Under the pieces are notes generated by a model. That model had not been told where the DNA came from, ran no database searches, and saw only the letters and a list, made by a program, of their open reading frames with translations. A stretch of DNA of 64,000 bases. Source: Luteimonas saliphila (lineage in GTDB: Bacteria > Pseudomonadota > Gammaproteobacteria > Xanthomonadales > Xanthomonadaceae). The position numbers were made by a program, and so were the translations under genes. The stretch spans positions 62,001-126,000 of the forward strand of contig NZ_JAETWA010000014.1 in assembly GCF_016774335.1 (NCBI RefSeq), read 5' to 3'. Positions within the stretch are counted from its first letter, which is position 1, and each line of letters opens with the position of its first letter. Shown here piece by piece: positions 1 through 64,000 of this stretch.

Positions 1-1
1 A

Positions 2-799
2 GCCTTCCTTGATGGCCAGCCCGCCGCCGCCGCCGAACTGCAGCCCCTGGCCTTGGCCAACTACGGCCACTTCACCTCGATGCAGGTGCGCGGACGCGCG
101 GTGCGCGGCCTCGACCTGCACCTGCAGCGGTTGAAGGCGGCGACCCGCGAGCTGTTCGACACGAGGATCGAGGACGAGCGCCTCCTCGCCGCCATCCTCG
201 CCGCGCTCGATGCCGACGGCGTGGACGATGCCAGCGTGCGGGTCACCGTGTTCTCGCGCGCCTTCGACTACACCCGGCCGGACGCCGTCGTGCCGGTCGA
301 CGTGCTGGTCTCGCTCACGGCGCCGCGCGAGGCCGACCCGAAGCCGGCCTGGGTGAAGACCTTCCCGTTCCAGCGCCCGCTGCCGCAGATCAAGCACGTC
401 GGCACCTTCCCCCTGTTCCAGTCGCGGCGGCAGGCGCGGCGCGACGGCTTCGACGATGCGCTGTTCGTCGACCCGAAGGGCCGGATCAGCGAGGGCTCGG
501 TCTGGAACATCGGCTTCTGGGACGGCGCGCAAGTCATCTGGCCGCAGGCCGAGGCCCTGCGCGGCACCGAAGAGCGGCTGCTGCAACTGGGGCTGGCGGA
601 GGTCGGCGTGGCCCAGCGCCACATGCCGGTGGAGGCTCGCGCCCTGGGCGGCCTGCGGACCGCCTTCGCGGCCAACGCCACCGGCATCTGGCCCATCGCG
701 GGCATCGACGACACCGCGCTGCGGCCCGATCCACAGCTGATGGAGCGGCTGACGGCCGCCCGGGCCACCCAGCGCTGGCAGCCGCTGGGCCCGCGGTAG
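2..799 (+). CDS. Aminotransferase class IV, 5' end outside window
   Basis: PLP-dependent fold-type IV enzyme (branched-chain aminotransferase / aminodeoxychorismate lyase superfamily). The frame is open from the first bases of the window, reading [13 protein letters not shown] and then [16 protein letters not shown]. This matches the N-terminus of the family, so only a few codons and the true start are missing. A TTG inside this stretch is unlikely to be the start. The glycine-containing stretch EGSVWNIGF in the C-terminal half corresponds to the cofactor-binding EGs.sNif motif. Substrate cannot be told from sequence: aminodeoxychorismate lyase or a D-amino-acid-type transaminase are possible. 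It lies about 90 bp upstream of rpsP on the same strand. Confidence 0.8.
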
Positions 800-888
800 G
801 GCGGGTGGGTTTCGCACCCCCGATCAATGGCTTACAATATCCGGCTTACCTCGCCATCCTGGCGACTGGGCAATACCGGGAACGCACC

Positions 889-1149
889 ATGGTCAAGATC
901 CGCCTCACCCGCGGCGGCGCGAAGAAGCGCCCCTTCTACCACATCATCGTCACCGACTCGCGCAGCGCGCGCGACGGCCGCAACATCGAGCGCGTGGGTT
1001 ACTACAACCCCGTCGCCCAGGGCGCCGAGCAGCGCATCGTGCTGGACACCGCGCGCGTCGACCACTGGGTCTCGCAGGGCGCGCAGCTGACCGACAAGGT
1101 CCGCAACCTGTACCGCGAAGCCGCCAAGGCCGCCGCTCCGGCCGCCTGA
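889..1149 (+). CDS. rpsP: 30S ribosomal protein S16
   Basis: Small-subunit assembly protein of 86 residues, the usual size. It begins [17 protein letters not shown] and contains the diagnostic [11 protein letters not shown] segment, ending in an Ala-rich tail. The frame is open further upstream, but the ATG here is the only start that gives the family N-terminus. First gene of the conserved rpsP-rimM-trmD-rplS group, followed after 34 bp by rimM. Confidence 0.97.
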
Positions 1150-1183
1150 CGCGCGGCCGCGCGATCGCGTGGCCAGCGACACG

Positions 1184-1696
1184 ATGAACGAACCGACGCG
1201 CCGTATCCTCATGGGCAGGATCCACGGCGCGTTCGGCGTGCGTGGCGAACTGAAACTCGAATCCTTCAGCGATCCGCCGGAAGCGATCTTCCGCTACCGC
1301 CCATGGATCCTGCGCGACGCGCAGGGGGGCGAGCGCGAACTGGAAGGCGCCCACGGACGCAGCACCGCCAAGGGCATCGTGATGCGGCTGCCGGGCATCG
1401 AGGACCGCGATGCCGCCGAGGCGATGCGCGGCGGCGAGATCCTGGTGCCGCGCGCGGCGCTGCCGCCGCCCGGGCCGGGCGAGTACTACTGGGTCGATCT
1501 CGAAGGCCTGCGCGTGGTGAATGCCGAAGGCGTCGATTTCGGTACGGTGTCGCACCTGTTCTCCACCGGCGCGAACGATGTGCTGGTCGCGCGGGGCGAG
1601 CGCGAGCGGATGATCCCGTTCGTCGAGCCGGACTACGTGGTATCGGTGGATTTCGAAGCCGGCGTGGTGACCGTCGACTGGGATGCGGACTTCTGA
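1184..1696 (+). CDS. rimM: Ribosome maturation factor RimM
   Basis: 16S rRNA processing protein that binds S19 and assists 30S head maturation. The N-terminal beta-barrel begins [19 protein letters not shown]. The C-terminal PRC-barrel contains the signature [11 protein letters not shown] and [10 protein letters not shown]. Product is 170 residues from this ATG; an in-frame GTG 15 bp upstream is an alternative. The ATG is preferred because related RimM proteins begin only a few residues before the RRIL motif. Lies between rpsP and trmD, as in most proteobacteria. Confidence 0.95.
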
Positions 1697-1903
1697 CCCG
1701 ATCGCCGGGTATTCATCGTCGGTGCGGTGAGGTCGGCTCCGCGCCCCGATCGTTGACGGGATATCGACGGAATGCGTCACGCCATGGCGGCCAGCGGCGG
1801 GACGGTCACCGTGGAGATCCCTCGCTGTGCTCAGGATGACAAGGTCTCGGGCTGTCCATTGCCTAATCCAGAAGCGCTTCACGACGTGTCGCACGCCGGT
1901 CAT

Positions 1904-1944
1904 CCCCAATCCCCAATCCCCAGTCCCCAATCCCGGTCCCCAAT
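1904..1944 (+). repeat. CCCCAAT heptamer tract abutting trmD start
   Basis: Six tandem units: CCCCAAT, CCCCAAT, CCCCAGT, CCCCAAT, CCCGGT, CCCCAAT. The final AT of the last unit, with the next G, forms the trmD start codon. The complementary strand reads as runs of three or four G separated by three-base spacers, a strong G-quadruplex pattern on the trmD template strand. G-rich heptamer repeats of this kind are, from memory, enriched in Xanthomonas genomes. The rest of the 246-bp rimM-trmD gap has no gene; near 1815-1844 it holds a segment resembling a common interspersed repeat (GATCCCTCGCTGTGCTCAGG). Confidence 0.85.
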
Positions 1945-2692
1945 GCGCATCGACATCATCAGCCTGTTCCCCGAGTTCGTCGCCCTGTGCGCCGGCTTCG
2001 GCGTGGTCGGGCGCGCGCAGGAGCGCGGGCTGCTGTCGATCCATGGCTGGAATCCGCGCGACTACGCGCAGGGCAACTACCGGCGGGTCGACGACCGCCC
2101 GTTCGGCGGCGGCCCGGGGATGGTGATGCTGATCGATCCGCTGCGCGCGGCGATCGATGCCGCGCGTGCCGCAGACCCGATCCGGGGCCGGGTCGTCTAC
2201 CTGAGCCCGCAGGGGCGGGCGCTGACCCAGGCACGGGTACGCGAGCTCGCGGGGCAATCCAGGATCATCCTGCTGTGCGGACGCTACGAGGGCGTCGACG
2301 AACGGCTGCTCGCCGCCGAGGTCGACGAGGAGCTCTCGATCGGCGACTACGTGCTGTCGGGCGGCGAACTGGCCGCTGCAGTGGTCGTGGACGCAGTCGC
2401 GCGACTGCAGGAAGGCGTGCTCAACGACGCCGGTTCGGCCGTGCAGGACAGCTTCGAAGGCGACGGCCTGCTCGATTGCCCGCACTACACGCGACCGGTC
2501 GAGCACGCGCTGGGTGCGGTGCCGGAGGTGCTGCTGTCGGGCAATCACGCCGAGATCGCCCGCTGGCGTCGTCGCCAGGCGCTGCTGCGCACGCGCGAGC
2601 GGCGCCCGGACCTGCTGGCCGCTGCCGGCCTGAGCGCGGAGGAGGCACGATGGCTCGAAGCGCAGGATGGAACCGGGGACGAGGCGGGCTGA
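1943..2692 (+). CDS. trmD: tRNA (guanine-N1)-methyltransferase TrmD
   Basis: SPOUT-fold methyltransferase that makes m1G37 in tRNAs with G36, protecting the reading frame; 249 residues. Begins [12 protein letters not shown]. The knotted SAM-binding region includes [24 protein letters not shown] and [14 protein letters not shown], and the C-terminal domain has CPHYTRP and [13 protein letters not shown]. The start is fixed by homology even though no Shine-Dalgarno sequence precedes it: the upstream 40 bases are the CCCCAAT repeat tract. Translation may depend on coupling to rimM or on an unstructured C-rich leader (inference). Confidence 0.96.
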
Positions 2693-3071
2693 CTTCTGGA
2701 GCCGACCCAGCGTCCCGCTCCGCGTGCGGCCGTGGCGGGCGGCCTGGAACGGGAGCGGGGCGTCGGAACCGGGGACATCCGGGCCGCGGCGGCGGGGCCA
2801 AGGACCCTTGGCGGTGGGATGGGCTCGGGCACGGGCACGGGCAGGCGTTGGGGAGCCCCCCGGGTGCGCTGCGCTTACCCGGGCTACGGGTCGGGGAGGG
2901 GGCGGGGTGTGCAATGCGCTGGCCTGCCGGGGCGCCCGGGGGCGGTGGCCGAGGGGGCAGTTTCCCGCTATCATGCGCGGCTGACCTGCCCTGAGCAGGC
3001 ACATGCCAAGAGCGTGCGTCCACGTGCACCACGCCTACAACGACTCCAACAGGCTCCGCCGAGATACCGCC
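2693..3071. other. Intergenic trmD-rplS, no gene recognised
   Basis: Very GC-rich, with low-complexity GGGCACGGGCACGGGC-type sequence. It has one inverted repeat, CCCGGGT/ACCCGGG, at 2859-2865 and 2877-2883 around GCGCTGCGCTT, which looks like a degenerate interspersed repeat. Open frames here have no recognisable protein similarity. TATCAT at about 2969 is the only promoter-like element seen ahead of rplS, and it is weak. Confidence 0.5.
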
Positions 3072-3491
3072 ATGACCACCAAGCCGTCCCTGAACACCCT
3101 GCTGCAGCAGTTCGAGAGCGAACAGGTGCAGCGCAAGCTTCCCGACTTCGGCCCGGGCGACACCGTCGTCGTCAACGTCAAGGTCAAGGAAGGCAACCGC
3201 GAGCGCATCCAGGCCTACGAGGGCGTGGTGATCGGCAAGAAGAACGCCGGCCTGAACTCCTCGTTCACCGTGCGCAAGATCTCGCACGGCTACGGCGTCG
3301 AGCGCGTGTTCCAGACCCACAGCGCCACCATCGACTCGGTCGACGTGAAGCGCCGCGGCGCGGTGCGCGCCGGCAAGCTGTACTACCTGCGCGGCCTGGA
3401 AGGCAAGAAGGCGCGCATCAAGGAAGACCTGTCCGCGCACGCCAAGGCGAAGGCCGCGGCCGCGGCCGCCGCTGCGGAAGCCGCCGAGTAA
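3072..3491 (+). CDS. rplS: 50S ribosomal protein L19
   Basis: Large-subunit protein at the 30S-50S interface; 139 residues. Contains the family core [21 protein letters not shown] and [10 protein letters not shown] followed by the [20 protein letters not shown] block. Somewhat longer than E. coli L19 (115 residues) because of an Ala/Lys-rich C-terminal tail, common in this bacterial family. Last gene of the rpsP-rimM-trmD-rplS group, with its own upstream spacer and a terminator hairpin directly downstream. Confidence 0.97.
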
Positions 3492-3514
3492 GGCTGCGCC
3501 CGCGCTGTCCCGCG

Positions 3515-3540
3515 ACGGCCGCCGCAGGGCGGCCGTTTGC
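3515..3540 (+). terminator. Terminator hairpin after rplS
   Basis: Perfect 9-bp stem ACGGCCGCC / GGCGGCCGT with a GCAG loop, 23 bp past the rplS stop. The following T tract is short (TTGCGTT), so termination may be moderate. Confidence 0.7.
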
Positions 3541-3718
3541 GTTGGTGGTGAATCGGATGCCCGCGTAGGTAGGGACGCAAGCGGAGGTCGCGGACATCGC
3601 TGCCGGCGCCGTTGATGCCGGGCGGGCATTGCCCCGGCCCTGCTGGGCGTATCCGGGCGGTTTCGCGGTCTCCGTGGCGTGGCCGGAGCGCGCATCGCGC
3701 CCGCTACAATCGACGGCC

Positions 3719-4126
3719 ATGACATCCATGCACGATCCCGGGCAGCGTATCCGCCTCGACGTCTGGCTGTGGGCGGCGCGCTTCTACCGGACGCGCGCGC
3801 TGGCCCGGCAGGCGGTGGATACCGGCAAGGTCGAGGTCGATGGCCAGCGCGCCAAGCCCGCGAGGGCCGTGCGCGTGGGCGAGACGATGCGGATCGAGCG
3901 GTCCGGCGAGACTTTCGAGATCGAAGTGTGCGGACTGTCGGACATACGCGGGCCGGCACCGGTGGCGCAGGGTCTGTACTCGGAATCGGAGGACTCGCGC
4001 GCGCGGCGCGAGTCCGCCCGTGAACTGGCGCGCGCCGGACGCAACGGCTACCGCCCGCCGGAGAAGAAGCCGGACAAGCGTGCACGGCGCCTGATCCGCG
4101 CGCTCGGCGACATCGACGCGAGCTAG
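3719..4126 (+). CDS. hslR: S4-domain RNA-binding heat shock protein Hsp15-like
   Basis: Hsp15 family, which binds 50S subunits carrying a stalled nascent chain. The 135 residues start with an S4 RNA-binding domain, RLDVWLWAARFYRTRALARQ, followed by GKVEVDGQRAKPARAVRVGE. The C-terminal half is the basic tail typical of HslR, GYRPPEKKPDKRARRLIRAL. A second in-frame ATG three codons later is possible. Monocistronic, and faces katG across a shared bidirectional terminator. Confidence 0.9.
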   Translation: MTSMHDPGQRIRLDVWLWAARFYRTRALARQAVDTGKVEVDGQRAKPARAVRVGETMRIERSGETFEIEVCGLSDIRGPAPVAQGLYSESEDSRARRESARELARAGRNGYRPPEKKPDKRARRLIRALGDIDAS

Positions 4127-4145
4127 CCGCGGGACACGGGAAGGA

Positions 4146-4170
4146 AAACGCCGGCACGTGGCCGGCGTTT
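4146..4170. terminator. Bidirectional terminator hslR / katG
   Basis: Perfect 10-bp inverted repeat AAACGCCGGC / GCCGGCGTTT with a 5-base loop, lying between the convergent ends of hslR and katG. It is preceded by A-rich and followed by T-rich bases, so it can serve both strands. Confidence 0.85.
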
Positions 4171-4193
4171 CCGCGTTTCGTGACGCCTGCGCC

Positions 4194-6476
<2,283 letters not shown>

Positions 6477-6538
6477 TCAGGAACACCACCCTACGCCCCC
6501 GTGATGAATAGATGAAATCGAATTAAGCGAAGGCACGC

Positions 6539-6553
6539 ATAGCCTCAAGCTAT
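6539..6553 (-). promoter_or_regulatory. Candidate OxyR half-site upstream of katG
   Basis: ATAG-N7-CTAT palindrome (ATAGCCTCAAGCTAT), the core of the OxyR tetramer-binding consensus. It is placed 90 bp upstream of katG, where an activator of that gene would bind. The flanking second half-site expected seven bases away is poorly conserved. The 150-bp katG/flavoprotein gap is otherwise AT-richer than its neighbours and carries no gene. Confidence 0.55.
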
Positions 6554-6602
6554 CGCGATCGGCTCTGATGCAGTGCATCAATCGATGCGTGCAGCGGCCC
6601 GC

Positions 6603-7811
6603 TCAGGCGGCCAGGCCAGCCGCGTGGCCCGACGCCCAGGCCCACTGGAAGTTGTAGCCGCCGAGCCAGCCGGTCACGTCCACCACTTCGCCGATGAAAA
6701 ACAGGCCGGGCACATGCCTCGACATCATGGTGGTCGAGGAGAGCCCCGCCGTGTCGACGCCACCGAGCGTCACTTCGGCGGTCCGGTAACCTTCGGTGCC
6801 GCTGGCCACGAGCGGCCAGGCGCCGAGCACGTCGGCGACCTGGCGCAACTGCGCCGGGGTGTACTGCCGCATCGGCCGGCTCGGCAGCCAGACCTCGCAC
6901 AGGCGCTGCGCGAAGCGGCGCGGCAGCACGTCGCCCAGCACCGTGCGCAGCTCGGTGGCGGGGCGGTCGCGCTGCTGTGCGGCCAGCCAGGCGGGGAGGT
7001 CGTGGCCGGGCAGCAGGTCGAGCCGCAGCTCATCGCCCGGCTGCCAGTACGAGGAGATCTGCAGGATCGCCGGTCCGCTGACCCCGCGATGGGTGAGCAG
7101 CAGTCCGTTGCGGAAGCTCGCGCCATCGCAATGCGCTTGCACCTCGAACGCGACGCCCGACAGGTCCTGCAGACGCTCGAGGTGCTTGCCGCTCAAGGTC
7201 AGCGGCACCAGTCCCGCGCGCGTCGGCAGCAGCGCGTGGCCGAAGCTCCGTGCGAGCTCATGGCCGAAGCCGGTCGCGCCCATGCTCGGGATCGACAGGC
7301 CACCGGTGGCGACCACCAGGGACCCGCACTCGATCGTGCCCAGCGTGGTCTGCAGGCGAAAGGGGCCGTCGTCGGGGCGCTCGATCGTGTCGACGCTGCA
7401 GTGGGTGCGCACGTCGACGCCGACCGACGCGGCTTCCTCGAGCAGCATGCGCACGATCTGCTTCGACGAGTCGTCGCAGAACAGCTGCCCCAGCTCCTTC
7501 TCGTGCCAGGCGATGCGGTGGCGCTCGACCATCGCGATGAAGTCCGCCGGCGTGTAGCGGGCGAGGGCGGACTTGCAGAAATGCGGATTGGCCGAGAGGA
7601 AGTTCTCCGGCGTGGTGCCGGTATTGGTGAAGTTGCAGCGTCCGCCGCCGGACATCAGGATCTTCTTGCCGACCTTGTTGGCATGGTCCAGCACCAGCAC
7701 GCGCCGCCCGCGTCCACCCGCGGTGATCGCGCACATCAGCCCGGCGGCGCCGGCGCCGAGGACGACGACGTCGGCTTCGGGCGTGGAAGGCGGTGCGTGC
7801 TCGTGCATCAT
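6603..7811 (-). CDS. BaiN/HI0933-family FAD-dependent oxidoreductase
   Basis: Flavoprotein of the YhiN/HI0933 family; 402 residues. The N-terminal Rossmann dinucleotide motif is VVVLGAGAAGLMCA near residues 15-28. The family hallmark KILMSGGGRCNFTNTG follows at about residues 50-65. A second family signature, LFFIGEVVDVTGWLGGYNFQ, near the C-terminus closes the FAD site. Physiological substrate is unknown for most members; a few reduce bile-acid intermediates. A second Met one codon in could also be the start. Oriented with katG on its downstream side and no obvious operon partner. Confidence 0.9.
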   Translation of the reverse strand: MMHEHAPPSTPEADVVVLGAGAAGLMCAITAGGRGRRVLVLDHANKVGKKILMSGGGRCNFTNTGTTPENFLSANPHFCKSALARYTPADFIAMVERHRIAWHEKELGQLFCDDSSKQIVRMLLEEAASVGVDVRTHCSVDTIERPDDGPFRLQTTLGTIECGSLVVATGGLSIPSMGATGFGHELARSFGHALLPTRAGLVPLTLSGKHLERLQDLSGVAFEVQAHCDGASFRNGLLLTHRGVSGPAILQISSYWQPGDELRLDLLPGHDLPAWLAAQQRDRPATELRTVLGDVLPRRFAQRLCEVWLPSRPMRQYTPAQLRQVADVLGAWPLVASGTEGYRTAEVTLGGVDTAGLSSTTMMSRHVPGLFFIGEVVDVTGWLGGYNFQWAWASGHAAGLAA

Positions 7812-7914
7812 GCGGCACCCCGGCCACCGCAGGCGCGTCGCATGCGAGCGCCGGACGCGAACACGGCGGGCCCTGCCCGCCGTGTCCGTCGTGCAGAAAG
7901 GGAACGCAACCGGG

Positions 7915-8550
7915 TCAGCGCTTGTCCCCCAGCGACCCGCCGCCGATCTTCAGGATGTCGCCCAGGCCGAACTGCCCATCGCCATCCTGGTCGAGGACCG
8001 CGCCGAGCAGGCCGCCGCTCAGCCCCCCTTGCTGGCGGACCTGCTGCTGCTCCTGGCCGAGGATCGAACCGAGCAGTTGCGCGCTGGGGTCGCTCTCCGC
8101 CAGCGTACCCGCGCCCTTGTTCTGGAACATCTGCCGCGCGAGGAATGCGAGTACGATCGGCGCGAGGATCTTCATCAATTGCCCGGCCTTGTCGCCGCCC
8201 AGCCCGGTCGCCTGACCGAGACCGGCCTCGGCGCGTGGCTGTCGCCCGTCGAACACGTGGTCGAGGATGCCTGCACCATTGGTCTGTCGCGACTGCGCGC
8301 CGCCGAGCACCGCGCCGAGCAGTCCGTCGAGGTCGCCGGCGCCGGCGAAATCCTTCTGCAGCGCCCCGTACAGCGCCTCCGCGCCCTGCGGCTGGCTGGC
8401 GTTGCGGCCGAGCGCGCCGAGCAGCAGCGGCAGCGCCGCGCTGATCGCGCCGGCGGTCTGCGCCTGGCCCACGCCGAGCTGGCTGGAGATCCGCTGCAGC
8501 GGTGCGCCGCCGAGCTGCTCGAACAACTGGTCGGTCAATGGGCTGGCCAT
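7915..8550 (-). CDS. DUF937 family protein
   Basis: 211-residue soluble protein of unknown function matching the DUF937 pattern: a helical Ala/Gly/Leu-rich body beginning LTDQLFEQLGGAPLQRISSQ and continuing AISAALPLLLGALGRNAS. The C-terminal segment has the acidic EF-hand-like loop DQDGDGQFGLGDILK. No signal peptide or membrane helix. It lies between the flavoprotein and the AAA+ gene on the same strand, with about 60-100 bp gaps on either side, so it may have its own promoter. Confidence 0.75.
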   Translation of the reverse strand: MASPLTDQLFEQLGGAPLQRISSQLGVGQAQTAGAISAALPLLLGALGRNASQPQGAEALYGALQKDFAGAGDLDGLLGAVLGGAQSRQTNGAGILDHVFDGRQPRAEAGLGQATGLGGDKAGQLMKILAPIVLAFLARQMFQNKGAGTLAESDPSAQLLGSILGQEQQQVRQQGGLSGGLLGAVLDQDGDGQFGLGDILKIGGGSLGDKR

Positions 8551-8610
8551 GGTCTGTCCACGGTGAGGATGGGCGGCGCGGACGACTACTGTAGCGCTCC
8601 GGTGCCGGCA

Positions 8611-11600
8611 CTAGCGCATGATGTCGAAGTCGCCCGCGAGCACGCGATCCAGCCGGCCGCTGCGCCAGCCGCGGCGGGTATCGCGCACCAGTGGCGAAGG
8701 CTCGCCGCGGTAGCGTCGGCAGATCGGCGGCGCGGCCGCGGACGATGGATCGTCCGGTTCCGCATCCGCGCCGTCCGGGCGGGTGGGCGACACCACGACC
8801 TGCACCGACAGGCGCTCGGTCGCGCCGCGTTCGTCGTCGATCTCCAGCACGTGCAGGCCGGCTTCCGCTGCGAGCAGGTGGAATGCGCCGAAGCCGGAAA
8901 CCGACAGCCGCGCACGGCAGCGCTGCGCATCCTGCTCGACGAGTTCGACCTGCATGCCGCGCCGCTCGCTCCAGCCCAGGTACATGCCCAGCAGGCGCTG
9001 CCACCATTGCCGGACGTCCGCGGCGCGACGCGTGAGCTCCGCTTCGCTGGCGCTCAGAACGAGTTCGGCGTCCTGGGGCCGCCCCTGCGCGAGGTCCGCG
9101 ATCGCGATCTCCAGCAGGAACAGCAACTGCGCCAGCCGGGCCGACAGCGTGCGGTCGGCGCCGCGGCGCAGCCGCTCGAACATGCGCGCCGCGCCGCCGA
9201 GCGCGCTTTCGATGCGGTCGCGGCGCTCGATGCGGTCGAGGATCCGGAAGCGGCCGGGGTCGGTCCAGAAGCCGGCATCGTTCATTGCGGCGAAATCCGC
9301 GTCGCGCGCCTCGCTCCAGGCGGTGTCCTCGATGCGTGCCGACAGCGCCAGCAGGGCCGGTTCCAGCGCGGCGGCGGGGAGCGGCGCGTCCTGGGCCGCG
9401 TCGACCAGCGCCCGCAGGTCGGCGCCCGATGCGGGCGCGGGCGCCTCGCCGGCAGGCGCGTCCGGATCGATGAACTCCACGTCCAGGCGGTCGCCCGCGC
9501 CGCGCACGAACAGGAATTGCCCGCCCTCGGGTGCGCGATGTTCGACGATGCTGCGCGCCAGCGGCGCCAGCAGGTGATCCTCGATCGCGCGGCGCAGCGG
9601 CCGCGCGCCGAGGTCCGGGGTGAAGCCGCGGTCGAGCAGGAACTCGATCGCGGAGGGTTCCCATTCCACCGCCCAGTCGCGGCTGCGCAGGCCGCGGCGC
9701 TCGAGCGCGCGCGCCAGTTCCTTGTGCAGGATGCCGCGCATGGCCGCGCGGTCGAGCGGGCGGAACAGCACCACGCGGTCGAGCCGGTTGAGGAACTCGC
9801 GGCGGAAGGTTTCGTACAGTGCCTTTTCCACCACGCTGCGCGAATAGCCGCCGGCGCTGGCGGTGAAGCCCGGCCCGGCGCCGCGGGCGATCGTCGAGCC
9901 GACGTTGCTGGTGAGGATGATGATGCTGTGGCGGAAATCGGCGGTGTTGCCGTGCTGGTCGCTGAGCCGGCCGTCGTCGAACACTTGCAGGAACAGGTCC
10001 CAGACGTTGGGATGCGCCTTCTCGAACTCGTCGAGCAGCACCACCGAGAACGGCTGCTCGCGGATCCGCGACACCAGCGAGCGCGCACCGTCCGCGTCGC
10101 GACCGCCGGCGATCAGGCGGTAGGCCGAATCGGGCGACTGGAACTCGCTCATGTCCAGCCGCAGCAGCCGCTCGTCGCTGCCGAACAGCAGTTCGCCCAG
10201 CGTCTTGGCCAGTTCGGTCTTGCCGGTGCCGGTCGGGCCGGCGAACAGGAACACGCCGATCGGGCGGCGGCTGTCGGTCAGGCCGGCCTTGAGCATCGCG
10301 ATGCGGTCGACGAGGCACTCGATCGCCTCGTCCTGGCCGACGACGCGTCTGCGGAAGACGTCGCGCAGCCCGTCGAGCGAAAGCCGCTGGCGCTGGTCGA
10401 CCACGTCCATCGGCAAGCCGCTGCGCTGGCCCACGGCGAGCAGCAGCGTGTTGCCGTCGATCGGCAGGGCGGGCGGTTCGTGCTGGCGCGCGAGCGCGAG
10501 CGCGTCGTCGAGCAGGCGCAGGCTGCGTCCGGGTTCGAACTGGTCGGGAAAGTACTGCGCGGCGATGCGCAGCGCTTCGGTCAGCGCGCCGGCATGGATC
10601 GCGTCCTGACCGCAGCGTTCGCGCGCCGCCTGCGCCCACTGGCCGGCGATGTCCGCCAGCGCCGCCTCGCCGGGGGGCGACAGCAGGTGCAGGTCGAACA
10701 GCCGTGCCACCGTGGGACGGGAGAGCAGCAGGCGCGCCTGCTGCTGTGGGGTCAGCTCGCCGACCAGCAGCAGCTCGCCGCGTTCGACCGCGGGCAGCAC
10801 CAGGTCGAGGATGCCCCGCGGGTCGTTGGAATGGCTGCCCTTGTGCAGCAGGTCGAAGAAGTCCGGTACGCGCCACAGCGCGCGCGGGCGCTGCAGGGCG
10901 CCGAGCATCTCGCGCAGCCGTCCCTCGAGCTCTCCGATGTACTTCTGCCCGGCCAGCACGTCGGCGGCCGAGGCTTCGAACACCAGCCAGCCTTCGTCTT
11001 GCAGGCGCGCGCACAGCAGGTCGAGCAGGGCGGACTTGCCGGTACCGGGTTCCCCGACCAGCAGTTGCGGTCGAGGTGCGGGTTCGGCCAGGCGTTCGTG
11101 CAGTTCGTCGATCGCATCGTGCAACGCATCGTGACCGAACCGGGGCGCCGAAGCCGCGCGCGCACCGAGCCGGCCGATGCCGCCGAGCACGCGCCGCTCG
11201 CGCAGTCCGGCGAGCGCGGCGGCGATCGCATCGATCGACGGCTGCAGGACCGGTTCGCGGAAGCGCTCGAGCGTGGCCCTGATCTCCTCCAGGCGCGACT
11301 CGTCGGCATCCGCGGGTGCGGCCGGCGTCGCGTCGCCGGATGGCAGCGTGGACGCATGGCGCAGGTAGCGGCGGATGTCGTCGCGGATGCCGCCGTAGTC
11401 CCACCACCATTCGCGCGCGGCCATCGCGACCTCGGGCAGGGTGGCCGCATCCGGCAGCGTCTGCAGGTAGTCGAGGACGAAATGCAGGGCATAGGCGCCC
11501 AGTTGCGGGACGGCGGCAGCGACCGCGCTCGGATCGATATCGTCGCGCTGGCGCAGGGCGGCGCCGGCCATCGACGGCAGCACGTAGCCCTGGCTGGTGA

Positions 11601-11910
11601 GGCATTCGAGCACGCGTGCGGCGCCGAAAGCCGGGCCTGCGAGCAACGCCGCGCCCTCGTCGAACCCCGGCTGCTGCTGCAGGTCGGCGGGGCGCTGGAT
11701 GGCGTCGTCCCTGGCTTCGACCGCCTGCTTGAGCGCCTGCAGCCGGTGTTCCGCCGAGGCCTGTGCGGTGGCCGGATCCGCAGTCGTCGCCTCGCCGGAC
11801 GTGGGCTCCGCAGAAGGTGTGGAGGTGGTCGCGAAGCGCGCGTGTCGCGACCACGCGAACACGGCCAACGCCCCGGCGGACACGCCGGCGGCGAAGAGCA
11901 GAAACTCCAT
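8611..11910 (-). CDS. ClpB-like AAA+ ATPase fused to release-factor-2-like C-terminus
   Basis: 1099 residues. An N-terminal hydrophobic segment (about 2-20) may anchor it. Domain D1 has Walker A GEPGTGKS (286-293) and pore loop KYIG (323-326), but the Walker B region reads ALWRVPDFFDLL without the usual acidic pair. D2 is complete: Walker A GPTGTGKT (558-565), Walker B LLDEFEKAH (Asp627, Glu628), sensor 1 LTSN (666-669), FLNRLDR arginine-finger region and sensor-2 GARPLRRAIED. From about residue 882 the sequence follows release factor 2: FWTDPGRF, then RQWWQRLLGMYLGWSERRG. The end, PSPLVRDTRRGW...LDRVLAGDFD, resembles the RF2 C-terminus. The GGQ domain between these parts is absent. Role unknown; ATP-driven remodelling of ribosome- or protein-bound targets is an inference. 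Confidence 0.9.
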   Translation of the reverse strand: MEFLLFAAGVSAGALAVFAWSRHARFATTSTPSAEPTSGEATTADPATAQASAEHRLQALKQAVEARDDAIQRPADLQQQPGFDEGAALLAGPAFGAARVLECLTSQGYVLPSMAGAALRQRDDIDPSAVAAAVPQLGAYALHFVLDYLQTLPDAATLPEVAMAAREWWWDYGGIRDDIRRYLRHASTLPSGDATPAAPADADESRLEEIRATLERFREPVLQPSIDAIAAALAGLRERRVLGGIGRLGARAASAPRFGHDALHDAIDELHERLAEPAPRPQLLVGEPGTGKSALLDLLCARLQDEGWLVFEASAADVLAGQKYIGELEGRLREMLGALQRPRALWRVPDFFDLLHKGSHSNDPRGILDLVLPAVERGELLLVGELTPQQQARLLLSRPTVARLFDLHLLSPPGEAALADIAGQWAQAARERCGQDAIHAGALTEALRIAAQYFPDQFEPGRSLRLLDDALALARQHEPPALPIDGNTLLLAVGQRSGLPMDVVDQRQRLSLDGLRDVFRRRVVGQDEAIECLVDRIAMLKAGLTDSRRPIGVFLFAGPTGTGKTELAKTLGELLFGSDERLLRLDMSEFQSPDSAYRLIAGGRDADGARSLVSRIREQPFSVVLLDEFEKAHPNVWDLFLQVFDDGRLSDQHGNTADFRHSIIILTSNVGSTIARGAGPGFTASAGGYSRSVVEKALYETFRREFLNRLDRVVLFRPLDRAAMRGILHKELARALERRGLRSRDWAVEWEPSAIEFLLDRGFTPDLGARPLRRAIEDHLLAPLARSIVEHRAPEGGQFLFVRGAGDRLDVEFIDPDAPAGEAPAPASGADLRALVDAAQDAPLPAAALEPALLALSARIEDTAWSEARDADFAAMNDAGFWTDPGRFRILDRIERRDRIESALGGAARMFERLRRGADRTLSARLAQLLFLLEIAIADLAQGRPQDAELVLSASEAELTRRAADVRQWWQRLLGMYLGWSERRGMQVELVEQDAQRCRARLSVSGFGAFHLLAAEAGLHVLEIDDERGATERLSVQVVVSPTRPDGADAEPDDPSSAAAPPICRRYRGEPSPLVRDTRRGWRSGRLDRVLAGDFDIMR

Positions 11911-11960
11911 GGATGTTCCCCGCTTGGCCCGCCCGCAAGTCTAGACGAGGCGGCCCCGGC

Positions 11961-14579
11961 TCACGACAGCGCCTTGAGCCGGTACAGCGCCTCGAGCGCC
12001 TGTTTCGGCGTGAGCTCGTCGGGATCGAGCGAGGCCAGCGCTTCCAGCGCGGCCGAGGATGCGGCGAACAGGCCGAACTGCTGCGGCTGGTCGATGCGCT
12101 CGGCCGACATCGGTGCCGGGGCCGGCGCGTCGTGGCTGCGCCGTTCCAGTTCGGCCAGGCGCGCGCGCGCATCGCGGATCACGGCCCTGGGCAGGCCGGC
12201 GAGCGCGGCCACCTGCAGGCCGAAGCTGCGGTTGGCCGGGCCGTCCTTCACCGCGTGCATGAACACCAGGGTGTCGTTGCCCTGGCCGTCGTGGTGCTCC
12301 ACCGCGTCCAGGTGCACGTTGGCGATGCCGCTGCCGGGTCCGGCGAGCGCGGTCAGTTCGAAGTAGTGGGTGGCGAACAGCGTGTAGCTGCGGTTGCGCT
12401 GGGCCAGGTGGCGCGCGCAGCCCTCGGCCAGCGCCAGGCCGTCGTAGGTCGAGGTGCCGCGTCCGATCTCGTCCATCAGCACCAGCGACTGCTCGCTGGC
12501 ATGGTGCAGGATGTAGCTGGTCTCGGCCATCTCGACCATGAAGGTCGACTGCCCCTTCGCCAGGTCGTCGCCGGCGCCGATGCGGGTGAGGATGCGGTCG
12601 ATCGGGCCGATCGTCGCGCTCGCCGCCGGCACGAAGCTGCCGATGTGCGCGAGCAGCACGATCAGCGCGTTCTGGCGCATGTAGGTGCTCTTGCCGCCCA
12701 TGTTCGGGCCGGTGATCACCAGCATCCGACGCTCGTCGCCCAGCACCAGGTCGTTGGGCTCGAACGGTTCGTCGCGCACCGCCTCCACCACCGGGTGGCG
12801 GCCGCGTTCGATGCGGATGCCGGGCTCGGCGGACAGTTCCGGGCGCGACCAGTCCAGCGCCTGCGCGCGTTCGGCGAAGGCCGCGAGCACGTCGAGCTCG
12901 CTGAGCGCGGCGGCGCAGCGGCGCAGCGGTTCGAGGCGTTCGCCGAGCGCGTCGAGCAGATGTTCGTAGAGCAGCCGCTCGCGCGCCAGCGCGCGTTCGC
13001 GCGCCGACAGCACCTTGTCCTCGAACTGCTTGAGCTCCTCGGTGATGTAGCGTTCGGCGCCGGTGAGCGTCTGTCGCCGGGTGTAGTGCGCGGGCGCCTT
13101 CGACGACTGGCCCTTGCTGATCTCGATGAAGTAGCCGTGGACGCGGTTGTAGCCGACCTTCAGCGTGGCGATGCCGGTGGCCTGCTTCTCGCGCGCCTCG
13201 AGTTCGACCAGGAAGCCGTCGGCGTTGCTGCTGAGCTGGCGCAGTTCGTCGAGTTCGCCGTCGTGGCCGTCGGCGAACACGCCGCCGTCGCGCGCCAGTA
13301 CCGGTGGCTGCTCCACCAGCGCCTGCGCCAGCAGGGTCGCCTCGGCCGCGTGTTCGCCGAGTTCGTCGGACAGTTCGCGCAGGCGCGGCGAATCCAGCGG
13401 GGCCAGCGCCTCGCGCAGCGCCGGCAGCATCGCCAGGCCGTCGCGCAGGGTGGACAGGTCGCGCGGCCGTGCCGAACGCAGCGCGATGCGCGAAAGGATG
13501 CGTTCGAGGTCGCCGAGCGCGCGGAAGCGTTCGCGCAGTGCCTCGTCGCCGCGATGGTCGATCAGCGTCGCGACCGCGGCGTGGCGCTTGCGCACGATCG
13601 CGTGCTCGCGCAAGGGACGATGCAGCCAGCGCCGCAGCAGGCGTCCGCCCATCGGCGAGACCGTGGTGTCGAGCACGCCGAGCAGGGTGTGGCGGGTGTC
13701 GCCGTCGACGCGGGTGTCGAGTTCGAGGTGGCGACGGGTGGCCGCGTTCATCGCGATCGCGCCGTCGCCGCTTTCCACGGCGATCGATGCCAGATGCGGC
13801 AGGCGCTGCTTCTGGGTTTCCTCGACGTAACCGAGCAGGGCGCCCGCGGCGGCGATCGCCAGCGGCCGGTCCTCGATGCCGAACCCGGTCAGATCGTGCA
13901 GGTTGAAGAACCGCAGCAACTGCCGGCGCCCGGCATCGGCATCGAACAGCCACGGCGCGCGTCGCCGCAGGCCGCTGCGCTCGCCGACGAAGCCGGGCCA
14001 GCCTTCCTCGTCCGGCAGCAGCACCTCGGCCGGCTCCAGGCGCGCGAGCTCGGCTTCGAGCTGCGCTTCGCCGGCCACCTCGTTGACCAGGAACCTGCCG
14101 CCGGCGAGATCCGCCCAGGCCAGTCCATAGCCGGCCTTGCCGCGGGCGACCGCCAGCAGCAGCGTGTCGCGCCGCTCGCTCAGCAGCGCCTCGTCGGTCA
14201 CCGTGCCGGGGGTGACGATCCGCACCACCTTGCGTTCGACCAGTCCCTTGCTGGCGGCCGGGTCGCCGATCTGCTCGCAGATCGCCACCGATTCGCCCAG
14301 CGCGACCAGCCGCGCCAGGTAACCTTCTGCCGAATGGTGCGGCACGCCGGCCATCGGGATCGGCTGGCCCGCCGAACTGCCGCGCTGGGTCAGCGTGATG
14401 TCGAGCAGCCGCGCCGCCTTGCGGGCATCGTCGTGGAACAGCTCGTAGAAGTCGCCCATCCGGAAGAACAGCAGCACGTCCGGATGCTCCGCCTTGGCAG
14501 CGAAGTACTGCTTCATCAGCGGCGTGTGTTCGGACGCCTTGCCCGGGGTGGCGGCGCGGTCGGGTTCGGGGCGCTGCAA
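11961..14579 (-). CDS. mutS: DNA mismatch repair protein MutS
   Basis: Recognises base mismatches and small loops and starts MutHL-type repair. The mismatch-reading Phe-X-Glu motif lies in [13 protein letters not shown] close to the N-terminus. The ATPase domain has Walker [15 protein letters not shown], Walker [18 protein letters not shown], and the signature THYFEL. The start chosen is a TTG giving 872 residues, close to the length of Xanthomonas MutS, with GAGG seven bases upstream. An ATG at 14,648 or the internal ATG at 14,516 are alternatives. Faces the TonB receptor gene divergently. Confidence 0.93.
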
Positions 14580-14940
14580 GAAGTTGCCTCGGCGATGGGG
14601 AACGGAAAGTGTATGGGAAGGGCGCGGACGGGTTGCGGCGCTGGCCATCGAAAGCCAACCGGGCGTGGACGGCTCGGCTCGCCCGCGAACCGCCCGCAGG
14701 TGCCCTGCCGCGGACTGTCCCGGTCGGCGCGACGCCCTGCTCACGAGGGCGGACAGACGTTCCGAAAGTATGTTAGGTTTTCGTTGTCATACGTCCACGG
14801 CGGCGCCGGCCAGTCCCCCACACAGGCCCGTGCCACCGCGTTCCGATGCCGTCCGCAGGCGGCGCAGGAACGCGCTCCGTTGCACGCTCGACTGTCGATA
14901 CATCAACCACTTCTTTTTGGTTCTTCTTGGGGGACATACC
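14580..14940. other. Divergent mutS / TonB-receptor intergenic region
   Basis: No gene seen. An AT-rich island at about 14,765-14,795 (AAGTATGTTAGGTTTTCG...) inside otherwise GC-rich DNA is the likeliest promoter area. A GGGGGA Shine-Dalgarno sequence precedes the receptor start. No Fur box or other recognisable operator was found. Confidence 0.4.
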
Positions 14941-17601
14941 ATGGCGTCAGGCCATCCGCAGCGCAGTGTTCTCGCCATCGCCCTGTTCTCGGCGATCGTT
15001 TCCATGGCCGTACCCGCGGCTGCCCAAGATGCGGCGGCGCCCGGCGCGGAGGACGAGCCCCGGACGCTCGCCACCATGGTGGTCACCGCGCAGAAGCGCG
15101 AAGAACAGATGCAGGACGTGCCGATCTCGGTCACCGCGCTGGACGAACAGCTGCTGCGCGACAACAACGTGAGCGACATCAAGGACATGCAGATCCTGGT
15201 GCCCGGCCTGACCGTGACCAGCACCCAGAACGAGGCGATCACCACCGCCCGCATCCGCGGCATCGGCACGGTCGGCGACAACGTCGGCCTGGAGTCCTCG
15301 GTCGGCATCGTCATCGACGGCGTCTACCGGCCGCGCAACAGCGTCGGCTTCGGCGACCTCGGCCAGCTCGAACGCATCGAGGTGCTCAAGGGGCCGCAGG
15401 GCACCGTGTTCGGCAAGAACACCTCCGCCGGCGTGATCAACGTGGTCACCCGCCGTCCGAGCTACACCCAGAGCGCCGAGGCCGAGATCACCGCCGGCAA
15501 CTACGGTGCGCTGGGCGTGTCCGGCGCCTACAATGACGCCTTCAGCGATACCGCGGCCTTCAGCGTCTATGCCGCCAAGCGCAAGCGCGATGGCTGGATG
15601 GATGTCGAAACCGGCAACGGCCCGCGCACACTGGACGAGGACTACGACCAGAACTTCCACACCGTCCGCGCCAAGCTGCTGTTCGAACCGGCCGAGACGC
15701 TCGACATCCTGCTCTCGGCCGACTACACCAGTCGCGAGGAGAACTGCTGCACCGCGGTCCAGACCACCGTCGGCGGGACCGCCGCGATCCTCAACGCGCT
15801 GGCGGGCGGGCAGGCCGTCGCCGCGCCCGGCGACGATCCGTTCGACCGCGTCGCCTACAGCAACCGGCCGACCGACCAGGACATCAAGGACAAGGGCGTT
15901 TCGGCCGAGATCAACTGGGACATGTCCGGCCTCGGCGGCGCCACCCTGACCTCGATCACCGCCGCGCGCGAATGGCAGGCGATCAACGGCCTGGACTACG
16001 ACTTCAGCACCGCCGACCTGATCTACCGCAACGGCACCGAGGACGAGTCGTTCACCGGCTTCGAGACCTTCAGCCAGGAGTTCCGGCTGACCGGCGCGAC
16101 CGACCGACTGGACTGGATGGTCGGCATGTTCTATTCCGACGAGGACCTCACCCGCAACGAGAGCTATCGCGTCGGCGCGCATTACGAACCCTACGTGTCC
16201 ACCCTGGTGTACACGCTGGTCGGTCAGAGCCTGGCCGCGGCCGGCGTGCCGCTGGATAATCCGCTGGGGATTCCGCCGGCGGCCTTCCTGTCGCAGGTGG
16301 GCGGCACGCCGTACGGCACCGGCTTCACCGGCCTCGGCGCGCTGGACCGCTACGAGCAGAACGCGAAGAGCCTGGCGCTGTTCACCAACAACACCTGGCA
16401 CGCCACCGATGCGCTCGACCTCACCCTGGGCCTGCGCTACACCCGCGAGGACAAGGAACTGACGTCGGACTACAGCAATCCGAACGGAAGCCTCGCCTGC
16501 ACCGGCGCGCTGACCGACCAGAACCCGCTCAATCCCGCGCGCTACGCCCGCCTGCGCGCGGCGCTGGCCTCGCGCAGCACCGCGTTCGCCGGGCTGCCGG
16601 GTCCCGTGCAGGACGCGATCATGGCCTCGGCCGGCCCGCAGATCGCCGGCTACATGTGCCTGCCCTGGGCCAACGCGCTGCACAACGGGCGCAGCACCTA
16701 CCAGGAAAGTGAGGAGACGGAGTGGTCGGGCACGCTGAAGGCCGCCTACCGCTGGAACGAGAACGTGATGACCTACGCCTCCGCCGCGCGCGGCTACAAG
16801 GGCGGCGGCTTCAACCTCGACCGGGTGCAGTCCGCCGATGGCGACTCGGCCAGCGGGGCCGGCATCACCCCGGTCGCCGATACCTCGTTCCCCGGTGAGT
16901 TCGTCGACAGCTACGAGCTCGGCGCCAAGACCACCTGGGCCGGCGGCTCGCTGCTGCTGAACGCGACGCTGTTCCACCAGGAGTACGAGGACTTCCAGCT
17001 CAACAGCTTCCTCGGCACCAGCTTCGTGGTGCGCTCGATTCCGAAGGTCACGTCCAAGGGCCTCGATGCCGAGATCCTGTGGCAGCCGCAGGCCGTGACC
17101 GGCCTGATGCTGCAGGGCGGCCTGATGTACGCCGACACCACCTTCGGCGACGACATCCCCGGCGGCGACTTCGTCGAACGCACCCCGCTCAGCACCTCCG
17201 GCGCGCTCTACAAGCTGCCGGGCGCGACCATGCCGTTCGCGCCCGAGTGGTCGGGCTCGATGGCGGTGACCTACGAATGGGACTTCAGCAGCGATCTGGT
17301 CGGCCGCTTCAACATCGGCGCCAAGTACATGGGCGACTACAACACCGGCTCCGACCTCGACGTGGAGAAGGCGCAGTCGTCGTACACGGTGGTCAACGCC
17401 AGGGTCGGCTTCGGCGCCAGCGACAACCGCTGGATGGTGGAACTGTGGGGCACCAACATCACCGACACCGAGTACGTGCAGGTGGGCTTCGATGCGCCGC
17501 TGCAGGGCCTGTTCCCGGATCCGGGCAATCCGTTGAACACGTTCAATGCCTTCCCCGCCGCGCCGCGGATGTACGGCGTGACGCTGCGCGTCCGCTACTG
17601 A
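14941..17601 (+). CDS. TonB-dependent outer-membrane receptor
   Basis: 886-residue outer-membrane transporter. A signal peptide (cleavage after about Ala28, VPAAAQ) is followed by the plug domain: TMVVTAQKREEQMQDVPISV, RIRGIG, VGIVIDGVY, LERIEVLKGPQGTVFGKN, GVINVVTRRP. A long beta-barrel ends in an aromatic residue (YGVTLRVRY). It belongs to the large sphingomonad/xanthomonad receptor group with KREE and DVP in the plug; the substrate (siderophore, glycan fragment or other) cannot be assigned. No transport or degradation genes sit beside it. A strong UUCG terminator follows. Confidence 0.93.
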   Translation: MASGHPQRSVLAIALFSAIVSMAVPAAAQDAAAPGAEDEPRTLATMVVTAQKREEQMQDVPISVTALDEQLLRDNNVSDIKDMQILVPGLTVTSTQNEAITTARIRGIGTVGDNVGLESSVGIVIDGVYRPRNSVGFGDLGQLERIEVLKGPQGTVFGKNTSAGVINVVTRRPSYTQSAEAEITAGNYGALGVSGAYNDAFSDTAAFSVYAAKRKRDGWMDVETGNGPRTLDEDYDQNFHTVRAKLLFEPAETLDILLSADYTSREENCCTAVQTTVGGTAAILNALAGGQAVAAPGDDPFDRVAYSNRPTDQDIKDKGVSAEINWDMSGLGGATLTSITAAREWQAINGLDYDFSTADLIYRNGTEDESFTGFETFSQEFRLTGATDRLDWMVGMFYSDEDLTRNESYRVGAHYEPYVSTLVYTLVGQSLAAAGVPLDNPLGIPPAAFLSQVGGTPYGTGFTGLGALDRYEQNAKSLALFTNNTWHATDALDLTLGLRYTREDKELTSDYSNPNGSLACTGALTDQNPLNPARYARLRAALASRSTAFAGLPGPVQDAIMASAGPQIAGYMCLPWANALHNGRSTYQESEETEWSGTLKAAYRWNENVMTYASAARGYKGGGFNLDRVQSADGDSASGAGITPVADTSFPGEFVDSYELGAKTTWAGGSLLLNATLFHQEYEDFQLNSFLGTSFVVRSIPKVTSKGLDAEILWQPQAVTGLMLQGGLMYADTTFGDDIPGGDFVERTPLSTSGALYKLPGATMPFAPEWSGSMAVTYEWDFSSDLVGRFNIGAKYMGDYNTGSDLDVEKAQSSYTVVNARVGFGASDNRWMVELWGTNITDTEYVQVGFDAPLQGLFPDPGNPLNTFNAFPAAPRMYGVTLRVRY

Positions 17602-17619
17602 GGTCGGTCGCCGTGCCTG

Positions 17620-17655
17620 GGCCCGCGCATCTTCGGATGCGCGGGCCTTTTGTTT
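17620..17655 (+). terminator. Rho-independent terminator after TonB receptor
   Basis: 12-bp perfect stem GGCCCGCGCATC / GATGCGCGGGCC closed by a TTCG tetraloop and followed by TTTTGTTT. Textbook intrinsic terminator, 18 bp past the stop. Confidence 0.95.
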
Positions 17656-18313
17656 GGATCTTCTGCAATGTGGGAAGTGGAAGTTTTCTCGGAGATGGTA
17701 ACGGGCTTGCGGCCGGGGTCGTCCCGGAGCGGGGATTGCTCCTCGGCCCGGTCAGCCCGCTGCGCGGTCCGGCTCGGCGCATCGCGCCGCGCGTTCGCGC
17801 GGACGCGCGGCTGTGCCGCGCAAGACGTCCGCGCTCGCCCATGGCTGACTCGCCGCCGCAGCGCATCCATGCGCTGCTTTCCGCAACCCCCGACCCGGAA
17901 CGCCCATCGGCCGACCATTGGCGTGGCTTCGAAGGCCAGGCCACCGGGCCATCGCGGCCAAAGCAACGGTGAGCCGCGTCCTGGCGCCCGGGGATCGCGG
18001 CAAGCAAAAACATGGATGTTTTGCGCGCGAGTCAGGGCACGATGCCCTGACCGAGCGGAAAGCGATCCCCGGGCGCCGGGGCGCGGCGTCCATCCGAAGT
18101 CCTGACAGGGACTTCCCCATCGCGGACCATTTCTCCCTCACATGGGAGAAGAACCTTTTTTTCTTTGGCCTGAACGACAACGCCTCGCTTGAGACACTGT
18201 CGGCCCAGGTCGGGTCCATCCGCATACCAATGCGCGGGCTAGCGCGTGGCAGCGGCAGCGCGATCCCGCGGATTGGGTTAAAAAGGGCGGCACGATTCCC
18301 CTTTGCACCCCGA
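17656..18313. other. Long intergenic region before pncC, structured, no gene recognised
   Basis: About 650 bp. The first 300 bases are GC-rich with several GCGCGCGG-type inverted sequences and no recognisable protein. The centre holds the multi-hairpin element listed separately. The last 140 bases include GGTTAAAAAGGG just ahead of pncC, a likely promoter area. Several frames are open here, as usual at this GC content, but none resembles a known protein or has a convincing ribosome-binding site. Confidence 0.5.
17983..18166 (+). repeat. Multi-hairpin intergenic element (possible ncRNA or repeat)
   Basis: An outer 16-bp perfect inverted repeat, GGCGCCCGGGGATCGC (17983-17998) with its complement (18062-18077), encloses two further hairpins. 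These are AAAACAT-GG-ATGTTTT (18007-18022) and TCAGGGCA-CGA-TGCCCTGA (18032-18050), predicting a three-way junction. Downstream are GAAGTCC/GGACTTC (18096-18115) and TTCTCCC/GGGAGAA (18131-18150), the last followed after five bases by TTTTTTTCTTT, which resembles a terminator on the plus strand. Whether it is transcribed, or is a dispersed repeat, cannot be told here. Confidence 0.65.
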
Positions 18314-18817
18314 ATGCCGAACGCGATCCCCAGCGACGAAGACCTGCACCGCCTCGCCAGCGAGACCGGCGAACGCCTGCGCGCCACGCACCACATGCTG
18401 GTCACCGCCGAGAGCTGCACCGGCGGCTGGATTGCCAAGGTGGTGACCGACATCGCCGGGTCCTCGGAGTGGTTCGACTGCGGCATGGCGGTCTACAGCT
18501 ACGAGGCCAAGCAGGCGATGCTGGGCGTGCAGCCGCAGACGCTGGAGGTGCACGGCGCGGTCAGCCGCGAGACCGCGATCGAGATGGTGTCCGGCGCGCT
18601 GGTGCACTCGGGCGCCAGCGTCGCGGTCGCGGTGACCGGCATCGCCGGGCCCGGCGGCGGCAGTGCGGACAAACCGGTCGGCACGGTGTGGATCGCGTGG
18701 AAACGGCGCGGCGGCTACGCGCGCGCCGAACTGTTCCAGTTCGGTGGTGACCGTGAGGCGGTGCGGCGCCAGACGGTGGCCGCCGCATTGCGCGGCCTCG
18801 AAGCTACCCTGGCGTGA
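18314..18817 (+). CDS. pncC: Nicotinamide-nucleotide amidase (CinA C-terminal type)
   Basis: Stand-alone CinA C-terminal-domain enzyme of 167 residues that deamidates NMN to nicotinate mononucleotide in the pyridine nucleotide salvage cycle. The family active-site motif is LVTAESCTGGWIAKVVTDI (catalytic Ser about 34). The second conserved block is AVTGIAGPGGGSADKPVGTV. Start is the ATG giving the standard length. Followed after 31 bp by ubiB and near lexA-recA, an arrangement (cinA by recA) common in proteobacteria. Confidence 0.93.
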   Translation: MPNAIPSDEDLHRLASETGERLRATHHMLVTAESCTGGWIAKVVTDIAGSSEWFDCGMAVYSYEAKQAMLGVQPQTLEVHGAVSRETAIEMVSGALVHSGASVAVAVTGIAGPGGGSADKPVGTVWIAWKRRGGYARAELFQFGGDREAVRRQTVAAALRGLEATLA

Positions 18818-18848
18818 CGGTCATGGCCGCCGCAGGGAGGGCAGGGTG

Positions 18849-20531
18849 ATGTGGGAAGCACTCGGCACCGTCCGCGATCTCGGCCGCCTGCAGGACATCG
18901 CCACCGTTCTGGTGCGCTATGGCTTCGGCGACATGGTCCGTCGCATCGGCCTGGCGGGCGCGCTCGAGCGCGCCGGGCGGCTGGTGCACTGGCGCGGCGC
19001 GGAAGACGGCCTTCTGCAGCTCGAGGTGCCCGAGCGCGTGCGCGCCGCGCTGCAGGATCTGGGGCCCACCTTCGTCAAGCTGGGCCAGGTACTGGCCACG
19101 CGCGTCGACCTGCTGCCGCCGCGCTGGATCGAGGAACTGTCCGAGCTGCAGAACGCGGTGCCGGCAGTCGGGTTCGAGGACATCCGGCCGCAGCTCGCCG
19201 AGGACCTCGGCGCCGATCCGGAAACCGTCTTCGCCGCGCTCGAACACGTGCCGATGGCGGCCGCGTCGCTGGCGCAGGCGCATCGCGCGCGACTCCACGA
19301 CGGCACGCCGGTGGTGCTGAAGGTGCGCCGGCCAGGCATCCGCGACGTGGTCGAAGCCGACCTGCGCCTGCTCGCGCACCTGGCCACGATCGTCGAAAAG
19401 CAGATGCCGGAGCTGCGGCGTTACCACCCCTCCGACATGCTGCGCCAGTTCGCCGCCTCGCTGCGGCGCGAACTCGATTTCGCCGCCGAGTGCCGCAACG
19501 CCGAACGCATCGCGCGCAACTTCGAGGGTCGTGCGGACATCGTCATCCCCACGGTGTACTGGGCCTGGACCTGCGAGCGGCTCAACGTGCAGGAACGCCT
19601 CGACGGCATTCCCGGCCGAGACCTGGCCGCGGTCGATGCCGCCGGCCTCGACCGGGTGCAACTGGCGCGCACCGGTGCCGGCATCGTGCTCAAGATGGTG
19701 CTCGAGGACGGTTTCTTCCACGCCGATCCGCACCCGGGCAACATCTTCTACATGCCCGGCGGGGCGATCGGCGTGATCGATTTCGGCATGGTCGGGCGCG
19801 TCTCCGAACCACGGCGCCACCAGATCGTGCAGCTGTTGCATGGACTGGTGGACCAGGATCCGGCGTCGGTCACCGACGTGCTGGTCGACTGGACCGGGGA
19901 CAGCCCCGACATCGACGAGTCGCGCCTGCAGGAATCGGTCGACCGCTTCGTCGACCAGTACCGTGGCGTGCCGCTGAAGGACCTGCGGATGGGCGCCATG
20001 CTCACCGACGTCGCCGCGATCCTGCGCGAGCACGGCCTCACCCTGCCGCCCGACCTCGCGCTGATGATCAAGGCGTTCCTCACGCTCGAAGGCATGGGAC
20101 GCCAGCTCGATCCCGGGTTCGACATGGCCGGCGAGGCGCGCCCGTTCCTGGAACGCGCGATGCTCCAGCGCTACCTGCCCTCGGCGCTGGCGCGGCGCGG
20201 CAAGCGCACGATGATGGGCGTGTTCGACCTGGTGCGGGACATGCCCAAGGACCTGCATCGCCTGTTGCAGGCAGCGCGGCGCGGCAGGCTGCGGGTGCAG
20301 GTCGAGGTCGAGGCGCTCAAGACCTTCGGCGACCAGGTCGACCGGGCGGTCAGCCGGCTGACGATGGGGGTGGTGACCGCGGCGCTGATCGTCGGCTCCT
20401 CGATCGTGCTCAACAGCGCCGGCGGCGTGACCAGCGGCGCGCTGCGCGTGCTGGGTACCGTCGGGTTCGTCGGAGCCGCGCTGGGCGGGCTCTGGGTCCT
20501 GTTCTCGATCTGGCGGGGCGGGAAGCGCTAG
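18849..20531 (+). CDS. ubiB: UbiB/ABC1-family atypical kinase
   Basis: Membrane-associated protein-kinase-like ATPase needed for ubiquinone biosynthesis in this family; 560 residues. The KxGQ motif (VKLGQ, 76-80), the Ala-rich loop AAASLAQAH (137-145), and the catalytic-lysine strand VVLKVRRPG (Lys158) are present. The catalytic loop FFHADPHPGN and metal site VIDFGMVGR follow. Two hydrophobic helices occur at the C-terminus (about residues 498-555). An in-frame GTG precedes the ATG directly; GGGAGGG lies just upstream. Other ABC1 proteins act outside ubiquinone synthesis, so the symbol is probable rather than certain. Confidence 0.85.
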   Translation: MWEALGTVRDLGRLQDIATVLVRYGFGDMVRRIGLAGALERAGRLVHWRGAEDGLLQLEVPERVRAALQDLGPTFVKLGQVLATRVDLLPPRWIEELSELQNAVPAVGFEDIRPQLAEDLGADPETVFAALEHVPMAAASLAQAHRARLHDGTPVVLKVRRPGIRDVVEADLRLLAHLATIVEKQMPELRRYHPSDMLRQFAASLRRELDFAAECRNAERIARNFEGRADIVIPTVYWAWTCERLNVQERLDGIPGRDLAAVDAAGLDRVQLARTGAGIVLKMVLEDGFFHADPHPGNIFYMPGGAIGVIDFGMVGRVSEPRRHQIVQLLHGLVDQDPASVTDVLVDWTGDSPDIDESRLQESVDRFVDQYRGVPLKDLRMGAMLTDVAAILREHGLTLPPDLALMIKAFLTLEGMGRQLDPGFDMAGEARPFLERAMLQRYLPSALARRGKRTMMGVFDLVRDMPKDLHRLLQAARRGRLRVQVEVEALKTFGDQVDRAVSRLTMGVVTAALIVGSSIVLNSAGGVTSGALRVLGTVGFVGAALGGLWVLFSIWRGGKR

Positions 20532-20654
20532 GGGCGGCTGCAGCGGCACCGCCAGGCGCCGCCGCGGTCGACCAATCGGCTGCACCAGGCGGCGTGGCGA
20601 CATCCTTTCCGCCGGGCGGCCGCGGGCTCCCCTTCGAGGGTTGACCGCCGGAAA

Positions 20655-20677
20655 GGTTAGTAGTATTACTACTAACC
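20655..20677 (+). promoter_or_regulatory. LexA operator overlapping the lexA start region
   Basis: Palindrome with arms GGTTAGTAGTA and TACTACTAACC around a single central T, containing TTAGTAGTATTACTACTAA, the LexA box type known in Xanthomonas and Xylella. It ends on the base before the lexA ATG and so would block both the promoter and the start. TTGACC (20641-20646) and TATTAC (20664-20669), 17 bp apart, form a plausible promoter whose transcript would begin at or next to the ATG. Confidence 0.9.
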
Positions 20678-21319
20678 ATGAAGCTGACCGACACCCAGCG
20701 AGCCATCCTCACGCTGATCGCGGAGCGGATCGAAGCCGAAGGCGTCCCGCCGTCCCAGGCGGAGATCGCCCGTGCTTTCGGTTTCAGCGGGGTGCGCGCC
20801 GCGCAGTACCACCTCGAGGCGCTCGAGGCCGCCGGCGCCATCGAACGCGTGCCGGGGCGTGCGCGCGGCATCCGCGTGCTGCAGCCGGTGCCGTCGGCGC
20901 AGCAGGCGTTCGACCTGGCGGCCGGCAACGACGATGCGCTGCGCCTGCCGGTGCTGGGCCAGGTGGCTGCCGGCCTGCCGATCGGCGCCGACATCGGTTC
21001 GGACGACTACGTCGTGCTCGACCGGGTGCTGTTCTCGCCTTCGCCCGACTATCTGCTCAAGGTCAAGGGCGACTCGATGATCGACGAGGGCATCTTCGAC
21101 GGCGACCTGATCGGCGTGCACCGCACCGGCGATGCCCGCAGCGGCCAGATCGTGGTCGCGCGCGTGGACGACGCGATCACCGTCAAGCTGCTCAAGCTCG
21201 GCAAGGACCGCATCCGCCTGTTGCCGCGCAATCCGGATTACGCGCCGATCGAGGTGCAGCCGGACCAGGACTTCGCCATCGAGGGCCTGTACTGCGGCCT
21301 GGTGAGACCGAACCGGTGA
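20678..21319 (+). CDS. lexA: SOS repressor LexA
   Basis: 213-residue repressor. The N-terminal winged helix begins [14 protein letters not shown], with recognition-helix region [20 protein letters not shown]. The C-terminal S24 peptidase domain has the self-cleavage site Ala98-Gly99 (LGQVAAGLP), nucleophile Ser133 (KGDSMIDEG) and general base Lys170 (ITVKLLK), so RecA-stimulated autocleavage should work. It is autoregulated through the operator that abuts its start. No Shine-Dalgarno sequence is visible, consistent with a leaderless message. recA follows 160 bp downstream. Confidence 0.96.
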
Positions 21320-21479
21320 GCCTGGCGGGGAGTTTTCCGACAGTCGCCACCCGCGGCGCCCGGCATCCGTGGCGCCGTCGCTCCGGCAATCTTGGCCCCG
21401 GCGCCCTCGTCGCAGTCCGTGCGATGGACGCCTGCAAGGATGCACCCAACCCGAATTCACCATGACAAGGACCACCACG

Positions 21480-22517
<1,038 letters not shown>

Positions 22518-22561
22518 GTCGCTCCATGATCTTCGCGGCCAGGGATGGCCTTTCCATGGCG

Positions 22562-22592
22562 ACCCTCTCCGGGGACGGGGAGGGTTGTTTTC
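22562..22592 (+). terminator. Terminator after recA
   Basis: 9-bp stem (ACCCTCTCC / GGGGAGGGT, with one G-T pair), loop GGGGAC, then TGTTTTC. Lies about 45 bp past the recA stop and suggests that recX is not simply co-transcribed with recA here. Confidence 0.75.
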
Positions 22593-22618
22593 TGCGATCG
22601 ACGACGATCGGGAGGCTC

Positions 22619-23102
22619 ATGGAACCGCTGCGTCGGGTCATGCTGGCCGGACTGGCGCTCATGGCGCCCGCTGCCGCCATTGCGCAGGAGGGGCGGATGA
22701 CGAAGACGGCCAGGGGTGAGTTCACGGTGTCGCTGGAGCCGCTCGAACTGGAAGGCGTGGAGTCGGCGGACAAGCGAGGACGGATGTCGATCGACAAACG
22801 GATCACAGGCGATCTGGTGGCGACCACCCATGGGCAGATGCTGACCGCGATGTCGGATGTACAGGGATCGGCGGTGTACGTGGCGATCGAACGGGTCACC
22901 GGAACGCTGGATGGCCGCGACGGATCGTTCGTATTGCACCCACCGGGGCGTCATGGAGCGCGGGCAATCGTCGCTATCGGTGTCCGTGGCACCGGACTCC
23001 GGCACGGGCGGGTTGGCCGGCATCGCCGGTGACTTCCGGATCGTCCTCGAGGGCGGCAGGCATGCCTACGAGTTCGCCTATTCGTTGCCGGGCGCCGATT
23101 GA
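22619..23102 (+). pseudogene. DUF3224 protein with signal peptide, frameshifted
   Basis: Two frames together make one DUF3224 protein. The first encodes a signal peptide (MEPLRRVMLAGLALMAPAAA) and TARGEFTVSLEPL, GRMSIDKRITGDLVATTHGQ, SAVYVAIERVTGTLDGRDGSFVL. After about base 22,940, in GCACCCACC, similarity continues one base further along: HRGVMERGQSSLSVSVAPDS and GTGGLAGIAGDFRIVLEGGR. The span is one base longer than a multiple of three, so a single inserted base explains it. Either a decayed gene or a sequencing error. DUF3224 proteins are small lipocalin-like barrels of unknown function. GGAGG precedes the ATG closely. Confidence 0.8.
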
Positions 23103-23199
23103 ACCAGAGCCGGAACGGTCCGCGCGCCGTGTCGGGTCTCGGCCCGCCATTGCGGACCTCTTGCGGCATCCGGTAAAAGGTCCCGCTGGAGTTGTTCAC

Positions 23200-23586
23200 A
23201 TGTCCACCGACACCGACTTCATCGAATACGTCCACGAACAGGCGGCGCTCGGTCCCCGGCTGTCGCACAAGAGGATGTTCGGCGAGTACGCGCTGTACCT
23301 GGATGGCAAGGTGGTGGCATTCGCGTGCGACAACAGCTTGCTCCTGAAGCCGACGCAGGAGGGCAGGGCCGTGTTGCCGTCGGTGACGCTGGGCAAGCCG
23401 TATCCCGAGGCGAAGGACTACTTCGTGCTTGACGAGTTTCTGGACGATACGGAACTGCTGCGGCGCGCACTCCAGGCGACGGCGGAGGTATTGCCGGCGC
23501 CGAAGCCGAAGACGCCGGGGAAGGCTTCGAAATCGGTGCAACGCACCCGCGGGCGCAAGCGAGGAGCCGATGACAACGCGACGTGA
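23200..23586 (+). CDS. TfoX/Sxy N-terminal domain protein
   Basis: 128-residue protein with the TfoX N-terminal domain: FIEYVHEQAALGPRLSHKRM, FGEYALYLDGKVVAFACDNS, LLLKPTQEG, and YPEAKDYFVLDEFLDD. The C-terminal TfoX domain found in competence regulators is absent, replaced by a Lys/Arg/Pro-rich tail (KPKTPGKASKSVQRTRGRKR). Stand-alone N-domain proteins of this kind are common and of unclear role; a competence function should not be assumed. Overlaps the next gene by 17 bases. Confidence 0.85.
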   Translation: MSTDTDFIEYVHEQAALGPRLSHKRMFGEYALYLDGKVVAFACDNSLLLKPTQEGRAVLPSVTLGKPYPEAKDYFVLDEFLDDTELLRRALQATAEVLPAPKPKTPGKASKSVQRTRGRKRGADDNAT

Positions 23587-23965
23587 CCTGCTCGTTTCCG
23601 CCGGTGCAATCCTGTCCATGGTCGCGTTCCCGGCCATTTCTGCAAACACCAGCGGAGCATCCATGTTCGGATTGATCGGCAACATGAAGGCGGTGGCGGG
23701 GCAGCGCGAAGCGCTGTTGGCGATCCTGATGGAGAACGTCGGTGGCATGCCGGGTTGCCTGAGCTATGTCGTGGCGGAAGACCCCCGGGATCCCGACGGG
23801 GTCTGGATCAGCGAAGCCTGGGACAGTGCGGACAGCCACAAGGCATCGCTGTCGATCCCCGCGGTTCGCGATGCCGTCGAACGCGCCAGGCCGCTGATCG
23901 CCGGCTTCGGCCAGTACATCGAGACGCGGCCGGTCGGAGGCCATGGTTTGAAGGCGCGTGCGTGA
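23570..23965 (+). CDS. Exported ABM-domain (monooxygenase-like) protein
   Basis: 131-residue protein with an N-terminal export signal, [20 protein letters not shown], ending AISA. The Arg pair resembles a Tat signal but the motif is incomplete. The remainder is an antibiotic biosynthesis monooxygenase (ABM) ferredoxin-like domain: [53 protein letters not shown]. Members range from quinone monooxygenases to heme degraders; function not assignable. GAGGAG precedes the start within the tfoX-like gene, and its stop overlaps the recX GTG. Confidence 0.82.
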
Positions 23966-24450
23966 GCGACGACGTGCGCCCCCGGCGGAAGCGTCCCCAG
24001 CCCACCGCCACCCAGCGTGCGCTGGGCCTGCTGACGCGCCGGGAGCACTCGCGCAAGGAACTGACGCGCAAGTTGACGATGCGCGGGGTGGACCCGGGTG
24101 AAGTCGAGGCGGCCGTGGAGCGACTGGCGGGCGAGGGCTGGCAGGACGATGCGCGCTTCGCCGAATCGCTGGTCCGCGGTCGCGCCGCGAGCGGATACGG
24201 CCCGCGCCATGTCCGCGCGGAACTGGGCACGCACGGGCTCGATGGAGACGCCATCGCTGCCGCGATGGGCGCTTTCGAAGCCGACTGGACCGAACTTGCC
24301 CGCGATCTGGTCCGCCGCCGCTTCGGCGATGCCGGCCCCCGCGACCCGGTGCAGCGTCGCAAGGCCGCCGAGCTGCTGATGCGCCGCGGCTTCGATGGCG
24401 ACTGCATCCGGGTCGCCACCCGCTTCGACCCGGACGACCCGGGCGAGTAG
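23962..24450 (+). CDS. recX: Regulatory protein RecX
   Basis: 162-residue inhibitor of RecA filament growth, made of helical repeats. Contains [38 protein letters not shown], and [20 protein letters not shown], the usual RecX order. Starts with GTG in a GTGA overlap with the upstream ABM gene, which points to translational coupling with that gene rather than with recA, from which it is separated by three genes and a terminator. The 272-bp gap to alaS has no gene. Confidence 0.93.
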
Positions 24451-24722
24451 GGAAGCTTGCCGGCGCGTCCGGTCGTGGCCCGGCGCCCCTGGCCGGAGGC
24501 GCAGCGCCGGCACACGGGTAGGAGGGGGGGCGGCGGATCGCGCCAGCAGATGGCCTTGGGGCGCCTCCCGCGCCCCGTAGCGTCCTGCGCGCGAAAAACC
24601 GGCGACTGGAACCGGCCGGTTTGCTAATCTGGCGTTTTCGCTGGGTTGTCTGCTCTGGCCATGGGCCTCATCTTGGGGTGGCGCGGGAGGGATCAGGCCG
24701 CCCGCTTGTTGCCAGGCCATCG

Positions 24723-27377
<2,655 letters not shown>

Positions 27378-27529
27378 CGCCGGATAGCTGCTCCATGACC
27401 AACGTCGGTTGACCGCGCGTCCCGTCCCCGACATTCTTCACGTTTGTTCAGTTTGAAACGGCGAGGCGGCCGGTCCGAGGTCGCCACGGCGTTTCGACAG
27501 CAGGCCACCGGCCTACGGAGATTCCCAAG

Positions 27530-27736
27530 ATGTTGATTCTGACCCGCCGCGTCGGCGAGACCCTGATGATCGGCGATTCGGTCACCGTGACTGTGCTCGG
27601 CGTCAAGGGAAACCAGGTGCGCATCGGCATCACCGCGCCCAAGGACGTAGCCGTCCATCGCGAAGAGATCTACCAGCGCATCCGTCGCGGCGACGAGGTC
27701 GAGCCCGCGCGCGAGCCGGAAACCGGAAGCGGCTGA
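27530..27736 (+). CDS. csrA: Carbon storage regulator CsrA
   Basis: 68-residue RNA-binding dimer that represses or activates mRNAs through GGA-containing leader hairpins. [20 protein letters not shown] is the highly conserved first strand, and the RNA-contact segment [15 protein letters not shown] is intact. About 150 bp after alaS and just before two tRNA genes, an order widespread in gammaproteobacteria. It typically controls exopolysaccharide, motility and biofilm genes, so the nearby polysaccharide locus is a possible target (inference only). Confidence 0.97.
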
Positions 27737-27815
27737 TTTGCCGCATCGGCCGCGACTCCGGTATCCTTCGCGGCCTGTCGCGCATGGTGCGTTCCGCATC
27801 CGGCGCGATCTTCCC

Positions 27816-27908
27816 GGAGACTTGCCCGAGTGGCCGAAGGGGCTCCCCTGCTAAGGGAGTATGGGGTCAAAAGCTCCATCGAGGGTTCGAATCCCTCAGT
27901 CTCCGCCA
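27816..27908 (+). tRNA. tRNA-Ser (anticodon GCT)
   Basis: 93 bases including encoded CCA. Acceptor stem GGAGACT/AGTCTCC with discriminator G, anticodon loop CTGCTAA with GCT at 27850-27852, a long class II variable arm, and T-arm GAGGGTTCGAATCCCTC. Reads AGC/AGU codons. Confidence 0.97.
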
Positions 27909-27986
27909 GTTGTCGCCCGCACCGCCAATCGTCGACGCCGCATTGACGACGACCCCGCGGTTTGGGCACAATTCCGCTTCTGCACT

Positions 27987-28063
27987 GCGCCCGTAGCTCA
28001 GCTGGATAGAGCACCAGGCTACGAACTTGGGGGTCGGAGGTTCGAATCCTTCCGGGCGCGCCA
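27987..28063 (+). tRNA. tRNA-Arg (anticodon ACG)
   Basis: 77 bases including CCA. Acceptor stem GCGCCCG/CGGGCGC, D-arm AGCTCAGCTGGATAGAGC, anticodon loop CTACGAA with ACG at 28021-28023 (A34 normally edited to inosine by TadA), T-arm GGAGGTTCGAATCCTTCC. Lies 78 bp downstream of tRNA-Ser on the same strand and is followed by a terminator. Confidence 0.97.
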
Positions 28064-28075
28064 GCGGATTCTTCG

Positions 28076-28112
28076 AAAGGCCAATGGGTTTGCCCATTGG
28101 CCTTTTTTTTTT
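28076..28112 (+). terminator. Strong terminator after tRNA-Arg
   Basis: 13-bp perfect stem AAAGGCCAATGGG / CCCATTGGCCTTT, loop TTTG, with a run of ten T. Ends the tRNA transcription unit. Confidence 0.97.
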
Positions 28113-28456
28113 CCTGGTCGGCACCACGCGGGGCCGTCGGCGCGTCCAGCAGCGCACCACGTCCCGCGCACGCGCGCCCGGTTCCCTGACGCGGACGCGC
28201 GGCCCACCAGGGGTCGGCCTGGGCGTCGGATCCTGGCGTGGTCGGGGTCGGGGTCCGGGCACGCCGCGCCGCCACGGATCGCCGTCACGCCCGCGGGCCG
28301 ACAGGGGTCCGGATCCGGACTTGACCGCCTGCGCGAACCGGCGGGCGTTCATGGCGCGGACGGATTCGCGGCCCGGTCGGGTGTCTAATATGTCGACTTG
28401 CATGCCAGGGACCCGGCGGCAGGACAGGGGATCCTCGTTTCCACCGGAGTGACCGA
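28113..28456. other. Leader region of the exopolysaccharide locus
   Basis: GC-rich with GGTCGGGGTC tandem-like sequence and no gene recognised. TAATAT at 28386-28391 is the one clear -10-like element in it, about 65 bp ahead of the beta-helix gene; no good -35 box accompanies it. GGAGTGACCG directly precedes that gene's ATG and supplies the ribosome-binding site. Confidence 0.4.
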
Positions 28457-30118
28457 ATGTCTCGTGTCCTGTTCCGTGCCGCCGCGGCCTGTGCCTGCCT
28501 GGCGCTGCCCTCGTTCGCCTACGCGGCGACGTATACCGTCGGCCCCTCGGGCCGCCAATACACCCAGCTGTCGACGCTGGTCGACAGCGTCGACCTCGGC
28601 CCCGGCGACATCGTCCTGGTCGACGGCGGCGCGACCTACAGCGGCAACATCGTCGTGCGCAGCAGCGACGGCGGCGCCGCCGGCAATCCGGTGACGTTCC
28701 GCTGGAACCGCTCGGTCGGCGCGACCCGGCCGGTCCTGAGCGGCGGCGCGCACACCATCAAGTTCCAGCAGTCCAACCACGTGGTGTTCGAAGGCTTCGA
28801 CGTGCGCGGCGGAACCTCGTCGTGCCTGTTCAGCGAGGCCCACGACGTCACCGTACGCGACACCATCATCCGCGACTGTCCGTCGCACGGCATCCTCGGC
28901 GCTGACAACAATTCCGGATCCTTCACGCTCGAATACAGCGAAGTGTTCAATTCCGGATCGGGCACGCACCGCCACCCGATCTACATGCAGTCCGACCAGG
29001 TGGCGTATCCGGGCTCGGTGTTCCTGATGCGCTACAACTACGTGCACGACGGCAACGGCGGCAGCCTGCTCAAGAACCGCCACGAGCGCGCGCTGATCTA
29101 CTACAACTGGTTCGAGAACTCGGCCTACCAGGAGCTCGAGCTGATCGGCCCCGACTGCGAGACGCAGCAGTCCGGCTGGTCGCCGAACCTGCGGCGCGAG
29201 GACGTCGACCTGGTCGGCAACGTGATCGTGCACACGTCTTCCTGGCGCAACGCGATCCGCACCGGCGGCGACCTCAACGGCCGTAGCCAGGGGCGGCTGC
29301 GCATGGTCAACAACACCATCGTCTTCAACCGCCCCGGCATCGCCAACGCGGTCCTGGTGCAACTGGGCCAGGAGTCGCTGGAGATGCACAACAACGTGAT
29401 CTTCCAGACCGGTTCCGGCGCGGCGCCGAACGTCCTGCGGGTGCACGAGGCGTCGGAAGTGGAAACTCCGTATTGCGCGCCCACCAGTCGCGAGCCCTGG
29501 ACCAGCGGGCGCAAGGTGGCCGGCTCCAACAACTGGATCCAGAGCTCCGCGACCCTGGTCCCGCCCGAGTTGACGGGCACGCTGCGCGGTGCCGATCCGG
29601 CGTTCGCCGGCATCGGCCAGTTCCAGTTGCGACCGACGGCGAACAGCCCGCTGGTGTCCGCCGGCAACCCGCAGCCACCGTCGCCCTCCGCGTTCCCGTT
29701 CCCGTCGCCGCTGCTGTTGCCGCAATTCGATCCGCCGCTGCGCGCGAAGCTGGCGATGGGCGCGCAGGTCGCGCGCGTACTTGGCGCACGCATCGACATC
29801 GGCGCGCTGGAAAGCGCGGGAGGCGGTGGCGCACGCCTGCGCCGCAACGGCTCGGCGCCGCTGGCTCCAGCCGGAGCGTCCGCCTCCGCGGGCGCGTCCG
29901 CGCCGCGCGCGACGGTCGGCCACGGGTCCCGGACGCAGGCCGCCAGCGCGGTCGGCGAGTCGACGCAAGCCCGGCCTGCAGGCGCGCACGCGCCTGCGAG
30001 CGCCCGTCTGGACGCCCGGCGCACGGATGTCCGGATCACGCCGCCGGTGGTGATGCTCTGGCAGCGATTGAGCGGTTGGTTCGGCGACCTGCCGGGTCGC
30101 GACGCCGCGCGGCGCTGA
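28457..30118 (+). CDS. Secreted right-handed beta-helix protein with novel C-terminal tail
   Basis: 553 residues. A signal peptide ends at SFAYA (about 23). Residues 24-400 read as a parallel beta-helix of the pectate-lyase type: short strands such as NHVVFEGFDVRGG, HDVTVRDTIIRDCPSHGI, and LRMVNNTIVFN. It has DxG-rich turns and Asn ladders but no assigned catalytic motif, so a glycan-binding or lyase function is only likely. From about 462 it has RRNGSAPLAP, a 54-residue Ala/Ser/Pro linker, then RITPPVVMLWQRLSGWFGD (526 on). The same module ends the FG-GAP protein at 35,674. No PEP-CTERM, LPXTG or T9SS signal is present. Confidence 0.8.
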   Translation: MSRVLFRAAAACACLALPSFAYAATYTVGPSGRQYTQLSTLVDSVDLGPGDIVLVDGGATYSGNIVVRSSDGGAAGNPVTFRWNRSVGATRPVLSGGAHTIKFQQSNHVVFEGFDVRGGTSSCLFSEAHDVTVRDTIIRDCPSHGILGADNNSGSFTLEYSEVFNSGSGTHRHPIYMQSDQVAYPGSVFLMRYNYVHDGNGGSLLKNRHERALIYYNWFENSAYQELELIGPDCETQQSGWSPNLRREDVDLVGNVIVHTSSWRNAIRTGGDLNGRSQGRLRMVNNTIVFNRPGIANAVLVQLGQESLEMHNNVIFQTGSGAAPNVLRVHEASEVETPYCAPTSREPWTSGRKVAGSNNWIQSSATLVPPELTGTLRGADPAFAGIGQFQLRPTANSPLVSAGNPQPPSPSAFPFPSPLLLPQFDPPLRAKLAMGAQVARVLGARIDIGALESAGGGGARLRRNGSAPLAPAGASASAGASAPRATVGHGSRTQAASAVGESTQARPAGAHAPASARLDARRTDVRITPPVVMLWQRLSGWFGDLPGRDAARR

Positions 30119-30166
30119 GGGCCGGCGGGACAGGGCCGGCAGTCGCCCACGTCCGCGCGCGAGCGT

Positions 30167-30877
30167 TCAGTCTTCGCGTCGCGCCAGGAACAGCGGATAG
30201 GGCGCCGTGTCCACGAGGCCGAGCGCTTCGCCAGCCACTTCGAATGCGCCGTTGACGATGTCCGCGAGGTTGCGACGCGCCTCGAACGGCGGATCGTAGA
30301 ACGCCTTGCGACGCAGGATCGAGAAGCCGTGCCGTTCGAGCAGCGAAGCGGCGTCGGCCGCGTCGTGGTGGCGGATGCCCGGTGCGGGGTTGCGGTCGCG
30401 GTCGCGTTGGCCGCTCATCCGCATCCACACCCGCGGCAGGAACTGCGAGGTCTTGGTGGCGATGATCAGATGGCCGCCGGGTCGCAGCACGCGCCGCAGC
30501 TCGGCCACGTAGGCCTCGTCGTCCGGAACGAACGGCAGGACCACGATCGACAGCACGATGTCGAAACTGGCGTCGGCGAAATCGACGCCATCCGGCCGGC
30601 ACCGGTCGAACGGGATCGGCGCGTACTGCTGGCGGGCGAATTCGACCCGCCGTTGCTCGACGTCCACGGCGTGCAGGTCGGGGTGGGTCTTCGCCGCCGC
30701 CCAGGCGATGTCGCCCCAGCCGAAGCCGTAGTCGAGAACGCGCCCCGGCGGAAGTTCGCGCAGCAGCGAGAGGACCGCCTGGTGGCGCCGGCGCTGGTGG
30801 GCGTCCTGCGGTGCATCGCGATAGAAGTGGCGCGGTATTTCGGTGCTCACGCGTACGGGTTCGATCACTGCATCCAT
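30167..30877 (-). CDS. SAM-dependent methyltransferase (class I)
   Basis: 236-residue Rossmann-fold methyltransferase. Motif I is GRVLDYGFGWGDIAW, the acidic loop AVDVEQRRVEFARQ binds the ribose, and DASFDIVLSIVVLPFVPD plus ELRRVLRPGGHLIIATK form motifs II-III. The methyltransferase-11 type acts on small molecules; a sugar or lipid acceptor in exopolysaccharide synthesis is likely from context only. The frame is open for 36 further codons upstream, but this ATG gives the natural N-terminus. Convergent with the beta-helix gene and divergent from the glycosyltransferase at 31,394. Confidence 0.82.
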   Translation of the reverse strand: MDAVIEPVRVSTEIPRHFYRDAPQDAHQRRRHQAVLSLLRELPPGRVLDYGFGWGDIAWAAAKTHPDLHAVDVEQRRVEFARQQYAPIPFDRCRPDGVDFADASFDIVLSIVVLPFVPDDEAYVAELRRVLRPGGHLIIATKTSQFLPRVWMRMSGQRDRDRNPAPGIRHHDAADAASLLERHGFSILRRKAFYDPPFEARRNLADIVNGAFEVAGEALGLVDTAPYPLFLARRED

Positions 30878-31393
30878 GGGTCGCTTCGATTCGTTGTCGC
30901 CGGGCGCACCGGTCCACGTCGCGATGGAGCCGGGCAGGGCTGGAGTTACCGGGCTGATACGGGTTAAGCGCGAGGATTCGGCCACGTGCCGGGCGGGTGG
31001 GGCGGGCGTGGGGACGGAACAGGGGGCGGGCTTGCGGGTACGTGGCCGATTCCGGGTCCATCCACCGTATCAGCTACTGTTCGCCGTGCTTGCATGGGAC
31101 CCGGCAGCGGGTCGACGGCGCGAAAACCCCATCAGATTGGATACGAATGAGTGTTGTTGTCGCAGGATGCCGTGGTCCGGTCGCAGTCTCGCCAGGGGCC
31201 ATCGTCGATGCGCCGGACCGGTCGTGAGTTCGATGCGGTTGGTCGCGAGGCCGGGGCCAGAGTCCCGTGGCCCGACGATCGGCGGGCGGCCGCCACCCGC
31301 ACCGGCTGGCGGCCGCTGTTCCGTCGCCAGCCTGCGCGCGTCGAATCCGGGACGCCGTGGAGCGCCACGCGTCGCTCTGGACCGGGTCAGACC
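30878..31393. other. Divergent intergenic region with hairpin
   Basis: 516 bp between the methyltransferase and a GT4 gene; no gene recognised. A perfect 10-bp inverted repeat GCGGCCGCCA / TGGCGGCCGC (31286-31295, 31307-31316; 11-base loop) lies about 80 bp before the GT4 start without a T tract, so it is a leader structure rather than a plain terminator. AT-richer sequence at 31,130-31,155 is the likeliest promoter area. Confidence 0.4.
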
Positions 31394-32506
31394 ATGAAAG
31401 TGCTGCACCTGACCCTCTCCTACAGCCACGGCGGACGCCGCGAGGCGATCGCCGCACTGGCGGCGGGTCTGCGCGAACTGGGCGTCGACAGCCATCTGGG
31501 TTGCCTGGATGCGTTCGGTTCCGAGGCAGGCGAACGCGCGCTGTTCGCCGGCAGCTTCAACCTGGACCGCCATGGCCTGTTCGACCGCGCGGCCTTGCGG
31601 CGCCTGCGCGACTATTGCCGCGAGCACGCCATCGACGTGGTGCACGCGCACGACGCCGCCAGCGAGGCGATGGCCGCGCTGGCGATGCCGGACAAGGGTC
31701 CGGCACTGCTGATGAGTTTCCATCGCACGCGCGGCCTGGAAACGGCGCGCCTGCGCGACCGTGTACGCAACGCGCTGGTGGGTTTGCGGGTGGGTGCGGT
31801 CGTCACCGCGTCGCAGGAGCGGCTGCGGCACTACATCGACAACAACTATGTGGATCCGGCGAAGGTGTCGTGCATCCCGCTGGGCATCGATCTCGAGCGT
31901 TTCCGGCCTGATCCGGCGGCGCGCGCGCGCACGCGGCGACACATCGGCGCCGCCGACGCGACGCTGGTGGTCGGAACGGTGGGCCATTTCGGCCCCGAGA
32001 AGGGCGTCGATCTCGCGATCGGCGCGTTCCACGAATTCATGCGTCGCGAACCGGAGCGCGATGCGCGACTGCTGGTGCTCGGCCAGGGCGATGCGTCGCA
32101 GGAAGCGAAGCTGCGCTCGATGGTGGCCGCGGATCTCGCCCACCGCGTCCATTTCTGCGGCTTCCAGGCCGACCCCGAGCACTGGTTCCCGGGCTTCGAC
32201 GTGTTGCTGCATGGCGCGCGCGACGAAGCGTTCGGGTTGGTGCTGGCCGAGGCGCAGGCCTGCGGCGTGCCGGTGGTGGCGGCGCGGGTCGGCGGTATCC
32301 CCGAGGTGGTGCTCGACCGGCGCACCGGACGCCTCGCGCCGGTGCCGGAGGTGGACTCGCTGGCGGATGCGCTGCAGCAGGTGATCGCCAGCACCGCATA
32401 CCGGGCCGAACTGGCGCGGCAGGCGGTCGAACACGCGCGCCACCAGTTCAGCCGCCAGCGCTACGCAGGCGAATTCCTGCAGATCTACCGTCGCCTGCTG
32501 CGCTGA
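31394..32506 (+). CDS. Glycosyltransferase family 4
   Basis: 370-residue retaining GT-B glycosyltransferase. Begins MKVLHLTLSYSHGGRREAIA. The C-terminal nucleotide-sugar domain has VGTVGHFGPEKGVDLAIGAF, and the GT4 EX7E element is in DEAFGLVLAEAQACGVPVVA followed by GGIPEVV. It would add a sugar to a lipid-linked precursor at the inner-membrane cytoplasmic face. The next gene, the PLP decarboxylase, converges on it with a 15-bp gap. Donor and acceptor are not predictable. Confidence 0.9.
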   Translation: MKVLHLTLSYSHGGRREAIAALAAGLRELGVDSHLGCLDAFGSEAGERALFAGSFNLDRHGLFDRAALRRLRDYCREHAIDVVHAHDAASEAMAALAMPDKGPALLMSFHRTRGLETARLRDRVRNALVGLRVGAVVTASQERLRHYIDNNYVDPAKVSCIPLGIDLERFRPDPAARARTRRHIGAADATLVVGTVGHFGPEKGVDLAIGAFHEFMRREPERDARLLVLGQGDASQEAKLRSMVAADLAHRVHFCGFQADPEHWFPGFDVLLHGARDEAFGLVLAEAQACGVPVVAARVGGIPEVVLDRRTGRLAPVPEVDSLADALQQVIASTAYRAELARQAVEHARHQFSRQRYAGEFLQIYRRLLR

Positions 32507-32521
32507 GGCCGGGGACGGGCG

Positions 32522-33802
32522 TCAGACCAGCGCTTCGACCACGTCCGGATGCCCTAGAAACTGGCGCGGACTGGCCGAGCGTCCGTAGGCGCCGGACTGG
32601 AACACCACCACCAGGTCGCCCGGCGCGGCGCGGTCGAGCTCGACGTCGTCGCCCAGCAGGTCCAGCGGCGTGCACAGCGGGCCGACGACGGTGGCCTTCT
32701 CGCGCTCGCCGCCACCGCCGTTGATCGCGATCGGATAGTTGCGGCGCATCACCTGCCCGAAGTTGCCGGATGCGGCGAGGTGCTGGTGCATGCCGCCGTC
32801 GGTGACGAGGAACACCTTGCCGCGCGAGCGCTTGCGATCGACGACACGGCAGACGTAGATGCCCGCTTCGCCGACGAGATAGCGGCCCAGTTCGACCACC
32901 AGGCGCGCCTGCGGTCCGAAATCGACGGCGGCGCGCGCGGCGAGGGCATGCAGCGATTCGATCACCGGGCCGGTGTCGAGCGACTGGTCGCGGGCGCTGT
33001 AGGGGATGCCGAAGCCGCCGCCGAGGTTGAGCCAGCGCAGCGGAGCGGGGAACTGGTCCAGCCATTCGCGGACCAGCGCGTAGCTGCGCTGCTGCGCTTC
33101 GACGATCGCGTCCGCGCGCAGGTTCTGCGATCCGGCGAAGCAGTGGAATCCCTCGAACGCGAGCCCGGCTGCGGCGATCCGTTGCAGCAGCGCCGGGACC
33201 TGGTCGTCGTCGACGCCGAACTGCCGGGCGCCGCCGCTCATCTTCATGCCTGAGGACTTGAGTTCGAACGGCAGGTTGACGCGCACCGCGACCCGCGCCG
33301 GCGTGCCGTTGCGCTCCGAGGCGCGGGCGAGGATGTCGATCTCGCGGAACGATTCGAGGTTCACCACGATCCCGGCCGCCTGCGCCCGCTGCAGTTCCGC
33401 TTCCTGCTTGCCCGGTCCGGCGAAGCTCACGTGCTCGCGGTCCATGCCCGCGTCCAGCGCGATGCGCAGTTCCCCGGCGGAGGCGACGTCGAAACCGTCG
33501 ACATGCCCCGCCATGAATCCCACCAGCGCCGGCATCGGGTTCGCCTTGATCGCGTAGTGCAGCAGCACGCCGGGCGGAAACGCGCTTCGCAACCGGCGTG
33601 CACGTTCGGCCAGGCGGGCGCGATCGTAGAGGTAGCAGGGCGTCGCGCCGAGTTCGTCGACCACGCGCGACAGCGGTCGGCCCGCCACGAGCCACTCGCC
33701 GTCCGGCCCGCGGGGCCAGCGCGCGTCCGGACCTGCATCACCTTTCGCGGCGGACGACGCGACGGGAGCGGTATTCGTCGCAATTGGAGCGGTCTCAGAC
33801 AT
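32522..33802 (-). CDS. PLP-dependent decarboxylase, exosortase-A-locus type
   Basis: 426-residue fold-type III decarboxylase (diaminopimelate/ornithine decarboxylase family), resembling the subgroup found in XrtA-associated exopolysaccharide loci. PLP lysine is Lys86 in LLHYAIKANPMPAL. The phosphate-binding glycines are in LRWLNLGGGFGIPYS, and the C-terminal active-site element VGPLCTPLDLL contributes the conserved Cys. Expected product is an amine from an amino-acid substrate, possibly loaded on the ACP of this locus. The frame is open upstream, but this ATG best fits the family. Divergent from the alpha-toroid lipoprotein. Confidence 0.88.
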   Translation of the reverse strand: MSETAPIATNTAPVASSAAKGDAGPDARWPRGPDGEWLVAGRPLSRVVDELGATPCYLYDRARLAERARRLRSAFPPGVLLHYAIKANPMPALVGFMAGHVDGFDVASAGELRIALDAGMDREHVSFAGPGKQEAELQRAQAAGIVVNLESFREIDILARASERNGTPARVAVRVNLPFELKSSGMKMSGGARQFGVDDDQVPALLQRIAAAGLAFEGFHCFAGSQNLRADAIVEAQQRSYALVREWLDQFPAPLRWLNLGGGFGIPYSARDQSLDTGPVIESLHALAARAAVDFGPQARLVVELGRYLVGEAGIYVCRVVDRKRSRGKVFLVTDGGMHQHLAASGNFGQVMRRNYPIAINGGGGEREKATVVGPLCTPLDLLGDDVELDRAAPGDLVVVFQSGAYGRSASPRQFLGHPDVVEALV

Positions 33803-34033
33803 GTCTTCAACAAACCCTTGATTTGCAATAGGATACGCCGGATCCGGAGTGGCCAGCGCCCACCGGGCTCGCGCCACCTGTCCGGTTCCTGACCGCGGGA
33901 TGTGACGCATTGCCCCGCTGGCTGCCTCAGGGGGCCGGAGACGCGACCCTATGCCACAGCCGCTCGAACGGGAACCGCCCCGCGCAGCGGATTGTGCCAG
34001 GGCGCCTCACGACGCCTGCCCGGAGACACGCCC

Positions 34034-35692
34034 ATGCCGTTACCCCGCCTTGCCCGTCGCCGCGCGTTCGCGTTCGCGCTCGCGACCTGCGTATTGGCAT
34101 CGCCCGCGCTGGGCGGCTGCGCCGAGCGGGCTCCGGCGGCGTCGGCCACGACGACTGCGACGGCAGGGGCTGCGGACGCGGACGCCTCCGGGCAGGGGCT
34201 GCCGCAGACCATCACGCTGACCCCCAATGGCGACGTCGGCGCCAGCGAGCCGGTGACCCTGGGCATCCCGTTCGCGCAAGGCGCGCTGACCGACGCCGGA
34301 CAGGTCCGCATCCTCGACGCCCGGGGCGACGAAGTGCCGGCCTTCGTCCGGCCGACGCTGCGCTGGCATTGGACCGACGACAGCATCCGCGCCGTCAAGG
34401 TGCAGTTCGTGGCGGACCCGGAAGGAGCCTATCGCTTCGACACCTCGGGTCCGCGCACCCACTCGATCGAAGAACTTCCCTACGACCGCGGCACGCGCGC
34501 CGGCAAGATGGACGCGCCGGTGCCGCGCCTGCTCGCCACGCTGGATCCGGCCTGGCTGGTGCATTCGGGCATCGCCGGCCCGCAGCTGGCGCACGATCCG
34601 AAGCGCCGCTACGACCGCTACGTGGACCGTCAATGGCCCTGGGCCAAGGACGCGCCGTATTCCGGCGCGCACGCCTTCCTGTTCGACCGGGCCGCGGTGC
34701 TCGGCCTGCAGTACGTGCGCAGCGGCCGTCCCGACGTGTTCGCGGAGTTCTACAACTCGGCCACGTTCTACCTGTCGAAGATCAAGCGCGGCGGCAACGG
34801 CGGCGGCTGGCCGGACTGCACCGGCGGCTGGGAGTTCGACGACGTCAATGCCTGCGACCCGAAGTACAGCTACGTCGCTCCGCACCTGCTGCTGGTGGCG
34901 CTGGCCGGGGACGACAGCCGCCTCGGTCCCGAAACCGTCGCGCACATGGTCGTGAACCAGGTGAAGGGCGGCTGGAGCATGCCGATGGGGCCGTACACAG
35001 GAGGCGGCCAGGCCTGGACCGAGCGCCAGGTCGGGCTGGCGCTGGAGCATCTGGTTTCGGCCTACGAGCTGACCGGGGCGGCAGACACCAGGCGCCACAT
35101 CCTGGACCTGATCGGCTGGTTGCATGCTCATCAGCAGACGCCACCGGGCGACGACCCGGCGACCGGGGCCTGGACGCACTCCTGGCAGGCCCATGAAGGC
35201 AGCGACCGCGATCCGGCCACCGACGTGCGCGGGGCCTCGCCGTGGATGAGCGCCAACCTCGTCGGCGGCCTGTGGCGCGCCTGGCTGGTCACGCGGGACG
35301 AACGGATCCCGGTGATGCTGCGCGACTTCGGCCGTTACCTCGAACAGCACGGCTTCGTGCCCGACGCGCTCGCCGGCAACTGGCGATCGGCCTGCAATCC
35401 CGGCGGCACGATCGGCTGGTACTTCTCATCGGGCATCGCCCCGCAGGCGCCCATCGTGGCGATCCAGGACAGCGAGGGCTGGGGCTCGGACGCCCACAAC
35501 CCGGAGCTGCTGATGGCGGTCGCCGCCGCGCGCCATTTCGAAACCGACCCGCAATGGCGGGACAGGCTTTCCAGGCGCGCCGACCGGCTCGCCCTCTATC
35601 TCAATCCCGACTGCGCAGCGCTCTCGCACACGCCGCGCGCTTTCAACTGGCAAAATCGCAACCCGGAGTTCGCATGGCTACTCGCGCAATGA
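34034..35692 (+). CDS. Lipoprotein with RIFT-barrel and alpha-toroid, possible polysaccharide lyase
   Basis: 552 residues. Lipoprotein signal with lipobox LGGC (Cys29) after an Arg-rich start. Residues about 55-150 (TLGIPFAQGALTDAGQVRIL, VRPTLRWHWTDDSIRAVKV) resemble the N-terminal beta domain of PcRGLX/YetA-type rhamnogalacturonan lyases. The remainder is helical, with repeated Trp/His-rich turns such as GGGWPDCTGGWEFDDVNA and HSWQAHEGSDRD, as in (alpha/alpha)6 toroid lyases and hydrolases. A role in trimming the locus polysaccharide is inference. Its stop lies inside the start of the FG-GAP gene, so the two are co-translated. Confidence 0.75.
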   Translation: MPLPRLARRRAFAFALATCVLASPALGGCAERAPAASATTTATAGAADADASGQGLPQTITLTPNGDVGASEPVTLGIPFAQGALTDAGQVRILDARGDEVPAFVRPTLRWHWTDDSIRAVKVQFVADPEGAYRFDTSGPRTHSIEELPYDRGTRAGKMDAPVPRLLATLDPAWLVHSGIAGPQLAHDPKRRYDRYVDRQWPWAKDAPYSGAHAFLFDRAAVLGLQYVRSGRPDVFAEFYNSATFYLSKIKRGGNGGGWPDCTGGWEFDDVNACDPKYSYVAPHLLLVALAGDDSRLGPETVAHMVVNQVKGGWSMPMGPYTGGGQAWTERQVGLALEHLVSAYELTGAADTRRHILDLIGWLHAHQQTPPGDDPATGAWTHSWQAHEGSDRDPATDVRGASPWMSANLVGGLWRAWLVTRDERIPVMLRDFGRYLEQHGFVPDALAGNWRSACNPGGTIGWYFSSGIAPQAPIVAIQDSEGWGSDAHNPELLMAVAAARHFETDPQWRDRLSRRADRLALYLNPDCAALSHTPRAFNWQNRNPEFAWLLAQ

Positions 35693-37509
35693 ACCGATCC
35701 CGCGCCCTGGCGCTGGCGCTGCTGCTCACCGTCGCCGGCGCCGGCCTGGCCGACCAGCGCGGGACGATGCCGGCGCGCGCGGCGGGGGGCGCGGTGGAGA
35801 AGGCGGCCGGCCCGCTCACTTTCGTCAACGAGGCCGCGCAGCGGGTCGACTCGATTCCAGACTCGCAGTACCGCTTCGACGCGTTGTTCGTCGACTTCAA
35901 CAGCGATGGCTGTCCCGACGCGTTCGTCGTCTCGCACAGCGACTGGGGTGCGACCACGCGCCTGTGGAACAACCGCTGCGACGGCAGCGGCACGTTCCAG
36001 CACGTGCCCAGCAGCCAGACCAACCACTATGTCGCCGGCCAGCCGCTGATCTCCGGCTGGGTTACTCGGCTGGATTTCAACGGCGACGGCAAGCAGGATT
36101 TCTGGGGCCGGCACGGCGGCGCGATGAGTGCGCGCTACCGCAATGGCTCGACCAGCGGTGCGTACTTGCCGCGCTTCGCGGCGAAGGAGAACGGTTGCGA
36201 GGGCTATTGCGCCTTCGCCGACATCACCGGCAGCGGCAACCTCGAGGTCGTCACCGATACCCGGCAGGTCCTGAACATGGGCGGGCAGCAACTGCGGCCG
36301 GCATCGGGCAGTCCCGCCCAGCAGGTGGTCGGCGACGTCACCGGCAACGGCTGGCCCGACATCGTGCAGCCGGCGCGCGGCGGCTACTGGCGCAACGACG
36401 GCGGCACGCTGACATGGGTGGCGGTCCCGGCGTTCGTCGGCGGCAGCTTCATGCAGATGCTGCTGGCCGATTTGGACAACGACGGCGACCTGGACCTGTT
36501 CTACCTGGACGGCAACCAGTTCAGCGCCAGCAACCGCGGGCTGCTCTACCGCAACAATGGTTCGGGTGGTTTCAGCGACGTCTCGTCCGCGTCCGGCCTG
36601 TCCGGCATCGCCGCGAGCGACTACGGCAACATCATCGCCGCCGACTTCGACAACGACGGGCGGCAGGACCTGATGGTGTCGGGCGTGGGCGATTCGGTGC
36701 GGATCTACCGCAACAACGGCAACATGACGTTCAGCGCATCCACCACCACCAATTTCGGCCAGGCGTCGGGAGACGCCGCAGGCGGCTGGCAGTCGGGAAA
36801 GCCGCGCGCGGACGTCGCCGACTTCGACAACGACGGCCGGCTCGACATCGTCAAGACCCAGTTCCAGAGCAACCTCGGCCTGTGGCGCAACACCACCAAC
36901 ACCGACGGCAACCGCTGGATGAAGGTGCGCGTGCGCGGTACCGCGGGCAACAGCGACGGGGTCGGCGCCAGCGTGCGCTGGTACCGGCCGGGCACCAGCC
37001 AGCTGGTCGCGCACATGCCGGTACTGGTGGGCGAACAGCACCCGCAGACCCACCTGCACACCGGCCTCGGCAACAATGCGACCGTGGACCTGGAAGTGCG
37101 CTTCCCGAACGGCGGGCCGACGCACCGCTTCGCGAACGTCGCCAGCAACCAGGAAGTGATCGTCTACCGCAACGGCTGCAAGCTGGACAACTGGCGCCCC
37201 GGCAACGGCTGGCCGATGGACGCGCCCGCGAACTGCTCCTTCGCCAGCGCACCCCGGCGTCGCAACGGGAGGGCGCCACTGGTGCCCGGCGACACCCAGG
37301 GCGCCGCGCCTGCCCAGGCGGCGGCGCAGACGCCACGCGAGGCGTCCGCGCCGGTGGCCGCGTCACGACCTGTACAACAGGCCGCGGCCGTGGCGGCGTC
37401 GTCGACGCGCCCGCCGCAGCCGCAGGTCCTGCGCATCACGCCGGCCGCGCTGGTGCTCTGGCGCAGGTTCCAGCACTGGTGGGGCAGTGTTTTCCCCGCA
37501 AGGGAGTGA
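35674..37509 (+). CDS. Secreted FG-GAP/UnbV repeat protein with novel C-terminal tail
   Basis: 611 residues. Signal peptide ends about LLLTVAGAGLA. A beta-propeller of FG-GAP/VCBS repeats carries calcium-binding motifs DFNSDGCPD, DFNGDGKQD, DLDNDGDLD, DFDNDGRQD and DFDNDGRLD. An ASPIC/UnbV domain follows, with GVGASVRWY and HTGLGNNATVDLEVRFPNGG. From about 529, RRNGRAPLVP, an Ala/Pro/Gln linker and RITPAALVLWRRFQHWWGS (587 on) match the tail of the beta-helix protein at 28,457. Start taken as the ATG with GGAG five bases before it; an ATGA overlap start at 35,689 is the alternative. Confidence 0.85.
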   Translation: MATRAMNRSRALALALLLTVAGAGLADQRGTMPARAAGGAVEKAAGPLTFVNEAAQRVDSIPDSQYRFDALFVDFNSDGCPDAFVVSHSDWGATTRLWNNRCDGSGTFQHVPSSQTNHYVAGQPLISGWVTRLDFNGDGKQDFWGRHGGAMSARYRNGSTSGAYLPRFAAKENGCEGYCAFADITGSGNLEVVTDTRQVLNMGGQQLRPASGSPAQQVVGDVTGNGWPDIVQPARGGYWRNDGGTLTWVAVPAFVGGSFMQMLLADLDNDGDLDLFYLDGNQFSASNRGLLYRNNGSGGFSDVSSASGLSGIAASDYGNIIAADFDNDGRQDLMVSGVGDSVRIYRNNGNMTFSASTTTNFGQASGDAAGGWQSGKPRADVADFDNDGRLDIVKTQFQSNLGLWRNTTNTDGNRWMKVRVRGTAGNSDGVGASVRWYRPGTSQLVAHMPVLVGEQHPQTHLHTGLGNNATVDLEVRFPNGGPTHRFANVASNQEVIVYRNGCKLDNWRPGNGWPMDAPANCSFASAPRRRNGRAPLVPGDTQGAAPAQAAAQTPREASAPVAASRPVQQAAAVAASSTRPPQPQVLRITPAALVLWRRFQHWWGSVFPARE

Positions 37510-37542
37510 TCGGCGGCGCCGCGAGGCTCCGGGTGCGCGGCG

Positions 37543-38688
37543 TCAGCCCGACGCCTTCCGCTTCAGCTTCCTGAGCGCGCCGCCCAGCCAGAGTTCGTCG
37601 ATCTGCTTGAGCAACTGTTTCTCGCGGTAACGCCGCAACCGTTTGCCAAGCTCGCGTGCGGCGGTGGCATTGCCCATCGCCTGCGCCAGCCGCAGGTTGT
37701 CCTCCCAGTCCAGGTAGTGGGTGGGGCTGTCGATCGGCGCCAGGTCGAGTTCCGAGTAGTCGGTGAACGGTTCGAAGTTGCGGCTGCGCAGCCCGGCCAG
37801 GGTGAGCGCCATGCGGAAGCGCAGGCATTTCTCGCACTTGCCGCAGTTCAGGCCCTGGTCCTGCCAGCAGACGCGGATGCGCTGCAGCAGGAAGTCGTCC
37901 CTGGCCACCTCCAGCAGTTTCTCGTGCCGGCGCGCCTCGCAGCCGATATGGTCGATGCGGACCCGGTCCGACGAACACAGCGGGTCGGTGAGTGGATGCG
38001 AACCCTGCGGGCCCAGATCGTCGTAGGCCGCGCTGGAACTGATGCAGGTCAGCGGCATGCCGAGCACGTTCGCCAGGCTGCCAAGTCCGCAGCCCTGGGC
38101 CACGCCCCAGCCGATCCCGGAACGCGAGACCTTGCGGATGAAGAACCGGACGTTGCTCTCGATCGCCACCAGCTTCTTGTCGTAGGCTTGCGCGATCTCG
38201 AGGTTGCTCTGCAGGCATTCCCGGTAGAGCGCCTCGTCGTCGAGCTGCATGTCGATGCCGCGGACGTAGATCAGGGTGTCGATCCTCGAGCCGTACTTCT
38301 GCAGGCTGTGGCAGGCGTCCAGCCCGCCGGAGAAGAACAGCCCGCGGCCGCGTCCGGTGGCCGGCGCTTCGCCCGGCCTGGTTTCGACCCGGATTGCCAC
38401 CTTGCGGAACGCGGGATACCAGACGGCGTAGATGTCCTGCAGCCGGTCGAGGTTGGCGAGGAATTCAGCGGATGCCGTGAGGCCATCGGCAACCACGATG
38501 TCGCGGCCCTGTTCCATCGCCGGCACCAGCATGGCGCACAGGAACGGTTCGGCACCGAGCACCAGACCAAGGTCCGAATCGGTCCGGAAATACAGCTCCA
38601 CGCCATCCACGTGGCCCGAGAGGATCGTTCCCGCAGACTCCTGCCTGAGCCCGGGATCCTGGAGGCTCAGCGGCCGTGTCGTGGTCAT
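37543..38688 (-). CDS. PP-loop ATPase-like protein (QueC/AsnB-fold)
   Basis: 381-residue protein. The PP-loop reads GLFFSGGLDACHSLQKYGS, an N-type ATP-pyrophosphatase motif with Ala where Ser is usual after SGGxD. A Cys-rich element near the C-terminus, GLNCGKCEKCLRFRM, resembles a zinc site as in QueC-like enzymes. Such proteins occur in capsule and exopolysaccharide loci without assigned reaction; adenylation of a carbonyl followed by amine transfer is the likely chemistry. The start is the ATG divergent from the GT2 gene. It converges on the FG-GAP gene. Not queuosine-specific by context. Confidence 0.7.
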   Translation of the reverse strand: MTTTRPLSLQDPGLRQESAGTILSGHVDGVELYFRTDSDLGLVLGAEPFLCAMLVPAMEQGRDIVVADGLTASAEFLANLDRLQDIYAVWYPAFRKVAIRVETRPGEAPATGRGRGLFFSGGLDACHSLQKYGSRIDTLIYVRGIDMQLDDEALYRECLQSNLEIAQAYDKKLVAIESNVRFFIRKVSRSGIGWGVAQGCGLGSLANVLGMPLTCISSSAAYDDLGPQGSHPLTDPLCSSDRVRIDHIGCEARRHEKLLEVARDDFLLQRIRVCWQDQGLNCGKCEKCLRFRMALTLAGLRSRNFEPFTDYSELDLAPIDSPTHYLDWEDNLRLAQAMGNATAARELGKRLRRYREKQLLKQIDELWLGGALRKLKRKASG

Positions 38689-39034
38689 GGCGCGCCGTGT
38701 CTTCCGCGAGGCAGTGAGTCCGGCGATTATGGCACGCTGCGCGCGGCGCCATGGCGGGGCCCGACGCGACATTCCCTGTGGGCTGCGCACCGGCTCGGCG
38801 TACGACTCCGGCCCGTCGCCGGGGAAGCGCAGCCCCGGAGGTGCTGACCACGGCCTTGCCTGCGACCCCTGGCGCGGCAGGTCCGGATTCCGCCACGAAA
38901 CGCGTTCTGCAACAGGGGCGAAGGCACGCCCGGACGTGCCCGACGCGGGATCGCCCGGCAGCCGGTTGCGCAGGTCGCGTGCCTGCCGCGCAGACGTCCA
39001 TCTCCCAGCCAAAACGGATGCCGCCCGGACCCTT
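38689..39034. other. Divergent promoter region PP-loop gene / GT2 gene
   Basis: 346 bp with no gene recognised. One TGGCAC with a GC twelve bases on (38,731) weakly resembles a sigma-54 site but lacks the TTGC half. No clear sigma-70 boxes. The GT2 start has no strong Shine-Dalgarno sequence. Confidence 0.35.
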
Positions 39035-40159
39035 ATGCTCGCCATCTCCGTGTTCTGGATCGCCGCGCTGCTGCTTGCCTACACCTATGTCGGTTACCCG
39101 GCGCTGGTCGTCGCCCTGGCGCGGATCAGGCCGCGACCGATCCGGCGCGGGGATTCGCGTCCGCCGGTGACCGTGGTGATGACGGTGCACAACGGCGCCG
39201 CAGACCTCGCCGCCAAGCTCGACAACCTCTCGGCGCTGGACTATCCGCCCGGACGCGTGGACATCGTCGTGGCATGCGATGGCTGCAGCGACGCCTCGGC
39301 CGCGATCGCCCGCGGCCATACCGCGAGCCCGGTGACGGTCCTCGAGTTCGCCGAGCGTCGCGGCAAGGCCGCCTGCCTCAACGATGCGGTGGCGGTGGCG
39401 ACCGGCGAACTGCTGTTGATGGTCGACGTGCGGCAGCGGGTGGAGGCGGACGCGCTGCGGCGGCTGGCGTCCTGCCTCGACGATCCGTCCGTCGGCGTCG
39501 CCGCCGGGGAACTGCGTTTCGAGGATCCGGAAACGGGATTCGCGGCCAGCGTGGATGCGTACTGGAAGTACGAGAAGGCGATCCGCCTGGCCGAGAGCGC
39601 CAGCGGTTCGGCGATCGGCGTCAGCGGCGCGCTCTATGCGGTGCGGCGGAGCCTGTTCCCGACGATGCCTCCGGGCACGGTTCTGGACGACGTGTACGTG
39701 CCGATGCACGTGGTGCGCGGTGGCCATCGCGTGGTGCTGGAGGAAGGGGCCGTGGCCTGGGACCGGCCGTCGCCCGGCAGCGCCCAGGAGCGCAGCCGCA
39801 AGCTGCGCACGCTGGCCGGCAACTTCCAGTTGGTGTCGCTGGCGCCGTGGCTGCTCGTGCCCGGGGCCAACCCCGCGTGGTTGCGTTTCGTCAGCCACAA
39901 GCTCCTGCGCCTGCTGTCGCCGTGGCTGGTGCTGGGGTTCGCGATCGCCAGCGTGATGCTGGCCCGATCGCATGGGATCTACCTGCTCGCCAGCGCCGGC
40001 CTGGCGGTGTTCGTGGCGCTGCTGGCGCTGGCGCGGGTCGCGCCAGCGATGGCGAGGCTGTTGCCGGTGCGGCTCGTCACCGCGTTCGCGCACATGAACC
40101 TGTACGCCGCGCAGGCACTGTTCGCCTGGGTCGGCAACCGCAGGCTGCACCTGTGGTGA
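39035..40159 (+). CDS. Membrane glycosyltransferase family 2
   Basis: 374-residue inverting GT-A enzyme. An N-terminal helix (about 1-28) precedes the catalytic domain: VTVVMTVHNGAADLAAKLDN, VACDGCSDAS (metal/nucleotide region), RRGKAACLNDAVAVATGELL, MVDVRQRVEADAL, where DVR replaces the usual DxD. SGALYAVRRSLFP and VLDDVYVPMHVVRGGHRVVL carry the acceptor-side EDD-like acid. Two or three C-terminal membrane helices follow. Similar to cellulose-synthase-like and exopolysaccharide transferases that may extend a lipid-linked glycan. Monocistronic, followed by the convergent end of the large minus-strand operon. Confidence 0.87.
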   Translation: MLAISVFWIAALLLAYTYVGYPALVVALARIRPRPIRRGDSRPPVTVVMTVHNGAADLAAKLDNLSALDYPPGRVDIVVACDGCSDASAAIARGHTASPVTVLEFAERRGKAACLNDAVAVATGELLLMVDVRQRVEADALRRLASCLDDPSVGVAAGELRFEDPETGFAASVDAYWKYEKAIRLAESASGSAIGVSGALYAVRRSLFPTMPPGTVLDDVYVPMHVVRGGHRVVLEEGAVAWDRPSPGSAQERSRKLRTLAGNFQLVSLAPWLLVPGANPAWLRFVSHKLLRLLSPWLVLGFAIASVMLARSHGIYLLASAGLAVFVALLALARVAPAMARLLPVRLVTAFAHMNLYAAQALFAWVGNRRLHLW

Positions 40160-40180
40160 GGTGCGGCCCCGGGGGTCGGA

Positions 40181-41182
40181 TCAGCTGAGCTCGTGGCTGC
40201 GCTGGGGCGGAACGCCGCCGGCCAGCAGCGGGCGTGCGGCCGCATCCGGGTCCGGCAGCGGATCCCAGTCCCTGCAGAACAGCTTTTTCGCGACCCGGGT
40301 CGCGCGGTTGGCGATGCCGATCGGCGCGCCCAGCCAGCGCGAGACCAGGAACGCCTTGCGCCGCACCACCCAGTTGTACATCGCCTGCTCGGAATAGAAG
40401 TTGTAGCCCCAGCGCCGCTCGAACAGGCGCGACGACGGGCGCGTCAGCTTCGGCCCCCAGCGGTAGAAGAAGAAACGCATGTCCGACAGGGCCATGCGCG
40501 TACCGAGGTTGTCGAAGTGGATCACCGACTTCGGTTCGACCACCATGGTCCTGTCCATCGCCGCGACCTGCAGCGAGATGTCGAGGTGCTCGCGGATGAC
40601 CATCGACGGCAGTTCGATGCGCCTGAACACGTCGCCATCGAACATCACGCAGTGCAGTTCGAAGGTCCCGGTCGCGGCGCGTTCTTTCGGCAGCTCGGGC
40701 ACTTCGGTGCGACGGAAATGCTTGTGCTCGATCAGGTAGGGCGTGCCCTCGACGTCGACGACGCGCAGCTCGCCGGTGTAGAGGTGGTTGCGCAGCGGCG
40801 CGCCGCGGTCCACGCCTTCGCGTTCCAGGATCAGCGGCGTGACCACCGCGTGGCCGTCGGCCATGGCCTCGAGCAGCGGCGGCAGCCAGCCCTCGGTCAC
40901 GCGCGAGTCGTTGTCGAGCAGGACCACGGTCGCGGTGTCGACCAGCGGTTGCGCCTCGCGCAGCGCGTCCATCGGCGTGCGCAGGCCGAGCTCGAAGAAG
41001 CGGACTTCCGGGCGGCCCTGCAATTGCCTGCGCACCGGATCGATGATCGATGCGGGGTAGTCGAGGTCCATGATCCACAGCCGGAACGGCTGCGGCGTAT
41101 ACCGGTAGACCGCGTCGACGCACTCGCCGAGCCCGGTATAGCGGTCGCGCGGAGTGATGATGATGGTGACAGCCTGTTCCAT
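40181..41182 (-). CDS. Glycosyltransferase family 2-like
   Basis: 333 residues; GT-A fold without membrane helices. Begins VTIIITPRDRYTGLGECVDA; the putative metal motif is VVLLDNDSRVTEGWLPPLL. HFRRTEVPELPK and MVIREHLDISLQVAAMDRTM are the acceptor-side blocks. Last gene of the eleven-gene minus-strand operon, 27 bp after the deacetylase. Donor sugar unknown. Confidence 0.82.
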   Translation of the reverse strand: MEQAVTIIITPRDRYTGLGECVDAVYRYTPQPFRLWIMDLDYPASIIDPVRRQLQGRPEVRFFELGLRTPMDALREAQPLVDTATVVLLDNDSRVTEGWLPPLLEAMADGHAVVTPLILEREGVDRGAPLRNHLYTGELRVVDVEGTPYLIEHKHFRRTEVPELPKERAATGTFELHCVMFDGDVFRRIELPSMVIREHLDISLQVAAMDRTMVVEPKSVIHFDNLGTRMALSDMRFFFYRWGPKLTRPSSRLFERRWGYNFYSEQAMYNWVVRRKAFLVSRWLGAPIGIANRATRVAKKLFCRDWDPLPDPDAAARPLLAGGVPPQRSHELS

Positions 41183-41209
41183 CGCGTGCTTCCTGTATCC
41201 GGTTCGTAC

Positions 41210-41989
41210 CTAGGTTCCGCCGAAGCTGCGTCGCCTGAGCCAGCGGTACGCCGGGCCGGCCCAGCGCTTCGCCGGCTTCTTGATGTTCCACAGCAGCCAT
41301 TGGCGCTGCCGTGCGGTGCCGGTGCCCCGGGCGAAGGCCACCACCGTGTCGGTGTCCGTGTCGCGCTGCAGCGCGTAGCGGCCGATCAGCAGGGCCTGGC
41401 CACGGGCGACCACGGTGGTGGTGGGTTCCGACGTGAACAGATAACGGATTCCGCAGCCGATGGCGGCCGCGGCCACCTCGCGCGAGTAGAAGCCGCCGGG
41501 GATCGAAGCCACCTCGACGGGCGCGCCGAGCACGTCGGCCAGGCGCTGGACGCTGTCGCGCCATTCTGTCGAGATCGCCGTCGCGGGCAGGCGCGAGATG
41601 TCCGCTGGGTGGGTGTGGGAATGGCTGCCGACGACGTGTCCGGCGGCCGCGAGCGCGCGCAGGTCCGCCTCGGTGACGAAGCCGGGCGTGCCGATCCGGG
41701 CGCCGGTGATCAGGAAATGGCCGACCATGCCGTGCGCGTCGAGCCTGCGCGCCGCCGGCAGGGTGCTGGCGCCGCCGTCGTCGAAGGTCAGCAGGCAGCC
41801 TCCGGGCGCGAACGCGCGCGGGTCGTCCACGCGCGGGAACCGCAGTCCGGTGGCGGCCAGGCGCGCGAGCTGGGCTTCGTACTCGCACCAGTGGAGCTTG
41901 TAGGACGCGGCGGAAGGGCCCGGGAACCCGCTCTCGTCGTCGGCCCCGGGCGCGACCACGTCGTGGTACATCAGGCTGGCGATCTTCAA
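41210..41989 (-). CDS. Polysaccharide deacetylase (NodB-type)
   Basis: 259 residues from a TTG start preceded seven bases earlier by AGGAGG; the first internal Met six codons on would truncate the first strand (KIASLMYHDVV). NodB motifs: GCLLTFDDGGASTLP, with the Asp pair, and the metal-binding GSHSHTHPADISRL. PGGFYSREVA gives the third. CE4 enzymes remove N-acetyl (or O-acetyl) groups from hexosamine polymers. No export signal is visible, so it may act before export. Confidence 0.88.
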   Translation of the reverse strand: MKIASLMYHDVVAPGADDESGFPGPSAASYKLHWCEYEAQLARLAATGLRFPRVDDPRAFAPGGCLLTFDDGGASTLPAARRLDAHGMVGHFLITGARIGTPGFVTEADLRALAAAGHVVGSHSHTHPADISRLPATAISTEWRDSVQRLADVLGAPVEVASIPGGFYSREVAAAAIGCGIRYLFTSEPTTTVVARGQALLIGRYALQRDTDTDTVVAFARGTGTARQRQWLLWNIKKPAKRWAGPAYRWLRRRSFGGT

Positions 41990-42042
41990 GGGCGCGCCTC
42001 CTGCCTGCGGTTGTGGACGACCTGTGCCGGTGCGCCCGATGC

Positions 42043-43245
42043 TCACGACGCCGCGCGCACCGTGCCCGTCGCGCTGCGGTTGGGAGGCGGCGGCAGGATG
42101 AAGTCGCGGTAGTCGTTCGGGTCGCCGCCGTGGCCGGCCTCGGCCGCCTTGACGATGTTGAAGACCTCGCGCGCGTTGACGTAGTGCAGCACGTGGCGCT
42201 CGCCGTCGTTGTAGTGCTGCTCGAGGTGGCTGAACATCGCGTCGACCGCCGGGCCGAGCACGACTTCGGCTTCCTTCTCGGGGGCGCCGTGGGTGTGGAT
42301 CTTGATGAAGATCCACTCCGGCCGGCCCTCGACGTGGATGCCGGTCTCCACCCAGCCGTCGACCCGCGCGGGCGTCGGCGGGTAGTTGGCGCGGATGTCG
42401 GCGTTCTCCACCCGCGGCACGAAGCCGTGCCGGCGGTCGCGCCAGTTCAGCCCGACCGGGCCCTGCACCAGCAACAGGTCGCCGCTGGGCGTGCCGCCGG
42501 CGCGGACCGGGACGCCGCGGTCGTGCGATTTCGGTCGGAGGGGGTCGTCGGTGGCGTAGTAGATCGAGTTGACCGTACTGGTCTGGGTGTCGCTCGGCGC
42601 CGAGGGCATGGTGAAGTCGGCATAGCAGCCCAGTTCGCGCAGCAGGATCAGTTCGTTGTCCAGCCCGCACCAACGGCCGTCGGGACGCGAGTTGTCCAGG
42701 CACCAGTTGCCGTGGATGAAGCCGAACATGATCTCGCCGGTGTCCGGGTGCCGGGGCAGGGCGCCGTGCCGTTCGTGCAGCAGCTGCTTGAAGCGCGCGA
42801 TCGACTCGCGGAAGTTGGCTTCGGTGTCGTTGTCGTGGTGCAGGTGCACCTCCAGCTCGCCGTAGCCGTCGCGGCACAGCGCTTCGAGCTTGGCCAGGTG
42901 CTCCTCGAGGTATTCCTCCTCGGGATAGAAGAAGCCGTGCTGCGGCCGGCGGCCATCGGCGTCGCGGTGGCGGTCGGCGAGCGCACGGTAGTCGCGGCAC
43001 CAGCGGTCGACGCGGGCGCGCTGCACCTCGAGGTCGGGGCGGCCGTGCATCGGTTCGTAATGGTCGACGAAGCAGAACATCACATGGGTCGGGCCAGCGT
43101 GCTTCGCGCGCGGCTTGCGGCGCACGTACTGGGGCAGCCAGAGCTGCATGTTGCGTGCGCGGATGAAGCGCGCCACCACCAGCACGATCGCGAGAGCGAT
43201 CGCGGCCAGGATGGCGGCGAGCCACCAGAGGGCGGAGTTGCTCAT
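42043..43245 (-). CDS. Conserved membrane-anchored protein of exopolysaccharide loci, unknown function
   Basis: 400 residues with one N-terminal membrane helix (about 5-27), then a soluble domain. Features that look catalytic are THVMFCFVDHYEPMHG, GELEVHLHHDNDTEANFRES (clustered His/Asp), and FGFIHGNWCLDNSRPDGRWC. These resemble a divergent metal-dependent deacetylase or hydrolase, but I cannot assign a family. It overlaps the upstream GT4 gene by four bases (ATGA) and precedes the NodB gene by 53 bp, so it belongs to the operon. Confidence 0.75.
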   Translation of the reverse strand: MSNSALWWLAAILAAIALAIVLVVARFIRARNMQLWLPQYVRRKPRAKHAGPTHVMFCFVDHYEPMHGRPDLEVQRARVDRWCRDYRALADRHRDADGRRPQHGFFYPEEEYLEEHLAKLEALCRDGYGELEVHLHHDNDTEANFRESIARFKQLLHERHGALPRHPDTGEIMFGFIHGNWCLDNSRPDGRWCGLDNELILLRELGCYADFTMPSAPSDTQTSTVNSIYYATDDPLRPKSHDRGVPVRAGGTPSGDLLLVQGPVGLNWRDRRHGFVPRVENADIRANYPPTPARVDGWVETGIHVEGRPEWIFIKIHTHGAPEKEAEVVLGPAVDAMFSHLEQHYNDGERHVLHYVNAREVFNIVKAAEAGHGGDPNDYRDFILPPPPNRSATGTVRAAS

Positions 43246-44450
43246 GCCTGGCGCTCCTGCGGCAGCAGCGACAGCAGTTGCTCGGCGTTGTTGCGCCAGC
43301 GCCGTTCGCGTTCGATGTAGGCGCGCGCCGCGGCGCCGACGCGCTCACGCTCCTGCGCGCGATCGCACAGGGCGATCACCTGGTCGACGCAGGCCTGCAT
43401 GTCCTTGCGCGGGAACAGCCAGCCGGTGGCGTCCGGTTCGATCACCTCGGCCACGGGCTCGTAATCGGGCGCGACCACCGCGACGCCCATGGCCATCAGC
43501 TCGAACAGCTTCATCGGCGAGCCGTACTCGTTGGAGTCGGGCAGGAACGCGTAGTCCATGCAGGCAATCCACTCGGGGATCTGGTGGTGGGGCACGCGCC
43601 CGGGCAGGCGGATGCGGTCTTCCAGGCCCCGGGCCTGGACTTCGCGACGCACCGCCGGCAGGTCGGCGCCGTCGCCGACCACCAGCAGGGTCAGCGCGGG
43701 GGTGTCCTGCAGCCGGTCGATGATCGTCTCGACGAAGCCGGGCACGCCGTGCCAGCGGGCGAACACGCCCATGTGTCCACACACGACGCGACCGTCCAGT
43801 CCATGCAGCCGGCGCAGCGCGTCGCGGTCGTAGCGTTGCGGATCGAAGCGGGCGTCGACCGCGTTCGGCGACACCACCGATGGCGGCAACCGGCCGTAGT
43901 GCGTCGCCAGGAGCTCGCGGAAATAGGTGGAGATGAACACGATGCCGGTCGCCTGGGTCAGGCACCAGGCCTCGATCCGCCGCGCCAGCGACTTCAGCCA
44001 CAGCGGCCGCAGGCGCTGGACGACCGCGGAGTCGTTGATCTCGAGGATGATCGGAATGCCGTGGCGGCGCGCGAGCCAGACCGTCATGAACAGGAACAGC
44101 GAGTAGCGCTCGTAGATGAAATCGGGGCGGTTGCGCGCGATCTCCGCGCGGATCCGCCACCAAGTGACGAGGTTGTAGCCGATCTCGGCGAACTCGAACA
44201 GCACGCCGGGCAGGCGGCTGACGAGGGTCGCCAGCCGGCCCTTCTCGTCGCCGGTGGGCGCTGCCGGCGCGGTCGATCCCTTCGCCGTGGCCGCTGCGGA
44301 CGCCGTCGCGGGCTCGGCCTCGGGATCCGCGCCGGGGAACGAGATCACGCGCACCTCGCAGCCGAGTTCGCGCAACGCATTGGCCACGCCGCGGATGTGG
44401 ACGCCCTCGACCCGGCGGCCCTGGGTGCGGTGGTGGTAGAGGACTTTCAT
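43242..44450 (-). CDS. Glycosyltransferase family 4
   Basis: 402-residue GT-B enzyme. MKVLYHHRTQGRRVEGVHIR at the start, an Ala/Thr/Pro-rich insertion at about 55-70, then DFIYERYSLFLFMTVWLARR. In the C-terminal domain, GHMGVFARWHGVPGFVETI is followed by the EX7E-type SPMKLFELMAMGVAVVAPDY. ATGA overlaps on both sides tie it translationally to its neighbours. Sugar specificity is unknown. Confidence 0.88.
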   Translation of the reverse strand: MKVLYHHRTQGRRVEGVHIRGVANALRELGCEVRVISFPGADPEAEPATASAAATAKGSTAPAAPTGDEKGRLATLVSRLPGVLFEFAEIGYNLVTWWRIRAEIARNRPDFIYERYSLFLFMTVWLARRHGIPIILEINDSAVVQRLRPLWLKSLARRIEAWCLTQATGIVFISTYFRELLATHYGRLPPSVVSPNAVDARFDPQRYDRDALRRLHGLDGRVVCGHMGVFARWHGVPGFVETIIDRLQDTPALTLLVVGDGADLPAVRREVQARGLEDRIRLPGRVPHHQIPEWIACMDYAFLPDSNEYGSPMKLFELMAMGVAVVAPDYEPVAEVIEPDATGWLFPRKDMQACVDQVIALCDRAQERERVGAAARAYIERERRWRNNAEQLLSLLPQERQA

Positions 44451-45100
44451 CCGCGACCCCGCGGCATGGCCCGGACCTCGAAGCCCTCGTCGCGCCATCG
44501 CGGCAGCAGCGCGGCCAGCAACTGCACGGTCGCCTCGGTGTCGTCGTGCATCAGCAGCGTGTCGCCGCTGCACGGTGGATCGGCCTGCATCTGCGCGAAC
44601 AGCGTCGGCGCCGGCAACTGCTGGTAGTCGTGGCTGTCGTACGACCAGAAGGCGACGGTGCGGCCGATGCGCGCGAAATGCAGCAGCAGGTTCGGCGGCA
44701 GTACCCCGCACGGCGGGCGGAACGGATGCGTGCCGCTGCCGTCGTAGCGCGACAGGGCCGCGTCGGTGCGCTCGATCTCCGCGAGCTGCTGCGCAAGCGG
44801 CAGCTCGTCCATCCGTGGATGGCTCCAGGAGTGGTTGCCGAGCGCATGGCCGTCGGCGACGATCCGACGCACCAGCTCGGGGTACTGGTCGATGCGCTCG
44901 CCGATCAGGAAGAAGGTGGCGGTCGCGTCGTGCGTCCGCAGCAGGTCGAGCACGCGCGGGGTGAACTCGGGATGCGGGCCGTCGTCGAAGGTCAGGAACA
45001 GGGTCTTGCGGGTCGCCCGCACGCGGGTGATGACCAGCCGCGACGGCAGCAGGCCGAGTGCGCGGGTCTTGCGGGAACGCGGCTGGATGGCTCGATTCAT
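44447..45100 (-). CDS. Polysaccharide deacetylase (NodB-type)
   Basis: 217-residue CE4 enzyme with all canonical motifs: TLFLTFDDGPHPEFTPRVL (motif 1), GNHSWSHPRMDEL (HxxxH metal site), and FRPPCGVLPPN (motif 3). The DTLLMHDDTEAT segment near the end is motif 5. Closest of the three deacetylases to the NodB/peptidoglycan-deacetylase pattern. The N-terminus is basic without a clear signal peptide. Starts and ends in 4-nt overlaps with flanking glycosyltransferase genes. Confidence 0.92.
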   Translation of the reverse strand: MNRAIQPRSRKTRALGLLPSRLVITRVRATRKTLFLTFDDGPHPEFTPRVLDLLRTHDATATFFLIGERIDQYPELVRRIVADGHALGNHSWSHPRMDELPLAQQLAEIERTDAALSRYDGSGTHPFRPPCGVLPPNLLLHFARIGRTVAFWSYDSHDYQQLPAPTLFAQMQADPPCSGDTLLMHDDTEATVQLLAALLPRWRDEGFEVRAMPRGRG

Positions 45101-46254
45101 GCGTTTGCGGGCCTGGCTGCGTCGACCAGGATGCGATCGAGGCGGCGCACATTATCGTCCCAGCGGAAACCGGCGGCGTGTTCGAGGATCGCCTCGCGCG
45201 ACCAGTCGCGTCCGAGCGCGTCGCCGAGCGCCCATCCGAGCGCCGCGCGATCGTGCGCCGGCACCAGGATGCCGGCGTGGGCGGGCAGGACCTCGGGGAT
45301 GCCGCCGACCGCGGTCGCGACCACCGGCAGGCCGCAGGCCATCGCCTCGAGTACGACGTTCGGCACTCCCTCGTTGTGGCTGGGCAGGCTGAGCAGGTCC
45401 GCGGCCTGCATCCACAGGGCCAGTTGCTCGTGCGGACGCGCGCCGGCGAGCAGCACCATGTCGGCGATCCCGAGCTGCTGCGCGCGTCGCGACAGGGTCG
45501 CCGCGGCCGCACCCGACCCGACGAAGGCCAGGCGCGCTTCGGGCTGGCGCGCCACCACGGCCGGGAACGCCTCCAGCAGATCGACGCAGCCCTTGCTTTC
45601 CTTCAGGTTGCCCACGTACAGCACCAGGGGCCCCTCCGGCGCCAGCGCCAGCGCCTGGCGGGCGGCTGCCCGGTCGCCGGGACGGAACCGTTCGCCATCC
45701 ACGCCGTTGTAGAGCAGGTGGACGCGTCCGGGCTCGACGCCCAGTGCGCGCGCCTTGCCGACGAGCGCGTCGCTGACCGCGACCACGGCGCGGGCGCCGC
45801 GCAGCGCGGCGGCGATCTGCGGCCGGTGCGACGGCTGCTCGGCCTGCACGTTGAGGTCGCTGCCGTGCACCTTGACCACGTAGGGCAAGCCCAGGCGCTT
45901 CGCGAGACGCGCGGTGCCGATCGCATCCGGGTACGCCCAGCTGGCCAGCAGCAGGTCGTAGCGCCCGTCGCGCAGCATCCTGCGGCGCTGCGCGAGCAGC
46001 GAGGCGTACCAGGCCAGCCCGTGCAGGCCGCGGCCGATGCGCGGCGGGTACCAGAACGTGAAGTCCGTAGCGCGCGCGTGCCGGAGCACCGGCGCAGCGC
46101 CGCGCGGACCGCGCAGGCGGTCGCGGAAGTCGACCGCGACCATCACGTCCAGCTCGTGGAACTCGGCCAGCCTGTCGAACTGCTGCCGGTTGAAGCTGGC
46201 GCGAAGCGGATCCCAGGCGGTCGGGAACAGGTTGGTGAGCGCGAGGATCCTCAT
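45097..46254 (-). CDS. Glycosyltransferase family 4
   Basis: 385-residue GT-B enzyme of the exosortase/exopolysaccharide type. MRILALTNLFPTAWDPLRAS and PYVVKVHGSDLNVQAEQPS mark the N-terminal domain; VLYVGNLKESKGCVDLLEAF and SHNEGVPNVVLEAMACGLPV (EX7E region) mark the donor domain. Very similar in layout to WcaL-like transferases. Coupled by ATGA overlaps. Confidence 0.9.
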   Translation of the reverse strand: MRILALTNLFPTAWDPLRASFNRQQFDRLAEFHELDVMVAVDFRDRLRGPRGAAPVLRHARATDFTFWYPPRIGRGLHGLAWYASLLAQRRRMLRDGRYDLLLASWAYPDAIGTARLAKRLGLPYVVKVHGSDLNVQAEQPSHRPQIAAALRGARAVVAVSDALVGKARALGVEPGRVHLLYNGVDGERFRPGDRAAARQALALAPEGPLVLYVGNLKESKGCVDLLEAFPAVVARQPEARLAFVGSGAAAATLSRRAQQLGIADMVLLAGARPHEQLALWMQAADLLSLPSHNEGVPNVVLEAMACGLPVVATAVGGIPEVLPAHAGILVPAHDRAALGWALGDALGRDWSREAILEHAAGFRWDDNVRRLDRILVDAARPANA

Positions 46255-47360
46255 GTCCGGTCGTTCGCGTAGACGTCGAGGTAGCGCGCGGCCATGACCT
46301 CGAAGGTCGAGTTCGCCAGGAGCCAGGCGCGGCCCGCGCGTCCCATGTCGGCGGCGCGCTGCGGATCGTCGAGCAGGCTGACGATCGCGTCGGCGAGCGC
46401 GTCGGGGTCGCGCGGCGGCACGACGAGCCCGTTGACGCCGTCGGCGACGATCTCGGCGTTGCCGCCGACCCGGGTCGCCACGATCGGCAGCGCGCAGGCG
46501 CAGGCTTCGAGCAACGCGATCGAATAGCCTTCCGAAATCGACGACATCGCGAACATCGAGAACGCGGGCAGCAGTTGCGGCACATCGCTGCGATCGCCGA
46601 GCAGGAACACCCGATCGGCAATGCCCGCCTGCGCGATCGCGGCTTCCACCGCGCCGCGCTCGCCGCCTTCGCCGGCCAGCACCAGCGCCACGTTCTCGCG
46701 GCGCGCATGGACGAGGGCGAAGGCATCGACCATGGTGCCCAGGTCCTTGGCCCAGTTCAGCCGCCCGACGAAGCCCACCAGTTCGGTCCCGGGGGCGAGT
46801 CCGAGGCTGGCGGCCAACTGCGCGCGCAGTTCCGGGTCGCGCTGGCGGAAGGCGTCCGCATGGATGCCGTTGGGCAGCACGTGCAACTTGTGCGCAGGGA
46901 CCAGGCCGGTCTCGGTCAGCCGTTGTCCGGCCGCTGCGGAGACCGCCACGGCCGCGTCCGTCCAGCGCATCGACTGGCGGAACAGCCACTCCCGCCGGCT
47001 GGTGGGGCTCACGTCGCCCATGCCGTGCCGGGTGTTGACCACCCGGCGCAGGCCGAGCCCGAGCGCGGCCACCCTCGCGTGGTAGTGCGCAGTGCCGTTG
47101 TGGCTGTGCAGCACTTCGGTGCGTTGCGAGGTGAGCGCGCGGCGCAGGCGCAGGATAGCGCGCAGGTCGGCGCCGTCGCGCTTGCCGCAGGCGATCACGC
47201 GGATCCCGTGCGAGACGAGTTCCGGCGCCAGCGAACCCGCCTCGAACAGGCAGATGACCTGGCAGTCGTGGCCCGCGGCCACCTGCGCCCTGGCGAGGTC
47301 GATGACTACCCGCTCGAGACCGCCGCGGTTGAGGTTTTCGACGACGTGGCTGATCCTCAC
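46251..47360 (-). CDS. Glycosyltransferase family 4
   Basis: 369 residues starting at a GTG that overlaps the CapK-like gene stop (GTGA). The N-terminus RISHVVENLNRGGLERVVID matches sugar transferases found in XrtA-type loci, where the GGLE/GGLER element is shared. Donor domain: VGFVGRLNWAKDLGTMVDAF and SISEGYSIALLEACACALPI with the conserved Glu pair. It should add one residue of the repeat unit; order of addition is unknown. Confidence 0.9.
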   Translation of the reverse strand: MRISHVVENLNRGGLERVVIDLARAQVAAGHDCQVICLFEAGSLAPELVSHGIRVIACGKRDGADLRAILRLRRALTSQRTEVLHSHNGTAHYHARVAALGLGLRRVVNTRHGMGDVSPTSRREWLFRQSMRWTDAAVAVSAAAGQRLTETGLVPAHKLHVLPNGIHADAFRQRDPELRAQLAASLGLAPGTELVGFVGRLNWAKDLGTMVDAFALVHARRENVALVLAGEGGERGAVEAAIAQAGIADRVFLLGDRSDVPQLLPAFSMFAMSSISEGYSIALLEACACALPIVATRVGGNAEIVADGVNGLVVPPRDPDALADAIVSLLDDPQRAADMGRAGRAWLLANSTFEVMAARYLDVYANDRT

Positions 47361-48712
47361 GGCAGCCTCGACACGGTCACGCGCAGCTTGCCGCTCGCGG
47401 TGAGCGGGATGTCGTCGACGCGCTGCAGGTCGAGGCTGGCGTCGTCGCCCAGCACCTTCGACACCTCGCGCCGCACGTAGGCTTCCTGCTCCACGCCGAA
47501 TTCCGGACCCGGCACGATGTTCAGCGTGAAGCGTTCGAGACTGTCCTGCACCACCTGGAAGCGGCGCACGCCGGCGACGTCCTTGAGCATGTGCGGGAAG
47601 AATTCGCCCGGCAGCACGCGACCGTCTGGGGTACGGATGGCGTCGAGGCGGCGTCCCTCGATGCGGCTCAGGCGCGGCAGCCCGCGCCGGCCGGTGCTGT
47701 GCCACGGGGCCTTGCGGCTGGCGACGTCGCCGTTGACGTAACGGATGAAGGGCATGCCCAGGTTGTGCAGGTCGGTAATGGCGAGTTCCCCGGTCTCGTT
47801 GCCGTCGCCGGCTTGCGTTGCGTCCGCCAGTTCGACCACCAGGTGGTCGGCGTTGATCAGCAGCCCGTCGCGATCCTCCGCTTCGCAGGCGATCAGCATG
47901 AATTCGCGGCAGCCGTAGGTGTTGTAGGCCCTGGCGCCCGGGAACGCGGCTTCGATGATCGGTCGCTGGAAATCGTGCAGCGCCTCGGCGGCGCCCAGCA
48001 CCGACACCACCCCCGGGATGCTGCGGCCCTGTGCGAGCAGCCACTTCGATAGACGCACGATGGGGTCGACATAGGCCACGATCACTTCGGGCCGGTATGC
48101 CGCGATGGCGTCGGCGTAGGCCGCCATGTTGTCGTCGCGCATCAGGAAGCTGTTGAGCATGCGGCGGTGGAACGCGGCGTGGTACAGACGCTCCTTCAAC
48201 TGCGTGGTGCGGCCGGGATCGCCCACCGCACCGCCCCACAGGAACAGGGTGCGGCGTCCCATCCTGGCGCCGGTCCAGCCGTAGCCGCGCCACATCACGG
48301 CGGAACGGCGGTCGTTGCTCTCGCGGGTGTAGCCGAAGCGCAGCGGCTCGCCGGTGGAGCCGCCGGTGGCCTTGTACAGCAGCCCGTCGCGCAGCGAGCG
48401 CGCCTTGAGATCGTCGCCATGGGCGCGGATGTCGGCCTTGGTCAGCACCGGCAGGCGCGCGTAGTCCTGCATCGACTTGAGGTCGCCCGGTTCGAATCCC
48501 TCGGCCTGCCAGCGCGCCCGGTAGAACGGCACCTCGCTCCAGCAATGCGCGACGAGCGCCTGCAGCTTGGTCCACTGGATCTGCGCGATCTCATCGGGCG
48601 AGCGCCACTGGTTGGCTTCGTACTCGGCCAGGTAGCCCAGCGTGCGGCGTCCCCGCAGCGACTCGTACGTCGGGAACAGGAGGTGCCGGAACGCGTGTTC
48701 GTACAGGCTCAT
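47357..48712 (-). CDS. CapK-like adenylate-forming enzyme
   Basis: 451 residues of the phenylacetate-CoA ligase/CapK group of the ANL superfamily. ATP-binding P-loop KATGGSTGEPLRFGYTRES; adenine/aromatic motif YGCREFM; hinge region LSRIEGRRLDAIRTPDGRV; C-terminal TASGKLRVTVSRL with the catalytic Lys. CapK-type proteins are frequent in capsule loci and may activate an acyl substituent for transfer to sugar, but no member's reaction is settled. Fully overlapped with the flippase gene upstream and GT4 gene downstream. Confidence 0.87.
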   Translation of the reverse strand: MSLYEHAFRHLLFPTYESLRGRRTLGYLAEYEANQWRSPDEIAQIQWTKLQALVAHCWSEVPFYRARWQAEGFEPGDLKSMQDYARLPVLTKADIRAHGDDLKARSLRDGLLYKATGGSTGEPLRFGYTRESNDRRSAVMWRGYGWTGARMGRRTLFLWGGAVGDPGRTTQLKERLYHAAFHRRMLNSFLMRDDNMAAYADAIAAYRPEVIVAYVDPIVRLSKWLLAQGRSIPGVVSVLGAAEALHDFQRPIIEAAFPGARAYNTYGCREFMLIACEAEDRDGLLINADHLVVELADATQAGDGNETGELAITDLHNLGMPFIRYVNGDVASRKAPWHSTGRRGLPRLSRIEGRRLDAIRTPDGRVLPGEFFPHMLKDVAGVRRFQVVQDSLERFTLNIVPGPEFGVEQEAYVRREVSKVLGDDASLDLQRVDDIPLTASGKLRVTVSRLP

Positions 48713-50259
48713 GCCGCGGCTTCCGCGCGGCGCGCCGCCCAGACGAGGATGCGGCCCACGAAGGCGGGACGCCCCTTGCCAAAGCGCGCATGCATCTGCT
48801 GGAAATGCTGCAGGTCGGCCGCGCTCCAGAAGCCGAGCAGCACGGTCGCGATGGCGTACAGCGCCGCGAGCAGCGCCCCGCCGATCGCCAGCGTCGGCAC
48901 CGGCGGAAGATGGCCACGGACCGGCCATGCGGCGCCCGCCGCGGCCGTCGCCGCCAGCAGCACCCGCGCGATGCGCGACCATTCCAGGCGCGCCCCGCTG
49001 TAGTGCAGTGCGAGGCCGATCACCAGCGATCCCGTCAGCACGCTGGTGGCGGCGAACGCGGCGATCGCGCCGTTCAGCCCGTGGCTGCGGATCAGCGCGA
49101 CATCCAGCCCCACCTTGACCAGCGAACAGGCCAGCACCGCGATCATCAGTGCGCGCTGCCGGTCCGATCCGAGCAGGTAGCCCGATGCCGCCTGCGACAG
49201 CATCGGGATCGCCCCGGCCGCGAGGCAGCACGCGAACAGGAAGGCGGCCGGGGCGAACGCCGCGCCGTAGAGCAGCCTGATGATCTCGTTGGCGAACACC
49301 ACGCCGAACGCCACCAGCGGTGCCGCCAGGGCGGCCAGGTAGGTGGTGGACATCGCCAGGCGCCGGCTCGCGACCTCGCGGCCCTGGGCCAGCGCATTGG
49401 CCATCATCGGCAGCAGCAGGGCGCCGAAGACGCCCGGCACCAGCAGCAGCGCGCCGCTGGCGAGCTGGAAGGCGACCTTGAACTGGCCGGCCGAGGCGGA
49501 GGAGTCGAACAGGGTCAGGAACAGCACCTCGACCTCGCTCGCGGTCACGAAGCTGACCGCCACCGTGACCGCGACCAGCGCGGTGTAGCTGCGCAGGCGC
49601 CTGCGCGTGTCCTGGTCGAGCGGCTGGCGCGTGGCCCGCGGCGGCAGCAGCGGCGCGACCTGGCGGCGCGAGATCCACCAGAACACGAAACTCGAGAGGG
49701 TGAACGTGCCCAGGAACCATTCCATCGGGCCGTCGAGCCACCACACCAGAAGGATCAGCAGCAGATTGAGCGGCGCGACGATGATCGCGATGACCGCGGT
49801 GGCGCGGAAGTTCTCGTAGCCCTTGGCGATGCCGATGTTGAGCATGTACGACGCGCGCAGCGCGGTCGTCACCAGCAGGATCAGCAACAACAGCCCGTGG
49901 TTGAAACCGGGCATCAGCCGTTGCCCCTGCAGCAGGAACAGCGCGGTGCCGCCCAGCAGCACGACCGCGAGGAAGCCGGCCTGCACGCGCCACGCCCATC
50001 CCAGCAGCGAGCGGATCTGCGCATCGCGATCGGAACCACGAAGCTCGGCCACGAACTTGATGACCGCGCTGGCGACGCCGGAGTTGGTGATCACCACCCC
50101 GGTGGCCACCAGCCAGATCACCAGGCTGTAGGCGCCGAAGTCCGCCGGACCCAGGTGCCGCGCGATGATGATCGACGTCAGCATCCCGAGGAAGTACTCG
50201 GTGTAGATGCCGACCGACGAGAACAGCGTGTTGCGGATGACCCGGCCGCGCGTGCTCAT
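48709..50259 (-). CDS. Wzx-type polysaccharide flippase
   Basis: 516-residue MOP-superfamily transporter with about 12-14 hydrophobic helices. N-terminal NTLFSSVGIYTEYFLGMLTS and ARHLGPADFGAYSLVIWLVA are the signature of polysaccharide flippases. It would move lipid-linked repeat units to the periplasm. It lies next to the O-antigen-ligase-like gene, as expected for a Wzx/Wzy-dependent pathway. 4-nt overlaps on both sides. Confidence 0.92.
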   Translation of the reverse strand: MSTRGRVIRNTLFSSVGIYTEYFLGMLTSIIIARHLGPADFGAYSLVIWLVATGVVITNSGVASAVIKFVAELRGSDRDAQIRSLLGWAWRVQAGFLAVVLLGGTALFLLQGQRLMPGFNHGLLLLILLVTTALRASYMLNIGIAKGYENFRATAVIAIIVAPLNLLLILLVWWLDGPMEWFLGTFTLSSFVFWWISRRQVAPLLPPRATRQPLDQDTRRRLRSYTALVAVTVAVSFVTASEVEVLFLTLFDSSASAGQFKVAFQLASGALLLVPGVFGALLLPMMANALAQGREVASRRLAMSTTYLAALAAPLVAFGVVFANEIIRLLYGAAFAPAAFLFACCLAAGAIPMLSQAASGYLLGSDRQRALMIAVLACSLVKVGLDVALIRSHGLNGAIAAFAATSVLTGSLVIGLALHYSGARLEWSRIARVLLAATAAAGAAWPVRGHLPPVPTLAIGGALLAALYAIATVLLGFWSAADLQHFQQMHARFGKGRPAFVGRILVWAARRAEAAA

Positions 50260-51533
50260 GACGCCGCCATCACGAACAGCACCTTGACCACCAGCCACAG
50301 CGCGATCGCGCTGCCCAGCGAAGCCACGCACCACTTGAACCAGTCGCGTCGCACGCTGAAGACCGGAAGGCCCGCCCAGCGCTCCTGCGCGCCGCCGTAC
50401 CAGCCGGTCACCAGTCCCAGCAGGATGTAGAGCAGGATCACGTAGCTGCGGCTGAGGAAGAACGCGCATGCGAAGAAGCCGACCATCGCGATCAGCAGGG
50501 TCATCGCCATGCGGCGCTCCTCCTCCCACGCCTGCTGGTGGTCGGGGTCCTCCATGACCGCCGGCAGGCGCAGCACCATCACCGGCATGAGCACGCAGTA
50601 GCCGACCATCGCCAGCCAGACCGTGTAGCCGATCAGGCCGGTCTCGGCCAGCACCAGCACGAACGAGTTGTGCGCGGTGAGGAAGGTGTGCTCGGTGAAG
50701 TTGCCGACGCCGACCCCGAACACCGGGTTGGCCAGGAACATCTGGATGCCGTCGTACCAGGTCTCGATGCGGCCGTAGGCGGACGACTCGCCGGCGTCGA
50801 GTTCCTGCATGCGCGTGGGCAGGGCCATCAGCACTGCCATGCCCGCGGCACCGAGCGTGCCGGCGACCACCAGCCCGCGCCGCAGCCACAGCCACACGCC
50901 CGCCATCGCCATCACCGCGAGGAACGAGCCGCGCGAATCGGTGAGGTACACGCCGTAGAGCAGGGCGACCGCCACCGACCACCAGAACAGGCGCCGCAGC
51001 CCCATCGCTCCGCCGCGCCCACCCATCAGCAGGGCCATCGGGATCGCGATGATGAACAGCATCGCCAGGTCGTTGGGATCGCTGAAGATGCCCACGTACT
51101 GGATGCGACCGTCCTGCACGGTCGGCATGCCGGTCCAGCCCTGGCCGAGCTTGACCTGCTCGATGCCGTGGATGGTCAGCACCAGCGCGCACAGCGCGAT
51201 GACCCACATCATCCGCAGCATGTTCCTGGGCGAGTGGCCGGCCTGGGCGATCAGCACCAGCGCGATCAGCGCGGGCAGGAAGTGCAAGAAACGCGAGATC
51301 GCGCCGCCGGCCCAGCCGTTCACGACCATCGAGAACATGCCGATGACGATGAACACGACCAGCAACAGGTAGGTCGGCTGCCGGAACGGCCGGCGTTCCG
51401 AGCTGAGGGCCCAGCCGCCGAGCGCGCCGAGCATCGCGATCGGCAGGATCGGGATCCCCATGTCGACCAGTGCGGGGTATTCCTGAGGGCGGATCAGCAC
51501 CAGCGCCAGCCAGACGAGCAGGAACAGCATCAC
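50256..51533 (-). CDS. O-antigen ligase/polymerase family protein (XrtA-locus type)
   Basis: 425-residue membrane protein with about ten helices and a large periplasmic loop (SDPNDLAMLFIIAIPMALLM...DSRGSFLAVMAM...AHNSFVLVLAETGLIGYTVW). The HNSFV-LAETG block is the Wzy_C ligase signature. The N-terminal VWLALVLIRPQEYPAL and the layout resemble the putative O-glycosylation ligase of exosortase A loci. It is the only polymerase/ligase candidate here and may polymerise or transfer the glycan. GTG start in a GTGA overlap; the next codon is ATG, an alternative. Confidence 0.87.
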   Translation of the reverse strand: MMLFLLVWLALVLIRPQEYPALVDMGIPILPIAMLGALGGWALSSERRPFRQPTYLLLVVFIVIGMFSMVVNGWAGGAISRFLHFLPALIALVLIAQAGHSPRNMLRMMWVIALCALVLTIHGIEQVKLGQGWTGMPTVQDGRIQYVGIFSDPNDLAMLFIIAIPMALLMGGRGGAMGLRRLFWWSVAVALLYGVYLTDSRGSFLAVMAMAGVWLWLRRGLVVAGTLGAAGMAVLMALPTRMQELDAGESSAYGRIETWYDGIQMFLANPVFGVGVGNFTEHTFLTAHNSFVLVLAETGLIGYTVWLAMVGYCVLMPVMVLRLPAVMEDPDHQQAWEEERRMAMTLLIAMVGFFACAFFLSRSYVILLYILLGLVTGWYGGAQERWAGLPVFSVRRDWFKWCVASLGSAIALWLVVKVLFVMAAS

Positions 51534-52627
51534 GATGGGTACACCCGCAGCTTGGTGGCGTGCGAGAACAGTTCCGGCGCGGCGAGGATGCCCTGGAACC
51601 AGCTCTGGTCGACGTCCGCTTCCACCGCTACGCGCAGCAGGCCGTAGCGGTTCGCGTCATCCGGCACGCTGACCCCGTTGATGTAGCTGAAGCCGATCCG
51701 GAATCCCTGCGCACGGACCGCGTCGATCACCCGGGCGTCGTATGCGTCGGGACCGCCCACCGGATAGGACACCGCGATCGCCGGCGCCCCGAGCTCGGCC
51801 GTCAGGCGCGCCTGGCACTCGGAGACTTCGGCCAGCAACGCCTCGTCCGGCAGCTTGGCCAGCATCCGGTGGTGCACGCCGTGCCCGCCGATCTCCATGC
51901 CGCCGTCGCGCATTTCGCGCAGCTGGTCCCAGGTCATCGGCCGGCAGTCGACGTGCCCCGCCGCCCGCGGACGGCCGCAGCGGGCCTGCAGCTCGTCGAT
52001 CACGCCCTGCTGGCCGGCGTCGTCGAGGTACTTGAGCCGGTCGAGCACGGTACCGGTGAGTGCGTGCCGTGCGTCGCGGTCCGCCGGCAGCGGAACGTCG
52101 ATCGCCAGTTCCGGCAGGCGCAGGCGCGCGTCGCTCATGGTCACCACCAGGTGCGCCACCCAGTCGTAGGCATAGGGCATGCCGCTGTCGATGTGGCCGG
52201 TGGCCACGAAGAACGTCGCCGGCACGCCGAGCTCGCGCAGGATCGGGAAGGCCACCGCGTGGTTGTCGTCGTAGCCGTCGTCGAACGTGACCAGCACGGC
52301 ATCGCGCGGCAGGGCCGGGCCGCCGTCGAGCGCGGCCACCACCTCGCGGCAGGAGACCGGGTGGAAGCGGTCGCGCAGGTGCCGCATCTGGCTGTGGAAG
52401 CGGGCGGGCGACGCGCTGACCAGGGCGCGATCGAACGCGAACTCCCGCGCGACGTCGCGTACCCGGTGATAGGCCAGTACCCGCAGATCCCGCCGGAACA
52501 GCCCGCGGACCGTCCGCAGGAGCGGCAGCATGCCCCAGGCGGACGCATATTCGGCCAGGCGCTGGCGCCGGCTGACGACGGCCGGTCGCGGCCCGTACGC
52601 TGCAACGATGGCGGGATCAAGCGACAT
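51530..52627 (-). CDS. Polysaccharide deacetylase (NodB-type), first gene of the operon
   Basis: 365 residues. CE4 motifs: VLVTFDDGYDDNHAVAFPIL (motif 1), EIGGHGVHHRMLAKL (metal site) and SYPVGGPDAYDARV. The DWVAHLVV and WDQLREMRDGG segments are typical of the longer exosortase-locus deacetylases. The upstream open frame extends 26 codons, but MSLDPAIVAAYG is the natural start. It leads the minus-strand operon; the 268-bp gap to the divergent J-domain gene must contain both promoters, though none is clear. Confidence 0.88.
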   Translation of the reverse strand: MSLDPAIVAAYGPRPAVVSRRQRLAEYASAWGMLPLLRTVRGLFRRDLRVLAYHRVRDVAREFAFDRALVSASPARFHSQMRHLRDRFHPVSCREVVAALDGGPALPRDAVLVTFDDGYDDNHAVAFPILRELGVPATFFVATGHIDSGMPYAYDWVAHLVVTMSDARLRLPELAIDVPLPADRDARHALTGTVLDRLKYLDDAGQQGVIDELQARCGRPRAAGHVDCRPMTWDQLREMRDGGMEIGGHGVHHRMLAKLPDEALLAEVSECQARLTAELGAPAIAVSYPVGGPDAYDARVIDAVRAQGFRIGFSYINGVSVPDDANRYGLLRVAVEADVDQSWFQGILAAPELFSHATKLRVYPS

Positions 52628-52895
52628 GGATCGGCGGGCGGCCGCCCGTGTGCACGGACGATGGTCCGCGCCGCGAGCGGTGCGCCTGGTTCCCCCTGGT
52701 GGCAAATACGACAGACACTTTCCCGGTCATCGCGTGCGCGACGGCTTCCCCACCGGCAGTGCCCGACCCCTGCATGCAAGCATAGGCGTTCGCGGAGGGG
52801 GTTGTCATCGCGTCGCGATGCATGCGCAGCTGCTGGCCGGCGTGGGCCCGGTTTCGCGTACGCTGTCTCGAATCGATCGCCTGTTGAACCGCCGG

Positions 52896-53615
52896 ATGTC
52901 CGACCAGACCGACTTCATCGCCCTGTACAGCGAACTGGGTATCGAGCCGGACTGCTCGCTGGACGGCCTGCGGATGGCCTATCGGCGTCGCGTCGCCGAT
53001 CTGCATCCGGACCGCGGCGGCGGTTCGGGCGAGGACGAACTCAAGACCCTGAACCTGCAGTACGCCGCCGCGCTCGAATTCCACCGCCACTACGGCCGCC
53101 TGCCCGGTGCGCCCGCGGCGCCCGCGCGCCGCCAGCCGGGCGCACCGCAGCGCGCCGGGGAACCCATCGCCGAGGTGGAGGAGGGGGAGCAGGCGCCGCA
53201 GGCGCGCCGTTCCTCGCGGATCGTCGTGTATGGCATCTTGTTGCTGTCGGCGCTGCTGGTGTGGTGGCTTTCGCGCACCGACGGTCCGTCGCCCGGATCC
53301 AGTGGTGGTGTTGCCGGAAACGAACGTGGAACGGCGCGATCCGCGGCCATTGCGCTGCGCCAGGGCATGCATGCGCAGGACGTGGTCGCGATGCTCGGCG
53401 AACCGGTCAGCCGCGAGCTCGGCGGCACGCACTGGGTGTACGGCTCGTCGTGGGTGCGCTTCGAATGCTCGCAGGTGATCGACTGGTACAGTTCGCCGCT
53501 GCAGCCCTTGCGCGCCTCGCGCTCGCGTCCCGGCGAGGAGGGGGCCGCGGTGCTGGCCCGCGCCGATGCCCGCCGCTGCCCTCCGGTGGCGGCGTCGTCC
53601 GGGCGAACCTGGTAG
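52896..53615 (+). CDS. Membrane J-domain protein with BamE/SmpA-like C-terminal domain
   Basis: 239 residues. An N-terminal J-domain (about 9-65) with intact HPD (37-39) in RRRVADLHPDRGGGSGEDEL predicts DnaK partnering in the cytoplasm. A Pro/Arg/Glu-rich linker leads to one membrane helix (108-126, IVVYGILLLSALLVWWLS). The C-terminal domain AIALRQGMHAQDVVAMLGEP...THWVYGSSWVRF resembles the small SmpA/BamE fold and would be periplasmic. This combination is unusual. Divergent from the deacetylase operon and 3 bp before the methyltransferase gene. Confidence 0.75.
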   Translation: MSDQTDFIALYSELGIEPDCSLDGLRMAYRRRVADLHPDRGGGSGEDELKTLNLQYAAALEFHRHYGRLPGAPAAPARRQPGAPQRAGEPIAEVEEGEQAPQARRSSRIVVYGILLLSALLVWWLSRTDGPSPGSSGGVAGNERGTARSAAIALRQGMHAQDVVAMLGEPVSRELGGTHWVYGSSWVRFECSQVIDWYSSPLQPLRASRSRPGEEGAAVLARADARRCPPVAASSGRTW

Positions 53616-53618
53616 GCC

Positions 53619-54227
53619 ATGGACCGCCTCAACGCGAAACTCAGGAAAGCCGTCCGCCGCACGTGGATGAAGTACGCCATGCGCGGCGTGGGCGGCGCCG
53701 ACGACTACGGGCGGCTGGACCTGGCCTACCGGCTGGGCGATCCCTGGAACATGGAGTCTGGACTCGAGCAGGCGCGCTTCGCCGCCACCAACGCGCTGGT
53801 GGCGCGCACCTTCGGTCGGGTGGGCAGCCTGCTGGAAGTCGGCTGCGGCGAGGGCCACCAGACGCTGTCCCTGCAGCAGCTCGCCGACGAGGTGTACGGC
53901 ATCGACGTCAGCCCCACGGCGATCGAGCGCGCCCGCCAGCGCGTGCCCGGGGCGCAGTTCGCCGCCACCGACATCGGGCACCAGCCCTGGGGCGACCAGC
54001 GGGCGCGTTTCGACCTGGTGGTGGCCTGCGAGGTGCTGTACTACATCAAGGACATCCCGGCGACGCTGTCGCGCATGAGCCACCTCGGCAGTGCCTGCCT
54101 GGTCACCTTCTTCGTGCCCGCCCTGGTGCGCGTGGGGCCGCACCTGGAGGGCATCCCGGGGCTGCAGAAGGACTGGCTGCACCACGCGGGCGAGACCTGG
54201 CTGGCGTGCTGGTGGCGCAATCCATGA
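53619..54227 (+). CDS. SAM-dependent methyltransferase (NodS-like)
   Basis: 202-residue class I methyltransferase. Motif I SLLEVGCGEGHQTLSLQQL, acidic DVSPTAIERARQRVPG, and FDLVVACEVLYYIKDIPATL are intact. The NodS-like pattern suggests N-methylation of an amino sugar, which fits a locus with deacetylases that would expose free amines; this is inference. Follows the J-domain gene by 3 bp and precedes the amidotransferase by 47 bp. Confidence 0.85.
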   Translation: MDRLNAKLRKAVRRTWMKYAMRGVGGADDYGRLDLAYRLGDPWNMESGLEQARFAATNALVARTFGRVGSLLEVGCGEGHQTLSLQQLADEVYGIDVSPTAIERARQRVPGAQFAATDIGHQPWGDQRARFDLVVACEVLYYIKDIPATLSRMSHLGSACLVTFFVPALVRVGPHLEGIPGLQKDWLHHAGETWLACWWRNP

Positions 54228-54274
54228 GTCATCGGCCGGAGCGCGCGCCCGTCGCGCGCAGGGGGAACTGAAGA

Positions 54275-56251
54275 ATGTGCGGGCTGGCGGGATATCTGGG
54301 CCACCCGGCCGCGGATGGCGGCGGGCTCGACGTGCTGCAGCGGATGATCCACACCCTCGCGCACCGCGGGCCGGACGGCTACGGCTTCCATGTCGAGCCG
54401 GGCGTGGGCCTGGCGCACGCGCGCCTGTCGATCATCGACCTGGCCACCGGCGACCAGCCGATCCACAACCCCGCGCGCACCGTGTGGACGGTCTTCAACG
54501 GCGAGATCTTCAACTTCGTGGAGTTGCGCGCCCGGCTCGAGGCGCAGGGGCACGTGTTCTACACCCGCTCGGACACCGAAGTCATCGTCCACCTCTACGA
54601 CCGCTACGGCGACCGCTTCGTCGAACACCTCAACGGGCAGTTCGCGATCGCGCTGTGGGACGGCGCGCGCCGACGGCTGGTGCTGGCGCGCGATCGCGCC
54701 GGGATCCGCCCGCTGTACTGGACCCGCGCGCGTGGGGCGCTGTGGTTCGCCTCGGAAACCAAGGCGCTGTTCGCGGCCCTGCCCGAGCGCGCGCGGCTGT
54801 CGGTGACCGGCGTGATGCAGGCCTTCACCTACTGGGCGCCGCTCGATCCCGACACGGCATGGGAGGACGTGCACAGCCTGCCCCCCGGACATGTGCTGGC
54901 CGTCGAGGACGACGGCAGGCAGACGCTGACGCGCTACTGGGACTGGACGTTCCCGGTCGCGTCGCAGTCGCGTTCCACGCGTTTCGCCAGCATCGAGCAG
55001 GCGGCCGGCGAACTGCGCGAACGGCTGGTGGACGCGGTGCGCCTGCAACTGCGTGCCGACGTGCCGGTGGGCGCCTACCTCAGCGGCGGACTGGACTCCT
55101 CGGGCATCGTCGCCCTGATCCGGGGCTTCACCGACACCCCGGTGCGGACGTTCTCGGTCGCCTTCGACCAGCCCGAGTTCGACGAAAGCGAACACCAGAT
55201 GGCGATGGTGCGGCACCTGGGTACGGACCATTCCACCCTGCGCATCTCGCCGCGCGAGATCGGCCGCGCGTTCCCGCGCCTGGTCGCCCACGCCGAAACC
55301 CCGGTGCTGCGCACCGCCGCGGTGCCGCTGATGCTGCTGGCCGATTCGGTGCGCGCGCACGGCTACACCGTGGTGCTGACCGGGGAGGGCGCCGACGAGG
55401 TGTTCGGCGGCTACGACCTGTTCAAGGAAGCCAAGGTCCGGCGCTTCTGGGCGCGGCAGCCGGGTTCGGCCTGGCGACCGACGCTGCTGTCCAGGCTCTA
55501 CGGCTACCTGGAGAACTCGCCGGCGGCCAACCCGGCGTTCGCCGCCTCGTTCTTCGGACAGGGCAGGGAACACATCGACCGTGCGGTATTCGCCCACGTA
55601 CCTCGCTGGACCACCTCGCAGCGCGCGCTCGCCTTCCTCGCGCCGGAGCTGCGCGTGCAGGCCGCGCAGTGGGATGCGCTCGCGTTCGCCGAATCGCGTC
55701 TGCCTGCGGACATCCTCGACTGGGCGCCGCTGGCGCGCGACCAGTACGTGGAGGCCAAGACCCTGCTGGCGGGCTACCTGCTGGCCACCCAGGGCGACCG
55801 GGTGGCCATGGCCGGTTCGATCGAGGGCCGCTACCCCTATCTCGACCACACGCTGATCGAATGGGCCAACACCCTGCCGCCATCGTGGAAGATCCGCGGC
55901 CTGACCGAGAAACACATCCTCCGCCTCGCGCTGCGCGACCTGCTGCCGGCCGACATCGCGCAGCGCACCAAGCAACCCTACCGTGCGCCCGACAGCGCCA
56001 GCTTCTTCGAAGGCGGGCAGCCGCTTGATTACGTGGGCGACCTGTTCGCGGCCGACAACCTGCGCGCTTGCGGGATGTTCGATGTCGACGCGACGACGCG
56101 GCTGTTCGCCAAGGCGCGTGCCGGCCGGGCGATCGGGTTCGCCGACAACCAGGCTTTCGTGGGCGTGCTGTCGACGCTGTTGCTGTTGCGCAACCGCGCC
56201 TGCGCCACGCCCGCGCCGGTCGCAAGTCCAATTGCCACGGGCGCGACTTGA
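54275..56251 (+). CDS. Asparagine-synthase-type amidotransferase, exosortase-A-locus type
   Basis: 658 residues. Class II glutaminase domain with nucleophile Cys2 (MCGLAGYLGHP), HRGPDG (30-35) and NGEIFN (75-80). Synthase domain with PP-loop YLSGGLDSSGIVAL (SGGLDSS 270-276) and TGEGADEVFGGYDLF. All catalytic residues are present, so it should hydrolyse glutamine and form an amide via an adenylated carboxylate. In XrtA-type exopolysaccharide loci such proteins probably amidate a sugar uronate or amino-acid substituent rather than make free asparagine. Purine-rich GGGGGAA precedes the start. Confidence 0.92.
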   Translation: MCGLAGYLGHPAADGGGLDVLQRMIHTLAHRGPDGYGFHVEPGVGLAHARLSIIDLATGDQPIHNPARTVWTVFNGEIFNFVELRARLEAQGHVFYTRSDTEVIVHLYDRYGDRFVEHLNGQFAIALWDGARRRLVLARDRAGIRPLYWTRARGALWFASETKALFAALPERARLSVTGVMQAFTYWAPLDPDTAWEDVHSLPPGHVLAVEDDGRQTLTRYWDWTFPVASQSRSTRFASIEQAAGELRERLVDAVRLQLRADVPVGAYLSGGLDSSGIVALIRGFTDTPVRTFSVAFDQPEFDESEHQMAMVRHLGTDHSTLRISPREIGRAFPRLVAHAETPVLRTAAVPLMLLADSVRAHGYTVVLTGEGADEVFGGYDLFKEAKVRRFWARQPGSAWRPTLLSRLYGYLENSPAANPAFAASFFGQGREHIDRAVFAHVPRWTTSQRALAFLAPELRVQAAQWDALAFAESRLPADILDWAPLARDQYVEAKTLLAGYLLATQGDRVAMAGSIEGRYPYLDHTLIEWANTLPPSWKIRGLTEKHILRLALRDLLPADIAQRTKQPYRAPDSASFFEGGQPLDYVGDLFAADNLRACGMFDVDATTRLFAKARAGRAIGFADNQAFVGVLSTLLLLRNRACATPAPVASPIATGAT

Positions 56252-56270
56252 GTCGCGACCGCCCGTCTTC

Positions 56271-56414
56271 GTAGGAGCGGCTTCAGCCGCGACCGGCTCG
56301 CCGCAGCGGGGACAAGCGCCTGCCCGGTCGCGCCTGAAGGCGCTCCTACAAGAGGCATGGGCGTGCCGGCTGTCCGGTTCCCGCCTTCGTAGGAGCGGCT
56401 TCAGCCGCGACCGG
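56271..56414. repeat. REP-like repeats GTAGGAGCGGCTTCAGCCGCG
   Basis: Two direct copies (56271-56296 and 56389-56414) and one inverted copy (56325-56349) of GTAGGAGCGGCTTCAGCCGC followed by GACCGG. Each unit contains GCGGCTTCAGCCGC, a self-complementary hairpin. This element is widespread between genes in Xanthomonadaceae and related bacteria and marks the end of the amidotransferase transcription unit. No terminator with a T run is seen, so the hairpins may serve. Confidence 0.9.
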
Positions 56415-56509
56415 TTCGCCGCAACCCAGACTACCGTGCCGCGATCGTCACCCCGATGGTGTCCACCGCCGGGCGAGTCGCACACCACGGCGCGCCCACG
56501 GGTTCACGC

Positions 56510-57772
56510 CTACGGTACGGGTTTGAAGCCGGGACCTGCGACAGGCTCGAGTCGCAGGAGTCTGCCGTCGGTGCTGTCGGTGAGCAGATACACGAGGCCA
56601 TCGGGTCCGACGCGCACGTCGCGGATCCGATCGCGACCCTGCAGCAGGCGTTCCTCGTGGACGACGCGATCGTCGTCGAGTTCCAGCCGGATCAGCGCCT
56701 GTCCCGCCAGCGCACCGACCAGCAGGTGGCCGCGCCATGCGGGGAACGCGTCTCCGGCGTAGAACGCCATGCCGCTGACCGCCGGCGACCTCGGCCAGTA
56801 GTGCAGCGGCGCTTGCGTGCCTTCGGCCTCGCTGCCGAGCGCGCCGGGCACCGGCTGCCCCGAGTAGTCCAGCCCGTGGGTGGCCAGCGGCCAGCCGTAG
56901 TTGCGCCCGGCCTGCGGCAGGTTGATCTCGTCGCCGCCCATCGGGCCGTGCTCGTGGCTCCACAGCACACCCGTGTCCGGATGCAGGGCCAGCCCCTGGA
57001 TGTTGCGGTGGCCGTAGCTCCAGATCTCCGGCCGCGCGCCGTCGCGGCCGGTGAAAGGATTGTCCGCGGGGATGCTGCCGTCGGGATGCAGCCGCACCAG
57101 CTTGCCCTGCAGGTGGTCGAGCAACTGCGCCTTGTCTGCGGCGCGGTTGTCGCCCGCGCTGGCGAACAGCATTCCCTGCGCGTCGAACGCGATCCGCGAG
57201 CCGACGTGCGTGCCGTGCGACAGCTTCGGCTCCTGGCGGAACACCACTTCCACGTCCTCCAGCCCGCGCTCGCCCAGCCGCCCGCGCGCCACCGCGGTGC
57301 CGGCCTTGTTGCCGCGCCAGTTCGGTTCGCCGTAGGACAGGTAGACCAGCCGGTCGTCGCCGAAGGTGGGCGAGGTCACCACGTCGAGCAACCCGCTCTG
57401 GCCCTGCGCGAAGACCAGCGGCACACCGTCCAGCGCGGCCGAGATCGTGCCATCGGTGTCGATCCGGCGCAGTCGCCCGGGACGTTCGGTCACCAGCATC
57501 GAGCCGTCCGGCAGGAACGCCAGCGACCAGGGATGGACGAAACCCTCGGCCAGCACGCGTACCGCGTACGCGCCGTGCTCGCCCTGCAGGACCTCGACCG
57601 GCGCGTCCGTCACGCTGCGCGGAATGGAGACGATGTCCGCCCCGCTGTCCGGATCACGTTCTATTCCACAGGCCGACAGCGCGATCGCGACGCACACGCA
57701 TCCAGCCAGCATGGCATTCTGGACGCCCGCGAAAACGAAAAGGCGCGAAGCGCGCGAGTCGGTGGTCACCAT
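56510..57772 (-). CDS. Sorbosone-dehydrogenase-like (PQQ-type) sugar dehydrogenase lipoprotein
   Basis: 420-residue exported beta-propeller enzyme of the soluble glucose/sorbosone dehydrogenase family. Lipobox LSAC (Cys35). Propeller blades include EGFVHPWSLAFLPDGSMLVT, KLSHGTHVGSRIAFDAQGML, EIWSYGHRNIQGLALHPDTG, HEHGPMGGDEIN, GRNYGWPL, typical PQQ and calcium contacts. It oxidises aldoses outside the cytoplasm; the substrate is unknown. Of the two adjacent ATGs the second is chosen for its AGGA spacing. A related paralogue lies at 61,659. Divergent from the ACP gene. Confidence 0.88.
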   Translation of the reverse strand: MVTTDSRASRLFVFAGVQNAMLAGCVCVAIALSACGIERDPDSGADIVSIPRSVTDAPVEVLQGEHGAYAVRVLAEGFVHPWSLAFLPDGSMLVTERPGRLRRIDTDGTISAALDGVPLVFAQGQSGLLDVVTSPTFGDDRLVYLSYGEPNWRGNKAGTAVARGRLGERGLEDVEVVFRQEPKLSHGTHVGSRIAFDAQGMLFASAGDNRAADKAQLLDHLQGKLVRLHPDGSIPADNPFTGRDGARPEIWSYGHRNIQGLALHPDTGVLWSHEHGPMGGDEINLPQAGRNYGWPLATHGLDYSGQPVPGALGSEAEGTQAPLHYWPRSPAVSGMAFYAGDAFPAWRGHLLVGALAGQALIRLELDDDRVVHEERLLQGRDRIRDVRVGPDGLVYLLTDSTDGRLLRLEPVAGPGFKPVP

Positions 57773-57802
57773 CATCTTCCTACCCTGGGGCATCGGAGCG
57801 AC

Positions 57803-58051
57803 ATGAGCCGGCGACAGCAGATCAGGCAGTTCATCCTCGGCAATTTCCTGTTTACCGACGACGAGTCCGCCATTGCCGATGATACGTCGCTGATCCGGCA
57901 GGGAATCGTCGATTCCACCGGAATCCTCGAACTGATCGGCTTCATCGAGGAGACCTGGCCGGTCAACGTGCCGGCCGAGGACATGACCCCGGCCAATTTC
58001 GACAGCCTCGCATCGATCGACCGCTATCTCGACGGCCGGCTGGCGGCCTGA
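57803..58051 (+). CDS. Acyl carrier protein-like
   Basis: 82-residue carrier protein. The phosphopantetheine serine is Ser38 in GIVDSTGILELIGF; the DS and the following hydrophobic helix match ACPs. Helix IV is NFDSLASIDRYLDG. It is 13 bp upstream of an acyl-CoA ligase, the arrangement seen in XrtA-type loci, so it probably carries the acyl or aminoacyl group that the ligase activates rather than working in fatty-acid synthesis. Confidence 0.9.
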   Translation: MSRRQQIRQFILGNFLFTDDESAIADDTSLIRQGIVDSTGILELIGFIEETWPVNVPAEDMTPANFDSLASIDRYLDGRLAA

Positions 58052-58064
58052 CCGGGCCGGCACG

Positions 58065-59582
58065 ATGGAGACCCTGGTCGCGCGGCTGGAACGCACCGCC
58101 GCGGCGATGCCGGACCGCACCGCGCTGCAGCAGGGCGCAGACCGCCTCGACTACCGCGGCCTGCGCGATGCGGCGCTGGACTTCGCGCGCATGCTGCGCG
58201 CGCGCGGCATCGTGCCGGGCGACCGGGTCGCGGTGACGTTGCCCAACTGCATCGAGGCGGTGGTGGCCTGGTACGGCTGCTGGCGGGCCGGCGCGATCGT
58301 GGTGCCGCTCAACGCGCAGGTGCGCGAACGCGACTACTATCCATGGCTGCTGCACAGCGGTGCGCGGCTGCTGGTGCAGGATGCGGCGCATGAAGACGGC
58401 GTGCGCGCCGCTGCCGCCGCCGGGGTTCCGGTGCTGTCCGCCGACCGTTGCCTTGCCGGTGCCGGCGGCGCGCACGAGCTGCCGCGCGAGACGGCCGCGA
58501 CCGCCGCGGCCCTGCCGCTGCCCGACCCCGACGCGCTGGCGGCGATCCTCTACACCTCCGGGACCACCGGCGCGCCCAAGGGCGTGGCTCTGAGCCACCG
58601 CAACCTGGCCGCCAACACTGGGTCCATCCTCGATTATCTCGGGCTGGGCGCCGACGACAGCACCGTCAGCACCCTGCCGTTCTACTACGCCTACGGCGCC
58701 TCAGTGCTTCACACCCACCTGGCGGTCGGCGCGCGGATCGTGCTCGAGGACAACCTGGTGTTCCCGCACCTGGTCACCGAGGCGCTGGCGCGCGAGCGGG
58801 CGACCGGCTTCTCCGGCGTGCCGTCGACGTTCGCGCTGCTGCTCGACCGCGGCCAGCTCGACCGCCACGACCTGTCGTCGCTGCGCTATCTCACCCAGGC
58901 CGGCGGCGCGATGGCGCCGGCGCTGACCCGTCGCGTACGCGCCGCGTTCCCGCAGGCGCGGCTGTTCGTGATGTACGGCCAGACCGAAGCCAGTGCGCGG
59001 CTGACCTGCCTTCCGCCCGAACGGCTCGACGACAAGCTCGGCTCGGTCGGCATGCCGATCGCCGGCGTCGAGATCCAGGTCCGGCGCGAGGACGGCAGCG
59101 CCGCGCCCGCCGGCGAACCGGGCGAGGTCTGGGCCCGCGGCGACAACGTCATGAGCGGTTACTGGAACGCGCCGGAGGCCAGCGCCGCCACTGTGGTGGA
59201 CGGCTGGCTGCGCACCGGCGATCTCGGCCATCGCGATGCGGACGGATACCTGTGGCTCGCGGGCCGTCGCAGCGACATGATCAAGACCGGCGCCCACCGC
59301 GTGCACCCGGCGGACGTGGAGGAGGTGATCGCCGAGCTTCCCGGCGTGCGCGAGGTGGCGGTGGCCGGGGCCGACGATCCGCTGCTTGGCCAGGTGGTGG
59401 CCGCGTTCCTCGTGACCGAAGGCGATGCCCCGACCGAGATGGCGGTCAAGGCCCATTGCCGGCAACGGCTGCCAGGCTACAAGATTCCGAAGCAGGTCGC
59501 CTTCGTAGCGGAGCTGCCGAAAACCGCGTCGGGCAAGATCCGCCGCGCCGCATTGACCAGGGGAACCGATGACCACGCTTGA
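58065..59582 (+). CDS. AMP-forming acyl-CoA/acyl-ACP ligase, exosortase-A-locus type
   Basis: 505-residue ANL-superfamily enzyme. P-loop ILYTSGTTGAPKGVALSHRN (161-180), FVMYGQTEAS adenine motif, WLRTGDLGHRD (motif 7), and PKTASGKIRRAAL with catalytic Lys491. Similar to the acyl-CoA ligase next to the PLP decarboxylase in XrtA-associated exopolysaccharide clusters. Predicted to adenylate a carboxylate and load it onto the ACP encoded just upstream. Its end overlaps the NAD-synthase-like gene by 14 bp. Confidence 0.92.
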   Translation: METLVARLERTAAAMPDRTALQQGADRLDYRGLRDAALDFARMLRARGIVPGDRVAVTLPNCIEAVVAWYGCWRAGAIVVPLNAQVRERDYYPWLLHSGARLLVQDAAHEDGVRAAAAAGVPVLSADRCLAGAGGAHELPRETAATAAALPLPDPDALAAILYTSGTTGAPKGVALSHRNLAANTGSILDYLGLGADDSTVSTLPFYYAYGASVLHTHLAVGARIVLEDNLVFPHLVTEALARERATGFSGVPSTFALLLDRGQLDRHDLSSLRYLTQAGGAMAPALTRRVRAAFPQARLFVMYGQTEASARLTCLPPERLDDKLGSVGMPIAGVEIQVRREDGSAAPAGEPGEVWARGDNVMSGYWNAPEASAATVVDGWLRTGDLGHRDADGYLWLAGRRSDMIKTGAHRVHPADVEEVIAELPGVREVAVAGADDPLLGQVVAAFLVTEGDAPTEMAVKAHCRQRLPGYKIPKQVAFVAELPKTASGKIRRAALTRGTDDHA

Positions 59583-60555
59583 TCCCTCCGTGCTGGACCT
59601 CGACTACGCCGCCGAAGCCGACCGCATCGCGAAGCGGCTTCGCGAGATCGTCGCGCGCGACCTGCACCGGCGCGGCCTCGTCGTCGCGATCTCCGGCGGC
59701 ATCGACTCCACCACCTGCGCCGCGCTGGCGGTGCGCGCGCTGGGGCCCGAACGCGTGTTCTGCCTGATCCTGCCCGAGCGCGACTCCAGCGACGACAGCG
59801 CGGCGCGCGCCAACATCCTCGCGCAGCACCTGGGCGTGCGCGTGCACACCCACGACATCGCCCCGGCGCTGGCGGCGATCGGCTGCTACGAGGCGCGCGA
59901 CAACGCCGTGCGCGCCGTGCTGCCCGGCTACGGCGAGGGCTGGAAATTCAAGATCGTCATCGCCGGCGGCGCGCAGGGCCTGATCAACCGCTTCCGCATC
60001 GTCGCCGAGGATCCGGCCGGCGCGTGCCACGAGCAGGACCTGCCGCTGCAGGCCTACCTCACCATCGTCGCGGCCACCAACTTCAAGCAGCGCATCCGCA
60101 AGACGCTCGAATACTTCCATGCCGACCGGCTCAACTACGCCGTGACCGGAACGCCCAACCGGCTGGAGTACGACCAGGGCTTCTTCGTCAAGAACGGCGA
60201 CGGCGCGGCCGACGTCAAGCCGATCGCGCACCTGTACAAGAGCCAGGTCTACGCCATGGCCAGGCACCTGGGCGTGCCCGAGCGCGTGACCTCGGCCACG
60301 CCGACCACCGACACCTATTCGCTGGCGCAGGGCCAGGACGAGTTCTACTTCGCCCTGCCGTACGCGCAGATGGACCTGGCGCTGTGGGCGCTCAACCACC
60401 ACCGACCCGCGAGCGAACTGGCCGAAGCGCTGGGCGTCACCGAGGCGCAGGCGCAGGCGGTCTACGACGATATCGCTGCCAAGCGCCGCACCACCGCCTA
60501 CCTGCACCGCCCGCCGGTGCTGGTCGAGCCGGTGCCCGAACCGCACGGGCACTGA
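59569..60555 (+). CDS. NAD synthase-family ATP pyrophosphatase
   Basis: 328 residues, lacking a glutaminase domain. PP-loop VVAISGGIDSTTCAALAVRA (SGGIDS 42-47). NAATNFKQR-like block VAATNFKQRIRKTLEYFHAD, and GTPNRLEYDQGFFVKNGDGA, are as in ammonia-dependent NadE. It is longer than E. coli NadE (275 aa). Position in a polysaccharide operon suggests it amidates or adenylates a locus-specific acid, although it could be the cell's NAD synthase. Overlaps the ligase gene and is followed by a GNAT gene within 3 bp. Confidence 0.87.
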   Translation: MTTLDPSVLDLDYAAEADRIAKRLREIVARDLHRRGLVVAISGGIDSTTCAALAVRALGPERVFCLILPERDSSDDSAARANILAQHLGVRVHTHDIAPALAAIGCYEARDNAVRAVLPGYGEGWKFKIVIAGGAQGLINRFRIVAEDPAGACHEQDLPLQAYLTIVAATNFKQRIRKTLEYFHADRLNYAVTGTPNRLEYDQGFFVKNGDGAADVKPIAHLYKSQVYAMARHLGVPERVTSATPTTDTYSLAQGQDEFYFALPYAQMDLALWALNHHRPASELAEALGVTEAQAQAVYDDIAAKRRTTAYLHRPPVLVEPVPEPHGH

Positions 60556-60558
60556 ACG

Positions 60559-61593
60559 ATGGGCGCCAACCCGGCCTACACCGTCCACGAAGCCGACGTG
60601 GAGCGAGACCGCGAGCTGATCCTCGGCCTGTGGCGCGGCAACCTCGGCGACGAGGCGCGGATGGCGCGCAAGTACGACTGGTTCTACCGCGAGTGTCCGT
60701 ACGGCGCGCCGCTGACCCTGCTGCTGCGCCACGAGGAAAGCGGCGCATGGGTGGGCGTGGCCAGCGCCGGTCCCCGGCGGATGATGCTGGGCGGGCGCCT
60801 GGTGCAGGCGGGCGTGCTGGTGGACCTGGCGGTGCTGCCCGCGCACCGCTCGCTGTTCCCGGCCTTGTCGCTGCAGATGGCGCTGATGGACGCGGGCGCG
60901 AAGCGCTTCGAACTGCTGTACGGATTTCCCAATCCCAAGGCCGCGGCCGTGTTCAAGCGCGTCGGCTACATCCCGTTGTGCAAGCTTGTGCGCCATGCGC
61001 GCGTGCTGCGCCACGGCGGCTACGTGCGGCGTCGGCTGCCTGCGCTGCTGGCCGGTCCGGCCGGTTGGGCGCTGGATGCGTTCGACCGGCTGCGCCTGCG
61101 CCTGCGCGGCGTGGGCACCCGCGGGCAGTGGCAGGACCGGGCGGATTCGACGCTGTCCGATCTCTGGTCGCCTGCGTCGGCCGGCGCGGGGCCGGTGTCG
61201 ATCCGCGACCTGACCTTCCTGCAGTGGCGCTTCGACCAGTCGCCGCTGGTGGACGTGCGCTACCTGCTGGTGCGCGGCGGCGGCGGTACGCCGCTGGCCT
61301 GGTTCGCCTGCGAGTCGCGGGAGAACGTGCTGTACGTGCACGACTTCTGGTCGCGGCGTGGGGTGGAGGGACCGTCCCGCGCGGAAGTGGCGACGCTGTT
61401 GCGCTGCGCCCGCGCAGGGGGGCACACCGCGATGTCGATCGAGCTCGGCGCCGCCGCAGCAGGAAGCGGCTGGCTCGACAACGGATTCGTCGCACGCGAG
61501 CCGCGCCCGGTGTTCTGGCGCCCGTGCGGCGCCACCCTGGAAGCGGTGGCCCCAGCCGACCTGTGGCTGACCGCCGCCGACGAGGACGAATGA
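60559..61593 (+). CDS. GNAT-family acetyltransferase
   Basis: 344-residue protein with two GNAT-like halves. Contains ARMARKYDWFYRECPYGAPL, VDLAVLPAHRSLFPALSLQM (the R/Q-x-x-G/A pantetheine site is modified), and LLYGFPNPKAAAVFKRVGYI. The C-terminal half (FLQWRFDQSPLVDVRYLLVR) resembles proteins of exopolysaccharide loci that acylate amino sugars. Last gene of the ACP-ligase-NadE-GNAT operon. The substrate is likely an amine made by the PLP decarboxylase or a deacetylated sugar (inference). Confidence 0.78.
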   Translation: MGANPAYTVHEADVERDRELILGLWRGNLGDEARMARKYDWFYRECPYGAPLTLLLRHEESGAWVGVASAGPRRMMLGGRLVQAGVLVDLAVLPAHRSLFPALSLQMALMDAGAKRFELLYGFPNPKAAAVFKRVGYIPLCKLVRHARVLRHGGYVRRRLPALLAGPAGWALDAFDRLRLRLRGVGTRGQWQDRADSTLSDLWSPASAGAGPVSIRDLTFLQWRFDQSPLVDVRYLLVRGGGGTPLAWFACESRENVLYVHDFWSRRGVEGPSRAEVATLLRCARAGGHTAMSIELGAAAAGSGWLDNGFVAREPRPVFWRPCGATLEAVAPADLWLTAADEDE

Positions 61594-61658
61594 CCACGCG
61601 CGCATCACGCGCGCGGGCAACGCGGAGGCGGCTCCCCGCAAGGGCGCCTGGAGGATCC

Positions 61659-62885
61659 ATGGACACGAAGCTGGCGGCCGTACTCCTGTTCTGCGCGCTG
61701 TTGCCCGGCTGCGCCGAATCGGCCTCGCCACCCGGGACGGATCCAGCGGCTCGAGCGCTTGGCGGCATCCAGGTCGAGCAGGTGCTCGCGCAGGGCCTTA
61801 CCGCCCCGACCGCCATCGCCAGCCCCCGCGACGGCAGTGGCCGCATGTTCGTGCTCGAACGCGAAGGCCGCATCCGCGTGCTCGATCGCGACGGCAAGCT
61901 CCTGCCCGAGCCCTACTACACGCGCGAGGTCGCGACCGGCGACGTGGAGCAGGGCCTGCTGGGCCTGGCCTTCGACCCCGCCTTCCGCGACAACGGCCGG
62001 CTCTACATCGCCTACAGCGGCGCCGCGCAGGGCGAACGCCACGGCCTGGTGCTGCGTCGCCTGTGGGCCGGCGACCCGGCCGCCAACCGCTTCGACGGCA
62101 AGGACGAGCAGGTGATGCGCGTGGAAGGCCTGGTCGCCAACCACAACGGCGGCCACATCGCCTTCGGCCCCGACGGCATGCTGTACTGGAGCGTCGGCGC
62201 CGGCACCGGCGAGCCTCGCGACCACGCCCATGCCCCGGCCACCGACAACCTGCTCGGCAAGATCCTGCGCATCGACGTGCGTGACGGCGCCAGCGGTGCG
62301 AAGAACACATGTGCGCAAAAGGGCCGTGCCGCCTACGCCATCCCCGCCGACAACCCCTACGCCGGCCAGCGCGGCGGGTGCGGCGAGATCTGGCTGCATG
62401 GTCTGCGCAACCCCTGGCGCTTCGGCATCGACCACGCCGATGGCGCGGTATGGATCGGCGATGTCGGCAAGGACCGCGAGGAAGTCAGCGTGTGGCGCAC
62501 CGGCGCTCCGCGCGACCTCGGCTTCCCGGGCTGCCAGGGCAGCCACGACTATCCGTCCACCGGCGCCACCGATTGCCCTGCCCGGACCGGTACCACCGGT
62601 CCGGTGTTCGAGTACGCGGGTCGCGAACGCGGCCGCTGCGCCGTCACCGGCGGTATCGTCTATCGCGGCGCCAACGTCGCGCTGAGGGGTGCCTACGTCT
62701 TCTCCGATTCCTGCTCCAGCGAACTGCTGGTCGGCCGCCTGTCCAGCACCGGCACACTCGAAGTCGCCTCACTCCCCAGCGGCGTCGCGCCTGGCTACGG
62801 CACCATCGCCTCGTTCGGCGAGGACGAGGACAACGAGCTGTGGTTCGTCAACCATCTGAATGGTGGGGTTTATCGGGTGAGGTGA
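61659..62885 (+). CDS. Sorbosone-dehydrogenase-like (PQQ-type) lipoprotein
   Basis: 408 residues; lipobox LPGC (Cys18). Beta-propeller: GLTAPTAIASPRDGSGRMFV, VEQGLLGLAFDPAFRDNGRL, VANHNGGHIAFGPDGMLYWS, EIWLHGLRNPWRFGIDHADG, WIGDVGKDREEVSVW. These match the soluble aldose dehydrogenase / HHIP-like fold with the LRNPWR-type motif. Cys residues CAQKGR, GGCGE, CQGSHD, DCPAR could form disulfides in the periplasm. GGAGG five bases before the ATG. Distinct in sequence from the paralogue at 56,510, and separated from the GNAT gene by 65 bp. Confidence 0.87.
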   Translation: MDTKLAAVLLFCALLPGCAESASPPGTDPAARALGGIQVEQVLAQGLTAPTAIASPRDGSGRMFVLEREGRIRVLDRDGKLLPEPYYTREVATGDVEQGLLGLAFDPAFRDNGRLYIAYSGAAQGERHGLVLRRLWAGDPAANRFDGKDEQVMRVEGLVANHNGGHIAFGPDGMLYWSVGAGTGEPRDHAHAPATDNLLGKILRIDVRDGASGAKNTCAQKGRAAYAIPADNPYAGQRGGCGEIWLHGLRNPWRFGIDHADGAVWIGDVGKDREEVSVWRTGAPRDLGFPGCQGSHDYPSTGATDCPARTGTTGPVFEYAGRERGRCAVTGGIVYRGANVALRGAYVFSDSCSSELLVGRLSSTGTLEVASLPSGVAPGYGTIASFGEDEDNELWFVNHLNGGVYRVR

Positions 62886-62914
62886 CGGGCTGCTCGGGAT
62901 CGGCACGGGAACAG

Positions 62915-63505
62915 TCAGTCCTGCAGGCCGGGCGTCGGCTCCGCGACAGTGTCGTCCGATGGCATCGCTCCTGGTTGCCCGCTCCGGGCCATCGCGTCGA
63001 ATACGCCATCGCGACGCACCCAGGCGTGGTACTGCGCCGCAGCCAGGTGCGTCAGTACCAGGGCGAACAACGCATAGCCGAGTACGCCGTGCGCGCCGCG
63101 CAACCAGGCGTAAAGCGTGGGGTCGTGCGGGACGAGTGCGGGCAGCCGCAGTGCGCCGACCATCTGCACCGGATAACCGCCTGCCGACAGCATCGACCAG
63201 CCGAGCAGCGGCATCGCGAACATCAGCGCGTACAGCAGCCAGTGCGAGGTTTTCGCGGCGAGGACCTGCGGGCGCGGCAGGTCCGCAGGCAGGGGCGGGG
63301 GTGGGCTTCGCCAGCGATGGTACAGCCGCACCAGCGCCAACAGCAGGATGGCGATGCCGAGTGGCCGGTGCAGATCGATCAGCATCGGCCGCAGCGCCAG
63401 CGATGCGACCATGCCCACGCCGATGAAGAGCATGGTCACGATCAGCGCGGCCATGCCCCAGTGCAACAACCGCGCAAGCGTATCGAAATGGCCGTGGCGA
63501 TTCAT
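62915..63505 (-). CDS. Cytochrome b561-type di-heme membrane protein
   Basis: 196 residues, four hydrophobic helices. Heme-ligating histidines occur in LARLLHWGMAALIV, LIDLHRPLGIAILLLALVRL, AKTSHWLLYALMFAMPLLGW, and GAHGVLGYALFALVLTHLAA, the YodB/CybB pattern. It passes electrons between quinone and a periplasmic acceptor. Its start overlaps the stop of the catalase-family gene (ATGA), a pairing commonly seen, implying a redox partnership. Confidence 0.9.
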   Translation of the reverse strand: MNRHGHFDTLARLLHWGMAALIVTMLFIGVGMVASLALRPMLIDLHRPLGIAILLLALVRLYHRWRSPPPPLPADLPRPQVLAAKTSHWLLYALMFAMPLLGWSMLSAGGYPVQMVGALRLPALVPHDPTLYAWLRGAHGVLGYALFALVLTHLAAAQYHAWVRRDGVFDAMARSGQPGAMPSDDTVAEPTPGLQD

Positions 63506-64000
63506 CGGGCAACCTCCTGCGCGGTGACGTCGCTCGCCGGCGGCGCCTGGTCGCGGGCGGTCTCGCGTTCGCGACGGTTGAAGGAAACCGAGTATGTCGC
63601 CGCGCGCGCCGCCAGGATCGGATCGCTGGACAGGGCGATGCCGTCAGGCACCACGGTCGGGTCGTAGTTCACGTCCCGGCATCGACCGGTGGCCTGCGGC
63701 TGGCTGCTTTCCAGCACGAGCACGCCGGCAATGTGGCGCCGACGGTTCCCGGGCCAGGCCTGCGCGGGATCATCGATCGGATCGCCGGGCGCAGCTTCGA
63801 CGATGACCAGGTTCCAGCGGAGCGGACCCTGCCGCAGCCGTGCCTGCAGATCCTCACGCAGGTAGTCGGGATCGGCCTGCCGGCGTTCGGCTTCGCTGAG
63901 CGGTTCGAACGGGGCCTGCGGCTCCATCGACCATCGTACGAAGCGTTCGCGACCCGCGGCGTCGACGAAACGGAATGCGTTGACGCCGTTGTATGCCGTA
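63502..64000 (-). CDS. Catalase-family peroxidase, N-terminal part outside window
   Basis: Only the C-terminal 165 residues are present; the frame runs off the window edge, where TAYNGVNAFRFVDAAGRERF and VRWSMEPQAPFEP continue upstream of the first Met. These match catalase-like (SrpA-type) peroxidases, with WNLVIVEAAPGDPIDDPAQA and WPGNRRRHIAGVLVLES characteristic of the family's C-terminus. Heme Tyr lies near GIALSSDPILAARAATYSVS. Followed by cytochrome b561. Confidence 0.88.
   Translation of the reverse strand, partial: TAYNGVNAFRFVDAAGRERFVRWSMEPQAPFEPLSEAERRQADPDYLREDLQARLRQGPLRWNLVIVEAAPGDPIDDPAQAWPGNRRRHIAGVLVLESSQPQATGRCRDVNYDPTVVPDGIALSSDPILAARAATYSVSFNRRERETARDQAPPASDVTAQEVAR

Follow-up and report, generated by a model that had tools for sequence, protein, structure and literature searches.

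In Escherichia coli PBP5 a C-terminal helix binds the inner membrane. Other described C-terminal regions, namely PEP-CTERM, GlyGly-CTERM and MYXO-CTERM, are common to otherwise unrelated proteins with signal peptides, and these, together with LPXTG, combine a transmembrane helix with a partner sorting enzyme, according to two papers (PMC3237569, PMC11980579). The tail analyzed here, carried by two proteins (A and B) of Luteimonas saliphila encoded within a stretch of 64,000 nucleotides (hereafter the window), is the same kind of C-terminal homology region on unrelated signal-peptide proteins as those of the PEP-CTERM/exosortase, GlyGly-CTERM/rhombosortase and MYXO-CTERM/myxosortase systems, but it differs from them in that its terminal block, starting with RITP, has no PEP, Gly-rich or Cys motif and no transmembrane helix. 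No description of such a tail was found in searches of the open-access PMC literature.

With PBP5/DacA the tail would have in common a short, Trp-rich amphipathic helix at the extreme C-terminus of an exported enzyme acting on nascent glycan, and the spacing LWxx[FL]xxW[WF] occurs both in many tails and in DacA of the same genus (the DacA of genome G000 ends in FFKRLWHEFLMWWNAD). The differences lie in the other folds of the carriers, the long Ala/Pro linker, the RRNGxxPLxP motif and the RITP start; in addition, the anchor of PBP5 belongs to one family, whereas the tail is found on several unrelated carriers, and the DD-carboxypeptidase fold with its PBP5_C domain was absent from the tailed proteins according to Pfam.

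The two-part tail of proteins A and B

The preliminary description had proposed that two proteins of unrelated fold both end in RRNGxAPLxP, an Ala/Pro-rich linker of 54 or 48 residues and a block RITPxxxxLWxRxxxW. This was confirmed in the sequence, A being a beta-helix and B an FG-GAP protein: in A, RRNGSAPLAP (29840-29869) is followed by 54 residues and then by RITPPVVMLWQRLSGWFGD from 30032, and in B, RRNGRAPLVP (37258-37287) is followed by 48 residues and then by RITPAALVLWRRFQHWWGS from 37432. A regular expression for RITP..LW.R, run over the six frames of the whole window, gave two sites only, the ends of A and B. Protein A had no PDB relative by sequence, and neither A, B nor the untailed toroid-like protein whose gene overlaps that of B had a match in PHROGs. 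The features of both proteins are:

28457..30118, + strand: protein A, right-handed beta-helix, 553 aa, tailed, with a signal-peptide-like start (open reading frame; PF13229 and PF05048 above cut-off; N-terminus judged by eye)
29840..29869, + strand: part 1 of the A tail, RRNGSAPLAP (part 1 identity 0.67-0.92 in 8 orthologue pairs of families A-D)
29870..30031, + strand: Ala/Pro-rich linker of A, 54 aa (linker identity 0.30-0.63 in the 8 orthologue pairs of A-D; residues 441-529 at pLDDT about 23-33)
30032..30115, + strand: part 2 of the A tail, RITPPVVMLWQRLSGWFGDLPGRDAARR (profile E 8.1e-15; helix predicted at 530-543 and a second at 545-552)
35674..37509 (start 35674 or 35689), + strand: protein B, FG-GAP/UnbV-like, tailed, with a signal-peptide-like start (PF13517 1.7e-33; PF07593 below cut-off)
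37258..37287, + strand: part 1 of the B tail, RRNGRAPLVP (sequence scan)
37288..37431, + strand: Ala/Pro-rich linker of B, 48 aa (residues 519-581 at pLDDT below 50; identity 0.56 and 0.32 in two B orthologue pairs)
37432..37506, + strand: part 2 of the B tail, RITPAALVLWRRFQHWWGSVFPARE (profile E 3.2e-13; helix predicted at 585-601 of 606, pLDDT about 66-81)

Distribution of the tail

A profile made solely from the A and B tails retrieved eight further tails (E 8.7e-11 to 3.3e-4), carried by proteins of three other families: C, putatively toroid-like, D, again a beta-helix family, and E, a GH11 xylanase. The matching Pfam domains were beta-helix in A and D, FG-GAP in B and GH11 in E, and C had no match above cut-off. 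With a profile of 22 rows, 22 tails were counted in 12 of the 52 Luteimonas genomes, with E-values per genome of 3.1e-16 to 2.6e-8 and one to three tails in each; the next-best site in the 52 genomes had E 0.009. Mean block identity among families A, B, C and D was 0.42-0.46 vs 0.07-0.09 after shuffling, and the occurrence of the tail is far beyond chance. The consensus can be written approximately as RR[NS]GxxPLxP, a variable Ala/Pro-rich linker and RITPPxxxLWxRLxxWF, at the very C-terminus. Judged from sequence, the tail is a portable two-part C-terminal module, present in five families with at least three folds; these carriers are predicted to be exported and most of them are likely to act on polysaccharides. 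The initial proposal of a module common to otherwise unrelated proteins was in this way extended to C, D and E, which also have signal-peptide-like starts, and domain homology does not explain it. The tail was not confined to close homologues of A and B. A profile of the B-E tails, with A left out, also found the block within 25 residues of the end in 42 of the 120 A homologues listed (E below 1e-3).

Outside Luteimonas there was no convincing match in a profile search of 395 genomes sampled from the family, in which up to 20 first-look candidates were scored per genome. Matches at E up to 0.05 came from 62 genomes, 50 of them outside the genus (best E 4e-4). The loci of eight of these 50 genomes were read, and in none of them did the tail terminate a protein whose start resembles a signal peptide; L117, the best of these matches, ends a 239-aa open reading frame that reads like a non-coding frame. 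Six weak matches within the genus that were inspected (E 0.01-0.13) were internal segments of membrane proteins or unlikely open reading frames. A search of 5.8 billion proteins gave, at E up to 10, a single match to the A tail region (an orthologue of A) and a single match to that of B (B itself), and was too insensitive for this near-empty result to be evidence of absence. The apparent restriction to one genus, and the lack of the tail in one Luteimonas clade, would be in line with a lineage-specific extension spread by duplication and devoid of a function of its own. We consider this very improbable, given that unrelated genes at separate loci bear the same module and that the linker is the fastest-diverging part of the tail, the block and part 1 being better conserved than it in all 8 orthologue pairs of A-D.

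As had been claimed, the Pro-Glu-Pro motif was absent from the 22 blocks; these also had no Cys, and one member each of families A-E gave no match to the NCBIfam PEP-CTERM model at E up to 10, nor to the GlyGly-CTERM and MYXO-CTERM models. The suggestion of a sorting-type tail was supported as regards the common module, and a dedicated enzyme received no support. The 52 genomes yielded no exosortase (PF09721; a control search was positive in 1 of 14 named genomes), the tails number only one to three per genome, and the stand-alone contexts of C, E and A of genome G011 had no gene cluster in common in the 14-20 kb examined.

Membrane propensity and the proposed function of the tail

In the AlphaFold models the linker, at pLDDT 22-36, is followed by a helix at residues 530-543 in A (about 55) and 585-601 in B (66-81). 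The hydrophobic moment of the 22 blocks peaked at 100-110 degrees. Amphipathicity was evaluated by per-sequence shuffling first and by column permutation afterwards: 16 of the 22 tails missed p 0.05 against shuffles of their own sequence, and the moment was reached by 169 (Fauchere-Pliska) or 344 (Eisenberg) of 5000 column permutations (p about 0.03-0.07). The amphipathicity of the block is modest. The interface free energy of the best 18-mer averaged -2.5 kcal/mol in the 22 tails vs 0.7 in 283 other C-termini, with -4.3 and -4.8 for two DacA ends, and was weak in several tails, up to +1.8. None of the 22 tails had a transmembrane stretch (best 19-residue Kyte-Doolittle mean 0.06-1.35), and the net charge of the last 28 residues ranged from -2 to +5. 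The earlier statement that there is no clear membrane helix stands for transmembrane stretches; an amphipathic helix, on the other hand, is what the predictions give for the block.

The best explanation, held at about even confidence, is that the tail is a portable in-plane membrane anchor. Each carrier would be exported through its predicted N-terminal signal peptide. The linker, for which disorder is predicted, would serve as a flexible tether ending in a Trp-rich amphipathic helix; this helix, predicted over roughly the last 20 residues and starting with the Pro of RITP or immediately behind it, would partition to the lipid interface. It may keep the enzyme attached to the inner membrane from the periplasmic side, as in E. 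coli PBP5, and the enzyme could there act on polysaccharide leaving the Wzy-type machine of the same locus, in which we found:

50256..51530, - strand: Wzy_C O-antigen ligase/polymerase family protein of the polysaccharide locus (PF04932 7.3e-17)

Among the functions initially put forward (docking tag, anchor, processing tail), the anchor is the best supported, but reaching the membrane through an amphipathic helix and not as a processed sorting signal.

The main rival to the anchor reading, which we regard as somewhat unlikely, is that the block serves for docking to, or recognition by, one specific protein. This could be a subunit of the polysaccharide export machine, a receptor in the outer membrane or an enzyme that processes the tail. 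Across the five families one P and one W never vary, and conservation is strong at a second W, at R and at I/V; this goes beyond what a purely physical anchor needs and suits a docking partner. In addition, 18 of the 22 tailed genes sit in a polysaccharide locus, and in the seven genus genomes with both A and B the two proteins agree in all cases, being both tailed in five and both untailed in two. Loss of the tail from A and from B looks like one joint event, seemingly on the same branch, as would be consistent with the loss of a common receptor, but it is a single event. The clade concerned (G029/G033/G040) keeps the DacA helix (G029, L246), so that the joint loss was not a general loss of such anchors, which counts against the anchor reading. 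Against a docking tag weigh the single occurrence of the loss, the lack of exosortase, the low number of tails per genome and the stand-alone contexts without a common cluster, the last of these being expected if no linked partner is needed, and no candidate receptor was found in a search of less than genome-wide extent.

The linker, rich in Ala, Pro, Ser and Thr and starting with NGxxP, could also be an acceptor of O-glycosylation, the helix serving only to present it to a ligase in the membrane, for example the Wzy_C protein encoded in the locus. The glycosylated C-terminal region of Neisseria AniA is similar, with NG-AAP and an Ala/Ser/Pro-rich low-complexity stretch, according to a passage of one report (PMC3643930). 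However, the linker is poorly conserved (identity 0.30-0.63), and none of the 12 tailed genomes gave a match to PglL_A (PF15864), its sole carrier among the 52 (G005) being untailed, which makes this reading improbable.

Alternative ends and neighboring genes

The position of the tail can be taken by other sequences. In the GH11 family it occupies the place where untailed relatives run into a CBM60-like region (with a CBM60 match in the two scanned). Of the 45 A homologues that end in neither RITP nor RYRR, 25 were strongly membrane-favoring in the same slot (-4 kcal/mol or less), which speaks for the anchor reading; the value of 0 of 14 for those with the basic RYRR end (median +2.6), seen in Pseudoxanthomonas on A homologues only, speaks against it. 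Choice-of-anchor domains, to go by their family name, presumably precede alternative anchors. A possible domain of this kind precedes the tail in D (residues 413-450, choice_anch_Q, NF041518, E 1.6e-4, 21.9 bits, under the curated cut-off of 25), and homologues of A, which itself had no match to NF041518, carry different tails in the same place. We tentatively suggest, as a rather unlikely but broader reading, that Lysobacterales may use exchangeable C-terminal address tags free of transmembrane helices on the same polysaccharide-acting families (RITP in Luteimonas, RYRR in Pseudoxanthomonas, FxxGFE elsewhere in the order), each with its own membrane or receptor. If so, RITP would be the first such tag to receive a definition, and would depend on neither sortases nor exosortases. 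Should the anchor reading be correct, an amphipathic anchor like that of PBP5 would be able to spread as a module, without a transmembrane helix, over several folds and, in a xylanase, into the place of a carbohydrate-binding module. The tag might also help to find the enzymes of the periplasm by which exopolysaccharide is tailored where it exits.

To the eye, tails of orthologues are more alike than those of A and B within a genome, and gene conversion between the latter two was discarded for this reason. The anchor model assigns no role to the part-1 motif. Two neighbors of A and B in the window complete the description:

32522..33910, - strand: PLP-dependent decarboxylase, exosortase A system-associated (TIGR03099, 555.1 bits vs a cut-off of 478.45)
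34034..35692, + strand: putatively toroid-like protein, untailed, its gene overlapping that of B (weak PF19501 PcRGLX_1st match, E 0.009, below cut-off)

The decarboxylase is present in a genome where no exosortase was found. The toroid-like protein had no PDB relative by sequence. In G034 and G046 a second, stand-alone toroid-like copy (family C) is tailed and the copy beside the tailed B is untailed, and in G083 and G092 toroid-like homologues lie in one open frame with FG-GAP.

Distribution of the two-part tail

The window sits in G000:C12, and the nameable members of its genus are Luteimonas. The features of interest are:

28457-30118, protein A, right-handed beta-helix protein (domain search)
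32522-33910 (-), exosortase-A-associated decarboxylase (TIGR03099, above cut-off)
34034-35692, untailed toroid-like gene, overlapping that of the tailed protein B
35674-37509, protein B, FG-GAP protein (domain search, in which UnbV matched below threshold)

Protein A ends with RRNGSAPLAP (part 1 of the tail), a linker of 54 residues and the terminal block RITPPVVMLWQRLSGWFGD; in protein B these are RRNGRAPLVP, 48 residues and RITPAALVLWRRFQHWWGS. Motif, linkers and block are present in the window as the preliminary description had stated. A search of the 52 Luteimonas genomes with a profile built from 14 tails of A and B yielded eight additional strong sites (E 8.7e-11 to 3.3e-4), all of them C-termini belonging to three more families. 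Family C is homologous to the window gene 34034-35692 and has tailed copies in G034 and G046; in G043 another copy reaches the contig end with part 1 already visible. Both the family and the window gene appear to be toroid-like, the sole domain hit being a weak one to a RIFT barrel. In family D the carrier is another beta-helix protein, encoded in the polysaccharide locus of G020, G038, G027, G044 and G002; BLASTP at 1e-15 does not join it to A, and a choice-of-anchor Q match below cut-off precedes its tail. Family E is a GH11 xylanase of G002 (PF00457, 2e-64). Signal-peptide-like N-termini were recognized by eye on A, B and a single representative of each of C, D and E.

A 22-row profile gave 22 sites (E <=2.6e-8) in 12 of the 52 genomes, the next site being at 0.009. 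Of 325 called neighbourhood proteins, 21 fitted a C-terminal Trp pattern; every one of these was tailed, and one tailed protein did not fit. A sample of 395 family genomes contained nothing convincing outside the genus, loci being read in 8 of the 50 borderline genomes there. With a profile of B-E tails, the block was present in 42 of the 120 A homologues listed, out of 939 found. The tail gave no significant model match in Pfam or NCBIfam (A-E) or in PHROGs (A, B), and no description of it was found in the open-access PMC literature searched; amphipathic anchors at the C-terminus were already known, as were tagged C-termini.

Conservation, predicted structure and possible role

In all eight orthologue pairs the linker (amino acid identity 0.30-0.63) was less conserved than both part 1 (0.67-0.92) and the block (0.60-0.86); dN/dS was noisy in such short blocks, from 0.12 to 1.82. 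The length of the A linker is free, since that of L. marina (L153:10267-12012) is longer by an insertion of roughly 40 residues resembling a translated interspersed repeat. Linker composition would accord with an O-glycan acceptor, for which AniA (PMC3643930) offers a comparison, but PglL_A was found in none of the 12 tailed genomes and this role is improbable. In the genus PglL_A is confined to one genome, where it has two matches (L248, L249; G005:C410) separated by about 2 kb.

AlphaFold models (9 and 6 sequences; average pLDDT near 60) placed a helix across the block and left the linker below 40; in B the helix begins at the Pro of RITP, in A one residue later. A transmembrane helix was rejected (best 19-residue mean 1.35). 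An exosortase sorting signal was also discarded, as motif, transmembrane helix and enzyme each fail, with exosortase in 0 of the 52 genus genomes; the associated decarboxylase is still in the locus. The hydrophobic moment of the block shows a helical period and is equalled in 169/5000 and 344/5000 permutations, and 16 of the 22 tails are individually not significant. In a comparison with 283 other C-termini, the tails had the more membrane-favouring interface energies (Mann-Whitney 1.2e-7, a statistic that ignores relatedness). Among 110 A homologues of at least 500 aa, -4 kcal/mol was reached by 11/41 RITP, 3/10 weak RITP, 25/45 other and 0/14 RYRR ends. The DacA of G000, a DD-carboxypeptidase, ends with FFKRLWHEFLMWWNAD; its E. 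coli counterpart, PBP5, binds the inner membrane through a C-terminal helix.

The predicted helix without a transmembrane stretch, the moment, the interface energies and the DacA end lead us to favour an in-plane membrane anchor, which the block would form at the end of a flexible tether. Glycosyltransferase, polysaccharide deacetylase and Wzy_C genes let the locus be read as a polysaccharide locus, where such an anchor might hold polysaccharide-acting enzymes at the site of polymer emergence; this action is putative for A-D.

Joint loss from A and B

Protein A is encoded in 13 genus genomes: nine carry the tail, two (G006, G049) have a different Trp-rich end, and two (G029, G033) are untailed. 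The untailed A terminates at the position of part 1; the untailed B of G029 and G040 terminates ahead of it, and that of G033 has some 28 unrelated residues at its end. The 22-row profile found the block in no reading frame of these three genomes. In gene trees, untailed Luteimonas A and untailed Luteimonas B each form one clade within tailed sequences, adjoining G012. Tail state was concordant in the seven genomes carrying both genes, which is a single joint loss, not seven events. A second untailed B lineage (G083/G092, another family) is also placed among tailed sequences. Joint loss and the fixed residues of the block would accord with a docking tag, a rather unlikely alternative given that the stretches fetched show no neighbour cluster common to stand-alone contexts and that no candidate receptor was found.

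The toroid-like gene is also untailed next to untailed B (G033, G040), while its stand-alone copies in G034 and G046 are tailed. One open frame joins FG-GAP and toroid-like parts in G083 and G092 (L060, L061), suggesting that the window neighbours may form a complex; we infer one tail for each functional unit.

C-terminal ends in relatives

Depending on lineage, A homologues finish with the RITP helix, with a different Trp-rich or strongly hydrophobic end, with RYRR, or with FxxGF[EDQ], which 13 of the 14 more distant loci show. A basic block, ..RYRR[GS].V[RK], is conserved in Pseudoxanthomonas (L166-L171, L174) and was seen on no other protein within stretches of 12-21 kb, save ORFs resembling non-coding frames. 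Eight GH11 proteins (L235-L242) occur in seven of the 52 genus genomes, each of which is tail-positive. In seven of these proteins the catalytic domain is followed by a similar region (both of the two scanned match CBM60), and in the tailed paralogue, present in G002 only, the tail replaces this region.

FxxGFE is likewise the C-terminus of a B homologue (L045) and of two toroid-like homologues (L208, L209) outside the family. A second common tail, [ILF][FL]x[NDSG]GF[EDQ], lies at or near the very C-terminus of beta-helix (L021-L033), FG-GAP (L045) and toroid-like (L208, L209) homologues, mostly from other Lysobacterales families, and of one unrelated neighbour ORF (L032:3-1403); it is possibly another unnamed C-terminal tag.
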